Assembly: GCA_003599455.1 (NCBI GenBank)
Contig: QZKF01000060.1
Coordinates: 1-64,000 of the forward strand
Source: Comamonadaceae bacterium
GTDB lineage: Bacteria; Pseudomonadota; Gammaproteobacteria; Burkholderiales; Burkholderiaceae_C
Direction: 5' to 3'
Length of the DNA: 64,000 bases
This document shows, piece after piece, positions 1 through 64,000 of the stretch. Numbering within the stretch: the stretch's first letter is position 1; every line of letters starts with the position of its first letter. The notes under the pieces are model-generated. The model was given only the letters and a program-made list of their open reading frames with translations. It did no database searches and had not been told where the DNA came from. Position numbers and translations under genes: made by a program.

Positions 1-996
1 ACCGCCACGCCACCCGTGGCCGCGATGTCACCCCCGGTGCCGGCGGCCGTCGCACCGCCCGCCACGCCGGCGGAGCCCGCGGTGGCGCCCGCGCCCGCAC
101 CCTCGATCCGCCAGTTCCAGGCCACGGCCGAGGTCGGTGGCGCGCGGCTGTGTTATGCCGTGGACCATGCCGACAGCGTGCTCATCGCGCCCGGCCCGGG
201 CGAGATGCACTACCGCATCAAGAACTGCGTGCGGGTGGAGATCAACGCTCCCACCACCTTCACCCTGACGGCGCGCAACGCGGTGAAAACCGTGAGCAAG
301 TCCATCAAGGCGGCACCCAGGGCCCCGGCCGAGACCGAAGCGGTGGCCGTGGCACCGGCGTCGCCACCCGGGGCGCCCGCACCCGCACCCGTGGCGCGCG
401 CCGAGCCCGCCGCCACGGCGGATGCGGCGGTTCCACGCGTGGGCGAGAGCTGGACCTACCGAACCAGCGGCAAGTGGCCGACCAGCCCTAAGCGCAACAT
501 CGTGATCGCGGTGCAGGCGGTGGCCAACGGCGTGGTCACCGACGGGCTGCGGGCCGATGGCGGCTCGGGCCTGGCGGGCGATGTGCGCCGCGCGGCGGGG
601 GCCAAGCCCGGCTTCCTGAGCTGGGACCAGATCGGCGCCGAGTTCAGCCCCTATCTGGCGGCCTACACCGACATGGGCAGCCTCGGCACCCTGCGCGGCT
701 TCACCACGCCCGACGTGCCGCCCAACTGGTCGCAGTGGTACTCGGAACTCAAGGTGCTCGGGCAGGAGACCGTGAGCGTGCCGGCGGGCAGCTTCCAGGC
801 CCACAAGGTCGAGGTATGGAGCAACCGCCGCGCCACCGGCGGCCCGACGCAGGCCGGCATCGAGCCGGTGCGCATCCAGTACCTGATCTGGTACACGCCG
901 CAGACCAAGCGCTACGTGAAGATGCAGCGCCGCGTGATCAGCGCGTCCGGCGCCGAAAACGAGAAGGACGTGTTCGAGCTGGTGGCGCACCGCTGA
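1..996 (+). CDS. hypothetical Ala/Pro-rich protein, 5' end outside window
   Basis: The reading frame is open to base 1 (331 codons visible), so this is probably the 3' part of a longer gene; a GTG at 16 is only the first internal start candidate. The first ~35 residues are Ala/Pro-rich linker. Residues ~40-105 form a compact domain with GARLCYAV and IKNCVRVEI motifs, and a second A/P linker follows. The C-terminal ~190 residues start with GESWTYR and contain SVPAGSFQAHKVEVW and LIWYTPQTKRYVK. Such a 'starting, conversion factor, end product' pattern recalls DUF3108-like periplasmic proteins, but I do not recognise the family. Multi-domain linkers suggest an exported protein. Function unknown. 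Confidence 0.6.
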   Translation, partial: TATPPVAAMSPPVPAAVAPPATPAEPAVAPAPAPSIRQFQATAEVGGARLCYAVDHADSVLIAPGPGEMHYRIKNCVRVEINAPTTFTLTARNAVKTVSKSIKAAPRAPAETEAVAVAPASPPGAPAPAPVARAEPAATADAAVPRVGESWTYRTSGKWPTSPKRNIVIAVQAVANGVVTDGLRADGGSGLAGDVRRAAGAKPGFLSWDQIGAEFSPYLAAYTDMGSLGTLRGFTTPDVPPNWSQWYSELKVLGQETVSVPAGSFQAHKVEVWSNRRATGGPTQAGIEPVRIQYLIWYTPQTKRYVKMQRRVISASGAENEKDVFELVAHR

Positions 997-1003
997 ACCG
1001 CGC

Positions 1004-1057
1004 GGCGCTTGACCTGCGTCAAGCGCCGCAAGGGCAGGCCTGCCTAGACTGGCCCTA
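1004..1057 (+). promoter_or_regulatory. FNR/DNR-type box with class II promoter spacing
   Basis: TTGACCTGCGTCAA (1009-1022) is a perfect TTGAC-N4-GTCAA dyad, and its flanks GGCGC/GCGCC (1004-1008, 1023-1027) extend the symmetry to 24 bp. A -10-like TAGACT lies at 1045-1050. A start site near 1057 would put the dyad centre at about -41.5, the position typical of FNR-family activation. The downstream hemerythrin gene is a plausible target. The same dyad could form an RNA hairpin, but it has no T-tract, so a terminator is less likely. Confidence 0.55.
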
Positions 1058-1096
1058 CCGCCCGGACCGAGACACGCCGGGACCCAAGGAGCCTCC

Positions 1097-1648
1097 ATGA
1101 ACACGCCGACCCCCGCCCCCTCGACCCCGCTGGACGCCGCCCCGCTGGAGAGTTTTGCCGACTGCCACGTCGGCATCCTGCGCCGCCTGAAGGCGCTTGA
1201 CCGGCTGCCCGAGCTGCTCGAACCGGCGGCGCAGGCGCGCCGGATTGCGGCCGACTCGCTGGCCTTCTTTCGCGAGGCCATCTTCGAACACCACCTCGAC
1301 GAGGAGCGCGAGCTCTTCCCCGCCGTGCTGGCCAGCGCCCAGCCCGGTGCCGAGCGGGAACGCGTGCAGGCCATGACCGAGCGGCTGACGCGCGAGCACC
1401 GCATCATCGAAGGCCTGTGGAAGGTGCTCGAGAAGGACCTCAAGCGCGCGGCCAAGGGGCAGGACACGGAGATGGACATGTCCGAGGCGCACGCGCTGGT
1501 GGCCGCCTACAGCAGCCACGCCGCCTTCGAGGAAACCGAATTCCTGCCGCTGAGCAAGCTCATCCTGGGCCGCAACAGCAACCACATGGCCGCGCTGGGC
1601 CTGTCGCTGCACCTGCGCCACGCGCCGCAGGTCGTCGGGCACATCTGA
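1097..1648 (+). CDS. hemerythrin HHE-domain protein
   Basis: This 183-residue soluble protein has the hemerythrin cation-binding pattern: a helix with IFEHHLDEERELFP (~residues 57-70), REHRIIEGLWKVL (~97-109) and YSSHAAFEETEFLPL (~136-150). These supply the His/Glu ligands of a di-iron site, so binding of O2 or NO, or iron/nitrosative-stress sensing, is expected. The ATG is preceded by AAGGAG at 8 bp spacing. The gene stands alone behind a perfect FNR/DNR-type box (1009-1022), which suggests induction by low oxygen or nitrogen oxides, as known for other hemerythrin-like repair proteins. The exact role is not determined; it is too short for and unlike the RIC/YtfE architecture. Confidence 0.85.
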   Translation: MNTPTPAPSTPLDAAPLESFADCHVGILRRLKALDRLPELLEPAAQARRIAADSLAFFREAIFEHHLDEERELFPAVLASAQPGAERERVQAMTERLTREHRIIEGLWKVLEKDLKRAAKGQDTEMDMSEAHALVAAYSSHAAFEETEFLPLSKLILGRNSNHMAALGLSLHLRHAPQVVGHI

Positions 1649-1756
1649 GCGCCGCGCCCGCAGTGGCGGCGCGAGCGGGGCGACCGGGTCGGGCAGACCG
1701 GTCGTGAGCGTGCAGAATCGGGCCAGCACCGCCCGATTCCGTCCAGGAGAACGCCC

Positions 1757-2509
1757 TTGGCCCCACCCACCGATCCGACACACACCGCCATCGTGCTCGT
1801 GCATGGCGCCTGGCACGGCGCCTGGTGCTGGCGCCGCGTGCTGCCGCTGCTGCGCGAGGCGGGGGTGCCGGCGCATGCGGTCACGCTCACCGGCGTGGGC
1901 GAGCGCGCCCACCTGATGTCGCCCGCCATCGACCTGCACACCCACATCCAGGACGTGATGGGCCTGATCGAGGCCGAGGAAATCCCGCGCCTGGTGCTGG
2001 TGGGCCACAGCTACGCCGGCATGGTCATCACCGGCGTGGCCGACCGGCTGCAGCGCGAACGGCCGGGCACGCTGGCGCACCTGGTGTACCTCGACGCCGC
2101 CGTGCCGTACCCCGGCGACAGCTGGAGCAGCCACCATTCGGCCGAGACGAAGCAGGCCCGCATCGATGCCGCGAAGCCCAGCGGCGGCCTGAGCTTTCCG
2201 CCACCCGATGCGTCGGTGTTCGGCCTGGCGGGCGCCGACCGCGACTGGGTGAACCGGCGCCAGACGCCGCAGCCGTTCCGGCTGTACCAGCAGTCGCTGG
2301 ACTTCGACGGCGCGCGCGTGGCCGCGGTGCCGCGCAGCTTCATCGACTGCACCTCGCCCGCGCTGCCCACCATCGCACCCGCGCGCGCCCGGGTGCGCGC
2401 CGAGCCCGGCTGGCAGGTGCTGGAAATGGCCACCGGGCACGACCCGATGGTGAGCGAGCCGAAGGCCCTGGCCGGGCTGCTGCTGGGCATCCACCGCGCC
2501 TCGGCCTGA
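1757..2509 (+). CDS. alpha/beta-fold hydrolase (esterase-like)
   Basis: The 250-residue protein opens with the oxyanion-hole motif VLVHGAWHGAWCW (~12-24) and has the nucleophile elbow GHSYAGM (GxSxG, Ser ~83). A C-terminal ATGHDPM supplies the catalytic His. The pattern matches the small plant/bacterial esterase group (salicylate/methyl-ester hydrolase type, EstC-like). Translation starts at TTG, supported by AGGAGA 8 bp upstream; no ATG gives a complete N-terminus. Its TGA overlaps the ATG of the next gene (ATGA), so the two are translationally coupled. The substrate cannot be read from sequence. Confidence 0.85.
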   Translation: MAPPTDPTHTAIVLVHGAWHGAWCWRRVLPLLREAGVPAHAVTLTGVGERAHLMSPAIDLHTHIQDVMGLIEAEEIPRLVLVGHSYAGMVITGVADRLQRERPGTLAHLVYLDAAVPYPGDSWSSHHSAETKQARIDAAKPSGGLSFPPPDASVFGLAGADRDWVNRRQTPQPFRLYQQSLDFDGARVAAVPRSFIDCTSPALPTIAPARARVRAEPGWQVLEMATGHDPMVSEPKALAGLLLGIHRASA

Positions 2510-3258
2510 TGACCATGGCAGCGCAGCGCCTGGACCGCATCGACCTGCTGCGCGCCGCGGCCATGCTGTGGATGACGGTCTTCCATTTCTGTTTCGACCT
2601 GAACTTCTTCGGCCTGATCCGCGAGGACTTCTACCGCGACCCGTTCTGGACCGGGCAGCGCACCGCGATCGTGAGCCTGTTCCTGTTCACCGCCGGGCTC
2701 TCGCAGGCGGTGGCGGTGCACCAGGGCCAGACCTGGGCGCGCTTCTGGAAGCGCTGGCTGCAGGTGGCCGGCGCGGCGCTGCTGGTCACGGCCGGCTCGC
2801 TGCTCGTGTTCCCGAAGAGCTTCATCTATTTCGGCGTGCTGCACGGCATCGCGGTCATGCTGGTCGTCGCGCGCGCCAGCGCGGGCTGGGGCGCCTGGCT
2901 CTGGCCGCTGGGCGCGCTGGCCATCGCGCTCCCGTTCGCCGCGCCGCAGGCGATCGCGGCCTGGCCGGCGCTGGAGGTGCTCAACACGCCCGCGCTCAAC
3001 TGGCTGGGCCTGATCAGCCGCAAACCGATCACCGAGGACTATGTGCCGCTGCTGCCCTGGCTGGGCGTGGTCTGGTGGGGCGTGGCGGCCGGGCAGTGGG
3101 CCTGGCGGCGCAAGCCCACCTGGCTGGGCCTGGCCGATCCCACGGCCACCGGCGCGCGCCGTGCGCTCGTCACGCTGGGCCGCTGGAGCCTGTCCTACTA
3201 CCTGCTGCACCAGCCGGTGCTGATGGGCCTGATCTGGCTGGGCATGCAGTTGCGCTGA
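2509..3258 (+). CDS. DUF1624/heparan-alpha-glucosaminide N-acetyltransferase-like membrane protein
   Basis: A 249-residue integral membrane protein with about seven hydrophobic helices. The N-terminal RLDRIDLLRAAAMLWMTVFHF, with LFLFTAGLS after it, is the hallmark of the DUF1624/YeiB acyltransferase group, in which the membrane His is thought to accept or transfer acyl groups. SLSYYLLHQPVL near the C-terminus is also typical. ATG overlaps the preceding hydrolase stop by one base pair step (ATGA), so both are probably one operon; the first four codons contain a second ATG (2515). A strong hairpin follows 18 bp after the stop. The substrate is unknown. Confidence 0.8.
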   Translation: MTMAAQRLDRIDLLRAAAMLWMTVFHFCFDLNFFGLIREDFYRDPFWTGQRTAIVSLFLFTAGLSQAVAVHQGQTWARFWKRWLQVAGAALLVTAGSLLVFPKSFIYFGVLHGIAVMLVVARASAGWGAWLWPLGALAIALPFAAPQAIAAWPALEVLNTPALNWLGLISRKPITEDYVPLLPWLGVVWWGVAAGQWAWRRKPTWLGLADPTATGARRALVTLGRWSLSYYLLHQPVLMGLIWLGMQLR

Positions 3259-3275
3259 GGCCGCCCGCGGCCATG

Positions 3276-3304
3276 AAAAAAGCGCGGACCTGCCGCGCTT
3301 TTTT
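3276..3304. terminator. bidirectional rho-independent terminator
   Basis: AAAAAAGCGCGG-ACCTG-CCGCGCTTTTTT is a perfect stem flanked by A and T runs on both sides. It separates the rightward hydrolase/DUF1624 pair from the leftward parvulin gene and can serve both. Confidence 0.9.
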
Positions 3305-3325
3305 CGGGGGACAAGGCGACACGCC

Positions 3326-4105
3326 TTACTGGATCTTGGCCTTGTCGCGCAGGCCCTTCTGGAACTCCTGCAGCTTCTGCTGGCCCATCTGCTGGGCGAT
3401 CTGCGGCTTGATCTCCTCGAACTTGGGCATCTCGGCGGTGCGCACATCGTCCACGCGGATGACGTGGTAGCCGAACTGCGTCTTCACCGGTTCGGGCGTC
3501 AGCTGGCCCTTTTCGAGCTTGACCATGGCGGCGGAGAACTCGGGCACGTAGCTGGCGGCCGCGGCCCAGTCGAGGTCGCCGCCGTTGGCGCCGGAGCCCG
3601 GGTCCTTGGACTGCTTCTTTGCGATCTCTTCAAATTTGCCACCCTTCTTGAGGCTGGCGATGATGGCCTTGGCCTCGTCTTCCTTTTCCACCAGGATGTG
3701 GCGGGCGCGGTATTCCTTGCCGCTGTTGGCCGCCACGAACTTGTCGTACTCGGCCTTGATCTCGGCGTCGGTCACCGGGTTCTTCTTCTGGAAGTCGGTG
3801 AACAGCGAACGGATCATGATGGTCTGGCGGGCCAGATCCATCTGGGCCTTGAAGTCCGACGTGGCGCCAATGCCGCGCTTTTCGGCTTCCTGCATGAAGA
3901 TCTCGCGCAGCACCACTTCCTCTTTCAGCTGGGCGCGCACCGTGTCGTCGATCGGGCGGCCGGACGCGGCGATCTGCTGCTCGAGCAGGGCCATGCGCGA
4001 CGTGGGAACGGCCTTGCCGTTGACGATGGCCAGGTTCTGGGCCGAGGCCCAGGAAGCGGTCGTGATCAGCACAGCCGCGGTCAGGGCCGTCAGGGAAAAT
4101 TTCAT
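3326..4105 (-). CDS. peptidylprolyl isomerase, parvulin type (PpiC/SurA-like), periplasmic
   Basis: The 259-residue protein begins with a signal peptide (MKFSLTALTAAVLITTASWASAQ). An N-terminal helical chaperone-like region (~25-130) precedes a single rotamase domain (~135-235) with YRARHILVEKEDEAKAII, GSGANGGDLDW and FGYHVIRVDD, which are parvulin signatures. A Gln-rich helix ends it. Start chosen at 4105 because it gives the signal peptide and has a GAGGAAC ribosome site; an in-frame upstream ATG would add a non-signal leader. The product should catalyse prolyl isomerisation and assist folding of outer-membrane or periplasmic proteins. It is followed to the left by the bidirectional terminator. 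Confidence 0.92.
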   Translation of the reverse strand: MKFSLTALTAAVLITTASWASAQNLAIVNGKAVPTSRMALLEQQIAASGRPIDDTVRAQLKEEVVLREIFMQEAEKRGIGATSDFKAQMDLARQTIMIRSLFTDFQKKNPVTDAEIKAEYDKFVAANSGKEYRARHILVEKEDEAKAIIASLKKGGKFEEIAKKQSKDPGSGANGGDLDWAAAASYVPEFSAAMVKLEKGQLTPEPVKTQFGYHVIRVDDVRTAEMPKFEEIKPQIAQQMGQQKLQEFQKGLRDKAKIQ

Positions 4106-4207
4106 GGTGTTCCTCGGGGTGAAAAGGGGTTGGAGCCGCCGCGTCGGGCAGGGTTTCAGCAAACAGGTATCAGAACGTAGCGGGCTGAAGTGGGACGTTC
4201 CGGGCCG

Positions 4208-4486
4208 TCAGGCCTTGATTTCGATGGCCAGCGCGTGCAGCCCGGCATCGGTGAATTTTTGCAGCGCATCATACACAAGCCGGTGCTGCGCGACCCGGCT
4301 GCGCCCGGCGAAGGCCGGCCCGCCGATGCGCACCCGGAAGTGGGTGCCGTAGCCCAGCCCGTTGGCACCCGCATGGCCGGCGTGTGCGGCGCTTTCGTCC
4401 AGCACCTCCAGCAGCGTGGGAGAGAGCGCCTCGCGCAGGCGCGCCTCGATGGCGGGGGCGGTGGGCACCACGGCGGCGTCGCTCAT
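4208..4486 (-). CDS. BolA family protein
   Basis: A 92-residue protein of the BolA/IbaG fold: an N-terminal helix IEARLREAL, a central [29 protein letters not shown] with the invariant RVxQHRxVYxxL core, and a C-terminal HALAIEIKA strand. BolA proteins partner with monothiol glutaredoxins in Fe-S trafficking; the conserved His of QHR is a known ligand. Its ATG overlaps the stop of yciB (ATGA, 4483-4486), and parvulin lies 100 bp downstream, so yciB-bolA(-ppiC) is the usual Burkholderiales order and likely one transcript. Confidence 0.93.
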
Positions 4487-5028
4487 GACTTCTCCACCGG
4501 CTCGTCGTCCTTCAGGAAGCGCGCGATGTACAGGCCCTGGCCCACGATGAAGACCACCGGGAAGACGTAGCCCCAGAGCTTGAAGTTGACCCAGTCCTCG
4601 GTCGAGTAGTAGGCCGCCACCCAGGCGTTGATGCCGGCCATGAACAGGAAGTAGCCGACCCAGGCCACCGTGAGCCGGGCCCACACGTCGGTGGGCAGCT
4701 TGAGCTGGCTGCCCAGCAGGATCTGCAGGAAGTTCTTTTTCCAGATCCACAGCGCCGCGGCCAGCACGATGGCCATGCTCGCGTAGAGCACGGTGGGTTT
4801 CCACTTGATGAAGCGCTCGTCCTGCAGGAACAGGGTGAGCGCGCCGAACACCAGCACCAGCACCAGCGTGACCTTGTGCAGGGTCTGCAGCTTGCGGTCG
4901 ATCGCGTAGATGATGCCGGTCTGCAGCACGGTGGCGGCCATGAGCACGCCGGTGGCCGTGTAGATGTCGGCCATCTTGTAGGCCGCCACGAACAGGGCGA
5001 TGGGAAAGAAGTCGATGAGAAAACGCAT
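4483..5028 (-). CDS. yciB: inner-membrane septation protein A (YciB/IspZ)
   Basis: 181 residues with five hydrophobic helices. The start [23 protein letters not shown], the KPTVLYA segment, and [14 protein letters not shown] are typical of YciB/IspZ, a cell-envelope protein that interacts with elongation and division factors. Length equals the family norm (~180). I chose the ATG at 5028; an in-frame ATG ten codons upstream would add [10 protein letters not shown], not found in the family. It is coupled to bolA by a 4-bp overlap and transcribed away from the TerB/DUF697 gene. Confidence 0.94.
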
Positions 5029-5159
5029 GCCGTGATTATCGGTGCTGCCGCCAGGCAAGGCTTTGGAAGGGCTTGGGGCCCTGGAGGAACTTGCGCCGTT
5101 TCAGAGGCTCTCTATCGGGGTCACCGTATCGATTCACGCCATGAAGGAGCGAGCACCGC

Positions 5160-6122
5160 ATGAACCCCCAGGAACAACAGTCCCTTCTCGGCATCGCCTT
5201 GCTGGCGGCGTTTGCCGACGGTCACAAGGCCGACACCGAGCGCGAGGCGATCCGGCGCATGGCCGAAACGCTGCCCCACGAGGCCGGCGGCGCCGTGCTG
5301 GTGCGCCTGTATCAGGATGTGCTGCTCAAGCGCGTGACGCTGGCCGACGCGGTGGCCGGGCTGCAAGACGCGGGGCAGCGGCAACTGGCCTACGAGATGG
5401 CGGTGTGCGTGTGCGACGCCGACGGGCGGCAGAGCCCGGCCGAGAGCGCGTTCCTTGCCGACCTGAAAGCCCGCCTGAAGCTGGACGCGGCCGAGGCGGC
5501 GGCGTTCGAGCGCGAGGCCGATGCGGTCGTGGAGGCGGCGGAAAAAGTGGTGCCTGTCGCGGCGTCTGCGCCGGTGGCTGCTCCCGTGGTCGCGGCCACC
5601 ACCGCGCCCGGGGTCGACCTCGACAAATCGATCCTGAATTACGCACTGCTCAACGGCGCGCTGGAATTGCTGCCGCAGTCCTGGGCCTCGATGGCCATCA
5701 TCCCGCTGCAGGTGAAGATGGTCTACGCCATCGGCAAGGCGCATGGCGTGGAACTGGACCAGGGCCACATCCGCGAATTCATCGCGGCGGTCGGCGTGGG
5801 CCTGACCTCGCAGTACCTGGAGCAGTTCGGCCGCAAGCTGCTGGGAGGCCTGCTGGGCAAGGCGGCCGGGCGCACGCTGGGTGGCATCGGTGGAGCGGCC
5901 ACCGGCATGGCGTTTTCGTTTGCCACCACCTATGCGCTGGGCCAGGTGGCCAGGCGCTACTACGCGGGCGGGCGGGTGATGAGCACCGAGCTGCTCAGGC
6001 AGAGCTTTCAGGACCTGCTCGGGCCCGCCAAGCAGTTGCAGGCGCAGTACCTGCCGCAGATCCAGCAGAAGGCCGCCACGCTGGACGCGGGGCAGATCAT
6101 GCAACTGGTCAGGGCAGGCTGA
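5160..6122 (+). CDS. TerB-domain/DUF697 (YcjF-like) protein
   Basis: 320 residues in two parts. Residues ~1-115 resemble the TerB/DUF533 helical domain ([26 protein letters not shown], repeated as [21 protein letters not shown], each with an acidic D/E-rich metal-binding-like loop). An Ala/Val linker (~125-155) follows. Residues ~160-320 match DUF697/Ycj[17 protein letters not shown] and a Gly-rich [23 protein letters not shown] membrane-inserting hairpin. ATG follows GAAGGAGCGAGCACCGC. The gene is divergent from yciB, and its last 14 bp overlap the 3' end of the convergent LLM gene. Probably a membrane-associated stress or envelope protein; no reaction can be assigned. Confidence 0.75.
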
Positions 6123-7128
6123 GCTCCCGCGCGGCCATCGCCTCGGCGGTGATGGTCAGCGAGCGCAGGCGCAGCGCCGGGTCGTACACGTCGCTCACGA
6201 TCATGAACTCGTCGGCGTCGGTGGTTTGCGCCAGGGCGTGCAGGCCTTCGCGCACGGTCTCCGGCCCGCCGATCACGGCCGCGGCGAGGAAATCGGCAAT
6301 CGCCGCCTGCTCCTGCGGGTGCAAGCCCTGCATGAAGTCCTTCACCGGCGGCGGCAACTGCCCGCGCTTGCCGGTGAGGATGCCCAGCACGCGCTGGTAG
6401 GTGCTGCTGGCCAGGAACTCGGCTTCCTCGTCGGTGGGCGCGGCGATCAGCGGCACGCCCACGATGGCGTAAGGCTTGTCCAGCGTGGCCGAGGGCTGGA
6501 AATGGCTGCGGTACACGTCCAGCGCCTGCAGCAGCAGGCGCGGCGCGAAGTGCGAGGCGAACGCATAGGGCAGGCCGCGCTCGGCCGCCAGCCGGGCCGA
6601 GAACAGGCTCGACCCCAGCAGCCAGATCGGCACGTTGGTGCCGGCGCCCGGGTTGGCGACCAGGCGCTGGCCGGGCGTGGCGGGGCCCAGCAGGTGCTGC
6701 AGCTCGGCCACGTCGCGCGGGAAATCGGCCTCGGTTTCCACGCGGTCGCGCCGCAGCGCGCGCATGGTGTGCGGGTCGGTGCCGGGCGCGCGGCCCAGGC
6801 CCAGGTCGATGCGGCCGGGGTAGAGCTCGGCCAGCGTGCCGAAGGCCTCGGCCACCACCAGCGGCGCGTGGTTGGGCAGCATCACGCCGCCCGAGCCGAT
6901 GCGCATGCGCTTGGTGCCACCGGCGATGTGGCCGATCAGCACGGCGGTGGCCGAGCTGGCGATGCCGCTCATGTTGTGGTGCTCGGCCAGCCAGTAGCGG
7001 GTGAACCCCAGCGACTCGGCGTGCTGCGCGGTGCGCAGCGCCACGGCCAGGGCGTCGGCCACGCTGCGGCCCTCGCGCACGGCGACCAGGTCGAGCATGG
7101 ACAGGCGGATGTCGTTCAGGTGTTTCAT
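6109..7128 (-). CDS. LLM-class flavin-dependent oxidoreductase
   Basis: 339 residues of the bacterial luciferase-like monooxygenase fold. The N-terminal [21 protein letters not shown] and [38 protein letters not shown] are signatures of the MsnO8/YhbW-type subgroup. These enzymes use reduced FMN, usually with a separate reductase, or act as reductase/desulfonating monooxygenases. Start 7128 ([10 protein letters not shown]) is preferred; an ATG two codons upstream is equally possible and neither has a clear ribosome site. It is 14 bp after cysK, so it is the last gene of the selO-msrB-cysK row. Substrate unknown. Confidence 0.88.
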
Positions 7129-7142
7129 GGGCATCGGTGGCG

Positions 7143-8059
<917 letters not shown>

Positions 8060-8063
<4 letters not shown>

Positions 8064-8479
8064 GGGGTGTCCTTGGTGGGCTGGTGTTCGAGCGAGGCCG
8101 AGTTCATGCAGTAGCGCAGGCCGGTGGGGGTGGGGCCGTCTTCGAACACGTGGCCCAGGTGGGCCCCGCACTGGCTGCACACCGTCTCCAGGCGCACCAT
8201 GCCGTGGCTGCGGTCGGTGATCTCGGTGATCGAGCCGGGGATCGCATGGGAGAAGCTGGGCCAGCCGCAGCCGGCGTCGAACTTGGTGTTGGCGTCGAAC
8301 AGCTTGTTGCCGCAGCAGATGCAGTGGTAGCTGCCGTCGCTCCAGACCTGTTCGTACTTGCCGCTGTAGGGGCGTTCGGTGTGGGCGTGGCGGGTGATGT
8401 CGAATGCGCGCGGCTCGGCGCCCTTGCTGGCCAGCAGCTCGCGCCACTCGGCCTCGGTTTTGCGGACGGGGAAGTTCAT
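8060..8479 (-). CDS. msrB: peptide-methionine (R)-S-oxide reductase
   Basis: 139 residues with all MsrB landmarks: two zinc CxxC pairs (CICCG and CSQCG), [21 protein letters not shown], and the catalytic RYCMNSASL near the C-terminus. It reduces the R-sulfoxide of protein methionine with thioredoxin. It lacks a signal peptide, so it is cytoplasmic. GAACGCATG-side context: AAGGAGAACG precedes the ATG. It lies 16 bp after selO and overlaps cysK by 4 bp. Confidence 0.96.
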
Positions 8480-8495
8480 GCGTTCTCCTTGGCGC

Positions 8496-9995
8496 TCAGG
8501 ACGAGCAACTGATCTCGATCTGGCTGGCCCAGTCGGGCGGGAAGCCGGCCAGGTCGTCGTGGCCGGGAAGGGCTTCAAATGGGTGCTCGAGCGCGTTTTG
8601 CAACCGGGCCAGTTCGCTGAAGTCGCCTTGTTTCGCGCGCTGGATGGCGACTTCACCGAGGTGGTTGCGCAGCACGATCTGCGGGTTGGTGCGCCGCATC
8701 TGCGCCTGCGTGGCGTCGGCGTCGAAGCCGGGTTGTGCCTGCAGGCGAGCGCGCCAGCGGTCGGCCCAGGCGTCGAAGGCCTCGCGCTGCAGGAACAGGT
8801 CACGCACCGGCTCCAGCGACCCCACCACCGCGTGGCTCAGGCGGCGCCAGAAGATCGTGAAGTCCACCGCGTCGGCGGCCATGAGCTTCATCAGCGCGTC
8901 GGTGAGCTCGCTGTCGCCGTCTTCCACGCGGGCCAGACCCAGCTTCGCGTTCATGCGCCGCTGCAGCGCGGCCGGCATCAGCGCCTTGTAGGGCTCCAGC
9001 GCATCCAGCGCCTGCTGCTGATCGTCCATCAGCGGCAGCAGCGCCTGGCCCAGGGCGAACAGGTTCCAGTAGGCGATGTTGGGCTGGCGGTTGTAGGCGT
9101 AGCGCCCGCCAGTGTCGCTGTGGTTGCAGATGTGAGCGGGGTTGAAGGCGTCGAGGAACTGGAACGGACCGTAGTCGATGGTCAGGCCCAGGATGCTCAT
9201 GTTGTCGGTGTTCATCACGCCGTGGCAGAAGCCCACGGCCTGCCATTGCGCGATCATCTCGGCGGTGCGCGCGCTCACGGCCTCGAGCAGGGCGGCATAC
9301 GGGTTGCCCGGCGCCTCGCGGCAGGCCGGGTAGAAGCGGTCGATGACGAAGTCGGCGAGGGTGCGCAGCTGCGCGTGCTGGCCGCTGTGCGAGAAGTGCT
9401 CGAAATGGCCGAAGCGGATGAAGCTGGGCGCCACGCGCGTGACCACCGCCGCGGTCTCGATCTCCTCGCGGCGCACCGGCGCGGGCGAGCCAGTGACGCA
9501 CAGCGCGCGGCTGGTGGGAATGCCCAGCGCGTGCATGGCCTCGCTGCAGAGGAATTCGCGGATGGAACTGCGCAGCACCGCGCGCCCGTCACCCATGCGG
9601 GAGTAGGGCGTGAGGCCGGCACCCTTGAGTTGCACCTCTTGCGGGCCCGCAGGCGTGTCTACCTCGCCCAGAAGGATGGCGCGGCCGTCACCCAGTTGCC
9701 CTGCCCAGTGGCCAAACTGGTGTCCGCTGTAGACGCTGGCCAGCGGTTGCGTGCCGACCACCGGCAGGTTGCCGGTGAACGCCTCGAGCGCGGCGGGGGA
9801 CGCCAGCCAGGCGCGGTCCAGGCCGAGCAGACCGGCCACCGATGGACTGGTGCCGACCCAATACGGGTCGGGCAGGGGCGTGGGCTGCAGGCGCGTGAAG
9901 AAGGCATCGCCCAGGTCGGCGAAACGGTTGTGCCAGCGCAAATCGATATCCAGGTCGGGCGCCAGTTCGGGCACCGCGTCGACAGGTGAGTTCAT
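8496..9995 (-). CDS. selO: protein adenylyltransferase SelO (YdiU family)
   Basis: 499 residues of the SelO pseudokinase family, which transfers AMP from ATP to Ser/Thr/Tyr of redox proteins. Seen: [16 protein letters not shown] (~40), [24 protein letters not shown] (~85-108), the [21 protein letters not shown] catalytic/metal segment (~250), and the C-terminal SCSS, the position of selenocysteine in animal homologues. Start 9995 (MNSPVDAV) is chosen from conserved N-terminal length; ATGs at 10004 and upstream are possible. Adjacency to msrB fits its known role in oxidative-stress signalling. Confidence 0.93.
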
Positions 9996-10039
9996 GTCCG
10001 CCATTGTCGCGAACGGGCCCGACATGGCGCGGCGCAGGG

Positions 10040-11122
10040 TCAATCCGTCACGGCCATCGGTTCAGCGACCAGCAGCCGTGCGCGGTACTGGCCCGGCGAC
10101 ACGCCGAACCAGCGCCGGTTGGCACGGAAGAAGTTGCTTTGATCGGCAAAACCCAGCAGGTCGGCCACCTGGCCCAGCGTGTAGCGCTGCTCGGCCAGGT
10201 ACTTCCGCGCCAGGTCGCGTCGCGCGTCGTCCAGCAACTGCTGGAAGCTGGTGTGCTCCTCGTGCAGGCGGCGCTGCAGGGTACGGTCGGCCATGGCCAA
10301 ACTGCGGGCGATGTCCTCGCGGCGCGGTTCGCCCAAGTGCAGCCTGCGAACGATTTCCCCTGTCACGCGGCGCGCGGTGCTGGGGCTGCTCAGCCGTAGG
10401 AGACGCGCCTCGACCACGCGCTGGTGCATGTCGAACAGCAAAGGGTTGCAGGAGAGCAGGGGCATGTCGAGGTCCGCCTGGGTCAGCATCAGGCGGATGG
10501 CGGGCTGGCCAAAACGCACGGGGCAGCCAAAGGCCCGCAGGTAAGGCTCGGTGTCCTCGGGCTCGGGCTCGGGGAATTCCACGGCCACCGCCCGCACCTC
10601 GCGACGCGTGATCCACTGGCACAGGGACGCCACGGTCAGCAGGCTGTACTCCAGCCGCTGGCGCGGCAACGGGCGGTTGTTGCCGATGAGCCCAAGCACC
10701 AGCCAGCAGTGCTCGCCCTGGGGTTCGAACTCGAGCGTGATGGCGTCGGATATGACGGCGTAGTAGCGCGCCAGGTTGGTCAGGCCCGCCTTGAGCGTCT
10801 GACTGGCCATCATGACGTAGCCCACTGTGTCGAAATCGACGTAGCGGGCAGGCAGTTCGCGTTCCATGCCCAGCGTCGGGTTGCCCGACCAGGCCACGGC
10901 CAGTTCCCACAAACGGCTGATGGTGTCGACCTCGACCCGGGCCTCCGGGTTCTCCAGCGACGCCACGTCGATGCCCGCGGCGCACAACAGCCGCGGGGCG
11001 TCCAGCCCCTGGGAGGCGAACATGTTCGCGAGGCATTTGACCCAGGTGGCCGAGCTGGTCCTTTTCGCGTGGGATTGGCGTTGTGAAGTCACTCGATTGG
11101 CCGTGTTGCGATAGCGGTGCAT
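10040..11122 (-). CDS. AraC-family transcriptional regulator
   Basis: 360 residues: an N-terminal OruR/arabinose-binding-type sensor (PF12625-like, ~30-230; [21 protein letters not shown]) and a C-terminal double HTH (~255-345; [33 protein letters not shown], then [28 protein letters not shown]). The open frame continues far upstream only as an antisense shadow of the ligase gene; the ATG at 11122 gives the family's usual ~340-360 residues, though later starts are possible. It is divergent from the acyl-CoA ligase and likely controls it, since this subgroup often senses fatty or amino-acid-derived acids. Confidence 0.88.
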
Positions 11123-11162
11123 CGGGCACCCGTTCCTAGAATTCCAAGATCGATGGGCGTCG

Positions 11163-11190
11163 CGGGAATTCCGGGATTCAACGGGATTTC
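11163..11190. promoter_or_regulatory. three CGGGA direct repeats, candidate AraC-family operator
   Basis: CGGGAATTC (11163), CGGGATTCA (11172) and CGGGATTTC (11182) are spaced 9-10 bp, about one helical turn. They lie in the 303-bp divergent region between the AraC regulator and the ligase. The rest of that region shows an AT-rich ATAAATATGA stretch (~11220-11229) and the mini-ORF below, and nothing else clear. AraC proteins typically bind direct repeats, so this is a plausible operator; binding is inferred. Confidence 0.4.
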
Positions 11191-11245
11191 GGCCCGTGGC
11201 GCAAGTGGTATTTCGCTCGATAAATATGACAGGAGACAAGACATC

Positions 11246-11278
11246 ATGATCGCGAACCCACGGCATGGCATGCACTGA
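11246..11278 (+). CDS. possible 10-residue leader peptide
   Basis: MIANPRHGMH is encoded after an excellent Shine-Dalgarno (CAGGAGACAAGACATC-ATG). It closely parallels the CAGGAGACACCCC-ATG before the ligase gene 180 bp downstream. It may be a translated leader in the ligase transcript or just a degenerate duplicate of that start region. No attenuator-like codon run is seen. Confidence 0.25.
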   Translation: MIANPRHGMH

Positions 11279-11425
11279 GACAGTGCCGCGTCGATGAAGG
11301 CAGGAAGTATGTGTCCCGCAATGGACACCACGGGCATCTCCCATGGATTTCCCAGGGACTGTCGTGCGGTGCAAACCGCTACGATGAACGCCAGTACCCA
11401 TCCCTTCATAGACAGGAGACACCCC

Positions 11426-13069
11426 ATGCTGGGCCAGATGCAGAGCCAACCCCTTCTGATTTCCACGCTGATCGTGCACGCCGAGCGGCACCACGCCAGC
11501 GGTGAAATCGTGTCCCGCCGCGTGGAAGGCGACATCCACCGCAGTACCTGGGGGCAGATCGCCAGCCGCTCGCGCCAGGTGGCCCATGCCATCGACAGCC
11601 TGGGCCTGGCCATGGGCGACCGCGTGGCCACGCTGGCCTGGAACGGCTACCGCCACCTGGAGCTGTATTTCGGCGTCAGCGGCACGGGCCGCGTGCTGCA
11701 CACCCTCAACCCGCGCCTGCACCCGGAGCAACTGGTCTGGATCGTCAACCACGCGGAAGACAAGGCCGTGTGCTTCGACATGACCTTCCTGCCGCTGGTG
11801 CAGGCCGTGGCCGCCAAGTGCCCGACGGTGAAGCACTGGATCGCGCTCTGCGACGCCGACAAGCTGCCCGCCGACAGCGGCATCCCGGGCCTGCAGAGCT
11901 ACGAGGCCTGGATGGGCCAGCGTCCCACCACCTACCAGTGGCCCACGTTCGACGAGAACTCGGCCTCGAGCATGTGCTACACGAGCGGCACCACCGGCAA
12001 CCCCAAGGCCGCGCTGTACTCGCACCGCTCCACGCTGCTGCACGCCTTTGGCGCCGCCTTGCCCGACGGCATGTGCCTGTCGGCGCGCGACAGCGTGCTG
12101 CCCGTGGTGCCCATGTTCCACGTCAACGCCTGGGGTATTCCCTATTCCGCCGCGGCGGTGGGCTGCAAGCTGGTGTTCCCCGGCCCGGCGCTGGACGGCA
12201 AGTCGGTCTACGAACTCATCGAGGCCGAGAAGGTGAGCATGGCCGCCGGCGTGCCCACGGTGTGGCAGATGCTGCTGGGCCACCTGCAGGCCAACCAGCT
12301 GAAGTTCAGCACGCTCAAGCGCACCGTGATCGGGGGTTCGGCCTGCCCGCCCGCCATGATCAAGGCCTTCAACGACCAGTACGGCGTGGAGGTGCTGCAC
12401 GCCTGGGGCATGACCGAGATGTCGCCGCTGGGCACGGTCTGCACGCTCAAGAACGCGCAGCTCGCGCTGCCGCCCGACGAGCAGCTGCAGGTGCGCCTCA
12501 AGCAGGGCCGCGCCATCTTTGGCGCCGACATGAAGATCGTGAACGAGGCCGGCGACGAACTGCCCTGGGACGGCAAGAGCTACGGCGACCTGCTGGTGCG
12601 CGGCCCCTGGATCATCGCCAGCTACTTCAAGGGCGAGGGCGGCGACCCGCTGCGCTACGACGCCCAGGGCCAGGGCTGGTTCCCCACCGGCGACGTGGCC
12701 ACCATCGACGCCGACGGCTTCATGCAGATCACCGACCGCAGCAAGGACGTGATCAAGTCCGGTGGCGAATGGATCAGTTCGATCGACGTGGAGAACATCG
12801 CCATGGCGCACCCAGGCGTGGCCATGGCCGCCTGCGTCGGCATGCGCCACCCCAAGTGGGACGAGCGTCCCATCGTGGTGGTGGTGAAGAAGCCCGGCGC
12901 CACGCTCACGCGCGAGGAATTGCTGGCCTTCTACGAGGGCAAGATCGCCAAGTGGCAGATCCCGGACGACGTGGTGTTCGTCGACGCGATACCGCTGGGC
13001 GCCACCGGCAAGATGCAGAAGATGACATTGCGCCAGCAGCTCAAAGACTATGTGCTGCCGGGTGTTTGA
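11426..13069 (+). CDS. acyl-CoA synthetase (fatty-acid/methylmercaptopropionate-CoA ligase family)
   Basis: 547 residues of the ANL adenylating superfamily. [18 protein letters not shown] (~190-207) is the AMP-binding P-loop, [25 protein letters not shown] (~419-443) carries the hinge, and GKMQK near the C-terminus holds the catalytic lysine. The N-terminus [16 protein letters not shown] resembles the long-chain-fatty-acid/DmdB-type ligases. It should activate a carboxylic acid as acyl-CoA at the start of the beta-oxidation cluster. ATG 11426 has CAGGAGAC upstream; the frame is open earlier but lacks a better start. Confidence 0.92.
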
Positions 13070-13135
13070 AGATGCTGTCTGGTCGGTGGAGCAGTCACCG
13101 GGCGGACAGAAAACCGGCGGCACAGTCGCCCGTGC

Positions 13136-13155
13136 GATACCCCCTAGGGGCTATC
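13136..13155. promoter_or_regulatory. 20-bp near-perfect palindrome before the Liv-type operon
   Basis: GATACCCCCTAGGGGCTATC is symmetric except for one base pair. It sits 66 bp before the substrate-binding-protein ATG, in a 151-bp gap after the ligase gene. Position and symmetry suggest an operator for a dimeric regulator; the CCCTA/TAGGG core is LuxR-like, but the protein is unknown. Confidence 0.4.
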
Positions 13156-13220
13156 CCTGAGTGCTGCGCCGCAGCAGGCTTGTAAGCTTCATGCCGATCC
13201 CCAACCAACCGGAGACAACC

Positions 13221-14456
13221 ATGCATTTCGCCATCAAGAGCCTCACCGCCGCGTCCCTCATTGCCTGCGCTTTCGCCGCGCAGGCCCAAAAGGGCGAAAC
13301 CGTGAAGATCGCCTTCATGGACCCCCTGTCGGGCCCGTTCGCCAACGTGGGACAGAACCAGCTCAAGAGCTGGCAGTTCGCGGCGGAGCGGCTCTCGGGC
13401 GCGAAGAACCCGGCGGGCGTGAAGTACGAGGTGGTGGGCTTTGACAACAAGGGGTCTCCGCAGGAAAGCCTGAACACGCTGAAGGCCGCGATCGACCAGG
13501 GCTTCCGCTACGTCACGCAGGGCAACGGCTCTGGCGCGGCCGCGGCCATCCTGGACGCGGTGGCCAAGCACAACGAGCGCAACCCCGGCAAGGAAGTGAT
13601 CTACCTGAACTACGCCGCGGTGGACCCGGCGCTGACCAACGAGAAGTGCGACTACTGGCACTTCCGCCTGGATGCCGACACCACCATGAAGATGGAAGCG
13701 CTGACCACCTTCATGAAGGACCAGCCCAAGGTCAGCAAGGTCTACCTGATCAACCAGAACTACTCGCACGGCCAGCAGGTCGCCAAGTACTTCAAGGAAG
13801 GCATCGGCCGCAAGCGCCCCGACGTGAAGATCGTCGGCGAAGACCTGCACCCGATCGGCCAGGTCAAGGACTTCGCGCCCTATGTGTCCAAGATCAAGCA
13901 GTCGGGCGCCGACACCATCGTCACCGGCAACTGGGGCGCCGACCTCACCCTGCTGGTCAAGGCCCTGAACGACGCCGGCCTGAAGCTGCCCATGTACACC
14001 TACTACGCGGGCGTCACCGGCACGCCCACGGCGCTGGCCGCGGGCGGCGAGGGCGAGGTCTACGTGATTGCCTATGGCCACGCCAACCACACCGGCGAGA
14101 TCGGCCAGATGGCGGCGGACTTCAAGAAGAAGTTCAACGACGACTACTACACCTATGCCACCTACAACGGCATCAACCTGCTGAGCGCGGCCATTGCCCA
14201 GGCCAAGAGCAGCAACCCGGTCGCGGTGGCCAAGGCCATGGAAGGCCTGTCGGTCAAGAGCTTTGCGGGCGAGGTGACGATGCGCAAGAACGACCACCAG
14301 CTGCAGCAGGCCATGTTCGTGACCAAGTGGCAGAAGGTGGGCGGCAAGAACACCTACAGCGTGGAGAACACCGGCTACACCTTCGCGCCCATCAAGCAGA
14401 TGGAGCCCTATGTCGCCAGCACGCCCACCAGCTGCCAGATGAAGCGGCCTTCCTGA
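13221..14456 (+). CDS. branched-chain-type ABC transporter substrate-binding protein
   Basis: 411 residues with a signal peptide (MHFAIKSLTAASLIACAFAAQAQ) and a Leu/Ile/Val-binding type-1 periplasmic fold: KIAFMDPLSGPFANVGQNQLKSW, FDNKGSPQESLNTLKAAIDQG and NQNYSHGQQVAKYF. ATG 13221 follows GGAGACAACC. It is the first gene of a complete Liv-type importer whose neighbours are acyl-CoA genes, so the ligand may be an aromatic, aliphatic or dicarboxylic acid rather than an amino acid. That is inference from context. Confidence 0.92.
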   Translation: MHFAIKSLTAASLIACAFAAQAQKGETVKIAFMDPLSGPFANVGQNQLKSWQFAAERLSGAKNPAGVKYEVVGFDNKGSPQESLNTLKAAIDQGFRYVTQGNGSGAAAAILDAVAKHNERNPGKEVIYLNYAAVDPALTNEKCDYWHFRLDADTTMKMEALTTFMKDQPKVSKVYLINQNYSHGQQVAKYFKEGIGRKRPDVKIVGEDLHPIGQVKDFAPYVSKIKQSGADTIVTGNWGADLTLLVKALNDAGLKLPMYTYYAGVTGTPTALAAGGEGEVYVIAYGHANHTGEIGQMAADFKKKFNDDYYTYATYNGINLLSAAIAQAKSSNPVAVAKAMEGLSVKSFAGEVTMRKNDHQLQQAMFVTKWQKVGGKNTYSVENTGYTFAPIKQMEPYVASTPTSCQMKRPS

Positions 14457-14478
14457 GCGTGCGGGCTCCCACCCGTCC

Positions 14479-14499
14479 GGGCTGAGCCTGTCGAAGCCC
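14479..14499. repeat. short intergenic palindromic element
   Basis: GGGCTGAGCCTGTCGAAGCC (14479-14498, plus one C) is an imperfect palindrome of a type that I recall as recurrent between genes in Burkholderiales genomes. Only one copy is seen in this window. Confidence 0.45.
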
Positions 14500-14536
14500 G
14501 TTTGCCCCTCGATGCGATCAGGGTGAACGGGCTTTT
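14494..14536 (+). terminator. hairpin with short T run after the binding-protein gene
   Basis: AAGCCCGTT (14494-14502) pairs with AACGGGCTT (14526-14534), followed by TT. Between the first and second Liv genes such a structure would attenuate transcription, which would raise the binding protein over the permeases. Confidence 0.55.
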
Positions 14537-14560
14537 CTGTTTCCACCGCCTGCACACCCC

Positions 14561-15508
14561 ATGGAATTCTTCACCATCTTCCTGCTGAACGGCCTGAGCT
14601 ACGGGCTCCTGCTGTTCATGCTGAGTTCGGGCCTCACGCTGATCTTCAGCATGATGGGCGTGCTCAACTTCGCGCACGCCAGCTTCTACATGCTTGGCGC
14701 CTACTTTGCCTACAGCACCACCGAGCTCATCGGCTTCTGGCCGGCGCTGCTGGTGGCGCCGCTGCTGGTCGGTCTGCTCGGCGCGGGCTTCGAGAAGTAC
14801 TGCCTGCGGCGGGTGCACAAGTTCGGCCACGTGCCCGAACTGCTGATCACCTTCGGGCTGAGCTTCATCATCCTGGAGATGGTGCAGCTGGTGTGGGGCA
14901 CGAGCTCGGTGGACTACCGCGTGCCCGACTTGCTGTCGGGCCCGCTGTTCACCATCTTTGGCACCCAGTTCCCGATGTACCGCGGTTTCATGATGCTGGT
15001 GGCGGTGCTGATGCTCATCGCGATCTGGCTGCTGCTCACGCGCACCCGGATCGGCCTGGTGATCCAGGCCGCGCTCACCCACCCCGAAACGGTGGAAACG
15101 CTGGGCCACAACGTGCCGCGCGTGTTCATGCTGGTGTTCGGCGGCGGCGCGGCCCTGGCCGGCCTGGCCGGCGTGATCGGCGGCAACGCCTTCGTGACCG
15201 AGCCCGGCATGGCGGCCACGGTGGGCTCGGTGATCTTCGTGGTGGTGGTGGTCGGCGGCATGGGATCGCTCTCCGGCGCCTTCGTCGCCTCACTGCTGAT
15301 CGGCATCGTGCAGACCTTCGCCGTCGGCATCGACAAGGCGCTGGTGGACCTGGCCGGCTCGGTGGGCCTCATCCTCACGCCCGAAACCTTCGGCTGGGCG
15401 CTGTGGAAGCTGAAGATCAGCCAGATCGCGCCGATCCTGCCCTACATGTTCCTGGTGCTGATCCTGATCTTCCGGCCCAAGGGCCTGCTCGGCACGAGGG
15501 AGGGCTGA
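14561..15508 (+). CDS. livH: branched-chain-type ABC transporter permease, LivH family
   Basis: 315 residues with about eight membrane helices. The N-terminal NGLSYGLLLFMLSSGLTLIFSMMGVLNFAHASFYMLGAYFAY and the later GGGAALAGLAGVIGGN are LivH signatures. It is one half of the membrane pore for the periplasmic binding protein at 13221. The stop is 2 bp before livM. No better start than the ATG at 14561, which has only a weak ribosome site after the hairpin. Confidence 0.95.
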   Translation: MEFFTIFLLNGLSYGLLLFMLSSGLTLIFSMMGVLNFAHASFYMLGAYFAYSTTELIGFWPALLVAPLLVGLLGAGFEKYCLRRVHKFGHVPELLITFGLSFIILEMVQLVWGTSSVDYRVPDLLSGPLFTIFGTQFPMYRGFMMLVAVLMLIAIWLLLTRTRIGLVIQAALTHPETVETLGHNVPRVFMLVFGGGAALAGLAGVIGGNAFVTEPGMAATVGSVIFVVVVVGGMGSLSGAFVASLLIGIVQTFAVGIDKALVDLAGSVGLILTPETFGWALWKLKISQIAPILPYMFLVLILIFRPKGLLGTREG

Positions 15509-15510
15509 AG

Positions 15511-16806
15511 ATGGCACATCCGCAATACGTTCAGTTCAAGCCCTACAACGTCGGTCGCTGGATCGTCTGGGGCCTGTTCGCGCTGGTCCTGCTCGTGGCG
15601 CCGCTGGTGTTCACCAGCAGCCTGAGCCAGACCTTGCTCAGCCAGATGGGCATCGCCATCATCGTCTGCCTCTCCTACAACATGCTGCTGGGGCAGGGCG
15701 GCATGCTCAGCTTCGGCCACGCCGTGTACTCGGGCCTGGGCTCCTTCCTGGCGATCCACACGCTCAACATCGTGAGCAAGGGCCAGTTCCCGCTGCCGGT
15801 CAGCCTGGTGCCGATCGCCGGCGGCCTGGCCGGCGTGGCCTTCGCGGTGGTGTTCGGCTGGGTCACGACCAAGAAGGCCGCCACCCCGTTCGCCATGATC
15901 ACGCTGGGCATCGGCGAGCTGGTCTACGCCATGTCGCTGATGTTCCCCGAGTTCTTCGGCGGCGAGGGCGGCGTCGCGGGCAACCGCGTCACCGGGGGCA
16001 AGCCCTTCGGCATCACCTTCGGGCCGCAGATCCAGCTCTACTACCTGATCGCCGTCTACACCTTCGTCTGCACCGCGCTCATGTTCGCCTTCACGCGCAC
16101 ACCGCTGGGCCGCATGCTCAACGCGGTGCGCGACAACCCGGAGCGCGTCGAGTTCGTAGGCTACAACACCCAGGTGGTGCGCTACCTGGCCTTCCTGATC
16201 GCGGCCTTCTTCGCCGGCATCTCGGGCGGCCTGGCGGCGCTGAACTTCGAGATCGTCACCGCGGAGGTGGTCGGCGGCGCGCGGTCGGGCGCCTACCTGC
16301 TGTTCACCTTCCTGGGTGGCGCGACCTTCTTCTTCGGGCCCATCATCGGCGCCATCCTGATGGTGCTGGCCTTCGTGCTGCTGAGCGAGTTCACCAAGGC
16401 CTGGCTGCTGTACCTGGGCCTGGTGTTCCTGTTCATGGTGATGTACGCGCCCGGTGGCGTGGCCAGCCTGATCATGATGAACCTGCGCGTGGCGGCCTAC
16501 GGCATGCTGCGCCGCGTCTGGACCAGCTACCTGGCCCTGGGCCTGCTGGCGCTGGTGGTGCTGGTCGGCGCGGGCGCCATGATCGAGATGGTCTACCACC
16601 TCAAGCTCAACGCCGCGCTGGGCGACGAGCTGCAGTTCCTGGGCGCCACGCTGAACGCGCGCAGCTCCAACAGCTGGTTCGGCGCGGCCTTCGTCATGCT
16701 CACCGGCCTGGGCCTGTTCGAGCTGGCGCGGCGCCAGTTCCTGCGCGAATGGAACGAGATCCAGGTCGAGATCGAACAGGAAATCAAACGTCGGGAGATG
16801 GCATGA
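15511..16806 (+). CDS. livM: branched-chain-type ABC transporter permease, LivM family
   Basis: 431 residues, ~10 helices. LSYNMLLGQGGMLSFGHAVYSGLGSF and the EAA-like loop FTRTPLGRMLNAVRDNPERVEFVGYN are LivM motifs. The protein is longer than a minimal LivM: after ~residue 330 it carries an extra helix-loop-helix unit ending in a charged tail (ELARRQFLREWNEIQVEIEQ). The ATG is 2 bp after livH and its stop overlaps livG (ATGA). Confidence 0.94.
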   Translation: MAHPQYVQFKPYNVGRWIVWGLFALVLLVAPLVFTSSLSQTLLSQMGIAIIVCLSYNMLLGQGGMLSFGHAVYSGLGSFLAIHTLNIVSKGQFPLPVSLVPIAGGLAGVAFAVVFGWVTTKKAATPFAMITLGIGELVYAMSLMFPEFFGGEGGVAGNRVTGGKPFGITFGPQIQLYYLIAVYTFVCTALMFAFTRTPLGRMLNAVRDNPERVEFVGYNTQVVRYLAFLIAAFFAGISGGLAALNFEIVTAEVVGGARSGAYLLFTFLGGATFFFGPIIGAILMVLAFVLLSEFTKAWLLYLGLVFLFMVMYAPGGVASLIMMNLRVAAYGMLRRVWTSYLALGLLALVVLVGAGAMIEMVYHLKLNAALGDELQFLGATLNARSSNSWFGAAFVMLTGLGLFELARRQFLREWNEIQVEIEQEIKRREMA

Positions 16807-17588
16807 GCACCGCGGACTCCACAACCCCCGCACTGGAACTGCGCGACCTGCGCAAGAGCTTCGGCAAGACCGAGATCATCCGCGGCGCCAACCTGGTGGT
16901 GCGGCCCGGTGAGCGCGTCGCCATCATCGGCCCCAACGGCGCGGGCAAGTCCACGCTGTTCAACCTGATCTCGGGCCGCTTCGAACCCAGCAGCGGCGAC
17001 GTGCTGCTCTCGGGGCAGCGCATCAACGGCAAGAAGCCCTACGAGATCAACCGCCTGGGCCTCTCGCGCAGCTTCCAGATCACCAACATCTTTCCCAAGC
17101 TCAGCGTGTTCGAGAACCTGCGCTGCGGCGTGCTCTGGAGCCTGGGCTACAAGTACACGCTGTTCAAGTTCCTGGCCGACCTGGACGACGCCAACGAGCG
17201 CGCCGAGGAGCTGATGCGCATGATCCGACTGGACCGCAAGCGCGACACGCTGGCCATGAACCTGACCTACGCCGAGCAGCGCGCGCTGGAGATCGGCATC
17301 ACCATCGCGGGCGGCGCCCACGTGGTGCTGCTCGACGAACCCACGGCCGGCATGAGCAAGAGCGAAACCAGCCGCTTCATCGAACTGATCCGCGAGGTGA
17401 CGGTGGGCAAGACGCTGTTGACCGTGGAGCACGACATGGGCGTGGTGTTCGGCCTGGCCGACCGCATCGCGGTGGTGGTGTACGGCGAGGTGATCGCCTT
17501 CGACACACCCGAGGCCGTGCGCGCCAACGCGCGCGTGCAGGAAGCCTACCTCGGTACGGTGGCCGAACAACAAGCAGCGGGGCACTGA
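16803..17588 (+). CDS. livG: branched-chain-type ABC transporter ATP-binding protein, LivG family
   Basis: 261 residues. Walker A GPNGAGKST (~42-50), Q-loop SFQITNIFP, signature LTYAEQRALEIGI, Walker B VVLLDEPTAG and the switch His in VEHDM are all intact. The C-terminal VQEAYLGTV is typical of LivG. The signature is LTYAEQ rather than LSGGQ, as is common in this family. Coupled to livM by 4 bp and separated from livF by one base. Confidence 0.95.
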   Translation: MSTADSTTPALELRDLRKSFGKTEIIRGANLVVRPGERVAIIGPNGAGKSTLFNLISGRFEPSSGDVLLSGQRINGKKPYEINRLGLSRSFQITNIFPKLSVFENLRCGVLWSLGYKYTLFKFLADLDDANERAEELMRMIRLDRKRDTLAMNLTYAEQRALEIGITIAGGAHVVLLDEPTAGMSKSETSRFIELIREVTVGKTLLTVEHDMGVVFGLADRIAVVVYGEVIAFDTPEAVRANARVQEAYLGTVAEQQAAGH

Positions 17589-17589
17589 C

Positions 17590-18285
17590 ATGCTGGATAT
17601 TCAGAACCTGCACGCCTACTACGGCAAGAGCCATGTGCTGCACGGCGTGTCGTTCCAGGTGAACCCGGGCGAGATCGTCGCGCTGCTGGGCCGCAACGGC
17701 TCGGGCCGCTCCACCACGGCCAAGGCCATCATGGGCCTGGTCGACGGCACCGGCCACGTGGCCTGGAAGGGCCAGGAGATCCTGGGCAAGAAGCCGTTCG
17801 AGATCGCCCACCTGGGCATCGGCCACGTGCCGGAAAACCGCGACATCTTTCCCAAGATCACGGTGCACCAGAACCTGATGCTGGGCCAGAAGGGCAAGGG
17901 CAAAGGCTCGCGCTGGAGCTTCGACGACATGTACAGCATGTTCCCGCGCCTCAAGGAACGCCAGCACACCGAGGCCGGCGTGCTCTCGGGCGGCGAGCAG
18001 CAGATGCTCACCCTGTGCCGCACCCTCATGGGCGACCCCGACCTGATCATCATCGACGAGCCCACCGAGGGCCTCGCGCCCAAGATCGTGGAGCTGGTGG
18101 GCGAGTACCTGCAGAAGCTCAAGTCGCGCGGCATCTCGGTGCTGCTGATCGAGCAGAAGCTCACCATCGCCATGGCCATTTCGGACCGCGCGCTGGTCAT
18201 GGGACACGGCAGCATCGTGTTCCAGGGCACCCCGGAAAGCCTGCGCGCCGATCCGTACACGCGCAAGGAGTGGCTGGAAGTGTGA
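17590..18285 (+). CDS. livF: branched-chain-type ABC transporter ATP-binding protein, LivF family, variant Walker A
   Basis: 231 residues. The signature VLSGGEQQMLTLCRTLM, Walker B LIIIDEPTEGL and the C-terminal GTPESLRADPYTRKEWLEV are standard LivF. The Walker A reads GRNGSGRST, with Arg where the invariant P-loop Lys should be (codon CGC at about 17707, clear in the sequence). The switch position reads LIEQKLTIAMAISD, with Gln where many ABC proteins have His. So this subunit may bind ATP differently while LivG is canonical. The last gene of the importer, followed by a 253-bp gap. Confidence 0.94.
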   Translation: MLDIQNLHAYYGKSHVLHGVSFQVNPGEIVALLGRNGSGRSTTAKAIMGLVDGTGHVAWKGQEILGKKPFEIAHLGIGHVPENRDIFPKITVHQNLMLGQKGKGKGSRWSFDDMYSMFPRLKERQHTEAGVLSGGEQQMLTLCRTLMGDPDLIIIDEPTEGLAPKIVELVGEYLQKLKSRGISVLLIEQKLTIAMAISDRALVMGHGSIVFQGTPESLRADPYTRKEWLEV

Positions 18286-18433
18286 ATGCCCCCCGCGCCG
18301 CCTGCGGCGTCACCCCCCAGTGGGGGGCGATGCCTGTGGCCCGGCAGAGCCGGTTCCACGGCATCCTGGACGCAGGCACGCGCGCCGATGCAAGATCGGT
18401 TGCCGCCGGAGACAAGCCGGCGACACCCGGCTC

Positions 18434-18474
18434 TTGCGGCACTGCACAATCTTTCTAGAATCGAACGATCGTTC
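18434..18474 (+). promoter_or_regulatory. sigma70-like promoter with GAACGATCGTTC operator before the fad genes
   Basis: TTGCGG (18434-18439), 16 bp, TAGAAT (18456-18461), then a perfect 12-bp palindrome GAACGATCGTTC (18463-18474) over the expected start site. This is classical repressor geometry. TetR-type fatty-acid regulators of betaproteobacteria (FadP/PsrA class) are natural candidates, but no such gene is in the window. The upstream part of this gap (18286-18433) has only GC-rich inverted repeats around CCCCCCAGTGGGGGG. Confidence 0.6.
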
Positions 18475-18538
18475 TTTTTATCGAAGAACGTCACAGTCAA
18501 CGCCCTCAGACACTGCCTGAAACAACGAAGGAGATTCC

Positions 18539-20653
18539 ATGACCGCTGAGTACAAGGTCCACGGCGATGTGGCCGTCATCACCATGAACAACCCGCCGGT
18601 CAACGGCCTGGGTCTCTCCACCCGCCAGGGCATTGCCGCCGGTCTGGAGAAGGCCGAGGCCGATCCGGCCGTCAAGGCCATCGTGCTCACCGGCGCCGGC
18701 AAGGCCTTCTCGGGCGGGGCCGACATCCGCGAATTCGGTTCGCCCAAGGCACTGGCCGAACCCAACCTGCTGTCCGTGATCCTGGCGGTGGAAAACGCGT
18801 CCAAACCGGTCGTGGCCGCCATGCACAGCGTCGCCATGGGCGGCGGCCTGGAGCTGGCCCTGGGCTGCCACTACCGGATCGCCGCGCCGGGTACCAGCAT
18901 CGCGCTGCCGGAAGTCAAGCTCGGCCTGATCCCCGGCGCCGGCGGCACGCAGCGCCTGCCGCGCGCCCTGGGCGTGGAGCCCGCGCTCAACATGATCGTG
19001 AGCGGCGAGCCGGTGAAGAGCGAGATGCTCGCCATGCTGCCGGTCCAGAAGCTGTTCGACAAGATGGCCGCCTCCGCCGAGAGCCTGGCCGAGGAGGCCC
19101 TGGCGCTGGCGCGCGAGATGGCCGCCAAGCACGCCGACGGCAGCGCGCTGCCCAAGGTGCGCAACCTGCCCTGCAAGCACCCGCTGGGCGACGCCTACTT
19201 CCAGTTCGCGCGCAACATGGTCAAGGGCATGTCGAAGAACTTCCCGGCGCCCGCCAAATGCGTGGATGCGGTGGAATCCGCCACCAAGAAGAAATTCGAC
19301 GACGGCATGGCTTTCGAGCGCGAGATCTTCATCAACCTGATGTGGACGCCCGAGTGCCGCGCGCTGCGCCACCTGTTCACGGCCGAGCGCGCCGCGAGCA
19401 AGATCCCCGACGTGCCAGAAGACACGCCCCAGCGCAGCATCGCGTCGGTGGCCGTGATCGGCGCCGGCACCATGGGCGGCGGCATCTCCATGAACTTCCT
19501 CAACGCCGGCATCCCGGTGAAGATCCTGGAGATGAAGCAGGAAGCGCTGGACCGCGGCATCGCGACCATCCGCAAGAACTACGAAGCCCAGGTCAAGAAG
19601 GGCAAGCTCAAGCAGGACAAGTACGAGCAGCGCATGGCGCTGCTGAGCACCACGCTCAGCTACGACGACCTGAGCGCCGCCGACCTCGTGATCGAGGCCG
19701 TGTTCGAGGAAATCGGCGTCAAGGAAGCGGTGTTCAAGGAACTCGACCGCGTGATGAAGCCCGGCGCGATCCTGGCTTCCAACACCTCCACGCTGGACGT
19801 CAACAAGATCGCCTCGTTCACCAAGCGCCCGCAGGACGTGGTGGGCCTGCACTTCTTCAGCCCGGCCAACGTGATGAAGCTGCTGGAAGTGGTGCGCGGC
19901 GAGAAGACCGCCAAGGACGTGATGGCCACCGTCATGACCACGGCCAAGAAGATCAAGAAGACCGCCGTGGTCTCCGGCGTGTGCGACGGCTTCATCGGCA
20001 ACCGCATGATCGAGCAGTACGGCCGCCAGGGCGGTTTCCTGCTCGACGAAGGCTGCACGCCCGAGCAGGTCGACAAGGCGATGGAGAAGTTCGGCATGGC
20101 CATGGGCCCGTTCCGCATGGGCGACCTGGCCGGCAACGACATCGGCTGGGCGATCCGCAAGCGCCGCTACCAGGAAAAGCCGGACATGAAGTACAGCAAG
20201 ACGGCCGACCTGCTGTGCGAGAAGGGCCGCTACGGCCAGAAGACCGGCGCCGGCTGGTACGACTACGTGCCGGGCAAGCGCGACGCCATCCCGAACGCCG
20301 AAGTGGTGAAGATGATCGAGGACCACCGCAAGTCGCTCGGCATCACGCCGCGCAAGATTTCCGACGAGGAGATCGTGCAGCGCCTGGTGTACGCGCTGGT
20401 GAACGAGGCCGCGCACATCCTGGAAGAGGGCATTGCGAACAAGGCCAGCGACATCGACGTGGTCTACATCTTCGGCTACGGCTTCCCCGCGCACCGCGGC
20501 GGCCCGATGATCTACGCCGACACGGTGGGCCTGTTCAACGTGGTGCAGAGCATGAAGCGCTTTGCGAAGAACCCGCTGGACGACGCGAAGTTCTGGGAGC
20601 CGGCACCGCTGCTGGCGCGCCTGGTGGCCGAAGGCAAGAGCTTCAACGGCTGA
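18539..20653 (+). CDS. 3-hydroxyacyl-CoA dehydrogenase / enoyl-CoA hydratase (FadB/FadJ type)
   Basis: 704-residue multifunctional beta-oxidation enzyme. Residues ~1-190 are the crotonase domain ([16 protein letters not shown], with oxyanion hole, and [18 protein letters not shown]). A linker follows. The NAD-binding dehydrogenase domain begins at ~305 with [16 protein letters not shown]; catalytic [15 protein letters not shown] (~440) and C-terminal helical domains follow ([11 protein letters not shown]). It hydrates enoyl-CoA and oxidises the hydroxyacyl-CoA. GAAGGAG precedes the ATG. First gene after the operator-promoter, 40 bp before the thiolase. Confidence 0.95.
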
Positions 20654-20693
20654 AGTCCCCCACACCGCACCCGACCGAATCAGGAGAATTTTC

Positions 20694-21869
20694 ATGACCA
20701 ACGCCGTCATCGTTTCCACCGCCCGCACCCCCCTGGCCAAGAGCTGGAAGGGCGCCTTCAACATGACCCACGGCGCCACCCTCGGCGGCCACGCGGTGCA
20801 GCACGCCGTGCAGCGCGCCGGCATCGAAGCCGCCGAAGTGGACGACGTCATCATGGGCTGCGCCAACCCCGAGGGCGCCACCGGCGCCAACATCGCGCGC
20901 CAGATCGCGCTGCGCGCCGGCCTGCCCATCACCACCTCGGGCATGACGGTCAACCGTTTCTGCTCGTCCGGCCTGCAGACCATCGCGATGGCCGCGCAGC
21001 GCATCATCGCCGGCGAGGGCGACGTGTACGTGGCCGGTGGCGTGGAGAGCATTTCCTGCGTGCAGCAGGAAATGAACACCCACATGCTGGCCGATCCCTG
21101 GCTGGTGAAGAACAAGCCCGAGATCTACTGGAACATGCTGCAGACCGCCGAGCAGGTGGCCAAGCGCTACAACATCGGCCGCGACGCCATGGACGAGTAC
21201 GGCGCCGCCAGCCAGCAGAAGGCCACGGCCGCGCTCGAAGCCGGCCTGTTCAAGGCCGAGATCGCCCCCATCACCGTGACCGCCGGCGTGGCCGACAAGG
21301 TCATGGGCCTCACCACCAAACAGGTGACGGTGGAGAACGACGAAGGCATCCGCGCCGGCACCACCTTTGAAGGCATCCACGGCCTGCGCTCGGCGCTGCC
21401 GGGCGGTCTGGTCTCGGCCGGCAACGCCAGCCAGTTCAGCGATGGCGGCGGCGCCTGCGTGATCATGAACGAGACGATGGCCGAGAAGCGCGGCCTGACA
21501 CCCCTGGGCCGTTTCCTCGGCTTCGCGGTCGCCGGCTGCGAGCCCGATGAAATGGGCATCGGCCCGGTGTTCGCCATTCCCAAGGTGCTCGCGCGCCTGG
21601 GGCTGAAGATCGGCGACATCGACCTGTGGGAGCTCAACGAAGCCTTCGCGGTGCAGGTGATCTACTGCCGCGACAAGCTGGGCATCCCGGGCGACCGCCT
21701 CAACGTCAACGGCGGCGCGATCGCCGTGGGCCACCCCTATGGCGTGTCGGGCCAGCGCCTGACCGGCCACGCGCTGATCGAAGGCAAGCGCCGCGGTGCC
21801 AAGCGCGTCTGCGTCACCATGTGCATCGGTGGCGGCATGGGCGCGGCCGGCATTTTCGAAGTGCTCTGA
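20694..21869 (+). CDS. acetyl-CoA C-acyltransferase (thiolase)
   Basis: 391 residues with the thiolase nucleophile Cys in [15 protein letters not shown] (~residue 87), [15 protein letters not shown] (~340) with the His, and the C-terminal [14 protein letters not shown] (Cys ~379). It cleaves 3-ketoacyl-CoA at the end of each beta-oxidation cycle, so it pairs with the upstream enzyme like fadB-fadA. The first residues [25 protein letters not shown] are standard. AGGAGAATTTTC precedes the ATG. Confidence 0.95.
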
Positions 21870-21881
21870 GGCCGATCCGCC

Positions 21882-22319
21882 ATGGCCGAGGCCAGCGTCA
21901 GCCCTCAGGTGTTTCTCGCCATGGGGCGCGAGGTGCTGGCCGCACAGCCCTTCTCGCGCCTGATCGGCGCCGAACTCGCCGCGTTCTCGCCCGGACACTG
22001 CGAGCTGCATGTGCCGGTGAGCGAGTCGGTCAAGCAGCAGCACGGCTTCGTGCACGGCGGCGTGCTGAGTTACGCCGCCGACAACGCGCTCACCTACGCC
22101 GGCGGCAGCGCGCTGGGCTTGCGGGTGGTCACGGCGGAGTTCAAGATCAACTACCTGCGCCCGGCCATCGGCGAGCGCCTGATCGCCCGCGCCGAGGCGG
22201 TGCACACCGGCAAGACGCAGTCCGTCTGCCGCTGCGACGTGTTCGTGCTGAAAGACGGCGTGGAAAAGCTCTGCGCGGTGGCGCAGGGCACCATCGCCGC
22301 GCTGCCGCCCAAGACCTGA
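21882..22319 (+). CDS. PaaI-family hotdog thioesterase
   Basis: 145 residues, single hotdog fold with QQHGFVHGGVLSYAADNALTYA, the HGG(A/V) active-site region and a helix Asp. These enzymes hydrolyse acyl-CoA (often aromatic or medium-chain) to release CoA. Starts 12 bp after the thiolase and ends 14 bp before the acyl-CoA dehydrogenase, so it belongs to the beta-oxidation operon and could relieve CoA trapping. It is a distant paralogue of the second PaaI protein at 27093. Confidence 0.88.
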   Translation: MAEASVSPQVFLAMGREVLAAQPFSRLIGAELAAFSPGHCELHVPVSESVKQQHGFVHGGVLSYAADNALTYAGGSALGLRVVTAEFKINYLRPAIGERLIARAEAVHTGKTQSVCRCDVFVLKDGVEKLCAVAQGTIAALPPKT

Positions 22320-22333
22320 AAAGAAGAGACACC

Positions 22334-24157
22334 ATGAGCCTGCGCCCCACCGTCGATTTCCTGCTCTACGACTGGCTCGACGCGCCCTCGCTGAGCGCAC
22401 GCGAACGCTTCGCCGACCACAGCCGCGAGACCTTCGACGCGGTGCTCGACACCTGCGAACGCATCGCGCGCGAGAAGTACGCGCCATTCAACCGCGTGGT
22501 GGACACGCAGGAGCCGCACTTCGACGGCGAGAAGGTCATCCTGCCGCAGTGCACCCACGACGCCAACCGCGCCTATGCCGAGTCCGGCATGCTCAGCGCC
22601 GCGCAGGACTACGACGAAGGCGGCATGCAGCTGCCGTACACCATCGAAGCGGCCGCCAACGGCTTCTTCGGCCTGGCCTCGGTGAGCATCGGCTCCAGCC
22701 TGCTGACCAAGGGCAACGCCAACCTGCTGCTGGTGCACGGCACCGAGATGCAGAAGGCCGTGTTCGCGCGCAATCAGTTCAACGGCCGCTTCTCCGGCAC
22801 CATGTGTCTGAGCGAGCCGCAGGCCGGCTCGTCCCTGAGCGACATCACCACCCGTGCCGTGCCCGACGGCGCCGGTTTCGAGGCCGACCCGCTGGGTGCG
22901 CGCTACCGCCTCAAGGGCAACAAGATGTGGATCTCGGCCGGCGAGCACGAGCTGACCGAGAACATCGTGCACCTCGTGCTGGCCAAGATTCCCGGGCCCG
23001 ACGGCAAGCTGATTCCCGGCACGCGGGGCATCTCGCTGTTAATCGTGCCCAAGAAGATGGTGGACACCCAGGGCCAGCTGACCGGGGTGCGCAACGACGT
23101 GGCGCTGGCCGGGCTGAACCACAAGCTGGGCTGGCGCGGCACCACCAACACCCTGCTGAACTTCGGCGAGGGCAAGTTCCCCGTGAATGGCGAAGCGGGC
23201 GCCGTGGGTTACCTGGTGGGCCGGCCGCACGAAGGCCTGCGCTGCATGTTCCACATGATGAACGAGGCCCGCATCGGCGTGGGCACGGCCGCGGTGATGC
23301 TGGGCCTGGCGGGTTACTACGCCTCGCTCGACTACGCGAAGAACCGGCCGCAGGGCCGGCCCATGGGGCCCGCCGGCAAGGACGTGGCCCAGCCGCCGGT
23401 GCGCATCATCGAACACGCGGACGTGAAGCGCATGCTGCTGGCGCAGAAGTCGTACTGCGAAGGCGCGCTGGCGCTGGAGCTCTACTGCGCGCGCCTGGTG
23501 GATGAGCAGCACACCGGGTCCGAGGCCGACGCCGACGAGGCGCGCCTGCTGCTGGAGGTGCTCACGCCGATCGCCAAGAGCTGGCCCAGCGAGTGGTGCC
23601 TGGAGGCCAACAGCCTGGCGATCCAGGTGCACGGCGGCTACGGCTACACGCGCGACTTCCCGGTGGAGCAGTACTGGCGCGACAACCGCCTGAACATGAT
23701 CCACGAAGGCACGCACGGCATCCAAGCCATGGACCTGCTGGGCCGCAAGGTGTTGATGGAAGGCGGCAAGGGCCTCACGCTGCTGGCCGGGCGCATCAAC
23801 GGCACGATTCAGCGTGCGATCCATGCGCCCGAATTCGCCGCCCACGCCAATGCGCTGGGGCAAGCGCTCGCGCAGGTGGGCGCCGCCACCAAGGCCGCCT
23901 GGGCCACCGGCGAGCCGACCGACGCACTCGCCAACGCCGTGCCCTACCTGCAGGCCTTCGGCCACACCGTGCTGGCCTGGGTCTGGCTCGACGTGGCGCT
24001 GGCCGCGCACGCCGCGCCCGCATCCAGCGCGCGCACCGGCCGCCTGGCCGCCATGCGTTTCTTCTTCCACTACGAGCTGCCGAAGATCGGCGCCTGGCTG
24101 CAGGTGGTGAGCAGCCGCGACCAGACCTGCGCGGCCCTGCCCGAAGAGGCCTTCTGA
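22334..24157 (+). CDS. acyl-CoA dehydrogenase, long DmdC-like type
   Basis: 607 residues, longer than the usual ~385. Residues ~1-160 have the N-terminal domain (YDWLDAPSLSARERFADHS, as in DmdC/AcdA long forms). The core carries FSGTMCLSEPQAGSSLSDITTRA and KMWISAGEHEL (FAD/substrate-binding middle domain), then WPSEWCLEANSLAIQVHGGYGYTRDFPVEQYWRDNRLNMIHEGT, with the catalytic/FAD loop. The C-terminal ~130 residues are an added helical domain. Expected to oxidise acyl-CoA with ETF. Paired with a DmdB-like ligase, it could act on methylmercaptopropionyl-CoA, but fatty acids are more likely here. Confidence 0.92.
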   Translation: MSLRPTVDFLLYDWLDAPSLSARERFADHSRETFDAVLDTCERIAREKYAPFNRVVDTQEPHFDGEKVILPQCTHDANRAYAESGMLSAAQDYDEGGMQLPYTIEAAANGFFGLASVSIGSSLLTKGNANLLLVHGTEMQKAVFARNQFNGRFSGTMCLSEPQAGSSLSDITTRAVPDGAGFEADPLGARYRLKGNKMWISAGEHELTENIVHLVLAKIPGPDGKLIPGTRGISLLIVPKKMVDTQGQLTGVRNDVALAGLNHKLGWRGTTNTLLNFGEGKFPVNGEAGAVGYLVGRPHEGLRCMFHMMNEARIGVGTAAVMLGLAGYYASLDYAKNRPQGRPMGPAGKDVAQPPVRIIEHADVKRMLLAQKSYCEGALALELYCARLVDEQHTGSEADADEARLLLEVLTPIAKSWPSEWCLEANSLAIQVHGGYGYTRDFPVEQYWRDNRLNMIHEGTHGIQAMDLLGRKVLMEGGKGLTLLAGRINGTIQRAIHAPEFAAHANALGQALAQVGAATKAAWATGEPTDALANAVPYLQAFGHTVLAWVWLDVALAAHAAPASSARTGRLAAMRFFFHYELPKIGAWLQVVSSRDQTCAALPEEAF

Positions 24158-24459
24158 TGCTGCAGCACGTCGTGATGTGGAAGATCAAGGCCAGCGCCGA
24201 CGGCGGCAGCCGCGAGGCCAACATCGCCAGGGCCCGGGGCCTGCTCGAGGCCTGCGCCGGGCTGGTGCCCGGCATCGTGCGCTTCGAGGTGGCCACGGCG
24301 CAGCCCGACATGGAATGCACCTACGACCTGGTGCTCAACAGCAGCTTCACCGACCGCGACGCGCTGGCGGCTTACCAGAACCATCCCTCGCATGTGGCGC
24401 TCAAGCCGTTCATGCGGGCGGTGGTGCTGGAGCGCCAGTGCATGGACTACGAAATCTGA
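24157..24459 (+). CDS. Dabb-family (stress-responsive alpha/beta barrel) protein
   Basis: 100 residues: MLQHVVMWKIK opens the dimeric ferredoxin-like barrel typical of Dabb proteins, ending in VALKPFMRAVVLERQCMDYEI. ATG overlaps the acyl-CoA dehydrogenase stop (TGATG), so it is translationally coupled. Several Dabb proteins act as small enzymes or accessory subunits in aromatic or acyl pathways; the role here is unknown. Confidence 0.82.
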   Translation: MLQHVVMWKIKASADGGSREANIARARGLLEACAGLVPGIVRFEVATAQPDMECTYDLVLNSSFTDRDALAAYQNHPSHVALKPFMRAVVLERQCMDYEI

Positions 24460-24589
24460 GCGCTGACCGACGGGCGGTCGTGTCGCATGTCGATCGGGCG
24501 GTTGGCCAGGCATCCATGGAGCAGGCGGCGCAGGCTTGCGCTTCCACCCACCGTGCCGCACCATCTCGCGGCGCCCACAGGAGCTTCAC

Positions 24590-24946
24590 ATGGAATACAT
24601 GATCGTCTTCAAGGAAACCGCTTCCGACTTCGAGCGCCGCCACGACGACGCCTACTGGGGCGCCTGGGGCGCCTACATCGCCGCGCTGCAGCAGTCCGGC
24701 ATCACCAGGGGCGGCAACGGCCTGCAGCCACCGCACACCGCGACGCAGGTGCGTGTGCGCGACGGCCAGCGCCAGGTGCAGGACGGTCCTTACCCCGACA
24801 CCAAGGAGCACCTGGGCGGCTACTTCGTGATCGACGTGCCCTCGCTCGACCAGGCGCTGGAGTGGGCGGCGCGGGCGCCGTGCGCCAGCACCGGCAGCGT
24901 GGAGGTGCGCCCCGTGCTGCCGCCGATGGACGCGCCGCACGCATGA
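24590..24946 (+). CDS. DGPF/YCII-domain protein
   Basis: 118 residues. MEYMIVFKETASDF starts the YCII fold, and VQDGPYPDTKEHLGGYFVIDVPSLDQALEWA holds the DGPF-type motif (here DGPY) and the catalytic-like His/Asp. Overlaps the next gene by ATGA. YCII proteins with this spacing are the partners of ECF42-type sigma factors. CACAGGAGCTTCAC precedes the ATG. Biochemical activity unknown. Confidence 0.87.
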   Translation: MEYMIVFKETASDFERRHDDAYWGAWGAYIAALQQSGITRGGNGLQPPHTATQVRVRDGQRQVQDGPYPDTKEHLGGYFVIDVPSLDQALEWAARAPCASTGSVEVRPVLPPMDAPHA

Positions 24947-26241
24947 ACGCCGCGGCGGCCGAGGCGGCTGCGCTGACCGCGCGGGATGCCTACGGCCGCC
25001 TGGTCGCCTACCTGGCCTGGCGCTGGAACGACCTGGCCGCGGCCGAAGACGCGCTCGGCGAAGCCCTGCTCAAGGCGCTGGAGTGCTGGCCGCAAGACGG
25101 CGTGCCGGCGCAGCCTGAAGGGTGGTTGCTCACCGTGGCGCGCCGCGAGCTGCTGCAGTCGGCGCGCCACCAGCGTCTGGTGCAGCGGCTGGCCGACGAC
25201 CCGCTGGTGCGTGGCCTGTTGCCGCGCGAGGACGACGCGGCGCCCGAGCCCTTTCTGCAGGTCCACCCGATTCCCGACAACCGATTGCGCCTGATGCTGG
25301 CCTGCGCCCACCCGGCGATCGATCAGTCGGTGCGCACGCCCCTCATGCTGCAGGTCGTGCTGGGACTGGACGCGCAGCGCATCGCCGCCGCCTGCCTGGT
25401 GTCGCCGGCGGCGATGGCTCAGCGGCTGGTGCGTGCCAAGCAGAAGATCGCGCAAGCCGGCATCCGCTTTGAAGAACCCGACCCCGCCGATCTGCCGCCA
25501 CGCACACACGCGCTGCTGGAGGCCGTGTATGCGGCCTACGGCCTGGCCTGGGAGCGGCTGGGCGCGGCCGGCGAAGAGGCGATCATCAGCGCCGAGCTGA
25601 CAGCCGAGGCGCTGTACCTGGCCGAGCTCTGCGTGGCCCTGCTGCCCGATGACGCGGAAGCGCGTGGGCTGTGGGCCCTGTTGCTGTTTTGCGAGTCACG
25701 CCGCCTGGCGCGCTTCGCGCCCGCACCCGACGGTGGCGAGCGTTTCGTGCCCCTGCACGAACAGGACACCGCCCGCTGGGACCACGCACTGATCGCCCGC
25801 GCCAACGCGCTGCTGTGCGATGCGGCGGCCCTCGGCCAGCTGGGGCCTTACCAGCTCGAGGCGGCGATCCAGTCGGCGCACGCGCAGCGTGCCGTCACCG
25901 GCCGTGTGCCCTGGGGTGGCATCACCCAGCTCTATGAAGGCTTGCTGCAGATCGCGCCGACGCTGGGCGCGCGGGTGGGGCATGCCGTGGCCCTGGGCAC
26001 GGCGTACGGTGCGGCCGCGGGGCTGGCCGCACTGGACACGCTGGCCGAGGCCGAGGTGCGCAACCACGCGCCCTGGTGGGTGGCGCGCGCGCACCTGCTG
26101 GAGCAGCAGCGCCGCTGGCACGATGCCGCCGCAGCCTTGCGCCAAGGCATGGGCCTGACCGAGGATCCGCGCCTGCGCGCGCACCTCTGGGTCAGGCTGC
26201 AGGCCCTGCAGGCCGCGCCGGTGACAGACACGCCCGCCTGA
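24943..26241 (+). CDS. ECF42-type RNA polymerase sigma factor with C-terminal helical extension
   Basis: 432 residues. Region 2-like ~1-85 (AYGRLVAYLAWRWNDLAAAEDALGEALLKALECWP), region 4-like ~110-175 (LMLACAHPAIDQSVRTPLMLQVVLGLDAQRIAAACLVSPAAMAQRLVRAKQKI), then a ~250-residue TPR-like helical C-terminus (LLEAVYAAYGLAW..., ECALLPDD-like repeats). The extension and the DGPF gene directly upstream (ATGA overlap) are the hallmarks of ECF42. There is no anti-sigma gene, as known for that group. It probably regulates the DGPF gene and perhaps itself. Confidence 0.88.
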   Translation: MNAAAAEAAALTARDAYGRLVAYLAWRWNDLAAAEDALGEALLKALECWPQDGVPAQPEGWLLTVARRELLQSARHQRLVQRLADDPLVRGLLPREDDAAPEPFLQVHPIPDNRLRLMLACAHPAIDQSVRTPLMLQVVLGLDAQRIAAACLVSPAAMAQRLVRAKQKIAQAGIRFEEPDPADLPPRTHALLEAVYAAYGLAWERLGAAGEEAIISAELTAEALYLAELCVALLPDDAEARGLWALLLFCESRRLARFAPAPDGGERFVPLHEQDTARWDHALIARANALLCDAAALGQLGPYQLEAAIQSAHAQRAVTGRVPWGGITQLYEGLLQIAPTLGARVGHAVALGTAYGAAAGLAALDTLAEAEVRNHAPWWVARAHLLEQQRRWHDAAAALRQGMGLTEDPRLRAHLWVRLQALQAAPVTDTPA

Positions 26242-26293
26242 TTCGCCCACAATGCCCCGAGAGCGCATTTTTCATCACAAAGAGGACGACACC

Positions 26294-27085
26294 ATGACCC
26301 GAACCATCCAGCAACTCTTCGACCTCAAGGGCAAGACCGCCCTGATCACCGGCGGCTCGCGCGGCCTGGGCCTGCAGATGGCCCACGCGCTCGGCGAAGC
26401 CGGTGCGCGCGTGCTGGTGAGCTCGCGCAAGGCCGAGGACCTCGAGGCCGCCACGGCCGAGCTGCAGGCCGCCGGCATCGACGCGCGCTGGATCGCCGCC
26501 GACTGCTCGAAGGAGGCCGACATCCAGCGCCTGGCCGACGAGAGCCTGCAGCGCCTGGGTGACATCGACATCCTGGTGAACAACGCGGGCGCCGCCTGGG
26601 GCGCACCGGCCGAAGACCACCCGGTCGAGGCCTGGGACAAGGTCATGAACCTCAACGTGCGCAGCTATTTCATCCTGAGCCAGATCGTGGCCAAGCGCAG
26701 CATGATCGCGCGCAAGAGCGGCCGCATCCTCAACACCGCGTCCATCGCCGGCCTGGGCGGCAACCCCTCGGGCATGAACACCATCGCCTACAACACCTCC
26801 AAGGGCGCGGTGATCAACTTCACGCGCGCGCTGGCCGCCGAGTGGGGCAAGTACGGCATCACGGTCAACGCCATCTGCCCGGGCTTCTTCCCGAGCAAGA
26901 TGACCGTGGGCACGCTCAAGGCCATGGGCGAAGAAAAACTCGCCGCGCACGCCCCGCTGCGCCGCCTGGGCGACGACGAAGACCTGAAGGGCCTGACCGT
27001 GCTCTACGCGTCGGATGCCGGCAAGCACATCACCGGCCAGTGGCTGGCGGTGGACGGCGGCGTGTCGGTCATCACCGGCGGCTGA
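26294..27085 (+). CDS. short-chain dehydrogenase/reductase
   Basis: 263 residues, classical SDR: TGGSRGLGLQMAHALGEAG (~19-37), NNAGAAWGAP (~98), the Ser and YNTSKGAVINFTRALA (~170) with Tyr-x3-Lys, and GQWLAVDGG at the C-terminus. GAGGACGACACC precedes the ATG. Its genomic place suggests oxidation/reduction of an acyl-CoA intermediate such as 3-hydroxy/3-keto forms. Substrate unproven. It starts 52 bp after the sigma factor and leads the second half of the cluster. Confidence 0.9.
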   Translation: MTRTIQQLFDLKGKTALITGGSRGLGLQMAHALGEAGARVLVSSRKAEDLEAATAELQAAGIDARWIAADCSKEADIQRLADESLQRLGDIDILVNNAGAAWGAPAEDHPVEAWDKVMNLNVRSYFILSQIVAKRSMIARKSGRILNTASIAGLGGNPSGMNTIAYNTSKGAVINFTRALAAEWGKYGITVNAICPGFFPSKMTVGTLKAMGEEKLAAHAPLRRLGDDEDLKGLTVLYASDAGKHITGQWLAVDGGVSVITGG

Positions 27086-27092
27086 CCACGCC

Positions 27093-27521
27093 ATGGATTT
27101 TTCCGTCCGCATCCCCTTCGTCGAACTGCTCGGCTTCGAACTGCACAAGTTCGAAGGCGGGGAGGCGGAGATTACGTTCGAACCCTCGCCGGACCACCTC
27201 AACTCGTTTGACGTGGTGCACGGCGGCGCGAGCATGACCCTGCTCGACGTGGTGATGGCGCATGCGGCGCGTTCGGTCGAACCGACCATGGGCTGCGTCA
27301 CCATCGAGATGAAGACCAGCTTCATGCGCGCGGCCCAGGGCCCGCTGACCGCCCAGGGAAAACTCCTGCACCGCACCGCCACCATGGCCTTCACCGAAGG
27401 CAGCATCTTCAACGCCGCGGGCCAGCTCTGTGCCCATGCGACCGGCACCTTCAAGTTCGTGCCTCGCCTGCCCGTCGGCACGGGCAGCACCCGGCCGCTC
27501 AACCGCATTTCGACTGACTGA
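27093..27521 (+). CDS. PaaI-family thioesterase (second copy)
   Basis: 142 residues with FDVVHGGASMTLLDVVMAHAARS and TIEMKTSFMRAAQGPLTAQG, the hotdog active-site and dimer-interface strands. Starts 7 bp after the SDR. It shares the fold but little sequence with the thioesterase at 21882, so they are not recent duplicates and probably act on different CoA esters. Confidence 0.88.
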   Translation: MDFSVRIPFVELLGFELHKFEGGEAEITFEPSPDHLNSFDVVHGGASMTLLDVVMAHAARSVEPTMGCVTIEMKTSFMRAAQGPLTAQGKLLHRTATMAFTEGSIFNAAGQLCAHATGTFKFVPRLPVGTGSTRPLNRISTD

Positions 27522-27545
27522 ATTTTTTCCACACAGGAGACACCC

Positions 27546-28562
27546 ATGCCCACCAACCAGCAAATCGTTCTCGACAACCGCCCGCAGGGCGAAGCCACCG
27601 TGGCCAACTTCAAGCTGGTCACCACCGACACCCCCGCGCTGGCCGACAACCAGGTGCTGGTGCGCCACCACTTCCTGAGCCTGGACCCGTACATGCGCGG
27701 CCGCATGAACGACAGCAAGAGCTACGCGGCCTCGCAGCCGCTGGGCGAGGTCATGATCGGCGGCACCGTGGGGGAGGTGGTCGAATCGAAGCACCCCAAG
27801 TTCCAGCCCGGTGACAAGGTCGTGGGCATGGGTGGCTGGCAGCAGTACAGCGTGGTCGATGCCGCGCAGCCCGGCGCGCTGCGCAAGGTCGACACCACGC
27901 ACGTGCCGCTGTCCTACTACCTGGGCGCGGTCGGCATGCCCGGCGTGACCGCCTGGTACGGCCTGGTGAAGATCATCAACCCCAAGCCCGGCGACACCGT
28001 GGTGGTGAGCGCGGCCACCGGCGCGGTGGGCAGTGCCTTCGGTGCGCTGGCCAAGGCGCGCGGCTGCCGCGCGGTGGGCATCGCCGGCGGCCCCGACAAG
28101 TGCAAGTACGCGGTGGAAGAGCTCGGCTTCGACGCCTGCATCGACTACAAGCTGCACAAGGACATGTACTCGCTGGCCAAGGCGCTCAAGGACGTGTGCC
28201 CCAAGGGCATCGACGGCTACTTTGAAAACGTCGGCGGCATGGTGCTCGACGCGGTGCTGCTGCGCATGAACGCCTTCGGCCGCATCGCCGTCTGCGGCAT
28301 GATCGCCGGCTACGACGGCCAGCCGCTGCCACTGGTCAACCCCGCGCTGATCCTGGTGAACCGCCTCAAGATCGAAGGCTTCATCGTGAGCGAACACATG
28401 GAAGTCTGGCCCGAGGCACTCACCGAACTCGGCACGCTGGTGGCCACCGGCAAGCTGCGCCCGCGCGAGACCGTGGCGCAGGGCCTTGCCGCGGCGCCCG
28501 AGGCCTTCATGGGCCTGCTCAAGGGCAAGAACTTCGGCAAACAACTGGTCAAGCTGATCTGA
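27546..28562 (+). CDS. NADP-dependent MDR oxidoreductase (curcumin-reductase/PTGR-like)
   Basis: 338 residues, zinc-free medium-chain reductase. LSLDPYMRGRMNDSKSYA (~39-56) and GMPGVTAWYGLVKIINPKPGDTVVVSAATGAVGSAFGALAKARGCRAVGIAGG (~130-182) are typical of the prostaglandin-reductase/YncB group, which reduces alpha,beta-unsaturated ketones with NADPH. AGGAGACACCC precedes the ATG. Next genes: AidB-like dehydrogenase 16 bp on. Substrate not determined. Confidence 0.92.
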   Translation: MPTNQQIVLDNRPQGEATVANFKLVTTDTPALADNQVLVRHHFLSLDPYMRGRMNDSKSYAASQPLGEVMIGGTVGEVVESKHPKFQPGDKVVGMGGWQQYSVVDAAQPGALRKVDTTHVPLSYYLGAVGMPGVTAWYGLVKIINPKPGDTVVVSAATGAVGSAFGALAKARGCRAVGIAGGPDKCKYAVEELGFDACIDYKLHKDMYSLAKALKDVCPKGIDGYFENVGGMVLDAVLLRMNAFGRIAVCGMIAGYDGQPLPLVNPALILVNRLKIEGFIVSEHMEVWPEALTELGTLVATGKLRPRETVAQGLAAAPEAFMGLLKGKNFGKQLVKLI

Positions 28563-28578
28563 ACTGACGGAGGGCGCC

Positions 28579-30219
28579 ATGGCCGCCACGCACGAGGTGT
28601 TCAACCAGCCCGAGCCGCTGGTGGACGTGAACCTGTTTGCCGCCAACCGGGCCCTGCAGGCGGCCCTGAAGTTCAATGCCCCGGCGCTGGACACGGCGCC
28701 GCTGCATGCGTTGGGCGCCGTGGTGGGCAGCGGCGAGATGCAGACGCACGCGCGGCTGGCCAATGTGCACACGCCGCAACTGAAAACCCACAGCCGCTTC
28801 GGTGAGCGCATCGACCAGGTGGAGTTCCACCCGAGTTATCACGCGCTGATGGCGCAGGCCGTGGGCGCCGGTCTGCACGGCGCGCCGTGGGGGGAGGGCG
28901 CTGCGAACCCGCACCTGTCGAGAGCCGCCGGTTTCATGCTCTTCACCGAGCTCGAGCCCTCCATCCTCTGCCCCATCTCCATGAGCTACGCGGTGGCGCC
29001 CGCGCTTCGGGACAACCCCGCCATCCACGCCGACTGGGCGCCGGGTTTGACCAGCCGCAGCTACGACCCCACGCTCAAGGTCTGGCGCGACAAGGCCGGC
29101 CTGACCATGGGCATGGGCATGACCGAGAAGCAGGGCGGCTCCGACGTGCGCGCCAACACCACGCGGGCCGAGCCCGCCGGCAGCGACGCCTGGGGCCAGC
29201 GCTTCAGCGTCACCGGCCACAAGTGGTTCTTCTCGGCGCCCATGTGCGACGCCTTCCTGATCCTGGCGCAGACCGCGAGCGGCCTGAGCTGCCTGTTCCT
29301 GCCGCGCGTGCTGCCCGACGGCTCGATGAACCAGCTGTTCATCCAGCGCCTGAAGGACAAGCTGGGCAACAAGGCCAACGCGAGTTCCGAGGTGGAGTTC
29401 ACCGGTGCCAGCGCCTGGCTGGTGGGCGAGGAGGGCCGCGGCGTGCCGCAGATCCTGGCCATGGGCACCATGACGCGGCTCGATTGCGCCTTGGGCACCA
29501 GCGGCCTGATGCGCCAGGCGCTGGGCATTGCGCTGAACCACACCGCACAACGCAAGGCCTTCGGCAAGCGGCTGATCGAGCAAGCGCTGATGAAGAACGT
29601 GCTGGCCGACCTGGCGCTCGAGTCCGAGGCGTCCACCGCGCTCGCGCTGCGCCTGGCGCGCAGCTTCGACAAGGCCAGCGACCCGCACGAGCAGGTGATG
29701 ACGCGCCTGCTCACGCCGGTGGCGAAGTTCTGGATCTGCAAGCGCGGCAGCCACTTCGCGCAGGAAGCCATGGAGTGCCTGGGCGGCAACGGCTACGTGG
29801 AAGAGGGCGGCGAGGGCATCATGGCGCGCATCTACCGCGAGATGCCGCTCAACTCCATCTGGGAAGGCGCGGGCAACATCATGGCGCTGGACCTGCTGCG
29901 CGCGCTGCGCAAGGCCGACGCGGCCGCGGCGCTGGCGCTCGAACTGGCCCCCGCGCGCGGCATGCACCCCGCGCTGGACCGGCTGGCGGCGCAGTTGCCC
30001 ATGCGCGTGGAAGAGATGGCCACCGAAATGGAGGCCCGCCGCCTCGCGCAGGACGTGGCGCTGGCGGTGCAGGCCGCGCTGCTGGCCCAGACCGCGCCGG
30101 GGGCGGTGTTCGGCGCGTTCTGCGATTCGCGCCTGGACGGCCAGTGGGGCCACAGCTTCGGCTCGCTGGGCGCCGGCGTGGACTTTGACGCCATACTCGA
30201 ACGCGCCATGCCGCACTGA
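28579..30219 (+). CDS. acyl-CoA dehydrogenase, AidB-like
   Basis: 546 residues. MTEKQGGSDVRANTTRA (~183-199) and HKWFFSAPMCDAFLILAQT give the flavin middle domain, CLGGNGYVEEG and IWEGAGNIMALDLLRAL (~424-440) the C-terminal domain. The N-terminal FNQPEPLVDVNLF and length match the AidB/isovaleryl-CoA-dehydrogenase-like subgroup, known for an adaptive-response role in E. coli but widespread as catabolic paralogues. GGAGGGCGCC precedes the ATG. Not a duplicate of the long dehydrogenase at 22334. Confidence 0.9.
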   Translation: MAATHEVFNQPEPLVDVNLFAANRALQAALKFNAPALDTAPLHALGAVVGSGEMQTHARLANVHTPQLKTHSRFGERIDQVEFHPSYHALMAQAVGAGLHGAPWGEGAANPHLSRAAGFMLFTELEPSILCPISMSYAVAPALRDNPAIHADWAPGLTSRSYDPTLKVWRDKAGLTMGMGMTEKQGGSDVRANTTRAEPAGSDAWGQRFSVTGHKWFFSAPMCDAFLILAQTASGLSCLFLPRVLPDGSMNQLFIQRLKDKLGNKANASSEVEFTGASAWLVGEEGRGVPQILAMGTMTRLDCALGTSGLMRQALGIALNHTAQRKAFGKRLIEQALMKNVLADLALESEASTALALRLARSFDKASDPHEQVMTRLLTPVAKFWICKRGSHFAQEAMECLGGNGYVEEGGEGIMARIYREMPLNSIWEGAGNIMALDLLRALRKADAAAALALELAPARGMHPALDRLAAQLPMRVEEMATEMEARRLAQDVALAVQAALLAQTAPGAVFGAFCDSRLDGQWGHSFGSLGAGVDFDAILERAMPH

Positions 30220-30239
30220 ATTCCGAACACGGAGACACC

Positions 30240-31175
30240 ATGTCCGACCTCATCCTGCACCACTACCCCACCTCGCCGTTCTCGGAGAAGGTGCGCCTGA
30301 TCCTGGGCCACAAGCAGCTCGCGTGGCAAAGCGTGCACATCCCGCGCATCATGCCCAAGCCCGACGTGCTGGCGCTCACCGGCGGCTACCGCCGCACGCC
30401 GTTCCTGCAGATCGGCGCCGACATCTATTGCGACACCGCGCTCATCTGCGACGTGCTCGAACACCACCAGCCCGCGCCCACGCTGTACCCCGAGCACCTC
30501 AAGGGCATGGCGCGCGTGCTGTCCCAGTGGGCGGACAGCACACTGTTCTGGGCCGCCATGGGCTACAACCTCAGCCCCAAGGGCGCGGCCGCGATGTTTG
30601 CCGGCCAGCCGCCCGAAGCGGCCCAGGCCTTCGCCGCCGACCGCGGCGCCATGCGCGGCGGCATGACCAGCCTGCGCGCGGGCGACGCCACGTCGGCCTA
30701 CAGGAGCTACCTGCGCCGCCTCTCGACCATGGTGGAAATGCACCCCTTCCTGCTGGGCGACGCGCCCTGCGTGGCGGACTTCGCGGCCTACCACCCGCTG
30801 TGGTTCAGCCGCGTGGTCAACCCCGCCATGGCCGGCATCCTGGACGCCACGCCGCACGTCGTGCAATGGATGGACCGCATGGCCGCGATCGGCCATGGCA
30901 AGTCCACGAAGCTCACGTCCACCGAGGCGATCGCCATCGCCGCGGCCGCCCAGCCCGCGCCCCACACCGACGACACCTTCCAGGACGACCACGGCATCGC
31001 GCTGGGCAGCCGTGTGACCATCAACGCCGAGGCCTTCGGCCAGGAGCCCACCGAAGGCATCCTGCGCGCGGCCACGCGCACCCGCTACACGCTCGAGCGC
31101 CACGACGATCGGGCCGGGCTGCTGCACGTGCATTTCCCGCGCATCGGTTTCGTGCTGAGGGAAGTGCGCGCTTGA
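30240..31175 (+). CDS. glutathione S-transferase-like protein with extra C-terminal domain
   Basis: 311 residues, against ~210 for a plain GST. The N-terminal thioredoxin-fold domain (LHHYPTSPFSEKVRLILGHKQL, then YRRTPFLQIGADIYCDTALICDVLE) is intact with the Ser/Tyr region; the helical domain spans ~85-225. The last ~70 residues (DDHGIALGSRVTINAEAFGQEPTEG...LRE) are an added beta-rich unit. AGACACC precedes the ATG. The stop overlaps the TTG start of the GNAT gene (TTGA). Detoxification or isomerisation of a pathway intermediate is plausible. Confidence 0.85.
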   Translation: MSDLILHHYPTSPFSEKVRLILGHKQLAWQSVHIPRIMPKPDVLALTGGYRRTPFLQIGADIYCDTALICDVLEHHQPAPTLYPEHLKGMARVLSQWADSTLFWAAMGYNLSPKGAAAMFAGQPPEAAQAFAADRGAMRGGMTSLRAGDATSAYRSYLRRLSTMVEMHPFLLGDAPCVADFAAYHPLWFSRVVNPAMAGILDATPHVVQWMDRMAAIGHGKSTKLTSTEAIAIAAAAQPAPHTDDTFQDDHGIALGSRVTINAEAFGQEPTEGILRAATRTRYTLERHDDRAGLLHVHFPRIGFVLREVRA

Positions 31176-31633
31176 ATTCGCCGACCCTGACCTGGCGCTG
31201 CCTGCCATTTGATGCCCTGCATGCGCGCACCCTCTATGCCCTGCTGCAACTGCGCACCGAGGTGTTCGTGATGGAGCAGGACTGCGTGTTCCAGGACATG
31301 GACGGCGCCGACGCGCAGTGCTTCCACCTGCTGGGCGAAGCGGCGGACCAGACCCTGGTCGCCTATGCCCGCCTGGTGCCGGCCGGCCTGAAGTTCGCCG
31401 AGGCCAGCATCGGCCGCGTGGTCACGCTGCCGGCGGCGCGCGGTGGCGGCCTGGGCCATGTGCTCATGCGTGAGGCGGTGCAGGCCCTGCACGGCCTGTG
31501 GGGCGTGCAGGCCATCCGCATCGGCGCGCAGGCGCGCCTGCAGGCCTTTTACCGGCAGCACGGCTTCGAGCCCGACGGGCCGATCTACATCGAGGACGGC
31601 ATCGACCACATCGAAATGGTGCGCGCCGCCTGA
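31172..31633 (+). CDS. GNAT N-acetyltransferase, ElaA-like
   Basis: 153 residues with the ElaA-type LYALLQLRTEVFVMEQDCVFQDMD, then SIGRVVTLPAARGGGLGHVLMREAV (motif A, acetyl-CoA pyrophosphate loop) and a C-terminal FYRQHGFEPDGPIYIEDGIDHIEM. It starts at TTG inside the preceding stop (TTGA), so reinitiation is likely. GNAT acceptors cannot be predicted; ElaA relatives are poorly characterised. Confidence 0.82.
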   Translation: MNSPTLTWRCLPFDALHARTLYALLQLRTEVFVMEQDCVFQDMDGADAQCFHLLGEAADQTLVAYARLVPAGLKFAEASIGRVVTLPAARGGGLGHVLMREAVQALHGLWGVQAIRIGAQARLQAFYRQHGFEPDGPIYIEDGIDHIEMVRAA

Positions 31634-31666
31634 GCTTTTCTTTTCACAGACACACAGGAGACAAGG

Positions 31667-32572
31667 ATGATTCAGGACTTCAAGGGCAAGACCGCCGTGC
31701 TCACCGGCGCGGGCTCGGGCTTCGGGCTCGAGTGCGCGCGCATCGGCGCGAAGCTGGGCATGAACCTCGTGCTGGTCGACGTGCAGCAGGACGCGCTGGA
31801 CAAGGCCACGGCCGAGATCACCGCCACCGGCGTCAAGGTGCTGTCGCGCAAGGTCGACGTGTCGAACCAGGCCCAGATGGAAGCGCTGGCCGCCGATGTG
31901 GAGAAGACCTTCGGCGCGCCGCATTTCGTGTTCAACAACGCGGGCGTGGGCTCGGGCGGCCTGATCTGGGAAAACTCGGTGAAGGACTGGGAGTGGGTGC
32001 TGGGCGTGAACCTCTGGGGCGTGATCCACGGCGTGCGCCTGTTCACGCCCATGATGCTGGCCGCCGCCAAAAAAGACCCGGCCTGGCGCGGCCACATCGT
32101 GAACACCGCCAGCATGGCCGGCCTGCTCACGCCGCCCAACATGGGCATCTACAACGTGAGCAAGCACGCGGTGGTGAGCCTCACCGAAACGCTCTACCAG
32201 GACCTGAAGCTGGTGAGCGACCAGCTGAGTGCCAGCGTGCTCTGCCCGTACTTCGTGCCCACCGGCATCAGCCAGAGCCACCGCAACAAGCCCGCTGAAC
32301 TGGCCGACGAGAAGGCCACGCAAAGCCAGCTGATCGGCCAGGCCCAGAGCGACAAGGCGGTGAGCTCGGGCAAGGTGACGGCGGCCGAGGTGGCGCAACT
32401 GGTGTTCGACGCCATCAGCGCCGACCGCTTCTACATCTTCAGCCACCCGCGCGCGCTGGGCAATGTGCGCGCGCGCATGGAGGGCATCGTGAAAATCACC
32501 AACCCGGCCGACCCGTTCCACGAGCGGCCGGAAATCGGTGTGGCCTTGCGCGCGGCGCTGCGCGCCGTGTGA
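31667..32572 (+). CDS. short-chain dehydrogenase/reductase (second, longer type)
   Basis: 301 residues: TGAGSGFGLECARIGAKLG (~13-31), FNNAGVGSGG (~90), Ser in NTASMAG (~145) and YNVSKHAVVSLTETLYQDL (~161) with Tyr-x3-Lys. The C-terminal half (DRFYIFSHPRALGNVRARM) resembles the cluster-1 SDRs often linked to fatty-acid/aromatic catabolism. ACAGGAGACAAGG precedes the ATG. Its stop is 13 bp before the methyltransferase. Confidence 0.9.
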   Translation: MIQDFKGKTAVLTGAGSGFGLECARIGAKLGMNLVLVDVQQDALDKATAEITATGVKVLSRKVDVSNQAQMEALAADVEKTFGAPHFVFNNAGVGSGGLIWENSVKDWEWVLGVNLWGVIHGVRLFTPMMLAAAKKDPAWRGHIVNTASMAGLLTPPNMGIYNVSKHAVVSLTETLYQDLKLVSDQLSASVLCPYFVPTGISQSHRNKPAELADEKATQSQLIGQAQSDKAVSSGKVTAAEVAQLVFDAISADRFYIFSHPRALGNVRARMEGIVKITNPADPFHERPEIGVALRAALRAV

Positions 32573-32585
32573 GACCGGGGCGGCC

Positions 32586-33137
32586 ATGGGCGAGGGCGGC
32601 CACGCGCTGTTCGACACCGCCATTGGTGTCTGCGGCATCGCCTGGGGCGCCGCGGGGGTGTTGGCGGTGCAGTTGCCCGAGGCCGATGCGGCCCGCACCC
32701 GCGCGCGGCTGCTGAAAGGCCTGCCGCCGCTGCCCGAGGTGGCGCAGCCGCCGGCTGCGGTGCAGGCCGCCATCGAGGGCGTGCAGGCGCTGTTGAACGG
32801 CGAAGCGCGCGACCTGCGCGAGGTGGCGCTGGACATGGCGCGCGTTTCGCCCTTCCAGCGCGAGGTCTACGCCATCGCCCGCGCGATACCGCCCGGCCAG
32901 ACGCGCAGCTACGGCGAGATCGCGCAAGCGCTGGGCGACGCTGGCCTGGCGCGCGCGGTGGGGCAGGCCCTGGGCCACAACCCGTTCGCACCCATCGTGC
33001 CCTGCCACCGCGTGCTGGCGGCAGGCAACCGGCCGGGCGGCTTTTCGGCCGGGGGTGGCGCGATCACCAAGATGCGCATGCTGGCGATCGAGGGCGCGCT
33101 CGAGCGCGACCTGTTCGACCCGCCGCCGTCGCGCTGA
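32586..33137 (+). CDS. methylated-DNA--protein-cysteine methyltransferase (Ogt/MGMT)
   Basis: 183 residues. The acceptor motif PIVPCHRVLAAGNRPGGFSAGG holds the active Cys (PCHRV, not the PWHRV of alkyltransferase-like proteins), and SYGEIAQALGDAGLARAVGQALGHNP is the DNA-recognition helix with Arg finger. It repairs O6-alkylguanine by suicidal transfer. Start 32586 chosen by family length; the frame is open upstream. Convergent with the Kef gene, 11 bp apart. Confidence 0.92.
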   Translation: MGEGGHALFDTAIGVCGIAWGAAGVLAVQLPEADAARTRARLLKGLPPLPEVAQPPAAVQAAIEGVQALLNGEARDLREVALDMARVSPFQREVYAIARAIPPGQTRSYGEIAQALGDAGLARAVGQALGHNPFAPIVPCHRVLAAGNRPGGFSAGGGAITKMRMLAIEGALERDLFDPPPSR

Positions 33138-33148
33138 TCACACCGCGC

Positions 33149-34942
33149 TCAGGACGCTGCCGGCGCTGGCCCGTCCTGGGGCTCCTTGCGCGCCAGCGTC
33201 CTGCCCAGCACCAGCGATCGTCCCGCGAAGAGGCCACCGGCGGCCTCCATGTCCATGCGCTCGGCATCGCGCTGGCGCAGGTGCTCCATGATCGCCGTGG
33301 CCTCTTCCTCTTCCGCGCCCAGCGTCAGCACCGCCTGCCGGCCCATGGCCATGGCGGACTCGAAGGTCTCGCGCACGAGGTAGCTCACGTCGGCCTTGCG
33401 CAGCGCCAGCACATGCTCGCGGTCGAAGGCCCGCACCAGCAGCTCGGCCTGCGGAAACTCGGTCTTCGCCAGCTCGGCGACGCGCGTGGCGGCGTCCTTG
33501 TTGTCGACGCAGACCAGGATGGCCTGCGCCGTGTGCGCGCCGGCCGCGTGCAGCACGTCGGCGCGGCAGCCGTCGCCGTAGTAGACCTTGAAGCCATAGG
33601 CCTCGGCGTCGCGGATCATCTGCACGTTGTTGTCGATGATGGTGATGCTGGCGCCGCGCGCGATCACGCCCTGGCTGGCGATCTGCCCGAAGCGGCCGAA
33701 GCCGATCACCAGCACGCTGGCGGCCTGGCCGTTGACGGCCTCGATGCCCTCCATCGACACGCCCGGCTTCGTGGCCAGGCGCCGGTGCACCAGCACCACC
33801 AGCGGCGTGAGCGCCATGGAGAGCACCACGATGGCGGTCATGTTGGCGTTGACCACCGGATCGATCACTTTCGCGCCCAGGGCCGCCGCGAACAGCACGA
33901 AGGCGAACTCGCCGCCCTGGGCCATGAGCACCGCGCGGTCCAGCGCGTCGGCGTGTGAACTCTTCGCGAAGCGCGCCACGCCGTAGATGCACAGCGCCTT
34001 GACCACCATCATGGCGAGCACGCCGGCCACGATGATGGGCCAGTTGCTCGCCACCGCGGCCAGGTCCAGCGACATGCCCACGCTCAAGAAGAACAGGCCC
34101 AGCAGCAGGCCGCGGAAAGGCTCGATGTCGGCCTCCAGCTGGTGGCGGAAGGTGGATTCCGACAGCAGCACGCCGGCCAGGAAGGCGCCCATGGCCATGG
34201 ACAGGCCGCCCACCTGCATCAGCAGGGCCGCGCCCAGCACCACCAGCAGCGCGGCGGCGGTCATGACCTCGCGCGCCTTCGCTCTGGCCAGCACGCGGAA
34301 CAGCGGGTTGAGCAGCCACACGCCGGCGGCCACCAGCGCCACCAGCGAGCCCAGGGCCATGCCGATGGTGCTCCAGCGCGACGAGGTGGCCGCCGCCACC
34401 GGCCCGGCCAGATCGGGCGGCGCCATGAAGGTCACCACCGCCAGCAGCGGCACGATCAGCAGGTCTTCGAACAGCAGGATGGCCACGATCTTCTGCCCGC
34501 GCGGTTGCGCCATGTCGCCGCGCTCGCCCAGCAGCTGCATCACCACCGCGGTGGACGTGAGCACGAAACCCATGGCGCTCACGAACGACACACCCAGCGG
34601 AAAACCGAAGGCCAGGCCCACGCCGGTGAGCAGCAGGCCGCACACCACCACCTGCAGGCTGCCCAGGCCGAAGATCGCGCGGCGCAGGCTCCACAGGTGC
34701 GAAGGCTGCATCTCCAGGCCGATGACGAAGAGGTACATCACCACGCCGAGTTCGGCCGTGTGCAGGATGGTGGCCGGGTCGCTGATGAGGCCCATGCCGA
34801 ACGGCCCGATGGCCAGGCCGGCGGCGAGGTAGCCCAGCACCGATCCCAGGCCGAGGCGCTTGAACAGGGGCACGGCGACGACCGCTGCGCCCAGCAGGGT
34901 GACGACTTTGAGCAGGTCGCCTGCGCTGCCTTCAACGGCCAT
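33149..34942 (-). CDS. Kef-type potassium/proton antiporter with TrkA-N domain
   Basis: 597 residues: ~12 helices of the CPA2 fold (LGSVLGYLAAGLAIGPFGMG, LLFEDLLIVPLLAV, AMGAFLAGVLLSES), then an RCK/TrkA-N domain at ~410 with VLVIGFGRFGQIASQ (Rossmann GxGxxG) binding NAD(H)/nucleotide. The C-terminal tail is acidic. Similar KefB/KefC proteins export K+ in response to electrophile-glutathione adducts. There is no KefF/KefG-type quinone reductase gene next to it. ATG 34942 was chosen because the longer frame is antisense shadow. Divergent from the MFS pair. Confidence 0.92.
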   Translation of the reverse strand: MAVEGSAGDLLKVVTLLGAAVVAVPLFKRLGLGSVLGYLAAGLAIGPFGMGLISDPATILHTAELGVVMYLFVIGLEMQPSHLWSLRRAIFGLGSLQVVVCGLLLTGVGLAFGFPLGVSFVSAMGFVLTSTAVVMQLLGERGDMAQPRGQKIVAILLFEDLLIVPLLAVVTFMAPPDLAGPVAAATSSRWSTIGMALGSLVALVAAGVWLLNPLFRVLARAKAREVMTAAALLVVLGAALLMQVGGLSMAMGAFLAGVLLSESTFRHQLEADIEPFRGLLLGLFFLSVGMSLDLAAVASNWPIIVAGVLAMMVVKALCIYGVARFAKSSHADALDRAVLMAQGGEFAFVLFAAALGAKVIDPVVNANMTAIVVLSMALTPLVVLVHRRLATKPGVSMEGIEAVNGQAASVLVIGFGRFGQIASQGVIARGASITIIDNNVQMIRDAEAYGFKVYYGDGCRADVLHAAGAHTAQAILVCVDNKDAATRVAELAKTEFPQAELLVRAFDREHVLALRKADVSYLVRETFESAMAMGRQAVLTLGAEEEEATAIMEHLRQRDAERMDMEAAGGLFAGRSLVLGRTLARKEPQDGPAPAAS

Positions 34943-35068
34943 GGGGTTTCTCCAGTGAAATGAACGGGGCTCGGGTTGGCGAAATTGTGACGCACACGCG
35001 GACCGTCTACACCAGAACCGTGCAACCGCGCCCCGGCAATGCCATCGCCCCGTGGCGACAATAGGCCC

Positions 35069-36283
35069 ATGTTCTTGACCCGTTACCTCAGGATGGCCCT
35101 CGTCCTGGGCCTGCTCTCCGCCATCGGCCCGTTCGCTATCGACATGTACCTGCCCGCGCTGCCCGCCATCGGCAGCAGCCTGGGTGCCGAGGTCGGTGCC
35201 GTGCAGTTCAGCCTGACCGCGTTCTTCCTGTCGCTCGGCGTCGGCCAGCTGCTGTACGGGCCGGTGTCCGACATGGTGGGCCGCAAGCCGCCGCTCTACT
35301 TCGGCCTGGGCCTGTTCACGCTGGCCAGCATCGGCTGCGCGCTGGCCACCGACATCCAGACCCTGGTGGCGCTGCGCTTCCTGCAGGGCCTGGGCGCGGC
35401 CGCCGGCATGGCGATCCCGCGCGCCGTGGTGCGCGACCTGCACACCGGGACCGAGGCCGCGCGCCTGATGTCGCTGCTGATGCTGGTGTTCAGCGTCTCG
35501 CCCATCCTGGCGCCGCTGGCCGGCAGCGGCGTGATCGCGTTGACTGGCTGGCGCGGCGTGTTCTGGGCCGTGGCCCTGGCCTCGGTGGCCGGGCTGGCGC
35601 TGGTGTACGGCGCCCTGCAGGAAACGCGTTCCGAGGCCGACCGCGTGGAAAGCAGCCTGGGCAGCGCGCTGCGCGCCTACGGCCTGCTGCTGCGCGACGG
35701 GCACTACCTGGGCCTGGTGGGTATCGGCAGCACGGCCCTGGCCGGCTTCTTTGTCTACCTGGCCGGCTCGCCCTTCGTGCTGATCAACCACTACGGCCTC
35801 ACGCCCACGCAGTACAGCCTGGCGTTTTCCTTCAATGCCATCGCCTTCATCGGCGCCTCGCAGTTCACCGGCCTGCTGGGCCGGCGCTTCGGCCTGGTGC
35901 GCCTGGTCAAGTTCGCGGCCAGCGCCTCGGGCCTGACCATGACGCTGCTGCTGGCCTACTACCTCGCGGGCGGTGACCGCCTGGCGGTGCTGATCGCGCT
36001 GTACTTCGTGGCCAGCGGCTTCATGGGCCTGGTGATTCCCACCGCCTCGGTGCTCGCGCTGGAGAAGCACGGCGCCATCGCCGGCACCGCCTCGGCGCTC
36101 ATGGGCACGCTGCAGATGCTGGGCGGCGCGGCCGCCATGGGCATCGTGAGCCTGTTCGCCACCGGCAAGCCGCTGCCCATGGTGGTCGGCATGGCCGCTG
36201 GGGCGCTGGTGGGCGTGGCGCTGACCTGGATCACGCTCTCGGGCGACGCGCAGCGCCATCTGGCCGCCGGGGCGCGCGGGTGA
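35069..36283 (+). CDS. MFS drug-resistance transporter, Bcr/CflA family
   Basis: 404 residues with 12 helices. LGLLSAIGPFAIDMYLPALPAIGSSLGAE, GQLLYGPVSDMVGRKPPL (motif A) and RFLQGLGAAAGMAIPRAVVRDL (motif C-like) are Bcr/CflA signatures for proton-driven drug export. A GACAAT -10-like element sits immediately before the ATG (about 35057-35062), so the transcript leader would be very short. Its stop overlaps the GTG of the second MFS gene (GTGA). Confidence 0.92.
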   Translation: MFLTRYLRMALVLGLLSAIGPFAIDMYLPALPAIGSSLGAEVGAVQFSLTAFFLSLGVGQLLYGPVSDMVGRKPPLYFGLGLFTLASIGCALATDIQTLVALRFLQGLGAAAGMAIPRAVVRDLHTGTEAARLMSLLMLVFSVSPILAPLAGSGVIALTGWRGVFWAVALASVAGLALVYGALQETRSEADRVESSLGSALRAYGLLLRDGHYLGLVGIGSTALAGFFVYLAGSPFVLINHYGLTPTQYSLAFSFNAIAFIGASQFTGLLGRRFGLVRLVKFAASASGLTMTLLLAYYLAGGDRLAVLIALYFVASGFMGLVIPTASVLALEKHGAIAGTASALMGTLQMLGGAAAMGIVSLFATGKPLPMVVGMAAGALVGVALTWITLSGDAQRHLAAGARG

Positions 36284-37659
36284 CGGCGCAGGACGGCCTG
36301 CCTTCGCCCCAGCGCGGCAAGGCCGTGCTGGTGATCGTGCTGGGCATCGCCATGGCGGTGATGGACGGCAGCATCGTCAACCTCGCGCTGCCGGGCATCG
36401 CGCGCGAACTCGACGCCAGCGCCTCGCAGGCGATCTGGGTCGTCAACGCCTACCAGCTCGCTTCGCTGGTGATGCTGCTGCCGCTGGCCGCGCTCGGTGA
36501 CCGCCTGGGCTACCGGCGCGTCTACCTCGTGGGCATGCTGCTGTTCGTGCTCTCGTCGGTGGCGGCCATGCTGGCCACGTCCTTGCCCGCGCTCGCGGCG
36601 GCGCGCGCGCTGCAGGGCCTGGGCGCGGCCGGCATCATGAGCGTGAACACCGCGCTGGTGCGCCTGATCTACCCCAGCGCGCGGCTCGGGCGTGGCATGG
36701 CGATCAACTCGGTGGTGGTGGCCACCTCGACCATGGCCGGGCCGGCCGTGGCAGCGGCCATCCTGTCGGTGGCGTCCTGGCCCTGGCTGTTCGCGCTGAA
36801 CCTGCCGCTGGGCCTGCTCACGCTCTGGATGGGCCGCCGCGCGCTGCCCACCAACCCGCCGCGCACCGAAGCGGCACCGCAGTTCTCGTTGCTGGACGTG
36901 CTGCTCAACGTGCTCATGTTCACCCTGGTCTTCATCGGCGCCGAACAGCTCGGCGTGCGCGGCGACGCGGCGCGCGGCGCGTCGCCGCTGGGCTGGGTGT
37001 TGCTGGCGGCGGGCGTGGCGGTGGGCGCGGTCTACCTGCGCCGCCAGTGGCACCTGGCCGCGCCGCTGTTTCCGCTGGACCTGCTGCGCATTCCGGTGTT
37101 CGCGCTGTCCATGGGCTCGTCGCTGGGCGCGTTCTGCGCGCAGATGCTGGCCTTCCTCTCCATGCCCTTCCTGCTGCTGGAGGTGCAGGGCCGCACCCAC
37201 ATGGAAGCGGGCCTGCTGCTGACGGCCTGGCCACTGGCCACGGTGGTCGTGGCACCGATCGCCGGGCGCCTGATCGGCCGCTACCCCGCGGGCTGGCTGG
37301 GCGGCATCGGCATGGCGGTGTTCGCCACCGGCCTGCTCTCGCTGGGCTGGTTGCCCGCGGCACCCTCCAACCTGGACATGGCGTGGCGCCTGGCCTTGTG
37401 CGGCGCGGGCTTCGCGCTGTTCCAGTCACCCAACAACCACACCATCGTGACCTCGGCACCCCTGCACCGCAGCGGCGCGGCCAGCGGCATGCTGGGCACG
37501 GCGCGGCTCACAGGCCAGACGCTGGGCGCGGTGCTGCTGGCGGCGATCTACGCGGTGTGGAACCAGCACGACGGGCGGGGCGAAATGATCGCGCTGCACC
37601 TGGCGGCGGGATGTGCGCTGCTGGCGGGGGTGAGCAGTTCTCTGCGGGTGCGGCACTGA
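36280..37659 (+). CDS. MFS transporter, EmrB/QacA (DHA2) family
   Basis: 459 residues with ~14 helices. MAVMDGSIVNLALPGIARELDASASQAIWVVNAYQLA and LGDRLGYRRVYLVGM (motif A) are typical DHA2. It starts with GTG inside the preceding TGA, so it is translationally coupled to the Bcr-type exporter. DHA2 pumps usually work with an EmrA-type membrane-fusion protein; none is nearby. The pair may act on the same toxicants, as an inference. Confidence 0.92.
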   Translation: MTAQDGLPSPQRGKAVLVIVLGIAMAVMDGSIVNLALPGIARELDASASQAIWVVNAYQLASLVMLLPLAALGDRLGYRRVYLVGMLLFVLSSVAAMLATSLPALAAARALQGLGAAGIMSVNTALVRLIYPSARLGRGMAINSVVVATSTMAGPAVAAAILSVASWPWLFALNLPLGLLTLWMGRRALPTNPPRTEAAPQFSLLDVLLNVLMFTLVFIGAEQLGVRGDAARGASPLGWVLLAAGVAVGAVYLRRQWHLAAPLFPLDLLRIPVFALSMGSSLGAFCAQMLAFLSMPFLLLEVQGRTHMEAGLLLTAWPLATVVVAPIAGRLIGRYPAGWLGGIGMAVFATGLLSLGWLPAAPSNLDMAWRLALCGAGFALFQSPNNHTIVTSAPLHRSGAASGMLGTARLTGQTLGAVLLAAIYAVWNQHDGRGEMIALHLAAGCALLAGVSSSLRVRH

Positions 37660-37748
37660 GCGTGTCGGCGGCTGGACGGGTTGGGATTGACAGAGGCTGT
37701 CTCAACGGTTCTTGGGCTTGATCTTGCTTCGACTACGATGTCGCAGAT

Positions 37749-37768
37749 CGGCCAGAAGCGGACATTGA
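37749..37768. repeat. cassette-type repeat unit A (right half only)
   Basis: CGGCCAGAAGCGGACATTGA, 17 bp before the first short ORF. Same core as in units B and C (GGCCAnAAGCGGAC). No left arm was found; the 89 bases upstream of it carry no gene I can support. Confidence 0.5.
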
Positions 37769-37785
37769 ATCAAGACATCTACAGC

Positions 37786-38079
37786 ATGAAACTCAACCGT
37801 GGTGAACCCGACCATCCGCATTGGAAGAAGCCGTTCTCGCACAAGGAGCTTGCCGTCGCCTGGTGGGGGATTGGCGCGTGCTTTGTCGTACTCAGTCTTC
37901 AAGAATGGTTTGACCCGTCGCAAGCACCTTTCAGCGGTCGCTGGAGCTGGGTTAAAACAATAGCCTTTGACGCTATGGGGCACCGGGGGCTTGCGATTCT
38001 TTACATGAGCCTCGGGGCCATCTGGGTTACCGCGGGCTTCTTGAAGTGGTCTGCGTATCGTGGACAGAAGCAGGTGTGA
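37786..38079 (+). CDS. small membrane protein, unknown function (array ORF 1)
   Basis: 97 residues from ATG 37786 (MKLNRGEPDHPHWKKPFSH), with two hydrophobic segments (ELAVAWWGIGACFVVLSL and GLAILYMSLGAIWVTAGFLKW). The ATG lies 17 bp after repeat unit A. The reading frame is open upstream, so a longer form is possible, but this start follows the repeat as in the other two ORFs. Base use is AT-richer than the flanks. No family recognised. Confidence 0.55.
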   Translation: MKLNRGEPDHPHWKKPFSHKELAVAWWGIGACFVVLSLQEWFDPSQAPFSGRWSWVKTIAFDAMGHRGLAILYMSLGAIWVTAGFLKWSAYRGQKQV

Positions 38080-38111
38080 TTCAGAGGCAGTATGGTTTCA
38101 AGCGGCCGGGC

Positions 38112-38174
38112 GTCCGCTTCGGGCCCTGTTCAGCCTGAGCTAGCATGGTGCTTTCGGCCACAAGCGGACATCGA
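38112..38174. repeat. cassette-type repeat unit B, complete inverted repeat
   Basis: The left arm GTCCGCTTCGGGCC (38112-38125) is the inverted complement, with two mismatches, of the right arm GGCCACAAGCGGAC (38157-38170), 31 bases apart. It could fold into a long imperfect stem, much like a recombination or attC-type site, and ends 10 bp before ORF 2. Confidence 0.6.
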
Positions 38175-38184
38175 CGGGAGCGGC

Positions 38185-38412
38185 ATGACAACCTTCGCAC
38201 TCTTCAAGCTTTTTAGCGCTGTCGTTGCAATGGCTATTGGAGTAGTCTGGATTCTGCGGCGGACCGTCCCGGTCACGTCGGATAACTTCGGCGAGGTGTT
38301 CCACTACATCAAAGGATGGGATGCAGTTGTGACTGGAATTGCCGTTTTCGCTTTCGGCCTCGCTTTGCTACTGGACGCTTTGGGCGTGGTCGTGTGGATT
38401 GGCGAGTGGTGA
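38185..38412 (+). CDS. small membrane protein, unknown function (array ORF 2)
   Basis: 75 residues with two predicted helices (MTTFALFKLFSAVVAMAIGVVWIL and AVVTGIAVFAFGLALLLDALGVVVW) joined by a short charged loop (RRTVPVTSDNFGEVFHYIKG). ATG follows GGGAGCGGC. No family recognised. Bounded by repeat units B and C. Confidence 0.55.
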   Translation: MTTFALFKLFSAVVAMAIGVVWILRRTVPVTSDNFGEVFHYIKGWDAVVTGIAVFAFGLALLLDALGVVVWIGEW

Positions 38413-38423
38413 GCTGCAACTAC

Positions 38424-38444
38424 CGGCCAGAAGCGGACCTTTGA
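38424..38444. repeat. cassette-type repeat unit C
   Basis: CGGCCAGAAGCGGACCTTTGA, ending one base before the ATG of ORF 3; the same core as units A and B, but without a left arm. It may supply the ribosome site of ORF 3. Confidence 0.5.
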
Positions 38445-38445
38445 A

Positions 38446-38883
38446 ATGCATGCCCCAGACACAAATGACAACCGCACTGAGCTGATCTTTTGTCGAGACA
38501 CCGTTGACCCGGACTTTGTCACGCAAACGCTCGAGCTTCAGCCTACGCAAAGCTACAAGGTCGGTGATGTTGTGCCTGTTGGCGACATTGAGCGGCCAGC
38601 CACTGTGGGCTTGTGGAGGCTGAGCCTTCCTGACTGCCAGTCCATCGAAACTGTTGAAGATCAGCTCGGCCGATGGGTAACCTTGCTAAGCACAAAGATT
38701 GAACACATAGCCCGTCTGCGCCAAGTTGGATACGTGCCTTATCTTGATTGCAGAGCAGAAAGCGGTTCGCTTGCGCTGTGTGTCGATCCTGAAGTTCTCA
38801 CCGGCTTGGGGGCGCTGGGCATAGCACTGAGCGTTTGGCTATACGAAGCGCCGACTACGGCGAGGCTTTCCCACGCGGATTGA
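38446..38883 (+). CDS. DUF4279-like protein (array ORF 3)
   Basis: 145 residues. The pattern ELIFCRDTVDPDFVTQTLELQPTQSYKVGD followed by TVGLWRLSLPD, then a coiled/helical stretch and a C-terminal ALGIALSVWLYEAP, agrees with DUF4279 domain proteins, small soluble proteins of unknown role often found scattered singly. It starts one base after repeat unit C. Less GC-rich than the flanking genes. Confidence 0.65.
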   Translation: MHAPDTNDNRTELIFCRDTVDPDFVTQTLELQPTQSYKVGDVVPVGDIERPATVGLWRLSLPDCQSIETVEDQLGRWVTLLSTKIEHIARLRQVGYVPYLDCRAESGSLALCVDPEVLTGLGALGIALSVWLYEAPTTARLSHAD

Positions 38884-38949
38884 CTGCTATGGGTGAAACC
38901 GAACTTCCGCTTCGGGCCCGAAGTCGCCGTTGGACCTTCCCAATAGCAG
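38884..38949. repeat. cassette-type repeat unit D, end of array
   Basis: Outer arms CTGCTATGGG (38884-38893) and CCCAATAGCAG (38939-38949) enclose TTCCGCTTCGGGCC (38905-38918), the same left-arm core as unit B. It begins right at the stop of ORF 3. This marks the right edge of the array before the DUF72 gene. Confidence 0.6.
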
Positions 38950-38990
38950 CCACTCAGACACTTGCGACATGAAGCCGCACTGCGGCGCGG

Positions 38991-40040
38991 CTACCGCAAT
39001 GCCAACCCCTCAGCCAGCGCCCGCACCGACAGCGGCGCACACCCCTCAGCCTTGTTGCTGATCGTCACGAATGCGTTCTGCCCGGCACCGGTCACGCCGG
39101 CAACGGTGCGCACCAGCAGCGCGCGGGTTTCGTCGTCCACGTCGTGGATGCGGTCGTAGGGGCTGTACTCGCGTTGCGCGTCTTCGTAGCCGTAGGCGCC
39201 GTGGAGGGGGTTCAGGTTCCAGCGGCAGACCATGGGGCCGGGCCAGAGCAAACGCAGCAGCGGCAACTGGTCCGCCAGCCGCGGCATCTTCGCGTGCAGG
39301 CACAGGCACCAGGTCGCGCCGCACTCGCGCAGCACGGCGGCGAGTTCGGGCATGAAGACCGGGTCCAGCCATTCCGGGTCGCGCACCTCGAGGGCCAGCA
39401 CGCCGTCGGGCGCTGTCGGGGCGAGTGCCGGCTGGGCCAGCAGCAATTTACGCAAGCGCTGCAGCACCAGCGGCAGGTTGTGCAGCAGGTGGCGCGGCAT
39501 GGGGCTGAGCTGGAACACCAGCGCGCCGACCTTGTGGCCCAGGCCCGCGAGTGCGGGCGCCACGAAGTCCTGCGTGGCCAGCGCCGGGTCCAGAAACGCC
39601 GGGTTGGGCTGCAGGCCGCGGCCGTCCTCGCCGCGCACCAGCGCATCGGTCACGTGGCTGGGCGCTTTCACCACGAAGCGGAAGTCGTCCGGCACCTGGG
39701 CGGCGTAGCGCGCGTACTGGTCCTGCGTGAGCGGGCGGTAGAAGCTGCGGTCCACGCTCACGGTGCGCATCAGGGGGTGCTGGCCGTAGGCCGTCAGGCC
39801 TTCCTTCGAGAGCAGGGCGTCGGGGTAGGCCGCGTCCCACACCAGGCCGGCCCAGCCGGGATAGGTCCAGGACGAGGTGCCCAGGCGCAGGCGCAGCGGC
39901 AGGGCCGCGGCCAGCGCGAACAGGGCCTCGTCGCGCGGCGCGGCGTTCACGCGGGCCAGGCTTTTGCGCGGCGCCGGGCCGGGCGGCGGCGAGGGCGGAG
40001 CGGGGGGTGGGGGCGGGTCGCCGAAGAGGTCGTTTTGCAT
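38991..40040 (-). CDS. DUF72 (YecE-like) family protein
   Basis: 349 residues. LRLGTSSWTYPGWAGLVWDAAYPDALLSKEGL, TVSVDRSFYRPLTQDQYARYAAQVPDDFRFVVKAPSHVTDA and MPRLADQLPLLRLLWPGPMVCRWNLNPLHGAYGYEDAQREYSPYDRI are hallmarks of DUF72, a TIM-barrel family of unknown enzymatic activity. The N-terminus is a Pro-rich stretch (PPPPPAPPSPPPGPAP) before residue 40. Divergent from tex. Confidence 0.88.
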   Translation of the reverse strand: MQNDLFGDPPPPPAPPSPPPGPAPRKSLARVNAAPRDEALFALAAALPLRLRLGTSSWTYPGWAGLVWDAAYPDALLSKEGLTAYGQHPLMRTVSVDRSFYRPLTQDQYARYAAQVPDDFRFVVKAPSHVTDALVRGEDGRGLQPNPAFLDPALATQDFVAPALAGLGHKVGALVFQLSPMPRHLLHNLPLVLQRLRKLLLAQPALAPTAPDGVLALEVRDPEWLDPVFMPELAAVLRECGATWCLCLHAKMPRLADQLPLLRLLWPGPMVCRWNLNPLHGAYGYEDAQREYSPYDRIHDVDDETRALLVRTVAGVTGAGQNAFVTISNKAEGCAPLSVRALAEGLALR

Positions 40041-40148
40041 GGGGGAAACCGGGGGCCGTGCCTACCACAAACGCCCCGGGGTGACGGGCATGGTAGCCCG
40101 ATCGGCTGTGGCAAACTTCCGCGCTTCGTGTCTTCAACATCGGTGCGC

Positions 40149-42545
<2,397 letters not shown>

Positions 42546-42562
42546 CAGGGGGCCGGCAGGGC

Positions 42563-42589
42563 TCAAGTCGGGGGCCGTGGCGCCGATAC
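42563..42589 (+). promoter_or_regulatory. sigma28 (FliA)-like promoter, first HDOD gene
   Basis: TCAAGTCG-N11-GCCGATAC. Compared with the FliA consensus TAAAGTTT-N11-GCCGATAA, the -10 matches 7/8 and the spacing is exact. The -35 matches 5/8. The start site would be ~42596, giving a 37-base leader that also contains a small GGAGAA/TTCTCC hairpin. Confidence 0.55.
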
Positions 42590-42632
42590 GTAAGGAGAAC
42601 CCCATTCTCCAACGCCATCGGACTTCAGCCCC

Positions 42633-43460
42633 ATGCAACTCGAAGCCCTCCTGAACTACCCCCGGGCCCTGCCCGCGATGTCGCGCACCGTCTCCGACCT
42701 GCTGGCGGAGATGAACAAGGACGACCCCAGCCCCAAGAAGGTGGCCGACCTGGTGGCGCACGACCCCGCGCTCACCACGCGCGTGCTGCGGCTGTCGAAT
42801 TCGGCCTTCTTCCGCGTCAGCCGCCAGATCGGCAATGCCGAGGAGGCGGTGGCGCTGCTGGGCATGACGCATGTGCGCTCGCTGGTGATGGCAGCGGCCC
42901 TGGGCTCGAGCTTCAAGAACGTGCCCGGCGTGGAGATGGTGCAGTTCTGGCGCTACAGCCTGCGCGTGGCCGACATTTCGCGCTCGCTGGCCGGCGTGCT
43001 GCGGCAGAACGAGGGCAACGCCTTCACCGCCGGCCTGGTACACGCCATCGGCGACCTGATCATGCACATCGCCATGCCCGACCTGATCGGCCCGATCGAC
43101 ATGGGCACCCCCCCGCTGGACCTGCGCCGTGCCGAGGTGGAGCGCTCGGCCCTGGGCTACACCTATGCCGAGGTCGGCGCCGGCATGGCCGAGAAGTGGC
43201 AGTTCCCGCAAACCATCGTCTCGGCGCTGAAGAACCAGATATCCCCCTTCGACGGCGATGCCTACGACCCGCTGGGTGGCGTGCTGCACCTGGCTTCGTG
43301 GCGCGCGCGGGCCGAGGAAATCCAGCTCGACGACAGTGGCCTCGCGGCCACCTTTCCCGACATGGTGGGCCTCACGCTCGGCCTGGACCTGGACAGCGTG
43401 CTCGGCAAGGACCCCACGGAGTGGTCGTTCAGCCAGGCACTGGGCGCCTTCATCGACTGA
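42633..43460 (+). CDS. HDOD-domain protein (tandem copy 1)
   Basis: 275 residues, one HDOD domain spanning nearly the entire length (PKKVADLVAHDPALTTRVLRLSNSAFFRVSRQIGNAEEAVALLGMTHVRSLVMAAAL, then NAFTAGLVHAIGDLIMHIAMP). HDOD proteins lack the HD phosphodiesterase metal site and act in signalling, often with chemotaxis or c-di-GMP networks. The upstream sigma28-like promoter suggests co-expression with motility genes. Paralogue of the next gene. Confidence 0.9.
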   Translation: MQLEALLNYPRALPAMSRTVSDLLAEMNKDDPSPKKVADLVAHDPALTTRVLRLSNSAFFRVSRQIGNAEEAVALLGMTHVRSLVMAAALGSSFKNVPGVEMVQFWRYSLRVADISRSLAGVLRQNEGNAFTAGLVHAIGDLIMHIAMPDLIGPIDMGTPPLDLRRAEVERSALGYTYAEVGAGMAEKWQFPQTIVSALKNQISPFDGDAYDPLGGVLHLASWRARAEEIQLDDSGLAATFPDMVGLTLGLDLDSVLGKDPTEWSFSQALGAFID

Positions 43461-43466
43461 TAGTGC

Positions 43467-43493
43467 TCAAGTGCATCGCCCCGGGGACGATGA
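43467..43493 (+). promoter_or_regulatory. sigma28 (FliA)-like promoter, second HDOD gene
   Basis: TCAAGTGC-N11-GACGATGA, with the same 11-bp spacing as upstream of copy 1. The -10 matches 6/8. Both share the GCTCAAGT stretch. The promoter starts 7 bp after the stop of copy 1, so each HDOD gene has its own. Confidence 0.5.
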
Positions 43494-43543
43494 CATAGGC
43501 ATACACCCCGCGCCGCAAACGCACAACCTGAAGGCAGACCGAC

Positions 43544-44377
43544 ATGCAACTCGAACGGCTACTCAAGCAACCGAATGCGCTCCCGTCGGCCCCCAAGGTG
43601 GTGCGCAAGCTGATCGAGACCTTTGATCAGGAGGACGTCGATGCCATGCTGGCCGCCTCGCTCATCGAAGACGACCCGGTGCTCACCGCCAAGCTGCTCA
43701 AGACCGCGAACTCGGCCTTTTTCGGCTTGCACCGCTCGGTGTGCACGGCGCGCGACGCGATCAACGTGCTCGGCCTCATCAAGGTGCGCGCCCTGGTGAT
43801 CGCGGCTTCGCTGGGCGAAGGCTTCCACACCGTGGGCGGTGTCAACCTCAACCAGTTCTGGCGCTACAGCCTCAACACCGCCAACCTCTCGCGCTACATT
43901 GCGCTGCCGATCAAGATGGACGAGAACACCGCGTTCACGGCCGGGCTGATCCACGGCATCGGCGAGCTGGTGATGCATGTGGGCATGCCCGAGGCCATGA
44001 TCGACCTGGACCGCAGCGTGCCCATGCTCGACCTCAAGCGCGCCAAGGCCGAGCGTGGCCTGTTCGGCTACAGCTATGCCGAAGTGGGCGCCGCCCTGGC
44101 GCGCGAGTGGCACTTCCCCAAACGCATGATCAACGCGATCGAACACCAGACCGCACCGTTCGACAACGATGTGTACGAACCGATTGCCGGCGTGATCCAC
44201 ATCGGTTCCTGGCGCGCGCGCGCCGAGGAGCAGTCGATGCGCTCGGAACTGCTGATCAACACCTACCCCGACCCGGTGGGTCTGGTGCTCGGCATCGATC
44301 CCGACACCGTGGTGGCCGAGGAGATCCCCTCGATCTCGCGCCACACCGAAGTCACCGAGGCATCGGAGCCCAACTGA
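43544..44377 (+). CDS. HDOD-domain protein (tandem copy 2)
   Basis: 277 residues, same start (MQLERLLKQPNALPSAPK vs MQLEALLNYPRALPAMSR) and architecture as copy 1: VDAMLAASLIEDDPVLTAKLLKTANSAFFGLHRSVCTARDAINVLGLIKVRALVIAASLG, then NTAFTAGLIHGIGELVMHVGMP. Alignment by eye is about 45-50% identical. An old duplication, since divergence exceeds that of recent tandem copies. Likely partners in the same sensory pathway. Confidence 0.9.
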   Translation: MQLERLLKQPNALPSAPKVVRKLIETFDQEDVDAMLAASLIEDDPVLTAKLLKTANSAFFGLHRSVCTARDAINVLGLIKVRALVIAASLGEGFHTVGGVNLNQFWRYSLNTANLSRYIALPIKMDENTAFTAGLIHGIGELVMHVGMPEAMIDLDRSVPMLDLKRAKAERGLFGYSYAEVGAALAREWHFPKRMINAIEHQTAPFDNDVYEPIAGVIHIGSWRARAEEQSMRSELLINTYPDPVGLVLGIDPDTVVAEEIPSISRHTEVTEASEPN

Positions 44378-44415
44378 TCGGCTGAAGCGCCGGGCTGCGC
44401 GACAATCGCAGTCCC

Positions 44416-45510
44416 ATGCAAGCGCTTCGCCTCTACGCCGGTCCCCGGGCCCGTCAGCACATCGCTCAACACGGCCTGCGCCCGCAGGACGTGGGAGTGG
44501 TCCCGGCCGCCGCGGGCGGCCCCAAGGGGCTGATCCTCGGGCCGCTCGACCGCTTCCTGTTCGGTGAATGGTTGCCGCAGAGCACGCAGCCGGTGCACCT
44601 GGTGGGGGCCTCCATTGGCGCCTGGCGCATGGCCACCGCCTGCCTGGATGACCCCATGGCCGCCTTCGAGCGGCTCGAGCGCGACTACATCGCCCAGCAC
44701 TACGAGCTGCCGCCGGGTCAGCGACGGCTCACGGCCCAGCAGATCAGCGACGGCTTTGCCCACAGGCTGCGGCTGTTCTACGGCGGGCGCATCGGGGAGG
44801 TGCTGCGGCATCCGCGGTACCGGCTGCACATCGTGACCTCGCGCGGGCGCCTGCTGCTGCGGCGCGAGGGTTTTCTGCGCACGCCGGTGGGCTATCTGGG
44901 TGCGTTCGCGGCCAACGCCCTGCACCGCAAGGCGCTCGGGGCCTGGCTGGAGCGCGTGGTGTTCTCGTCGGTGCCGCCGGGCTCGGGCGGCGTGAGCGCG
45001 CTGCCGTTTTCCACGCTCGACTTCCGCACCCGCCAGGTGCCCATGTTCGAAGACAACTTCATGGACGCGCTGCAGGCGAGTTGTTCGATTCCCTTCGTGC
45101 TGAGGCCGGTGAAGGGCATTGCCGGCGCGCCACCCGGCACCTACTGGGACGGCGGCCTCACCGACTACCACCTGCACCTGCACTACAAACCGCCCGCGGC
45201 GTCGCCCATCGTGCTCTACCCGCACTTTCAGCAGGCCGTGGTGCCCGGCTGGCTCGACAAGGCCTGGAAAGGCCGGCACCGCAGCAGCACGGCGCTGGAC
45301 GGCATGCTGGTGCTCGCGCCCGACCCGGACTGGGTGCGGACGCTGCCCGACGGCAGGCTGCCCGACCGCAGCGACTTCACCCGCTACGGCCAGGACCTGC
45401 CCGCGCGCATGAAGGCCTGGGGCACGGCCGCCAGCGCCGCCCGGCAGCTGGCCGACGAATTCGCGCAGTGGCTGGAGCAGCCCGACCTGTCGCGCATCGA
45501 ACCGCTCTGA
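44416..45510 (+). CDS. patatin-like phospholipase domain protein
   Basis: 364 residues. [23 protein letters not shown] (~27-49), with the oxyanion hole, [10 protein letters not shown] (GxSxG nucleophile Ser ~75) and [12 protein letters not shown] (catalytic Asp of the DGG motif, ~240) form the Ser-Asp dyad of patatin lipases. No signal peptide. A GACAAT -10-like element (44401-44406) precedes the ATG at 44416 by 9 bp. Acyl hydrolase on a lipid substrate is expected, unspecified. Confidence 0.88.
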
Positions 45511-45545
45511 GCGGGCGGGGCAGGGGGGCGGGGATAATGGGCGCC

Positions 45546-46535
45546 ATGCGTTCCGAGCCTTCCGCCCCCCGTTTTCTCACCGCCGCGCTGTACCGGTTTG
45601 TGGATTTGCCCGACTTTGCCGCGCTGCGCGAACCCCTGCTGGCCTGCTGCGAGGCGCACGGCGTCAAGGGCACGCTGCTGCTGGCGCGTGAAGGCATCAA
45701 CGGCACCATCGCCGGGCCCGAGGCGGGCGTGCACGCGGTACTGGCCCAGCTGCGCGCCGACCCGCGCCTGGCGGACCTGCCGCACAAGGCCTCGTGGAGC
45801 GACCACCCGCCGTTCCACCGCATGAAGGTGCGCCTGAAGAAGGAGATCGTCACGCTGCGCGTGCCAGGACTCGACCCGAACAGGACCGTGGGCCAGTACG
45901 TGAAGCCGCAGGACTGGAACGCCTTGCTGGCGGACCCGGACGTGCTGCTGATCGACACCCGCAACGACTATGAGGTGGCCATCGGCAGCTTCCAGGGCGC
46001 GGTCAACCCGAACATCCGGACCTTCACCGAATTGCCGGCCTGGCTCGATGCCCAGCCCGCGCTGCGGGGCGAGGGCGGCAGGAAGCCCAAGGTGGCGATG
46101 TTCTGCACCGGCGGCATCCGCTGCGAGAAGTCCACCGCGCTCATGAAGATGCGTGGCTTCGACGAGGTCTACCACCTCGACGGTGGCATCCTGAAATACC
46201 TGGAGGAAATCCCGCCGGCCCAGAGCACCTGGCAGGGCGAGTGCTTCGTGTTCGACGAGCGCGTGAGTGTGGGTCACGGCCTGGTGCCCGGCCCGCACGA
46301 GCTGTGCCGCTCCTGCCGCTGGCCACTGAGCCCGGCGGACAAGGCCTCGCCCCACTACGTGAAGGGTGTGAGCTGCGCCCACTGCCACGACCAGCGCAGC
46401 CCGCAGGAAAAGGCCCAGCTCGCCGAGCGCCAGCGCCAGGTGGAGCTGGCAGCGTCACGGGGTGAACAGCACGTGGGTGCGCGCATGGCGGGCCGCGAGG
46501 GTGCCGCCCAGGGTGAGCCTGAACCGCAGGCATGA
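45546..46535 (+). CDS. trhO: tRNA uridine-34 hydroxylase TrhO (rhodanese-type)
   Basis: 329 residues. An N-terminal ferredoxin-like domain ([41 protein letters not shown]), then a rhodanese domain with the catalytic [18 protein letters not shown]-terminal Cys-rich unit ([13 protein letters not shown]...CAHCH) is characteristic. It hydroxylates U34 of tRNA with O2. Start 45546 is preferred over an ATG three codons earlier, since GATAAT before it fits a leaderless-type -10. The stop lies 9 bp before a candidate Tn3-family end. Confidence 0.93.
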
Positions 46536-46544
46536 CACGGTGCC

Positions 46545-46582
46545 GGGGTGACCTCATTTCCGGTGCAGAAAGCCGGTTTAGC
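46545..46582. repeat. candidate left terminal inverted repeat
   Basis: Begins GGGGTGACCTCATTTCCGGT and continues to about 46582. Tn3-family ends start with GGGG, and this one resembles the IS1071 end as I remember it (GGGGTCTCCTCGTTTTC). The sequence up to 46654 may be a longer terminal repeat. A GTGCC (46540-46544) could be one copy of the 5-bp target duplication. Confidence 0.5.
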
Positions 46583-46685
46583 AGCCGAGGGTTAACCCGC
46601 ATCCGTTCGAACCTACTGGAACCTGCGAGAACAATTCCGTAGACTGCCGCCAGGCTTGAAACTGCGCAGGCCAGGGGGAACCAGC

Positions 46686-49637
46686 TTGCCAAGCTTCTAT
46701 CTGCGTTTTGTCGGATCCGACACCCTACCCAAGTCTCTTTCAAGACGCGAAGTCGAAGAATGCTTTGGCCTGAGCGCTGAAGACATTCACGAGCTTCGCC
46801 CACCGCGCTTCCGGGGTACAGCCCGACTCGGCGCAGCCGTTCAACTGGTGATGCTGCGCGCCACAGGACGACACCCAGATGCCCTCTCGGGTCTGCCACC
46901 CGTGCTGTTGCGCCACCTGACATCAGCACTGGGCATTGGAGTGACGGATATCGCATCCGTCACGTCGCTGTACAAGAACAGGGACACCCGCTTCGAGCAT
47001 CAGCAGTGGGCACGTCATCGCGCTGGCTTCGCGGCCTTGGACGACACCACCAAATCGCTCCTTGCTGATGCGCTGCGCGCGCTTGCCATCACTGCGGTCT
47101 CGGTGAACGATTTGGTGAGTCAGGCGGAGCACTGGCTTTTCGACCGCCGCGTCGTGCTGCCTGGCGACCGGGCCCTCAGGGACATGGCCCGAGCGGCATT
47201 TTCCGATCAGGAGAATGCGGCGCTGGAAACGATTCGCGCAGGCGTGCCGCGCGAGCACATGCACAGGGCGCTCTTGCACGCATTCTCAAAACGCTCTGGG
47301 CCTGGCGGGCACACCGTGCTGGAATGGCTGCGCACGCCACCGGGCAAGCATGGCCAGCTCACCCTGGGCGAAGTCACCAAGAAAATCGAGTGCCTGAAGG
47401 GCTTGCACGTGCACGAGTGGAATTTGTCGGCCATTGCACTGAACCGGTTGAAGGCCTACAGCCAGGAGGTGGTCAATCGACCTCCGTCAGCAACAAAGAA
47501 CCTGTCCCCTGATCAGGGCGAGCTGGAGATGGTGTCCTTCCTGCACGTGACGTTGCTCGAACAGACCGACCTGGCCGCGGAGATGGGCGCGCGCCGCCTC
47601 ACCGATCTCTACCGCAAGGCCTCCGGCAAGGTGCTCCAGAAGCAAGCGGACAACTCCGTCGATTTGCGCGCCGAGCGGGTGAAGCTCAAGGCGGTCCTTT
47701 ACGACAAGAAGCTGACCGCAGCGCAAATCGTCGCCGCGATGCGCGAGCTGGTGCCGCAAGATGAGCCCGACTTCTCAGGCACACGCGCCCAACTGGTCCG
47801 CGAAGCACTGGTGAAGGAAGAAGCACCACGCGTCGCAGCGCTGCTCAACTCACTGGGCATCCTGGAGATCAGAGGCGAGGCCTCGGATAAGGCGTTGCGG
47901 CAGCTCAAGTTGCTGCGCGATCTTGCCAAACGGGGGGCAACCAGCCTGCCGGAGGGACTGGACGTGTCTTATGCCGATCCCGGCTGGCATCTGTTGTTGC
48001 AGGGCCCAGACCGAAAGCTCGCCCTTGCTGCACTGAAGGTCAGTGCCGCGACAGCGCTGCGCAAGGGGATCAAGGGCGGCAAACTTTGGCTGGCGCACAG
48101 CAGCCGCCACCGCAGCCGCGCCGATCAACTGATGTCTGAGCAGGAATGGGCGGACAAGAACAGGTCGCTCATCCGGGCCCTGAGCCTCACCGACGATCCC
48201 GACAAGTTCCTGGGTCGCGTGTTGGAGCGCGTTGACGCCGGGTTGGCCCAACTCGCCAAAGCGGTCGAGGAAGGCGCGCTCACCATCGACAACCAAGGAC
48301 ACATCAGCATCGCACCCGTCCAGGCGCTTGAAGTCGAACCCCAGGTCACGAAAACCCGCGAGAGCATGTTCAATATGATCGGCAGCGCCCAGTTCGCCGA
48401 CATGCTGGTTGAGGTGGATGCCAAAACCCGGTTCAGCCAGGCGCTGCTGGGCCGGATGGCCAAGGACATTGGTGAGCTGAAGGCGGTGTACGGCGCCCTG
48501 TACGCGCATGGGACGGAGAACAACGCCAAGGGGGTGTGCGCCATGATCCCCGGCCTGCAAGTCTCACAAATCTCAATGGCCATGCGCGCGCTGGAGGCCG
48601 CCGGGCGCCTGAGGGAGGCCAACACGCGCATCATCGATTTCCAGCAGAGCATGCCGATTGCGATGCTCTGGGGCCAGGGCGACAAGGCATCCTCCGATTC
48701 GATGTCGCTCGATACCTCGCGGCACCTGCACTCGGCGCGCATGGAGTACCGCCGCAAACAGCATGGGGTGGGCATCTATGTGCACATGCTCGACACCTGG
48801 GCGCTGTTTCACGACCAGCCCATTGTCATCAACGACCGGCAGGCAGCGCCCGCGGTGCACGGCGTTGAAGCGCACAACTGCACGCGGCGCGAGGATCAGA
48901 TCCGCCTGTCCCTGCTGGCCGTCGACACCCATGGCTACACCAACGCGGCCATGGCGATCGCCAAGCTGCTGGGCTTCGACCTTTGTGTTCGCTTGCGCCA
49001 GCTGTCAGAGCGCAAGATGTTCATGGCCAGGGGCGCTGCGCCGCCCGAGTCGCTGGAGCGACTGGTCGTGGGCAAGGTCTCGCTGCGAAAGATCCGTGAC
49101 GGCTGGATGGAGCTGCTGCGCCTGATCGCCTCCATCCGCCAAGGCCGCCTCACGGCCGCGGAAGCCATCGCCCGCCTGGGCAGCGCCGCCCGGGGGGACC
49201 CTGTGCACGCGGCCGCTGACGAACTGGGGAAGCTCCTGCGCACCATTTTTCTGTGCGACTACTTCACCATCCCTGAATTCCGACGCGAGATGCACGCCCT
49301 GCTGAACCGAGGCGAGTCTGTGCATCTGTTGCAGCGGGCTGTGTACCACGGCCGTGTGGGCGTCTCGCGTGGCCGCCGCGCCGATGAACTTCGCGCCATC
49401 TCGACGTCGCACACCTTGCTGACCAACGTGGTGATCGCCTGGAACACCATGAAGATGCAGGATGTCGTGGACCGCTGGAAGGCGCTCAAGCACCCCATCG
49501 AGGACCACTGGATCCGGCGCATCGGGCCGGTGCACTTTGAGCACGTGAACTTCAAGGGCACCATCACCTTCGAGATCGATTCGTACGCTGATGCGCTCAT
49601 TCAACGCCAGCCCAAGCTGCGCGCGCGCCGGGTTTGA
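46686..49637 (+). CDS. tnpA: Tn3-family transposase
   Basis: 983 residues from TTG 46686 (AGGGGG 7 bp upstream); a TTG at 46656 is an alternative. The N-terminal LPSFYLRFVGSDTLPKSLSRREVEECF and a DDE core with LWGQGDKASSDSM (Asp), LAVDTHGYTNAAMAIAKLLGF (Asp) and C-terminal DELRAISTSHTLLTNVVIAWNTM (Glu) identify a Tn3-superfamily transposase, length normal (~970-1000). It should make cointegrates that TnpS/TnpT resolve. Its 5' end faces the putative terminus, as known for Tn4652. Confidence 0.94.
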   Translation: MPSFYLRFVGSDTLPKSLSRREVEECFGLSAEDIHELRPPRFRGTARLGAAVQLVMLRATGRHPDALSGLPPVLLRHLTSALGIGVTDIASVTSLYKNRDTRFEHQQWARHRAGFAALDDTTKSLLADALRALAITAVSVNDLVSQAEHWLFDRRVVLPGDRALRDMARAAFSDQENAALETIRAGVPREHMHRALLHAFSKRSGPGGHTVLEWLRTPPGKHGQLTLGEVTKKIECLKGLHVHEWNLSAIALNRLKAYSQEVVNRPPSATKNLSPDQGELEMVSFLHVTLLEQTDLAAEMGARRLTDLYRKASGKVLQKQADNSVDLRAERVKLKAVLYDKKLTAAQIVAAMRELVPQDEPDFSGTRAQLVREALVKEEAPRVAALLNSLGILEIRGEASDKALRQLKLLRDLAKRGATSLPEGLDVSYADPGWHLLLQGPDRKLALAALKVSAATALRKGIKGGKLWLAHSSRHRSRADQLMSEQEWADKNRSLIRALSLTDDPDKFLGRVLERVDAGLAQLAKAVEEGALTIDNQGHISIAPVQALEVEPQVTKTRESMFNMIGSAQFADMLVEVDAKTRFSQALLGRMAKDIGELKAVYGALYAHGTENNAKGVCAMIPGLQVSQISMAMRALEAAGRLREANTRIIDFQQSMPIAMLWGQGDKASSDSMSLDTSRHLHSARMEYRRKQHGVGIYVHMLDTWALFHDQPIVINDRQAAPAVHGVEAHNCTRREDQIRLSLLAVDTHGYTNAAMAIAKLLGFDLCVRLRQLSERKMFMARGAAPPESLERLVVGKVSLRKIRDGWMELLRLIASIRQGRLTAAEAIARLGSAARGDPVHAAADELGKLLRTIFLCDYFTIPEFRREMHALLNRGESVHLLQRAVYHGRVGVSRGRRADELRAISTSHTLLTNVVIAWNTMKMQDVVDRWKALKHPIEDHWIRRIGPVHFEHVNFKGTITFEIDSYADALIQRQPKLRARRV

Positions 49638-49729
49638 TGCTGGTCTTCTGGACAACGGTGGGGGGCAAAGCCAACCGTGAGCAGGTGTCCTGAAAGGACA
49701 TCTTCGGGATGGGTGGGTTTTCAGTCCCA

Positions 49730-49845
49730 GCTCTTTTCTCGTGCAAATTGTGGGGTTAGTGATTCGCGTTTTCCAATGAAATCAACAACTTAGCAATTTG
49801 CTGAAAAAATAGGCGGCTCTTTTCTCGTGCAAATTGTGGGGTTAG
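49730..49845. repeat. pair of exact 30-bp direct repeats, 86 bp apart
   Basis: The copies are at 49730-49759 and 49816-49845. Each begins GCTCTTTTCTCGTGCAAATT and ends GTGGGGTTAG. The 56 bases between are AT-rich. They lie just after tnpA. They may be remnants of an insertion-sequence end (an ISL3-like start GGCTCTT was considered) or a recombination scar; no partner in inverse orientation is seen. Confidence 0.75.
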
Positions 49846-49921
49846 CGTTTAGCAACGGCCAACCGAGAACGAACGAAATGCCGCTGGTTGAAGGTCGTTT
49901 GAACCCGAAGCGGACTACACG

Positions 49922-50263
49922 CTACGTGATGTCTGGCCAAGCGGTGTCGAATCGTTCGAGAACAGTTCCGGTCGCAAAGTACCCACCATCCCAGAGTTCA
50001 AAGCGCTCGCCTTGCTTGATGGCTGCGATGAAAAGTTCAGGTGCCATTAAGACGCAGTCGACCTTGGCCGAATCACCGGGATGGAATGTCGACGCCTCTT
50101 CTACCCACATCCCCAGGGTGTGCATCCCGTCTACACCGTTCATGGATATCGGCACGCGACGATGTAAATCTTCACCGAACACAAACTGACGCCTGCGGTT
50201 TGGCGCCGCGTGATCGATGAAGTGGAACTGTAGTTCCGCCGTGAATTGGGGTTTAGGTCTCAT
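49922..50263 (-). CDS. EF-Tu C-terminal-domain-like small protein
   Basis: 113 residues. FTAELQFHFIDHAAPNRRRQFVFGED and GDSAKVDCVLMAPELFIAAIKQGERFELWDGGYFATGTVLER fit the beta-barrel of elongation-factor Tu domain 3-like proteins that occur as stand-alone ORFs. The plus-strand ORF across it is a shadow. Cargo of the transposon or resident gene; function unknown. Base use is lower in GC than the core genome. Confidence 0.55.
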   Translation of the reverse strand: MRPKPQFTAELQFHFIDHAAPNRRRQFVFGEDLHRRVPISMNGVDGMHTLGMWVEEASTFHPGDSAKVDCVLMAPELFIAAIKQGERFELWDGGYFATGTVLERFDTAWPDIT

Positions 50264-50649
50264 TGCAAACGAACGTCAGCATCTGGCCGATTTCCAAGTC
50301 TAGCCTCTACGCGCGCGTGCTGTCACCCGTCGCAACGGGATGACCAGGCGCGTAAAGTGACGCTTGCCGACTGCGGTGCCGAACACGCTGTCGACAATGC
50401 CGAACTTGATGGCCAGGAAGCCCGGAATATGCCGGGAGATTGCTATGCGTCATCTGATCCAACTATGTTGGCCGGCAGACTGCGGTCACCGAGGTTGGGT
50501 TGCAGCGATCGGCCAGATTGCAAGCAACGTCCATTGGCCGCCGAGCAACTCATTGCGGGCGCGCGCCAACCAGGCCTCCGCAAAAAGTGATGGTCGATGA
50601 CGTTCAATCCAGAAATAATCTCGGGCCGCCAACAATCCCAAGCGTCGTG
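50264..50649. other. 386-bp stretch without a supported gene
   Basis: Only short overlapping ORFs (50246-50600) with no family resemblance are seen, and none has a good ribosome site. Low coding signal; probably a remnant or spacer within the mobile region. Nothing more can be supported. Confidence 0.5.
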
Positions 50650-51030
50650 ATGACTCCCAGCGAACTTTCTCAGTGCCTCGAAACACTCCGTGCTGCCGGC
50701 CTCACGAATGAGGACTTCGCGCGACTTCACCACTTCTCGGAGAAGGGCCGCAAGGCATACCTGTCGGATGCGATCTCCTACTTTCGCGCGACGAAGTCGC
50801 TGAAGGGGAACAACCTCGACCTCGCGGAACGGTGCATGTATGTTGTTGGCCAGTTCGCCCTTGATCGAACTGACAAAGAGCAGATACTCAGCGAGGCGCT
50901 CGCCCGATGGCCCTTGAACCAGGGTGGCTTGCAAACGCCGCTGCCGGTGGCTGTTACTAAATCCGGAACGCGCCGGGGAAACGAGCGGCGCGCAACGACA
51001 CGACCTCCATCAAAAAAATCTGGGAGATGA
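50650..51030 (+). CDS. hypothetical protein, helical, unknown
   Basis: 126 residues from ATG 50650 (MTPSELSQCLETLRAAGLTNEDFARLHHFSEKGRKAYLSDAISYFRATKSLKG). The frame is open upstream to 50500. The first 85 residues are amphipathic helix-rich; the last ~40 (RRGNERRATTRPPSKKSGR) look like out-of-frame sequence that overlaps the next ORF. So the true end may be earlier, or a frameshift joins it to the nuclease-like ORF. No family recognised. Confidence 0.45.
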   Translation: MTPSELSQCLETLRAAGLTNEDFARLHHFSEKGRKAYLSDAISYFRATKSLKGNNLDLAERCMYVVGQFALDRTDKEQILSEALARWPLNQGGLQTPLPVAVTKSGTRRGNERRATTRPPSKKSGR

Positions 51031-51484
51031 TGGGGAGGAATTGGCGGTCAGCCTCCTGGCATCGCGCGGTTACGCCGCGGAACTGTTGTCGAAGAATTTC
51101 CCGACTTATGACATTCAGGCAAGCGGAGAGAGCAACGACTTTCTTGTGTCCGTCAAGGTTGCGCGGCTGCATCAGCACCTTCGGCTCGGCTCTAGAAACT
51201 CCGTCAGCCGACTGAGCGACGGCAACTTCATCTTTGCGTTCCTTGCGAACCCGTCAAGTGAAGTCGATCTTGTTCCGGGCGGGTACAGGTTGCTCATACT
51301 GCCAGCCGCAGAAGTTCGGAACTACGCGCTGTCAGTGCATGACGCATATTGGGCTGCGAAGGGCAAAGCTGATGGATTCAGCGTGATGATCAAGGCCTAC
51401 GACCCGAGGCACATTGATGTGTGGCAACGCTGGACTGCTTCGTACCAGGATGCCTGGCAGCAGCTTCCGACACCGAAGGCGTAG
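50924..51484 (+). CDS. possible PD-(D/E)XK-like protein, start uncertain
   Basis: 186 codons from GTG 50924, but its core begins near GDDGEELAVSLLASRGYAAELL (~residue 33). NFPTYDIQASGESNDFLVSVKVARL resembles the D-x(n)-x-V-K arrangement of PD-(D/E)XK nuclease folds, with S where E/Q is usual. Overlaps the preceding ORF by 107 bp in another frame, suggesting coupling or one gene broken by a frameshift. A restriction-like role would fit mobile cargo; this is speculative. Confidence 0.4.
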   Translation: MACKRRCRWLLLNPERAGETSGAQRHDLHQKNLGDDGEELAVSLLASRGYAAELLSKNFPTYDIQASGESNDFLVSVKVARLHQHLRLGSRNSVSRLSDGNFIFAFLANPSSEVDLVPGGYRLLILPAAEVRNYALSVHDAYWAAKGKADGFSVMIKAYDPRHIDVWQRWTASYQDAWQQLPTPKA

Positions 51485-51533
51485 ACCAGAGCCCTGACAG
51501 TCGAGCATGGGCAGTCGAGTCTCGCGTCGACGC

Positions 51534-52532
51534 TCATGAATTGCCACGCTTGGCCCTGGCCGCCTTTGATGGAGTGGCAGGCTTGAACTGGTCGACCAGG
51601 CTGCGCAACGTGTCGGCCTCCGCCTTGAATTGTGAGGACTGCTGCCGGGCGTCCTGCAGCTGCTGAGTCTGGGCATCGAGGGACGCGGTGAGGCTTTGGA
51701 TAAGTGCCCTGGCGGCTTCGAGTTCGGCGCCCATCCGGGTGGTCGCCGTGGCGAACTCCAGAGCCTTGGATTGGCTCTGGCGCTCGGTCTCCATCAGCCT
51801 GCCACGCACGCCGTCCAGCTGTTTCTCGGCCGCTGCGCGCTCGGTGCGCTCCTGTTCAATTTCGCGCAGCGCCCGCCGCTCGGCGCCAGCGGCCCGCTCG
51901 TTGGCTGCCTCGATGGCGGTGCGCCCTTTGTCCAGCTCGGCGCTGAAATCCGCTCGGATGCGCTCCTGCTGGGCCTGCAACTCGCCCACTTGGTGCTGCA
52001 GTGCCTCCGTGCGTGCCGTGGTGGCCGCGTGCGCACGGCGCTCGCTCTCATGGGCTGCATTGCTCGATTGAAGCTGGGCCTCCAGTTCGGCCAGACGCCC
52101 CCGCATCTCCTGAACGAGTCCTTCGGCTGCTTTGGCGCGATCTTGCTCAGCTTCCAGATCGGCCAACGCTTTGGCCGTCTGGGCTTGTGCTTCCACCCGA
52201 AGGGCGGCCAGCTCGGTCCTGGCCAACTCGGTGGCTTGGCCCCAAATGGTCTGCACGGCGTCGGCCGCAGCCAATTTGAGCGCCTCGGGCAGGTCCGGGT
52301 GGTCGATCTGCACCCGGGCCTTGTTGCGCAGCTCCTCCCAGAACCTAGCCAGCGCTTCTGCCGGTGCGCTCATTGAGCCCTTGCGCACGTACTGGTAGAG
52401 CTTGCTGGCCGTGGGTGTGATCCCGTGCCGAAAGAACAGCAGCGCGCAGACCTCGCGGTACAGGGCCTTGGTTTCGGTGAACCGCTCCTTGAGGGATTCG
52501 ATCTCCGCCTGGATTTCTGATTCGGTATTCAT
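51534..52532 (-). CDS. tnpT: TnpT, KfrA-like DNA-binding coiled-coil protein
   Basis: 332 residues. The N-terminal ~70 (ALYREVCALLFFRHGITPTASKLYQYVRKGSMSAPAEALARFWEELRNKARV) is a KfrA_N DNA-binding domain. Residues ~95-300 are an almost continuous coiled coil (AQTAKALADLEAEQDRAKAAEGLVQEM and more), ending KAARAKRGNS. In Tn4651-type elements TnpT binds the resolution site and assists TnpS. Divergent from tnpS with the rst region between. The plus-strand ORFs here are shadows. Confidence 0.88.
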   Translation of the reverse strand: MNTESEIQAEIESLKERFTETKALYREVCALLFFRHGITPTASKLYQYVRKGSMSAPAEALARFWEELRNKARVQIDHPDLPEALKLAAADAVQTIWGQATELARTELAALRVEAQAQTAKALADLEAEQDRAKAAEGLVQEMRGRLAELEAQLQSSNAAHESERRAHAATTARTEALQHQVGELQAQQERIRADFSAELDKGRTAIEAANERAAGAERRALREIEQERTERAAAEKQLDGVRGRLMETERQSQSKALEFATATTRMGAELEAARALIQSLTASLDAQTQQLQDARQQSSQFKAEADTLRSLVDQFKPATPSKAARAKRGNS

Positions 52533-52583
52533 TCATAAATAATACAACGTAGTTTGTTGCTTTCATTGAATCAGATGCCTATC

Positions 52584-52611
52584 TATGGACATAATCAGTC
52601 TAATGTCCATA
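52584..52611. promoter_or_regulatory. inverted-repeat core of the resolution site (rst-like)
   Basis: TATGGACAT (52584-52592), a 10-bp spacer, ATGTCCATA (52603-52611): perfect 9-bp arms, the expected architecture of a tyrosine-recombinase crossover site. It lies in the 113-bp AT-rich gap between divergent tnpT and tnpS. Both promoters must overlap it, so recombinase binding could autoregulate. Confidence 0.75.
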
Positions 52612-52645
52612 ATCACGGATCTGCCTGCTAAAACAATGTACGCCC

Positions 52646-53818
52646 GTGTCCGACATCGCCACCCTTGACCAAATCATCGTGCCTGAACGGCTCGATGGCC
52701 GCGCTGGGCGCAACCGCGGCGCGGGCCGCCAGCAGATCGCCGCGACCGACGACCGCTCGGCGGTTCTGGCCTGGCTCGCGCGGTATGTGGATTCACCGGC
52801 CACGCTGGCCAGCTACCGCAAAGAATCCGAGCGTTTCCTCTTGTGGTGCGTGCTCCAGCACCAGGTGGCCTTGTCGGATCTGACGCACGAAGATCTGCTG
52901 GTCTACCAGCGCTTTCTGATCGATCCGCAGCCCGCTCACCGGTGGATCATGGCCCCCGGCCAAAAGCCTGCGCGGAGCTCGCCGGCGTGGCGGCCCTTCG
53001 CAGGTCCGCTGAGTCCAGCGAGCGTGCGCCAAGCCTTGTCCATCATCAATAACCTATTCAGCTGGCTGGTCGAAGCGGGCTACCTGGCGGGCAACCCGCT
53101 CACCCTGGCGCGGCGCAAGCGCCAGCAGCGGGCGCCGCGCGTGACGCGCTTCTTGCCGATGGCGCACTGGCAGGCGCTTCGCCAAACCGTCGAACTGCTG
53201 CCCGCAGACAGTGATCGGGAGCGAGCGCACGCGGCCCGCGCCCGGTGGTTGCTCTCCCTGCTCTATATAGGCGCGCTGCGGGTGTCTGAGGTGTGCGATG
53301 GCACGATGGCCGGATTCTTCTGCCGGCGCGGCGCCGACGGCAAGGAACGCTGGTGGCTGGAGGTCACGGGCAAGGGCGACAAAACGCGGCTCATCCCTGC
53401 GACCACGGAGCTCATGGCCGAGCTGATGCACTACCGGCGTTCGCGCAGCTTGTCGGCACTGCCTGCTCATGACGAAACCACGCCTTTGCTCTTGCCTGTC
53501 ATCGGCCCGGTCAAGCCGATGGCGCGCACGGCGGTGCACGAGATCGTCAAATCGCTGATGCGTGCAACGGCTGAAAGGCTTCGCCTGCTCGGAGATCCGG
53601 AATCAGAAGCTGCGGCCGCGCACATTGAGCAAGCATCGACACACTGGATGCGCCACACGGCGGGCACCCACCAAAGCAACCAGGTGGACCTCAAGGTCGT
53701 TCGTGACAACCTGGGCCATGCAAACATCTCAACAACCAACACCTACCTGCACGCCGAGGACGACTCGCGCCACGACGCGACCTCGCAGGCACACCGGGCC
53801 GACTGGTCAGTACGATAG
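52646..53818 (+). CDS. tnpS: TnpS tyrosine recombinase (cointegrate resolution)
   Basis: 390 residues from GTG 52646. N-terminal core-binding SAM-like domain (TLASYRKESERFLLWCVLQHQVALSDLTHEDLLVYQRFL), then catalytic residues: R in GALRVSEV, K in GKGDKTRLIP, H-x-x-R in THWMRHT, H in LGHANI, and Tyr in STTNTYLHAEDD. All six positions are present. In Tn4651-type transposons it resolves cointegrates at rst with TnpT. The gene is followed 30 bp later by the nucleotidyltransferase gene. Confidence 0.92.
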   Translation: MSDIATLDQIIVPERLDGRAGRNRGAGRQQIAATDDRSAVLAWLARYVDSPATLASYRKESERFLLWCVLQHQVALSDLTHEDLLVYQRFLIDPQPAHRWIMAPGQKPARSSPAWRPFAGPLSPASVRQALSIINNLFSWLVEAGYLAGNPLTLARRKRQQRAPRVTRFLPMAHWQALRQTVELLPADSDRERAHAARARWLLSLLYIGALRVSEVCDGTMAGFFCRRGADGKERWWLEVTGKGDKTRLIPATTELMAELMHYRRSRSLSALPAHDETTPLLLPVIGPVKPMARTAVHEIVKSLMRATAERLRLLGDPESEAAAAHIEQASTHWMRHTAGTHQSNQVDLKVVRDNLGHANISTTNTYLHAEDDSRHDATSQAHRADWSVR

Positions 53819-53848
53819 CCGCGCACCACCACTGATCCGCGCACGACT

Positions 53849-54337
53849 ATGACACCACGCACGCTGCATTCACCCCAAGGCACTGAGCGGCTCTTGGCCG
53901 CATTGATAGCCATGCAGGTGCGGTTCATGGTGGTGGGCGGCTTGGGCGTTCAGCACTACTGCCCGGAGCGTGTCGCCGCTGATCTGGATGTCTTGATCGA
54001 GTCGAGCGAAACGAATGCCACTGGCGTTGCCTATGCGCTGGACAAGATCGGGTTCACCATGCAGCCCGAGACGGTGCGGCTGCTTTTTGCGCCAGGGCCC
54101 CGGCCGCAACAGATCCAGCTGCACCCGACGATCCCCGCGGACATCCTGACCGAGGGTGAGGGCTTCGACTTCATGGCGCACTGGGAGCAAAGCGAGAGGG
54201 CCGATATGCTGGCCATGCCGGTCCGGGTCGCATCGCCGCGCCTGCTCATTGTCATGAAGTCCAGGTCCGAGCAAGAAAAGGACGCTCAGGACGTTCTGCT
54301 GTTGCAGAGCTACCTGGCGGGTATGGCTGCGGGGTAG
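53849..54337 (+). CDS. nucleotidyltransferase-fold protein
   Basis: 162 residues. FMVVGGLGVQHYCPERVAADLDVLIESS matches the NTase core (GG...D-x-D) of MNT/DUF-type minimal nucleotidyltransferases; the C-terminal half (PRLLIVMKSRSEQEKDAQDVLLLQSYL) is a helical extension. Some relatives are antitoxin or toxin modules (AbiEii/MNT), but no partner gene lies beside it. A degraded second copy of its C-terminus is at 55301-55438. GACTATG start, 30 bp after tnpS. Confidence 0.75.
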   Translation: MTPRTLHSPQGTERLLAALIAMQVRFMVVGGLGVQHYCPERVAADLDVLIESSETNATGVAYALDKIGFTMQPETVRLLFAPGPRPQQIQLHPTIPADILTEGEGFDFMAHWEQSERADMLAMPVRVASPRLLIVMKSRSEQEKDAQDVLLLQSYLAGMAAG

Positions 54338-54445
54338 GATGAATTCAATTGCGAAGACAAAATGCCGTCTGGAGGAGTCCGAACGGCCTATTGATCATCT
54401 CGAATTTCAAGCTGAGCATTAGCGAACGTTGCTCAAGGAGTGATC

Positions 54446-55300
54446 ATGAAGATTCGACGCGCTCATTTACCTGTTGTACTCGCGATGCTCTTCGCGTCGA
54501 CTTACGCATTGGCCGAGGTGAGGTTCGACTACAGTCTCTGGAGTTCTGGTACGCCGGCTCAGCGTACCGAGCAATCGTTTAGGGATGTTTCTGGAACCTT
54601 TGTATCGGATACGATCAGTTTTTTGGGTACTACTTCCAGCTTTTCCGCAAATTCTGCAACTGGCGAACTGAAAGCATCAGTCCAAGCTGCATCCAATAGC
54701 GCGGGAATCGCATCTTCTGTAAGAGTAATCGTTGCTGACACTGTAATATTCTCGGGTGGATTTGGCCAGATCGGGTTTCTTGATTACGCTCTCGAAGGTG
54801 AGATTCTAGATTCGTCAGAGACCGATTTCACGTCGACCTATGGCGGCTTCACAGTTAGTTTATCCAACTCCACTATAGGCGGCAGTTCAAGTTACGGATT
54901 ATCCTTGGCATCACCCGGTACTTGTCCAAGATTGCTCTTTTCTAACTTGGGTTGCACAGAGGCCAGCTCATTGTTCAAAACTGGATCTATTCCATTCGAG
55001 ATCACAAACGGCAACAACGAATTCTTGTTTAATCTATTTGCTGTTGCAGCGCCAGGGGATACTGCAGATTTCGGCAACTCTGCCAACTTCTTCCTACGCC
55101 TTCCTGATGGTGTCACGTACCAATCCGCTACAGGCAGCTTTTTATCAACCGCGCAGGCCATCACGCCAGTCCCTGAAGCGCCTACATGGCTTATGTTTGC
55201 ATTTGGTCTGGTCGCACTGGCGATGCTTGTGAAACCTAAACAGCGTAATGGCCGCGCCTGTTTTCCCAGCAACAGTCAGCCAGGTATGAATTTTTGCTGA
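54446..55300 (+). CDS. PEP-CTERM-like exported protein
   Basis: 284 residues. A signal peptide (MKIRRAHLPVVLAMLFASTYALA) is followed by a Ser/Gly-rich beta-type region. The C-terminus TPVPEAPTWLMFAFGLVALAMLVKPKQRN is a PEP-type sorting tail (PEAP, one helix, basic end), but it continues 17 residues further, which is unusual. Base use is visibly lower in GC than all flanking genes. AAGGAG lies 5 bp before the ATG. Likely cell-surface or exopolysaccharide-associated, processed by an exosortase such as the one at 55544. Confidence 0.8.
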   Translation: MKIRRAHLPVVLAMLFASTYALAEVRFDYSLWSSGTPAQRTEQSFRDVSGTFVSDTISFLGTTSSFSANSATGELKASVQAASNSAGIASSVRVIVADTVIFSGGFGQIGFLDYALEGEILDSSETDFTSTYGGFTVSLSNSTIGGSSSYGLSLASPGTCPRLLFSNLGCTEASSLFKTGSIPFEITNGNNEFLFNLFAVAAPGDTADFGNSANFFLRLPDGVTYQSATGSFLSTAQAITPVPEAPTWLMFAFGLVALAMLVKPKQRNGRACFPSNSQPGMNFC

Positions 55301-55438
55301 TTCGACACCTTGGCTGCGCTGATCCAGGTTACCTCGCCGCGCCTGCTCATCGACATGAAGTCCAGGTCCGAGCGGGAAAAGGACGCTTTGGACGTTGCGC
55401 TTCTGCAGAACTACCTCGCTTGTCTGGCTGCGACGTAG
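55301..55438 (+). pseudogene. remnant of a second nucleotidyltransferase gene
   Basis: 46 codons in one frame (FDTLAALIQVTSPRLLIDMKSRSEREKDALDVALLQNYLACLAAT and stop) align with the C-terminus of the 53849 gene (..MLAMPVRVASPRLLIVMKSRSEQEKDAQDVLLLQSYLAGMAAG). The upstream part is gone, replaced by the low-GC PEP-CTERM gene. So this gene, or the region between the copies, came in by insertion or recombination. Confidence 0.8.
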
Positions 55439-55543
55439 GCTGTCGACCTCGCCATGTCCTGGCATAGCCATGGCTAGAGAACGCAAGTTGACGTGCCACG
55501 AAACTTTCATCAAGTTGTCGGAGAGTTTGGCCAGGGGAGCTCC

Positions 55544-56140
55544 ATGCACAACAAACCGTCCACACCATCGACCGCGTCAGCAGATCTCACGCCTGCTGCC
55601 GGAAAGCCCAGACAACTGCCCCAACTGCTGCAGGTGGGTGGCTTCGTTCTGGTGTTCCTGGTGTTGCAAACGGCCTGGGCCAAAGCCAGCGGCACCTGGC
55701 TAGAGGCGCTGGTCATTGGCGATATGACCGTGTGGCCCGCCGCCGTCTGGATCGGACTGTTGACGCCCGACATCGGGGCGCAGGCGGTGGGCTACAGCAT
55801 CAAGGCACCCGGGGGCGGCATGAACATCATTAACGGCTGCGAAGGGCTGGATGTGCTCTTTCTGCTGTTTGCTGCGTTCGTCGTGTACCCCGCTGTGTGG
55901 TACCGGTGGGTGGGTGCTTTGGCCACCGGCATCGTTGCCGTATGGGTGCTCAACCAGGTGCGTGTGGTCGTCCTGTTTTACGCCAGCCGGCACGACAAGG
56001 AACTGTTCGCCCTGCTGCACGGCACGGTGGCGCCCCTGGTGCTGATCGCTTTGGTGGTCATCTTTTTCGCGGCCTTCGTGAGCTGGTCTGCACGCAGATC
56101 ACGCCAGGCGTCGCTTGAGCCGCAAGCGGCGCCGGCATGA
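55544..56140 (+). CDS. small exosortase-family membrane peptidase
   Basis: 198 residues with about five helices. The catalytic pattern is intact: Cys99 in INGCEGLDVLFLLFAAFVVYP, Arg140 in NQVRVVVLFY and His159 in LLHGTVAPL, matching the Cys-Arg-His triad of exosortases. The small size and the pattern resemble XrtH-type enzymes. Start 55544 has AGGGGAG 7 bp upstream; a longer frame to 55493 lacks a ribosome site. It should cleave C-terminal sorting tails in the inner membrane. Overlaps the next gene by ATGA. Confidence 0.85.
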   Translation: MHNKPSTPSTASADLTPAAGKPRQLPQLLQVGGFVLVFLVLQTAWAKASGTWLEALVIGDMTVWPAAVWIGLLTPDIGAQAVGYSIKAPGGGMNIINGCEGLDVLFLLFAAFVVYPAVWYRWVGALATGIVAVWVLNQVRVVVLFYASRHDKELFALLHGTVAPLVLIALVVIFFAAFVSWSARRSRQASLEPQAAPA

Positions 56141-56796
56141 ACGCCGAGTGGCGCCTGAGGGATTTGTCTCTCAGGGTTCTGGCGGCGAGTTTGTTGTGTG
56201 TGCTCGCCGCCTGGCTGATCGGTGAGCACCTTGCACAGTCCTATTTGCCTTTGCTGCGCTGGACCTACACCGCGCTCGACCGGGACCACCAACTCACCGA
56301 GCTGGTCATTTCGGGACAGGCTGCGTTTCGGGGAGCGGACCACGTCTTCAAGATGACGGTGGTGCCGGATGGATTGATCCTGGTGGGCACACGCGTGGTG
56401 CACAGCAACCCTCAAGGGTGGGCCAGTGCCAGCGTGCTGATTGCCTACCTGTGGCAGCCGATGCTGGCGGCGATCCTGGCGGCCTCGCTGTGGCCGGTGG
56501 CCTCGTACCGCGAGCTGCCGTTGCGGCTGCTGCTCGTAGCAGTGCTCTGCGTTCCCCTGTCCATGATCGACCTGCCGTTCGTGCTGTGGTCATTGGTCTG
56601 GCAGAACTACGTGCAGGCCTTCGCGCCCGACCTGTTTTCGCCGCTGCTTATCTGGGCCGACTTCCTGCAACAGGGTGGCCGGTACTTGCTGGGTGGGGTT
56701 GTCGGCGTGCTCGCAGCCTATGGTGCTGAGCGGGTTGTCTCGGTCCGTTCGCGGGCTGACCTTCAACCCGATCGACGCACGATCGCAAAAGGCTGA
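56137..56796 (+). CDS. exosortase-associated membrane protein
   Basis: 219 residues with about four helices. An N-terminal helix (LSLRVLAASLLCVLAAWLIGEHLAQSYL) is followed by a soluble loop to ~110, then three helices to ~205. No enzymatic motif. It overlaps the exosortase stop by 4 bp, so the two are translationally coupled and likely form a complex, as in the XrtH + associated-membrane-protein pairs. Role inferred from position only. Confidence 0.7.
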   Translation: MNAEWRLRDLSLRVLAASLLCVLAAWLIGEHLAQSYLPLLRWTYTALDRDHQLTELVISGQAAFRGADHVFKMTVVPDGLILVGTRVVHSNPQGWASASVLIAYLWQPMLAAILAASLWPVASYRELPLRLLLVAVLCVPLSMIDLPFVLWSLVWQNYVQAFAPDLFSPLLIWADFLQQGGRYLLGGVVGVLAAYGAERVVSVRSRADLQPDRRTIAKG

Positions 56797-56804
56797 CCCT
56801 TGCT

Positions 56805-56818
56805 CCCCCAGATGGGGG
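56805..56818. promoter_or_regulatory. 14-bp perfect palindrome in the exosortase/cyclase-repeat gap
   Basis: CCCCCAGATGGGGG lies in the 126-bp gap between the exosortase-associated gene and the sorting-tail protein, so it may control the latter. Promoter elements are not clear. Regulator unknown. Confidence 0.35.
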
Positions 56819-56922
56819 ATGTTGGTCGTCATTTGAGTCCATACGGACCATTCAGGCCGCGGAGCCGCCGTAACCATCGGCAACAAAGCCTCCCTATGCT
56901 CAATCGCAGAAGGGGAGTTTTC

Positions 56923-58431
56923 ATGAAAAAACGTATATGCGGTCTGGGCTTAGGCTTGATGCTGGTGGGCCTGTCATATGCCCAATCACCGGTCGACGAT
57001 GCACGCAGCAAAGGCCTCAAGTGGCTGGTGCAGACGCAAAAAGGTGATGGTTCGTTTGCTGGCCTCAAGGGCTTGGAAGTGCAGGCCACGGCTGCGTCCA
57101 TCGAGGCCATGCAGGCAGGCGGCATGGCGGCCTCTGCCAACCATGCGAGAGCGTTGTCATGGCTGGCCAATGCACCGGGTGACAGCCTGGACAGCCGGGC
57201 TTGGCAAGCCTTTGCGTTGAAACAGGCGGGACGTGACGTCCAGGTCATCGCGACAGACATTCGCAACCAGCGCTCCACAAGAACTTTTGTCGGCACCACC
57301 CTGTTTTCAGGGGTGACTTCCTGGGGGCCGCTGCCCGGCTACATGCCGAGCTTTCCCGACACCATGATGGGTTTTGGGGCACTGCGCAGCGCGGGTGATT
57401 CAGACACGAGCGCCATCACCGAACTTCTCATATCCACACTGTGCTTCGTGTTGCCCGCGCAACAAACGGTGGCGCCCTGGGCCGGCAGCTTTCCATACGC
57501 GTTGCCCAGCAGCAATCAACCGGCAACGACTGCACGCGGTTCCTTGCTGGCAACCACCATCGTGCTGCATGAGCTGAAAAAGCAATCACAGGCCAATCGT
57601 TTCCCTTCTGCCACCGCTTGCTCTCCGACGCGCACCTCTCCTGGTGACATCAACACGGCCATGGCAGGTGCCAAGACATGGCTGCTCGCGCAGGCCAACG
57701 CAGATGGCGGATTTGCAGAGCGGCACCCCACAACGGCCGCGCTCGAATCTTCCTCCCCAGTGCCCACCGCCATGGCGTTGCGCGCGCTGTCTCTCTTCGC
57801 CGCCGAGGGGGATGCTCCATCGATCGCGGCGGTCAACTCGGCTCGCACCTGGCTCGTCGCTCAACAGAACAGCGACGGCAGTTGGCGCGGTGACCCTTTC
57901 GTCACAGCGCGCGTGCTGGCTGTTTTCCCGGTGGCGTCTGGTACTCAACTCGCCGACAACGACAACGATGGCCTGCCCAACGTGGTTGAGGCGCAGTTGG
58001 GGACACAGCAAGGCGTGGCCGACGGACAGGGCGTCCTGGCGGGCAATGCCGGCGCTCAGCCTGGCGTCACGGCAACCTCGTTCTCTGCTTCGGGAACCCT
58101 GGGCCAACCATTTGCTTATGCCCTGACCGCCCGTGGAGGCTCGGCACCATTCACCTTTGTCAGGGTGGCGGGCTCACTTCCTCAGGGGATTTCTCTGGCA
58201 TCGAACGGTCAGCTGACAGGAACACCCGTGAAGGAGGGTGTGTTCGCGTTTGACTACCAGGTCACCAATGCTTCGGGAGCCAAGGCGCTGGTGATTGGTC
58301 GCATCGACATCGCATCAGCCTCTGCGGGTGGCGGCTCGAATGTGAATGACTCCGACGCCCCACTGCCAGCCTGGGCACTGCTGTTGCTCGGTGGCGCGCT
58401 GCTCGGTGTGATGCGCAGGCGACGCGCCTGA
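56923..58431 (+). CDS. secreted prenyltransferase-repeat/Ig protein with C-terminal sorting tail
   Basis: 502 residues. Signal peptide (MKKRICGLGLGLMLVGLSYAQ). Residues ~25-335 carry terpenoid-cyclase/prenyltransferase-type repeats with QKGDGSF (~40), QANADGGF (~257) and QQNSDGSW (~315). A DxDxDGLP calcium-type motif (~345-352) follows, then a putative Ig (He_PIG) domain (~390-452; PFAYALTARGG...LPQGISL). The end APLPAWALLLLGGALLGVMRRRRA (479-502) is a PLPAW-type sorting tail. AAGGGGAG precedes the ATG. Likely the main cargo of the nearby exosortase. Confidence 0.75.
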   Translation: MKKRICGLGLGLMLVGLSYAQSPVDDARSKGLKWLVQTQKGDGSFAGLKGLEVQATAASIEAMQAGGMAASANHARALSWLANAPGDSLDSRAWQAFALKQAGRDVQVIATDIRNQRSTRTFVGTTLFSGVTSWGPLPGYMPSFPDTMMGFGALRSAGDSDTSAITELLISTLCFVLPAQQTVAPWAGSFPYALPSSNQPATTARGSLLATTIVLHELKKQSQANRFPSATACSPTRTSPGDINTAMAGAKTWLLAQANADGGFAERHPTTAALESSSPVPTAMALRALSLFAAEGDAPSIAAVNSARTWLVAQQNSDGSWRGDPFVTARVLAVFPVASGTQLADNDNDGLPNVVEAQLGTQQGVADGQGVLAGNAGAQPGVTATSFSASGTLGQPFAYALTARGGSAPFTFVRVAGSLPQGISLASNGQLTGTPVKEGVFAFDYQVTNASGAKALVIGRIDIASASAGGGSNVNDSDAPLPAWALLLLGGALLGVMRRRRA

Positions 58432-58503
58432 CCGCGTTGCACCTCAGCCGTCGCAAATCGCTTTTCTTCTCCCCCCCTTCATTTCTCACCTGACGAGGCC
58501 CCC

Positions 58504-61500
58504 ATGAGCCGTTCGCCATGTTTTCGCGCATCCGTTCTCGCCCTGATGTTGGCGCTGCAATGGCCTGTCACGGGAGGCGCACGCGAGCTGCCTGCGGTGG
58601 CGCCAGACGCGGCCCAAGCAGTGCGCGCTGCACAAAAGCGACCGGTGGATCCCGCCGTACGTTCACTGAACCGCCAACTGCGCGAATTGCGAGATCCTGG
58701 CGCACAGATCACACCCGCCAAACGGCAGGAACTGCGCACACTGCGCGCCGAGTTGTCGTCTCGTTTGGCGGAGTCGGCCACCGCGCGACAGAGCCGGGGC
58801 GATGCTGCGGGCGCTGAGGCCATGCGCCAGTGGCGCAATCAGATGATCCAGCGCTTTGCCACTCTGGACGCGGAATTGGATGCCACAGAAGGTGCTGCGG
58901 GACAAGCTTCAGCCAATGCCGGTAACCGGGCCGCCAGAGCAAGCCGCCTCCAGGAGCGGTTGGCCGAGTGGAACTCGCGCCGTCCCGTGGCACCCATCCC
59001 TGGGCCCAACTGGCAACAGGTTGAGCTTCCGCCCTTGGTCGAGCAGGCCCCCGCCGCTGAACCGCCTCGCTTCGTGAGCGACATCATGTGGCTGTACCGC
59101 AAGCAGCACATGGATGCCAACGGCATGATGCGCGTCGCCCTGCAGCCCACTCCTGCGGAAGCAGCATCGTGTGACTACACCGCAGCAGATCTGGCCGAGA
59201 CGCCCGAGGTACCGAGCACCAACGCCGAGGTTCTGGCCCTGGCCGCCTCACTGGATCACAACCCCGCGCGGATTTATGCGTGGGTGAATCAGAACATCCA
59301 GTTCGAGCCCTACTTTGGCTCTCTCAAGGGCGGGTTGTCCACGCTCTGGGGCAAAGCGGGCGGCGCCACCGACCAGGCCAGTCTGCTCATCGCCCTGCTG
59401 AGGGCATCCAACATCCCCGCGCGCTACGTGCGCGGCACGGTGCGCGTGCTCGATGCGGCCCCCTTGGGTGCCGAGAGCAGGGGCGCGCGCTGGGTCGGCG
59501 CCAAAACGACCGCAGCGGCCGCAAGGATCCTGGCCAGCAATGGCAATCCTGCAGCCAACTCGGGGACCGACCGGCTGGGCCTGGCCCATGTCTGGGTGCA
59601 AGCCTGTCTGCCCTACGGCGCTTACCGAGGCGCTGGCATTGATGCCTCAGGGCACCGGTGGGTGCCGCTGGACCCTTCGTTCAAAGAGCATCGCTACTCG
59701 CCTGGCATCGTGGTCGACGGCTCGTTCGACTTCAACTACGCCACCTGGCTGTCCAGCCGCATCGACCCCCAAGGCCGCTACCGTTTGCCGCAGGAGCAGC
59801 TCGTTGACGAAGCGCAAGCCCATGTGCGCTCCAAACCCCCGCGCTTTGGCAACAACACCGCCGAAGACATTCCGTACAAGAGCGAAATCGACACGCCACG
59901 CTTCGATGTGTTGCCCATCGTTCCGCCGTACGACGTGCTGAGCTACGACAGCTGGAGTGGATTGGCAGGCGGCTCAGCCGAAACCGCTGCCTTGCCCGAC
60001 CGCCACCGCTACCGCCTGCAGGTGACGGTGCGAAACAAGAGCGCAGCCGTACCCGAGAACTTCACGGGCAACGTGCTGGCGCAAAAAACGTTGAATCTCA
60101 CACAGCTGGCCACGGGCAAGCTCACGCTGGCGTTTCGCGGGCTTTCTGCCGCTGATCAGACTGCTTACACAAGCTGGCTCAACGGGGTGAACCCCGACAA
60201 CACGCCCACCTGCAGCGGCACGACCAACGTGGTGCCCGTGCTCCGCCTTGACGGGATCGAGCAGGTCAGGGACAGCGGCTCAGGATCAACCACCCTGTGT
60301 TCGGGCGACAACGTGCTGCAGATGCAGGTGACGCTCGCCGAGAACTCCGTCAACCCTGTGCGCAGCTCCACCAGCTACCAGACCATTGCGGGTGCCAACC
60401 TGCACGCCTTGCATGCGTACGCGTGGCACACCTCGGACGTGTACCTGGCCAAACGCGCGGAGAAGCTGCTGGCGGCCGTGCGTGCCACCGCCAACCCGAA
60501 CGCTTCTGAGGAAAGCCGCGATGCCACCGAGGGCGAGTTCCTGGCACTCGCGGCTTCGCGCTACAGCCGCTACACAGCAGACGCCACACGCGAAGCCGGC
60601 GGCGTGTTCGGAGAGTCTGGCACGTCGGGCATCAGCCTGGGTCTGACCAGTGCTCAGGTGAAGATCAACTACCTCTTCGATCTGCCCTACGGCATTTCCC
60701 GCAAGGGTTTTCTCATCGACTGGCCCGGCAGCATTTCCACCAGCACTCGCCTCGACGGCGCCACGGGAGACTGGCGAGGATTCAAGCTTGCAGGCTTTGC
60801 TGGCTCAGCCTACGAGAGCTTCATCTGGCAAGAGATGGCTGGTCTTGACGCGGTGTCCACCACGCGGGGATTGCAGTTCGCCCGCGAGCAAGGGATCGAG
60901 GTGCTTCAGATCGACGACTCAACACAATGGGCCGCTCAAAAAAGCAAACTGACCACCAACACGAACAGCACCTTGAACTACCTGGCCAGCCAGGTTGCTC
61001 AGATCGAATCGACGTACGTGAACCAGGGCTTCAAGCTCACCATTCCGCGCAGCTTGATCGAGTATCCCGGATGGAAAGGCTCGGCCTTTTATGCGGAGAG
61101 GTTCACTCCCACCACGGGTCAAGCTGGATTTCCGATCAGCACCTATTCGGGTGGGGTCACGGTCGAGGCGCAAGATGATGAGGCTGATGAAGGTGGTGCC
61201 GGAGGCACCGGACCGGGCGGTAGCGCCTCGGGCGGCTTCACAGGCGGCTCTGCACCCATTGGCGGCGCCTACAACCCGACGCTGGGCACCGGCTACATCG
61301 TTGGCTCCACGGCACCGACCTTCGCGCAGCAAAGCGGCCAGAACTCCTACCAGACCGCCAACGGCCTGACCGCAGGCACCACCTACTCGGGTGATCCGGT
61401 GAACATGGTCACCGGCAACCTGATCCACAGCGAGCGCGACATCTCGATCAAGGGTCGCGGCGGCTTGCCCATCGTGTTCGAGCGTTGGTACAACTCCAAG

Positions 61501-64000
61501 AACCCCAAGGACGGCCCGCTGGGTTTTGGTTGGACGCACAGCTTCAACCACAGCATCCGCTTCTACGGCGTGGAAGCAGGCGTGGCCAAACTCGCGTGGG
61601 TGGACGGCACCGGTGGCGAGCGCTTCTTCTCCACCACCGGCCACACCAGCGGCAATGTGGCCGTGGGCGCCGCGTTCACAGCTCCCGCTGGTGTCTATGC
61701 CACCGTGCAGCGCCTGCCCAGCGGCCAATACGCCGTGACCGAACGATCGGGCATGCGTTACGTGTTCGAGAGCGTCAATGGCACCGCTACGGACACCAAC
61801 CAGAAAGCCCGGCTGCTCTCCATCAGCGACCGCAACAACAACACGCTCAACCTGAGCTACAGCGCCGCCTGCGGCAACCAGCTCTGCACGGTGACCGATG
61901 CGCTCAGCCGCAGCCTCACCTTCAGCTACACCGGCACGCGCATCAATCAGATCACCGACTGGAACGGGCGCACCTGGCGCTACACGGTGGACGCCGCGGG
62001 CGATCTGGTGAGCTTCAGCAACCCGTTGGCCGTGGCCGGATCGCAGCCTCCGGTGACCTACCAGTACCTCACCAGCGCCGACGGTGCCCCCGTGGCGCAC
62101 GCCATGAAGCGCTACCAGCTGCCCCGCGGCAACGGCATGCAGTTCGAGTACTACGCCAACGGCCGGGTGTTCCACCACACGCCCTTCGGTGTGGATTCCC
62201 AGCCCATCACCGCGTCAGTCACCACCTTCACCTGGGCCGAGTTCCGCCGCGAGGCGGTGCAGATCGATGGCGCCGGGCGCGAGCGGCGTTTCTTGTTCGA
62301 TGCCCATGGCAACCCGCTGTCCATCACCGACGAGACGGGGGCGACAACCAGCTACACCTACGACCCGACCACTGGCCGAACCCACCTGCGGACCAGCCGC
62401 ACCACCGACAACGGCCAGACCACGCAGTACGCGTATGACGCCAACGGCCACCTCACCGATGTGACGATGCCCAGCGCTCGCACGGTGCAGTACCGCGACC
62501 ACAACGTGTATGGCCAGGCGCAGCGAGAGAAAGACGCCAACGGAAACTGGACGCTGCGCCGCTTCGACGCGGCCGGCAACCTCACCGATCTGCTGCGCAC
62601 CCGCGCTGGCGTGGTGCCCACCGCCGGTGCGCGCCCGGCCACCACCGACATCGTGTCGTGGAACCAGTTCCAGAGCGATGGCTCCGGCAACCCGACCCTG
62701 GTGCGCCGCCTGCGCGACTGGAGCGCGGCCACCCTCGGGACACCCACCAGCGGCGTCGGCCCGGCGCTGGAGACCACGTACGACACCAACCGCCTGAACG
62801 TGGTGGGCATCACCCGCCGTGGTGACCTGAACGGTTCTCCCGCCAGCTTGGAGACCGAGAGCTACACCGACTTCCAGTACGACCCGCTGGGCCGTCCCCT
62901 GCGCAGCCCGGACGCATCCTGGTACCCACAAACCAACGCCTGGGACGCGCTGGACCGTCCCACCGAGAGCCCGGACGGCAGGGGCAACGCTTGGGCCACC
63001 GTGTTCGATGCCAACGGCAACCCATTGTTCGTGGGCCTCACCGTGGGCGGTGCGTATGTTGACGGCTACTACGCCAACTGGGACGACCTGGACCGCCTGG
63101 AGCGCCGGGTGGACTACGCAGGCAACGCCACGCTGAACCGCTACAACGGCCAAGGCCACCTGCTGCAGCGCACAGGGGCCGACGGTTACACCCTGGGCTT
63201 CGAAAACGACGCGCTGGGCCGGGTGCTGGGCGCCTTCAACGAAGAAAACCACCGCGTCTTGATCTCGCGCGACGGCGACGGCCGCGAACGCAGCGTGACC
63301 GACCCCAACGGTCTGACCACCGCCTTCGAATACCACGACGCCACGGAAGACGGACGCCTCAAGCGCACCAGCCTGCCGCCGGTGAGCGGGCAAGCCGCCT
63401 CACGCGCAATGGAAGTGGCGCAGTACGACGGCCTGGGCAAAGCCCTGCGCATGAACAGCGTGGCCGCCGATGGCTCGGTGCGCGACACCCGACGCTTCTT
63501 TGATGAGCTCGGTCGCCTCACGCGAGAGGTGGGCCCTGCTGTGTCTGCCACCGACACCAGCCGCCCGGTGAGCTGCTGGGTGTACAGCGCGCTGGACGAT
63601 GTGCGTGAAGTCTGGGCCGGCAGCACCACCGACGCCACCAACCCTACTTGCACCTTCACCGAGGGGCCGTCGTTCAAGCGCCAGCTCACGCAAACCCACG
63701 ACGACTGGGGGCGCCTTCTCAGCCGCACCGATGCCCTGGGGCGTACCTGGCGCTGGAGCTGGAACATCTACGGCCAGCTGGTGAGCAGCCAGAGCCCGGT
63801 GCAGGCGGCGGCCAGCCAGAGCACCACCTACCAGTACGGCACAGCTGGCACACCCGGCCAGACCCAAGGCCTGCTGCGCAGCCGCACCGTGCCCGGCACC
63901 GGCGCCCAAGGCCAGAGCGTGACCTACACCCGCGACGTGCTCGGCCAAGTCACCAAGGCCGAAACCCGCGACGGCTCGGGCGCGCTGGTGGTGACACAAG
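58504..64000 (+). CDS. giant secreted transglutaminase-like/RHS (YD-repeat) protein, 3' end outside window
   Basis: At least 1832 residues in one open frame, no stop before 64000. Signal peptide (MSRSPCFRASVLALMLALQWPVTG), a charged helical region (~45-165), then a transglutaminase-like domain (~245-400; WVNQNIQFEPYFG, DQASLLIALLRASNIPARYV, AHVWVQACLP with His, WVPLDPSF with Asp). The usual Cys position reads Ala/Thr. A long beta region leads to a DUF6531/RHS start (GDPVNMVTGNLIHSERD, ~962) and many YD repeats (YDANGHLTDV, YDPLGRPLRS, FDELGRLTREV). Probably a surface shell protein; a C-terminal toxin would be beyond the window. Confidence 0.88.
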   Translation, partial: MSRSPCFRASVLALMLALQWPVTGGARELPAVAPDAAQAVRAAQKRPVDPAVRSLNRQLRELRDPGAQITPAKRQELRTLRAELSSRLAESATARQSRGDAAGAEAMRQWRNQMIQRFATLDAELDATEGAAGQASANAGNRAARASRLQERLAEWNSRRPVAPIPGPNWQQVELPPLVEQAPAAEPPRFVSDIMWLYRKQHMDANGMMRVALQPTPAEAASCDYTAADLAETPEVPSTNAEVLALAASLDHNPARIYAWVNQNIQFEPYFGSLKGGLSTLWGKAGGATDQASLLIALLRASNIPARYVRGTVRVLDAAPLGAESRGARWVGAKTTAAAARILASNGNPAANSGTDRLGLAHVWVQACLPYGAYRGAGIDASGHRWVPLDPSFKEHRYSPGIVVDGSFDFNYATWLSSRIDPQGRYRLPQEQLVDEAQAHVRSKPPRFGNNTAEDIPYKSEIDTPRFDVLPIVPPYDVLSYDSWSGLAGGSAETAALPDRHRYRLQVTVRNKSAAVPENFTGNVLAQKTLNLTQLATGKLTLAFRGLSAADQTAYTSWLNGVNPDNTPTCSGTTNVVPVLRLDGIEQVRDSGSGSTTLCSGDNVLQMQVTLAENSVNPVRSSTSYQTIAGANLHALHAYAWHTSDVYLAKRAEKLLAAVRATANPNASEESRDATEGEFLALAASRYSRYTADATREAGGVFGESGTSGISLGLTSAQVKINYLFDLPYGISRKGFLIDWPGSISTSTRLDGATGDWRGFKLAGFAGSAYESFIWQEMAGLDAVSTTRGLQFAREQGIEVLQIDDSTQWAAQKSKLTTNTNSTLNYLASQVAQIESTYVNQGFKLTIPRSLIEYPGWKGSAFYAERFTPTTGQAGFPISTYSGGVTVEAQDDEADEGGAGGTGPGGSASGGFTGGSAPIGGAYNPTLGTGYIVGSTAPTFAQQSGQNSYQTANGLTAGTTYSGDPVNMVTGNLIHSERDISIKGRGGLPIVFERWYNSKNPKDGPLGFGWTHSFNHSIRFYGVEAGVAKLAWVDGTGGERFFSTTGHTSGNVAVGAAFTAPAGVYATVQRLPSGQYAVTERSGMRYVFESVNGTATDTNQKARLLSISDRNNNTLNLSYSAACGNQLCTVTDALSRSLTFSYTGTRINQITDWNGRTWRYTVDAAGDLVSFSNPLAVAGSQPPVTYQYLTSADGAPVAHAMKRYQLPRGNGMQFEYYANGRVFHHTPFGVDSQPITASVTTFTWAEFRREAVQIDGAGRERRFLFDAHGNPLSITDETGATTSYTYDPTTGRTHLRTSRTTDNGQTTQYAYDANGHLTDVTMPSARTVQYRDHNVYGQAQREKDANGNWTLRRFDAAGNLTDLLRTRAGVVPTAGARPATTDIVSWNQFQSDGSGNPTLVRRLRDWSAATLGTPTSGVGPALETTYDTNRLNVVGITRRGDLNGSPASLETESYTDFQYDPLGRPLRSPDASWYPQTNAWDALDRPTESPDGRGNAWATVFDANGNPLFVGLTVGGAYVDGYYANWDDLDRLERRVDYAGNATLNRYNGQGHLLQRTGADGYTLGFENDALGRVLGAFNEENHRVLISRDGDGRERSVTDPNGLTTAFEYHDATEDGRLKRTSLPPVSGQAASRAMEVAQYDGLGKALRMNSVAADGSVRDTRRFFDELGRLTREVGPAVSATDTSRPVSCWVYSALDDVREVWAGSTTDATNPTCTFTEGPSFKRQLTQTHDDWGRLLSRTDALGRTWRWSWNIYGQLVSSQSPVQAAASQSTTYQYGTAGTPGQTQGLLRSRTVPGTGAQGQSVTYTRDVLGQVTKAETRDGSGALVVTQ

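Follow-up and report, generated by a model that had tools for sequence, protein, structure and literature searches.

What does a compact exosortase serve when it lies beside a giant RHS gene? The question comes from 64,000 nucleotides of a Comamonadaceae genome (the window). A sequence-only reading described an exosortase with a membrane partner, proteins ending in PEAP and PLPAW tails, and a giant RHS protein, all of which are confirmed in the sequence; it proposed a novel mini-system whose single exosortase handles one or two local cargoes and perhaps anchors an RHS shell. That interpretation is now partly supported. Judged from gene content, somewhat the better bet is a dedicated sorting module (exosortase and partner) joined to a module that encodes a polymorphic RHS toxin, with the PLPAW-tail protein, a toroid, as putative tethering adaptor. 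The genome is 4.29 Mb and 95% complete, its genes were called with a codon-usage script, and the comparisons sampled 399 genomes of the order and 185–274 of the class.

The sorting enzyme and its cargo

The exosortase (55544..56140, + strand, 198 residues; a GTG at 55493 is an alternative to its ATG start) scores 45.4 bits against the exosortase/archaeosortase signature TIGR04178, where the cut-off is 23, and thus belongs to that superfamily. A Cys/Arg/His triad is a conserved feature of the superfamily, and C69, R110, and H129 are invariant across 51 aligned rows. The names XrtH and XrtM were both rejected, since the family scores fall below cut-off: 63.7 bits (64.3 for the trimmed protein) against 86 for XrtH (TIGR04177), and 53.2 against 125 for XrtM (TIGR04300). 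XrtH-like rows form a separate branch of the exosortase tree, and two XrtM enzymes above cut-off (loci L189 and L190) fall at, or close to, the base of the branch that holds the window enzyme, which is therefore likely kin to XrtM.

The membrane partner (56137..56796, + strand, 219 residues, with a GGxR-type motif near the C-terminus) overlaps the exosortase gene by 4 bp and matches no family in Pfam or NCBIfam. Homologues adjoin most exosortases of the lineage, and exosortase and partner distances correlate at 0.91, uncorrected for kinship. Together they resemble a dedicated sorting pair. This genome encodes a single exosortase of the lineage. A genome-contig scan with the single protein returned no relative.

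Next to the pair stands the toroid gene (56923..58431, + strand, 502 residues): a signal-peptide-like start, a squalene-cyclase-like toroid, an Ig-like domain, and a sorting tail (58342..58428, + strand) made of DAPLPAW, a hydrophobic helix, and RRRR. Throughout the genome, tail model A6 has one strong match (E 1.7e-12), this DxPLPxW-type tail 2.7 kb from the exosortase; the runner-up reaches E 0.07. The genome thus has a single recognized target near its enzyme, as in a dedicated sorting system, although a second target may have been missed because the assembly is 95% complete. Four relatives of the exosortase (39–47% identity) likewise have this partner beside them, together with a gene whose product carries a PLPxW or PTLPEW tail. 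Taken with the one strong tail near the enzyme, this argues that the grouping exceeds chance. Across 10 genomes, 22 of 28 strong tails have an exosortase of the lineage no more than 8 kb away. An earlier, looser tail pattern, which also caught some partner proteins, had marked 45 of the 409 genes lying up to 4 kb from the exosortase, versus 3 of 322 farther away.

The XrtH/IPTL-CTERM and XrtM systems (TIGR04177, TIGR04174, TIGR04300) share a homologous enzyme and related tails with this locus, but here the enzyme falls under both family cut-offs, and the IPTL-CTERM model finds no match at the window tail at E 1. Within the lineage, the cargo at locus L047 does pass TIGR04174 (21.6 bits, cut-off 20.5), as does the cargo of another relative (L194).

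The PEAP-tail protein (54446..55300, + strand) had been offered as a second cargo. Its tail is weak against PF07589 (16.0 or 19.6 bits, short of the 20.7 cut-off), and no homologue appears at 56 other loci compared (E 1e-5). GC content is 48.9% in this gene and 66.8% in the window, and the last part of the preceding gene recurs behind it as a 120-bp stretch with 82% identity. Low GC, the lack of a related-locus homologue, and the duplicated gene end all suggest that it is probably an insertion rather than a member of the system. With no strong A6 match either, it was rejected as a cargo, leaving one lineage exosortase with one strong local tail.

The PEAP protein is probably a substrate of another enzyme, XrtB. 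Contig C31 encodes this exosortase B (TIGR03113, 401.6 bits, cut-off 275), surrounded by genes that by eye resemble polysaccharide synthesis and export functions, and 7 PEP-CTERM tails in the genome exceed the Pfam cut-off. The reported lack of exopolysaccharide genes and PEP-CTERM targets is therefore true of the locus but untrue of the genome. An ordinary exosortase with many targets would weaken the case for a private one, and XrtB, with at least 7, goes partway; however, its tails are of another kind than the toroid tail, and separate models match them. It is most improbable that the neighbourhood is accidental, the exosortase serving the genome's PEP-CTERM proteins in general while the RHS gene hitchhikes on a mobile element. 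A tyrosine recombinase gene upstream in the window and the PEP-CTERM proteins themselves would suit such an accident, but XrtB is available for those proteins, the tail models are separate, and the pairing recurs over the exosortase tree.

The RHS gene and the gene behind it

The RHS gene begins at 58504 on the + strand and runs through the window's end at 64000 to 65967 of contig C16, so that the window holds the N-terminal 1832 of 2487 residues. Its core matches RHS_repeat (PF05593, 2.3e-33) and DUF6531 (4.5e-19). N-terminal to the RHS array lies a transglutaminase domain (PF01841, 1.6e-11; residues 254–391, 59263..59676, + strand), in which Thr occupies the presumed catalytic Cys position; the same holds for all 17 readable motifs among 23 hits to this RHS N-terminus. 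The protein thus falls in the class of RHS proteins with an inactive transglutaminase, defined by the lost catalytic residue. (A predicted structure of the N-terminal part, built from 8 sequences, reached pLDDT 41.4 and pTM 0.24, and was not used for inference.)

Residues 201–2300 are 46–76% identical to three complete copies; the last 187 residues, the tip, are only 8–24% identical to the same copies. Searched against Pfam, the tip matches weak domains of unknown function and no recognized toxin domain; a PDB sequence search with it gave no match. A PADLOC scan found nothing. The gene directly behind, just outside the window, is Imm26-like (E 0.0081, below cut-off). At locus L145, a tip homologous to that of the window is followed by Imm26 at 3.2e-13, and immunity-type genes lie behind RHS genes. 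By its layout, the giant RHS gene is a polymorphic toxin with a putative immunity gene. Because the RHS protein ends in a toxin-like tip and lacks a sorting tail, it was rejected as an exosortase substrate.

Could the RHS protein instead be an adhesin or matrix protein? It is large and secreted, and its tip matches no toxin family. Nevertheless, variable tips sit on a conserved core, those of loci L067 and L096 carry nuclease domains, Imm26 stands behind the related L145 tip, and an Imm26-like gene is present here. An adhesin is accordingly quite improbable.

Zhang et al. (2012; PMC3482391), in the part of the paper available, describe RHS toxins of just this construction (signal peptide, N-terminal transglutaminase-like domain that has lost a catalytic residue, RHS array, and variable tip) and propose the inactive domain as their surface anchor. 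The locus differs from those toxins, as described there, in adding a sorting enzyme and a toroid adaptor; the word "sortase" does not occur in 300,000 of that paper's 357,715 characters. The same partial text treats the Neisseria MafA/MafB pair, in which a separate surface-anchored protein adjoins a polymorphic toxin as its proposed anchor. Whereas MafA is a lipoprotein, the adaptor at this locus would be a toroid bearing an exosortase-type tail and would serve a giant RHS toxin.

Recurrence of the cassette

Genomes with the toroid and genomes with this RHS N-terminus form one identical set, 7 of 399 in the order; four of the seven also have the exosortase. Conversely, the toroid is found in four of the 21 order genomes with the exosortase lineage, whose remaining loci hold other cargo or none recognized. 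The tail tracks the enzyme: it is present on 17 of 17 toroids near an exosortase of the lineage versus one of five without an exosortase. At locus L146 the toroid is tailed, yet a search of that genome found no exosortase.

At all 15 loci with all four parts, toroid and RHS genes lie on the same strand with a gap of −69 to +106 bp; at locus L148, other reading frames spanning about 4 kb lie between them. Toroid and RHS distances correlate at 0.93; neither the distance correlations nor the Fisher tests are corrected for kinship. On the exosortase tree the pairing label changes 10 times, at least 8 of them forced, in a recount that omitted 5 split-form loci along with 14 others taken to be truncated or broken. 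Among cultured environmental bacteria, Aquabacterium commune DSM 11901 (L090/L091) and Denitromonas iodatirespirans IR-12 (L068) have cassettes of the split-gene form. (Thresholds for a "full-length" toroid and a "strong" RHS match were chosen after the score gap was known.)

Sorting enzyme, helper, substrate, and giant toxin with likely antidote are a recurring gene cassette. The neighbours are thus conserved: partner, tailed cargo, and RHS gene stay with the exosortase at many loci. The suggested link between exosortase and RHS protein holds up; the notion of a mere shell gives way to a toxin layout with an immunity gene.

A proposed display mechanism

What might the toroid do? It matches SQHop_cyclase_C (9e-9) and He_PIG (1.3e-9) in Pfam, and its predicted structure matches squalene-hopene cyclase (Z about 24) as well as sugar epimerases. 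DxDD is the catalytic motif of class II terpene (squalene) cyclases; it is absent from 12 of 12 toroid sequences, and an active terpene cyclase was rejected on this ground. More broadly, the toroid might be an enzyme (a terpene cyclase, or one active on glycans), and the toxin might be anchored or modified by its product. The fold permits this, but the missing motif and the secretion and tail of the toroid make it very improbable.

In the mechanism we propose, Sec would export both toroid and RHS toxin, whose signal-peptide-like starts were judged by eye. Exosortase and partner would then recognize the DxPLPxW tail, cleave it, and attach the toroid to a component of the envelope or surface, a step suggested by exosortase biology and by the co-occurrence of tail and enzyme. 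The toroid may in turn tether the RHS protein at the cell surface or matrix, probably through the constant N-terminal region, where the inactive transglutaminase domain lies. Co-occurrence, adjacency, and correlated divergence point to tethering, as do the alternative C-terminal binding modules of toroids at some loci without the exosortase: CBM_6, CBM_35, and malectin at L236, and a dockerin-like repeat at L148. On contact, the variable nuclease-like tip would reach a bacterium nearby, and the gene behind the RHS gene would shield the producer; the toxin/immunity layout is observed directly, and delivery to a neighbour is inferred.

The same co-occurrence and adjacency would suit a toroid that matures, secretes, or releases the RHS protein, for example as an envelope chaperone or gate, with the exosortase merely positioning it. 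Such a role could also cover passage of the RHS protein across the outer membrane, for which the anchor model does not account. Still, surface- or polysaccharide-binding modules on toroids at some exosortase-less loci fit tethering better, and we consider a maturation factor unlikely.

Tethering by the toroid may be a distinct Gram-negative mode of polymorphic-toxin display, a generalization that we hold in even balance: a private exosortase would fix the toroid to the envelope, and the toroid would dock the inactive-transglutaminase head of a Sec-exported RHS toxin. Tethers would be exchangeable (sorting tail, carbohydrate-binding modules, dockerin-like repeat, or TSP3 repeats), the toroid would keep its toxin-head partner throughout, and one genome could hold several differently armed cassettes.

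How much of this is new? Dedicated sorting enzymes are a known idea, which tempers the novelty claimed for the mini-system. In the available part of its description (PMC3237569), rhombosortase/GlyGly-CTERM likewise joins one enzyme, one adjacent target, and a motif-helix-basic tail; in contrast, the target here is tied to a toxin/immunity locus, with up to five exosortases of the lineage in one genome (G957). The literature searched, mostly other than subscription journals, yielded no exosortase linked to an RHS or polymorphic toxin with a sorted toroid adaptor. Exosortase and Rhs coincide as terms only in PMC12645872 and PMC4960237; PMC8416519, which matched exosortase and polymorphic toxin, has "exosortase" once in its available text, in the reference list. 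Each half is thus known, and within that search their union with a sorted toroid is what is new.

The cassette suggests a new way for bacteria to keep such toxins on their surface. How Sec-exported inactive-transglutaminase RHS toxins are retained on the producer has been a question since the anchor proposal (PMC3482391, as far as its available text goes), and the cassette offers a testable answer. If that answer is true, exosortases, mainly tied to exopolysaccharide and biofilm matrix, would gain a part in bacterial competition, and the many one-enzyme, one-target pairs would provide material for understanding exosortase specificity.

Two exosortase systems in one genome

The final 9.5 kb of the window hold five plus-strand genes: a gene for a PEAP-tail protein (54446-55300); an exosortase (55544-56140); its membrane partner (56137-56796); a gene for a PLPAW-tail protein, here called the toroid (56923-58431); and a giant RHS gene of 2487 codons, which starts at 58504 and runs beyond the window to position 65967 of the contig. 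The exosortase scores 45.4 bits with the general family signature, whose cut-off is 23, and falls below every named class tried (XrtH, 63.7 of 86; XrtM, 53.2 of 125). The XrtH and XrtM models both match all 51 rows of the alignment of its lineage at E <= 1e-5, the best matches being 5.2e-25 for XrtM and 2e-18 for XrtH. A quick tree of 91 rows places the 13 XrtH-like rows on one side of a branch with support 100, an over-cut-off XrtM (locus L190) at the base of the lineage, and L189 within a deeper branch.

Directly upstream of the cassette (51534-53818) are a gene for a tyrosine recombinase and one for a KfrA-like coiled-coil protein, and a pair similar by eye precedes the Aquabacterium commune cassette (L090 5760-8133); these neighbours possibly reflect cassette mobility. 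Pairs that by eye are of IS21 transposase type adjoin three other cassettes (L091 7724-9806, L094 7732-9824, and L149 382-2391).

The sequence-only reading counted the PEAP protein as a possible local cargo and saw neither the exopolysaccharide genes nor the many targets of a full PEP-CTERM system. Such a system is absent from this locus but present elsewhere in the genome: contig C31 encodes an exosortase B (401.6 bits, cut-off 275) whose neighbours resemble, by eye, polysaccharide synthesis and export genes, and seven PEP-CTERM tails score above the Pfam cut-off. The PEAP tail belongs to this PEP-CTERM kind, slightly under the cut-off. Its gene has a GC content of 48.9%, against 66.8% for the window; it follows a small nucleotidyltransferase-like gene (53849-54337), the end of which recurs 3' of it as a 120-bp, 82% identical copy (55323-55442); and no homologue was found at the 56 other loci compared. 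Region 53849-55442 is probably an insertion or duplication scar, and the PEAP gene is taken as an insertion with no relation to the window's exosortase, the second in this genome, rather than as its cargo.

Probable dedicated sorting of the toroid protein

Of the one or two local cargoes first proposed for the exosortase, the tails support one. With a tail model (A6) built from 28 lineage tails, and a strong match defined as E below 1e-5, the genome contains one strong tail (1.7e-12; runner-up 0.07) and one lineage exosortase; three genomes of the same genus yielded neither a strong tail (best 0.007) nor a lineage exosortase. The window exosortase and the toroid tail probably form a dedicated sorting pair. 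Over ten exosortase-bearing genomes, 22 of 28 strong tails lie within 8 kb of a lineage exosortase, although these genomes were selected for an exosortase beside a tail, so that a nearby tail in each of them is to some extent expected. The metagenome-assembled genome G957 encodes five lineage exosortases and nine strong tails, five of them near; four of its loci carry toroid and RHS (L071, L076, L081, and L086).

Other lineage cargoes include an S8 protease (L045); an ExeM-type nuclease and a DNRLRE protein (L046); a pro-kumamolisin-type protein (L047); and a trypsin-like protein (L048). At the last locus (L048 6104-9706, also L113), a CAAX/Rce1-like protease and a second trypsin-like gene adjoin the exosortase and its tailed cargo. 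In a number of lineage loci, some on cut contigs, no tail was recognised. One lineage exosortase lies in two reading frames (L111 10001-10577, the same locus as L169 9722-10298), possibly a decaying copy.

The toroid and RHS genes

The comparison covered L043, L045-L048, and 52 loci from the exosortase alignment search (three repeat L045, L047, and L048). Homologues of the PLPAW-tail protein and the RHS co-occur behind exosortase and partner, with order kept. Models of each part, with the search of the order Burkholderiales included, found all four at 15 loci in 12 genomes (one contig, L065, holds the RHS start only). The giant RHS, first noted as a neighbour, is a conserved one: in all 15 loci it follows the toroid on the same strand, at -69 to +106 bp. 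The nearest exosortase is on that strand in 13 of the 15; at L145, 11 kb separate it from the toroid, and it follows RHS and immunity gene. An XrtM search added two cassettes from other gammaproteobacterial families, L194 and L196; in L194, the toroid is separated from the RHS by exosortase and partner.

Among 399 Burkholderiales genomes, the toroid model (1e-10) matched 29: seven over most of its length (at least 212 bits), and 22 partially (at most 68.2 bits), mostly in the Ig-like domain. The RHS N-terminus (1e-20) matched 18, seven at 646 bits or more and 11 at 174.5 bits or less. The two sets of seven are identical (Fisher 3e-15), whereas the lineage exosortase (at least 110 bits; 21 of 399 genomes) occurs in four of them (Fisher 0.0002). 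Toroid and RHS head, the N-terminal part with a transglutaminase domain, thus form the fixed pair, which the exosortase often but not necessarily accompanies.

Over 14 loci, distances correlate at 0.91 for exosortase and partner, 0.93 for toroid and RHS, and lower, 0.66-0.82, across the two pairs. On the exosortase tree (a quick tree, with several rows long-branched), presence of RHS and toroid changes 10 times, at least eight of these forced by supported branches, and again 10 with cut loci left out. The sorting pair and the toxin pair have therefore come together or separated several times, a pattern that speaks for use and not for shared descent alone.

All 17 toroids near an exosortase have a sorting tail (two, L194 and L196, in variant form), whereas four of the five without one lack it (Fisher 0.0007; contig-end fragments L151 and L152 and broken locus L189 excluded). 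Of these four, L236 has CBM_6, CBM_35, and malectin modules at its C-terminus; L148 ends in a dockerin-like repeat (E 1.4e-4, slightly below cut-off), and its RHS follows only after some 4 kb taken up by other reading frames; L237 has TSP3 repeats and a divergent RHS; and L150 has no recognised C-terminal module. The L236 toroid lies behind what by eye is an RHS gene end, at the edge of the contig, in which no Pfam domain was found. The exception is L146, which has retained a PTLPEWG tail in a genome where the search at 1e-10 yielded no exosortase.

A predicted RHS toxin and its proposed display

The RHS had been likened to a shell; its architecture is instead that of a polymorphic toxin. Compared in 100-residue blocks with the complete copies L067, L075, and L096, residues 201-2300 show 46-76% identity and the last 187 residues 8-24%; L063, which breaks off at about 1900, reaches 52-82%. 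The L086 RHS has a related tip (18-26%) and a more distant core. The tips of two of the complete copies contain nuclease domains (L067, Endonuclea_NS_2, 6.1e-21; L096, Tox-REase-7, 2.6e-19), and immunity-type genes follow: a small DUF6572 gene in L075 (1e-17); two tandem Imm26-like genes between RHS and exosortase in L145 (1494-2981; the first Imm26, 3.2e-13); and here an Imm26-like gene below cut-off (E 0.0081; contig about 65976-66455). The tip of the present RHS, 27% identical to that of L086 and 25% to that of L145, looks by eye like a GIY-YIG-type nuclease.

Threonine replaces the presumed catalytic cysteine of the transglutaminase domain in 17 of 23 hits, all 17 with a readable motif. 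Judged by sequence, the window RHS belongs to the inactive-transglutaminase RHS toxin class of PMC3482391, whose authors propose that this domain anchors the protein at the surface.

The toroid protein comprises a cyclase-like toroid, an Ig-like domain, and a tail helix. Its structure model (pLDDT 70, pTM 0.69) matches squalene-hopene cyclase and drimenyl-diphosphate synthase (Z about 24, about 265 residues), and the DxDD motif is absent from all 12 sequences; the modelled toroid is read as a probable binding scaffold, which presumably binds the RHS head. The scheme exists with split genes too: at five loci (L068, L072, L090, L091, and L094), a distant toroid (53-67 bits) with a sorting tail is followed by separate genes for the transglutaminase part (PF01841, 2.3e-12 in L090) and the RHS part.

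The components are of known kinds; the literature searched yielded no union of a private exosortase and its sorted toroid with an RHS toxin/immunity locus. Confidence in the mechanism is slightly lowered by the RHS N-terminal structure model, which is too poor. The association of the cassette's parts is strong, and a mechanism for displaying the RHS is the best inference from it.
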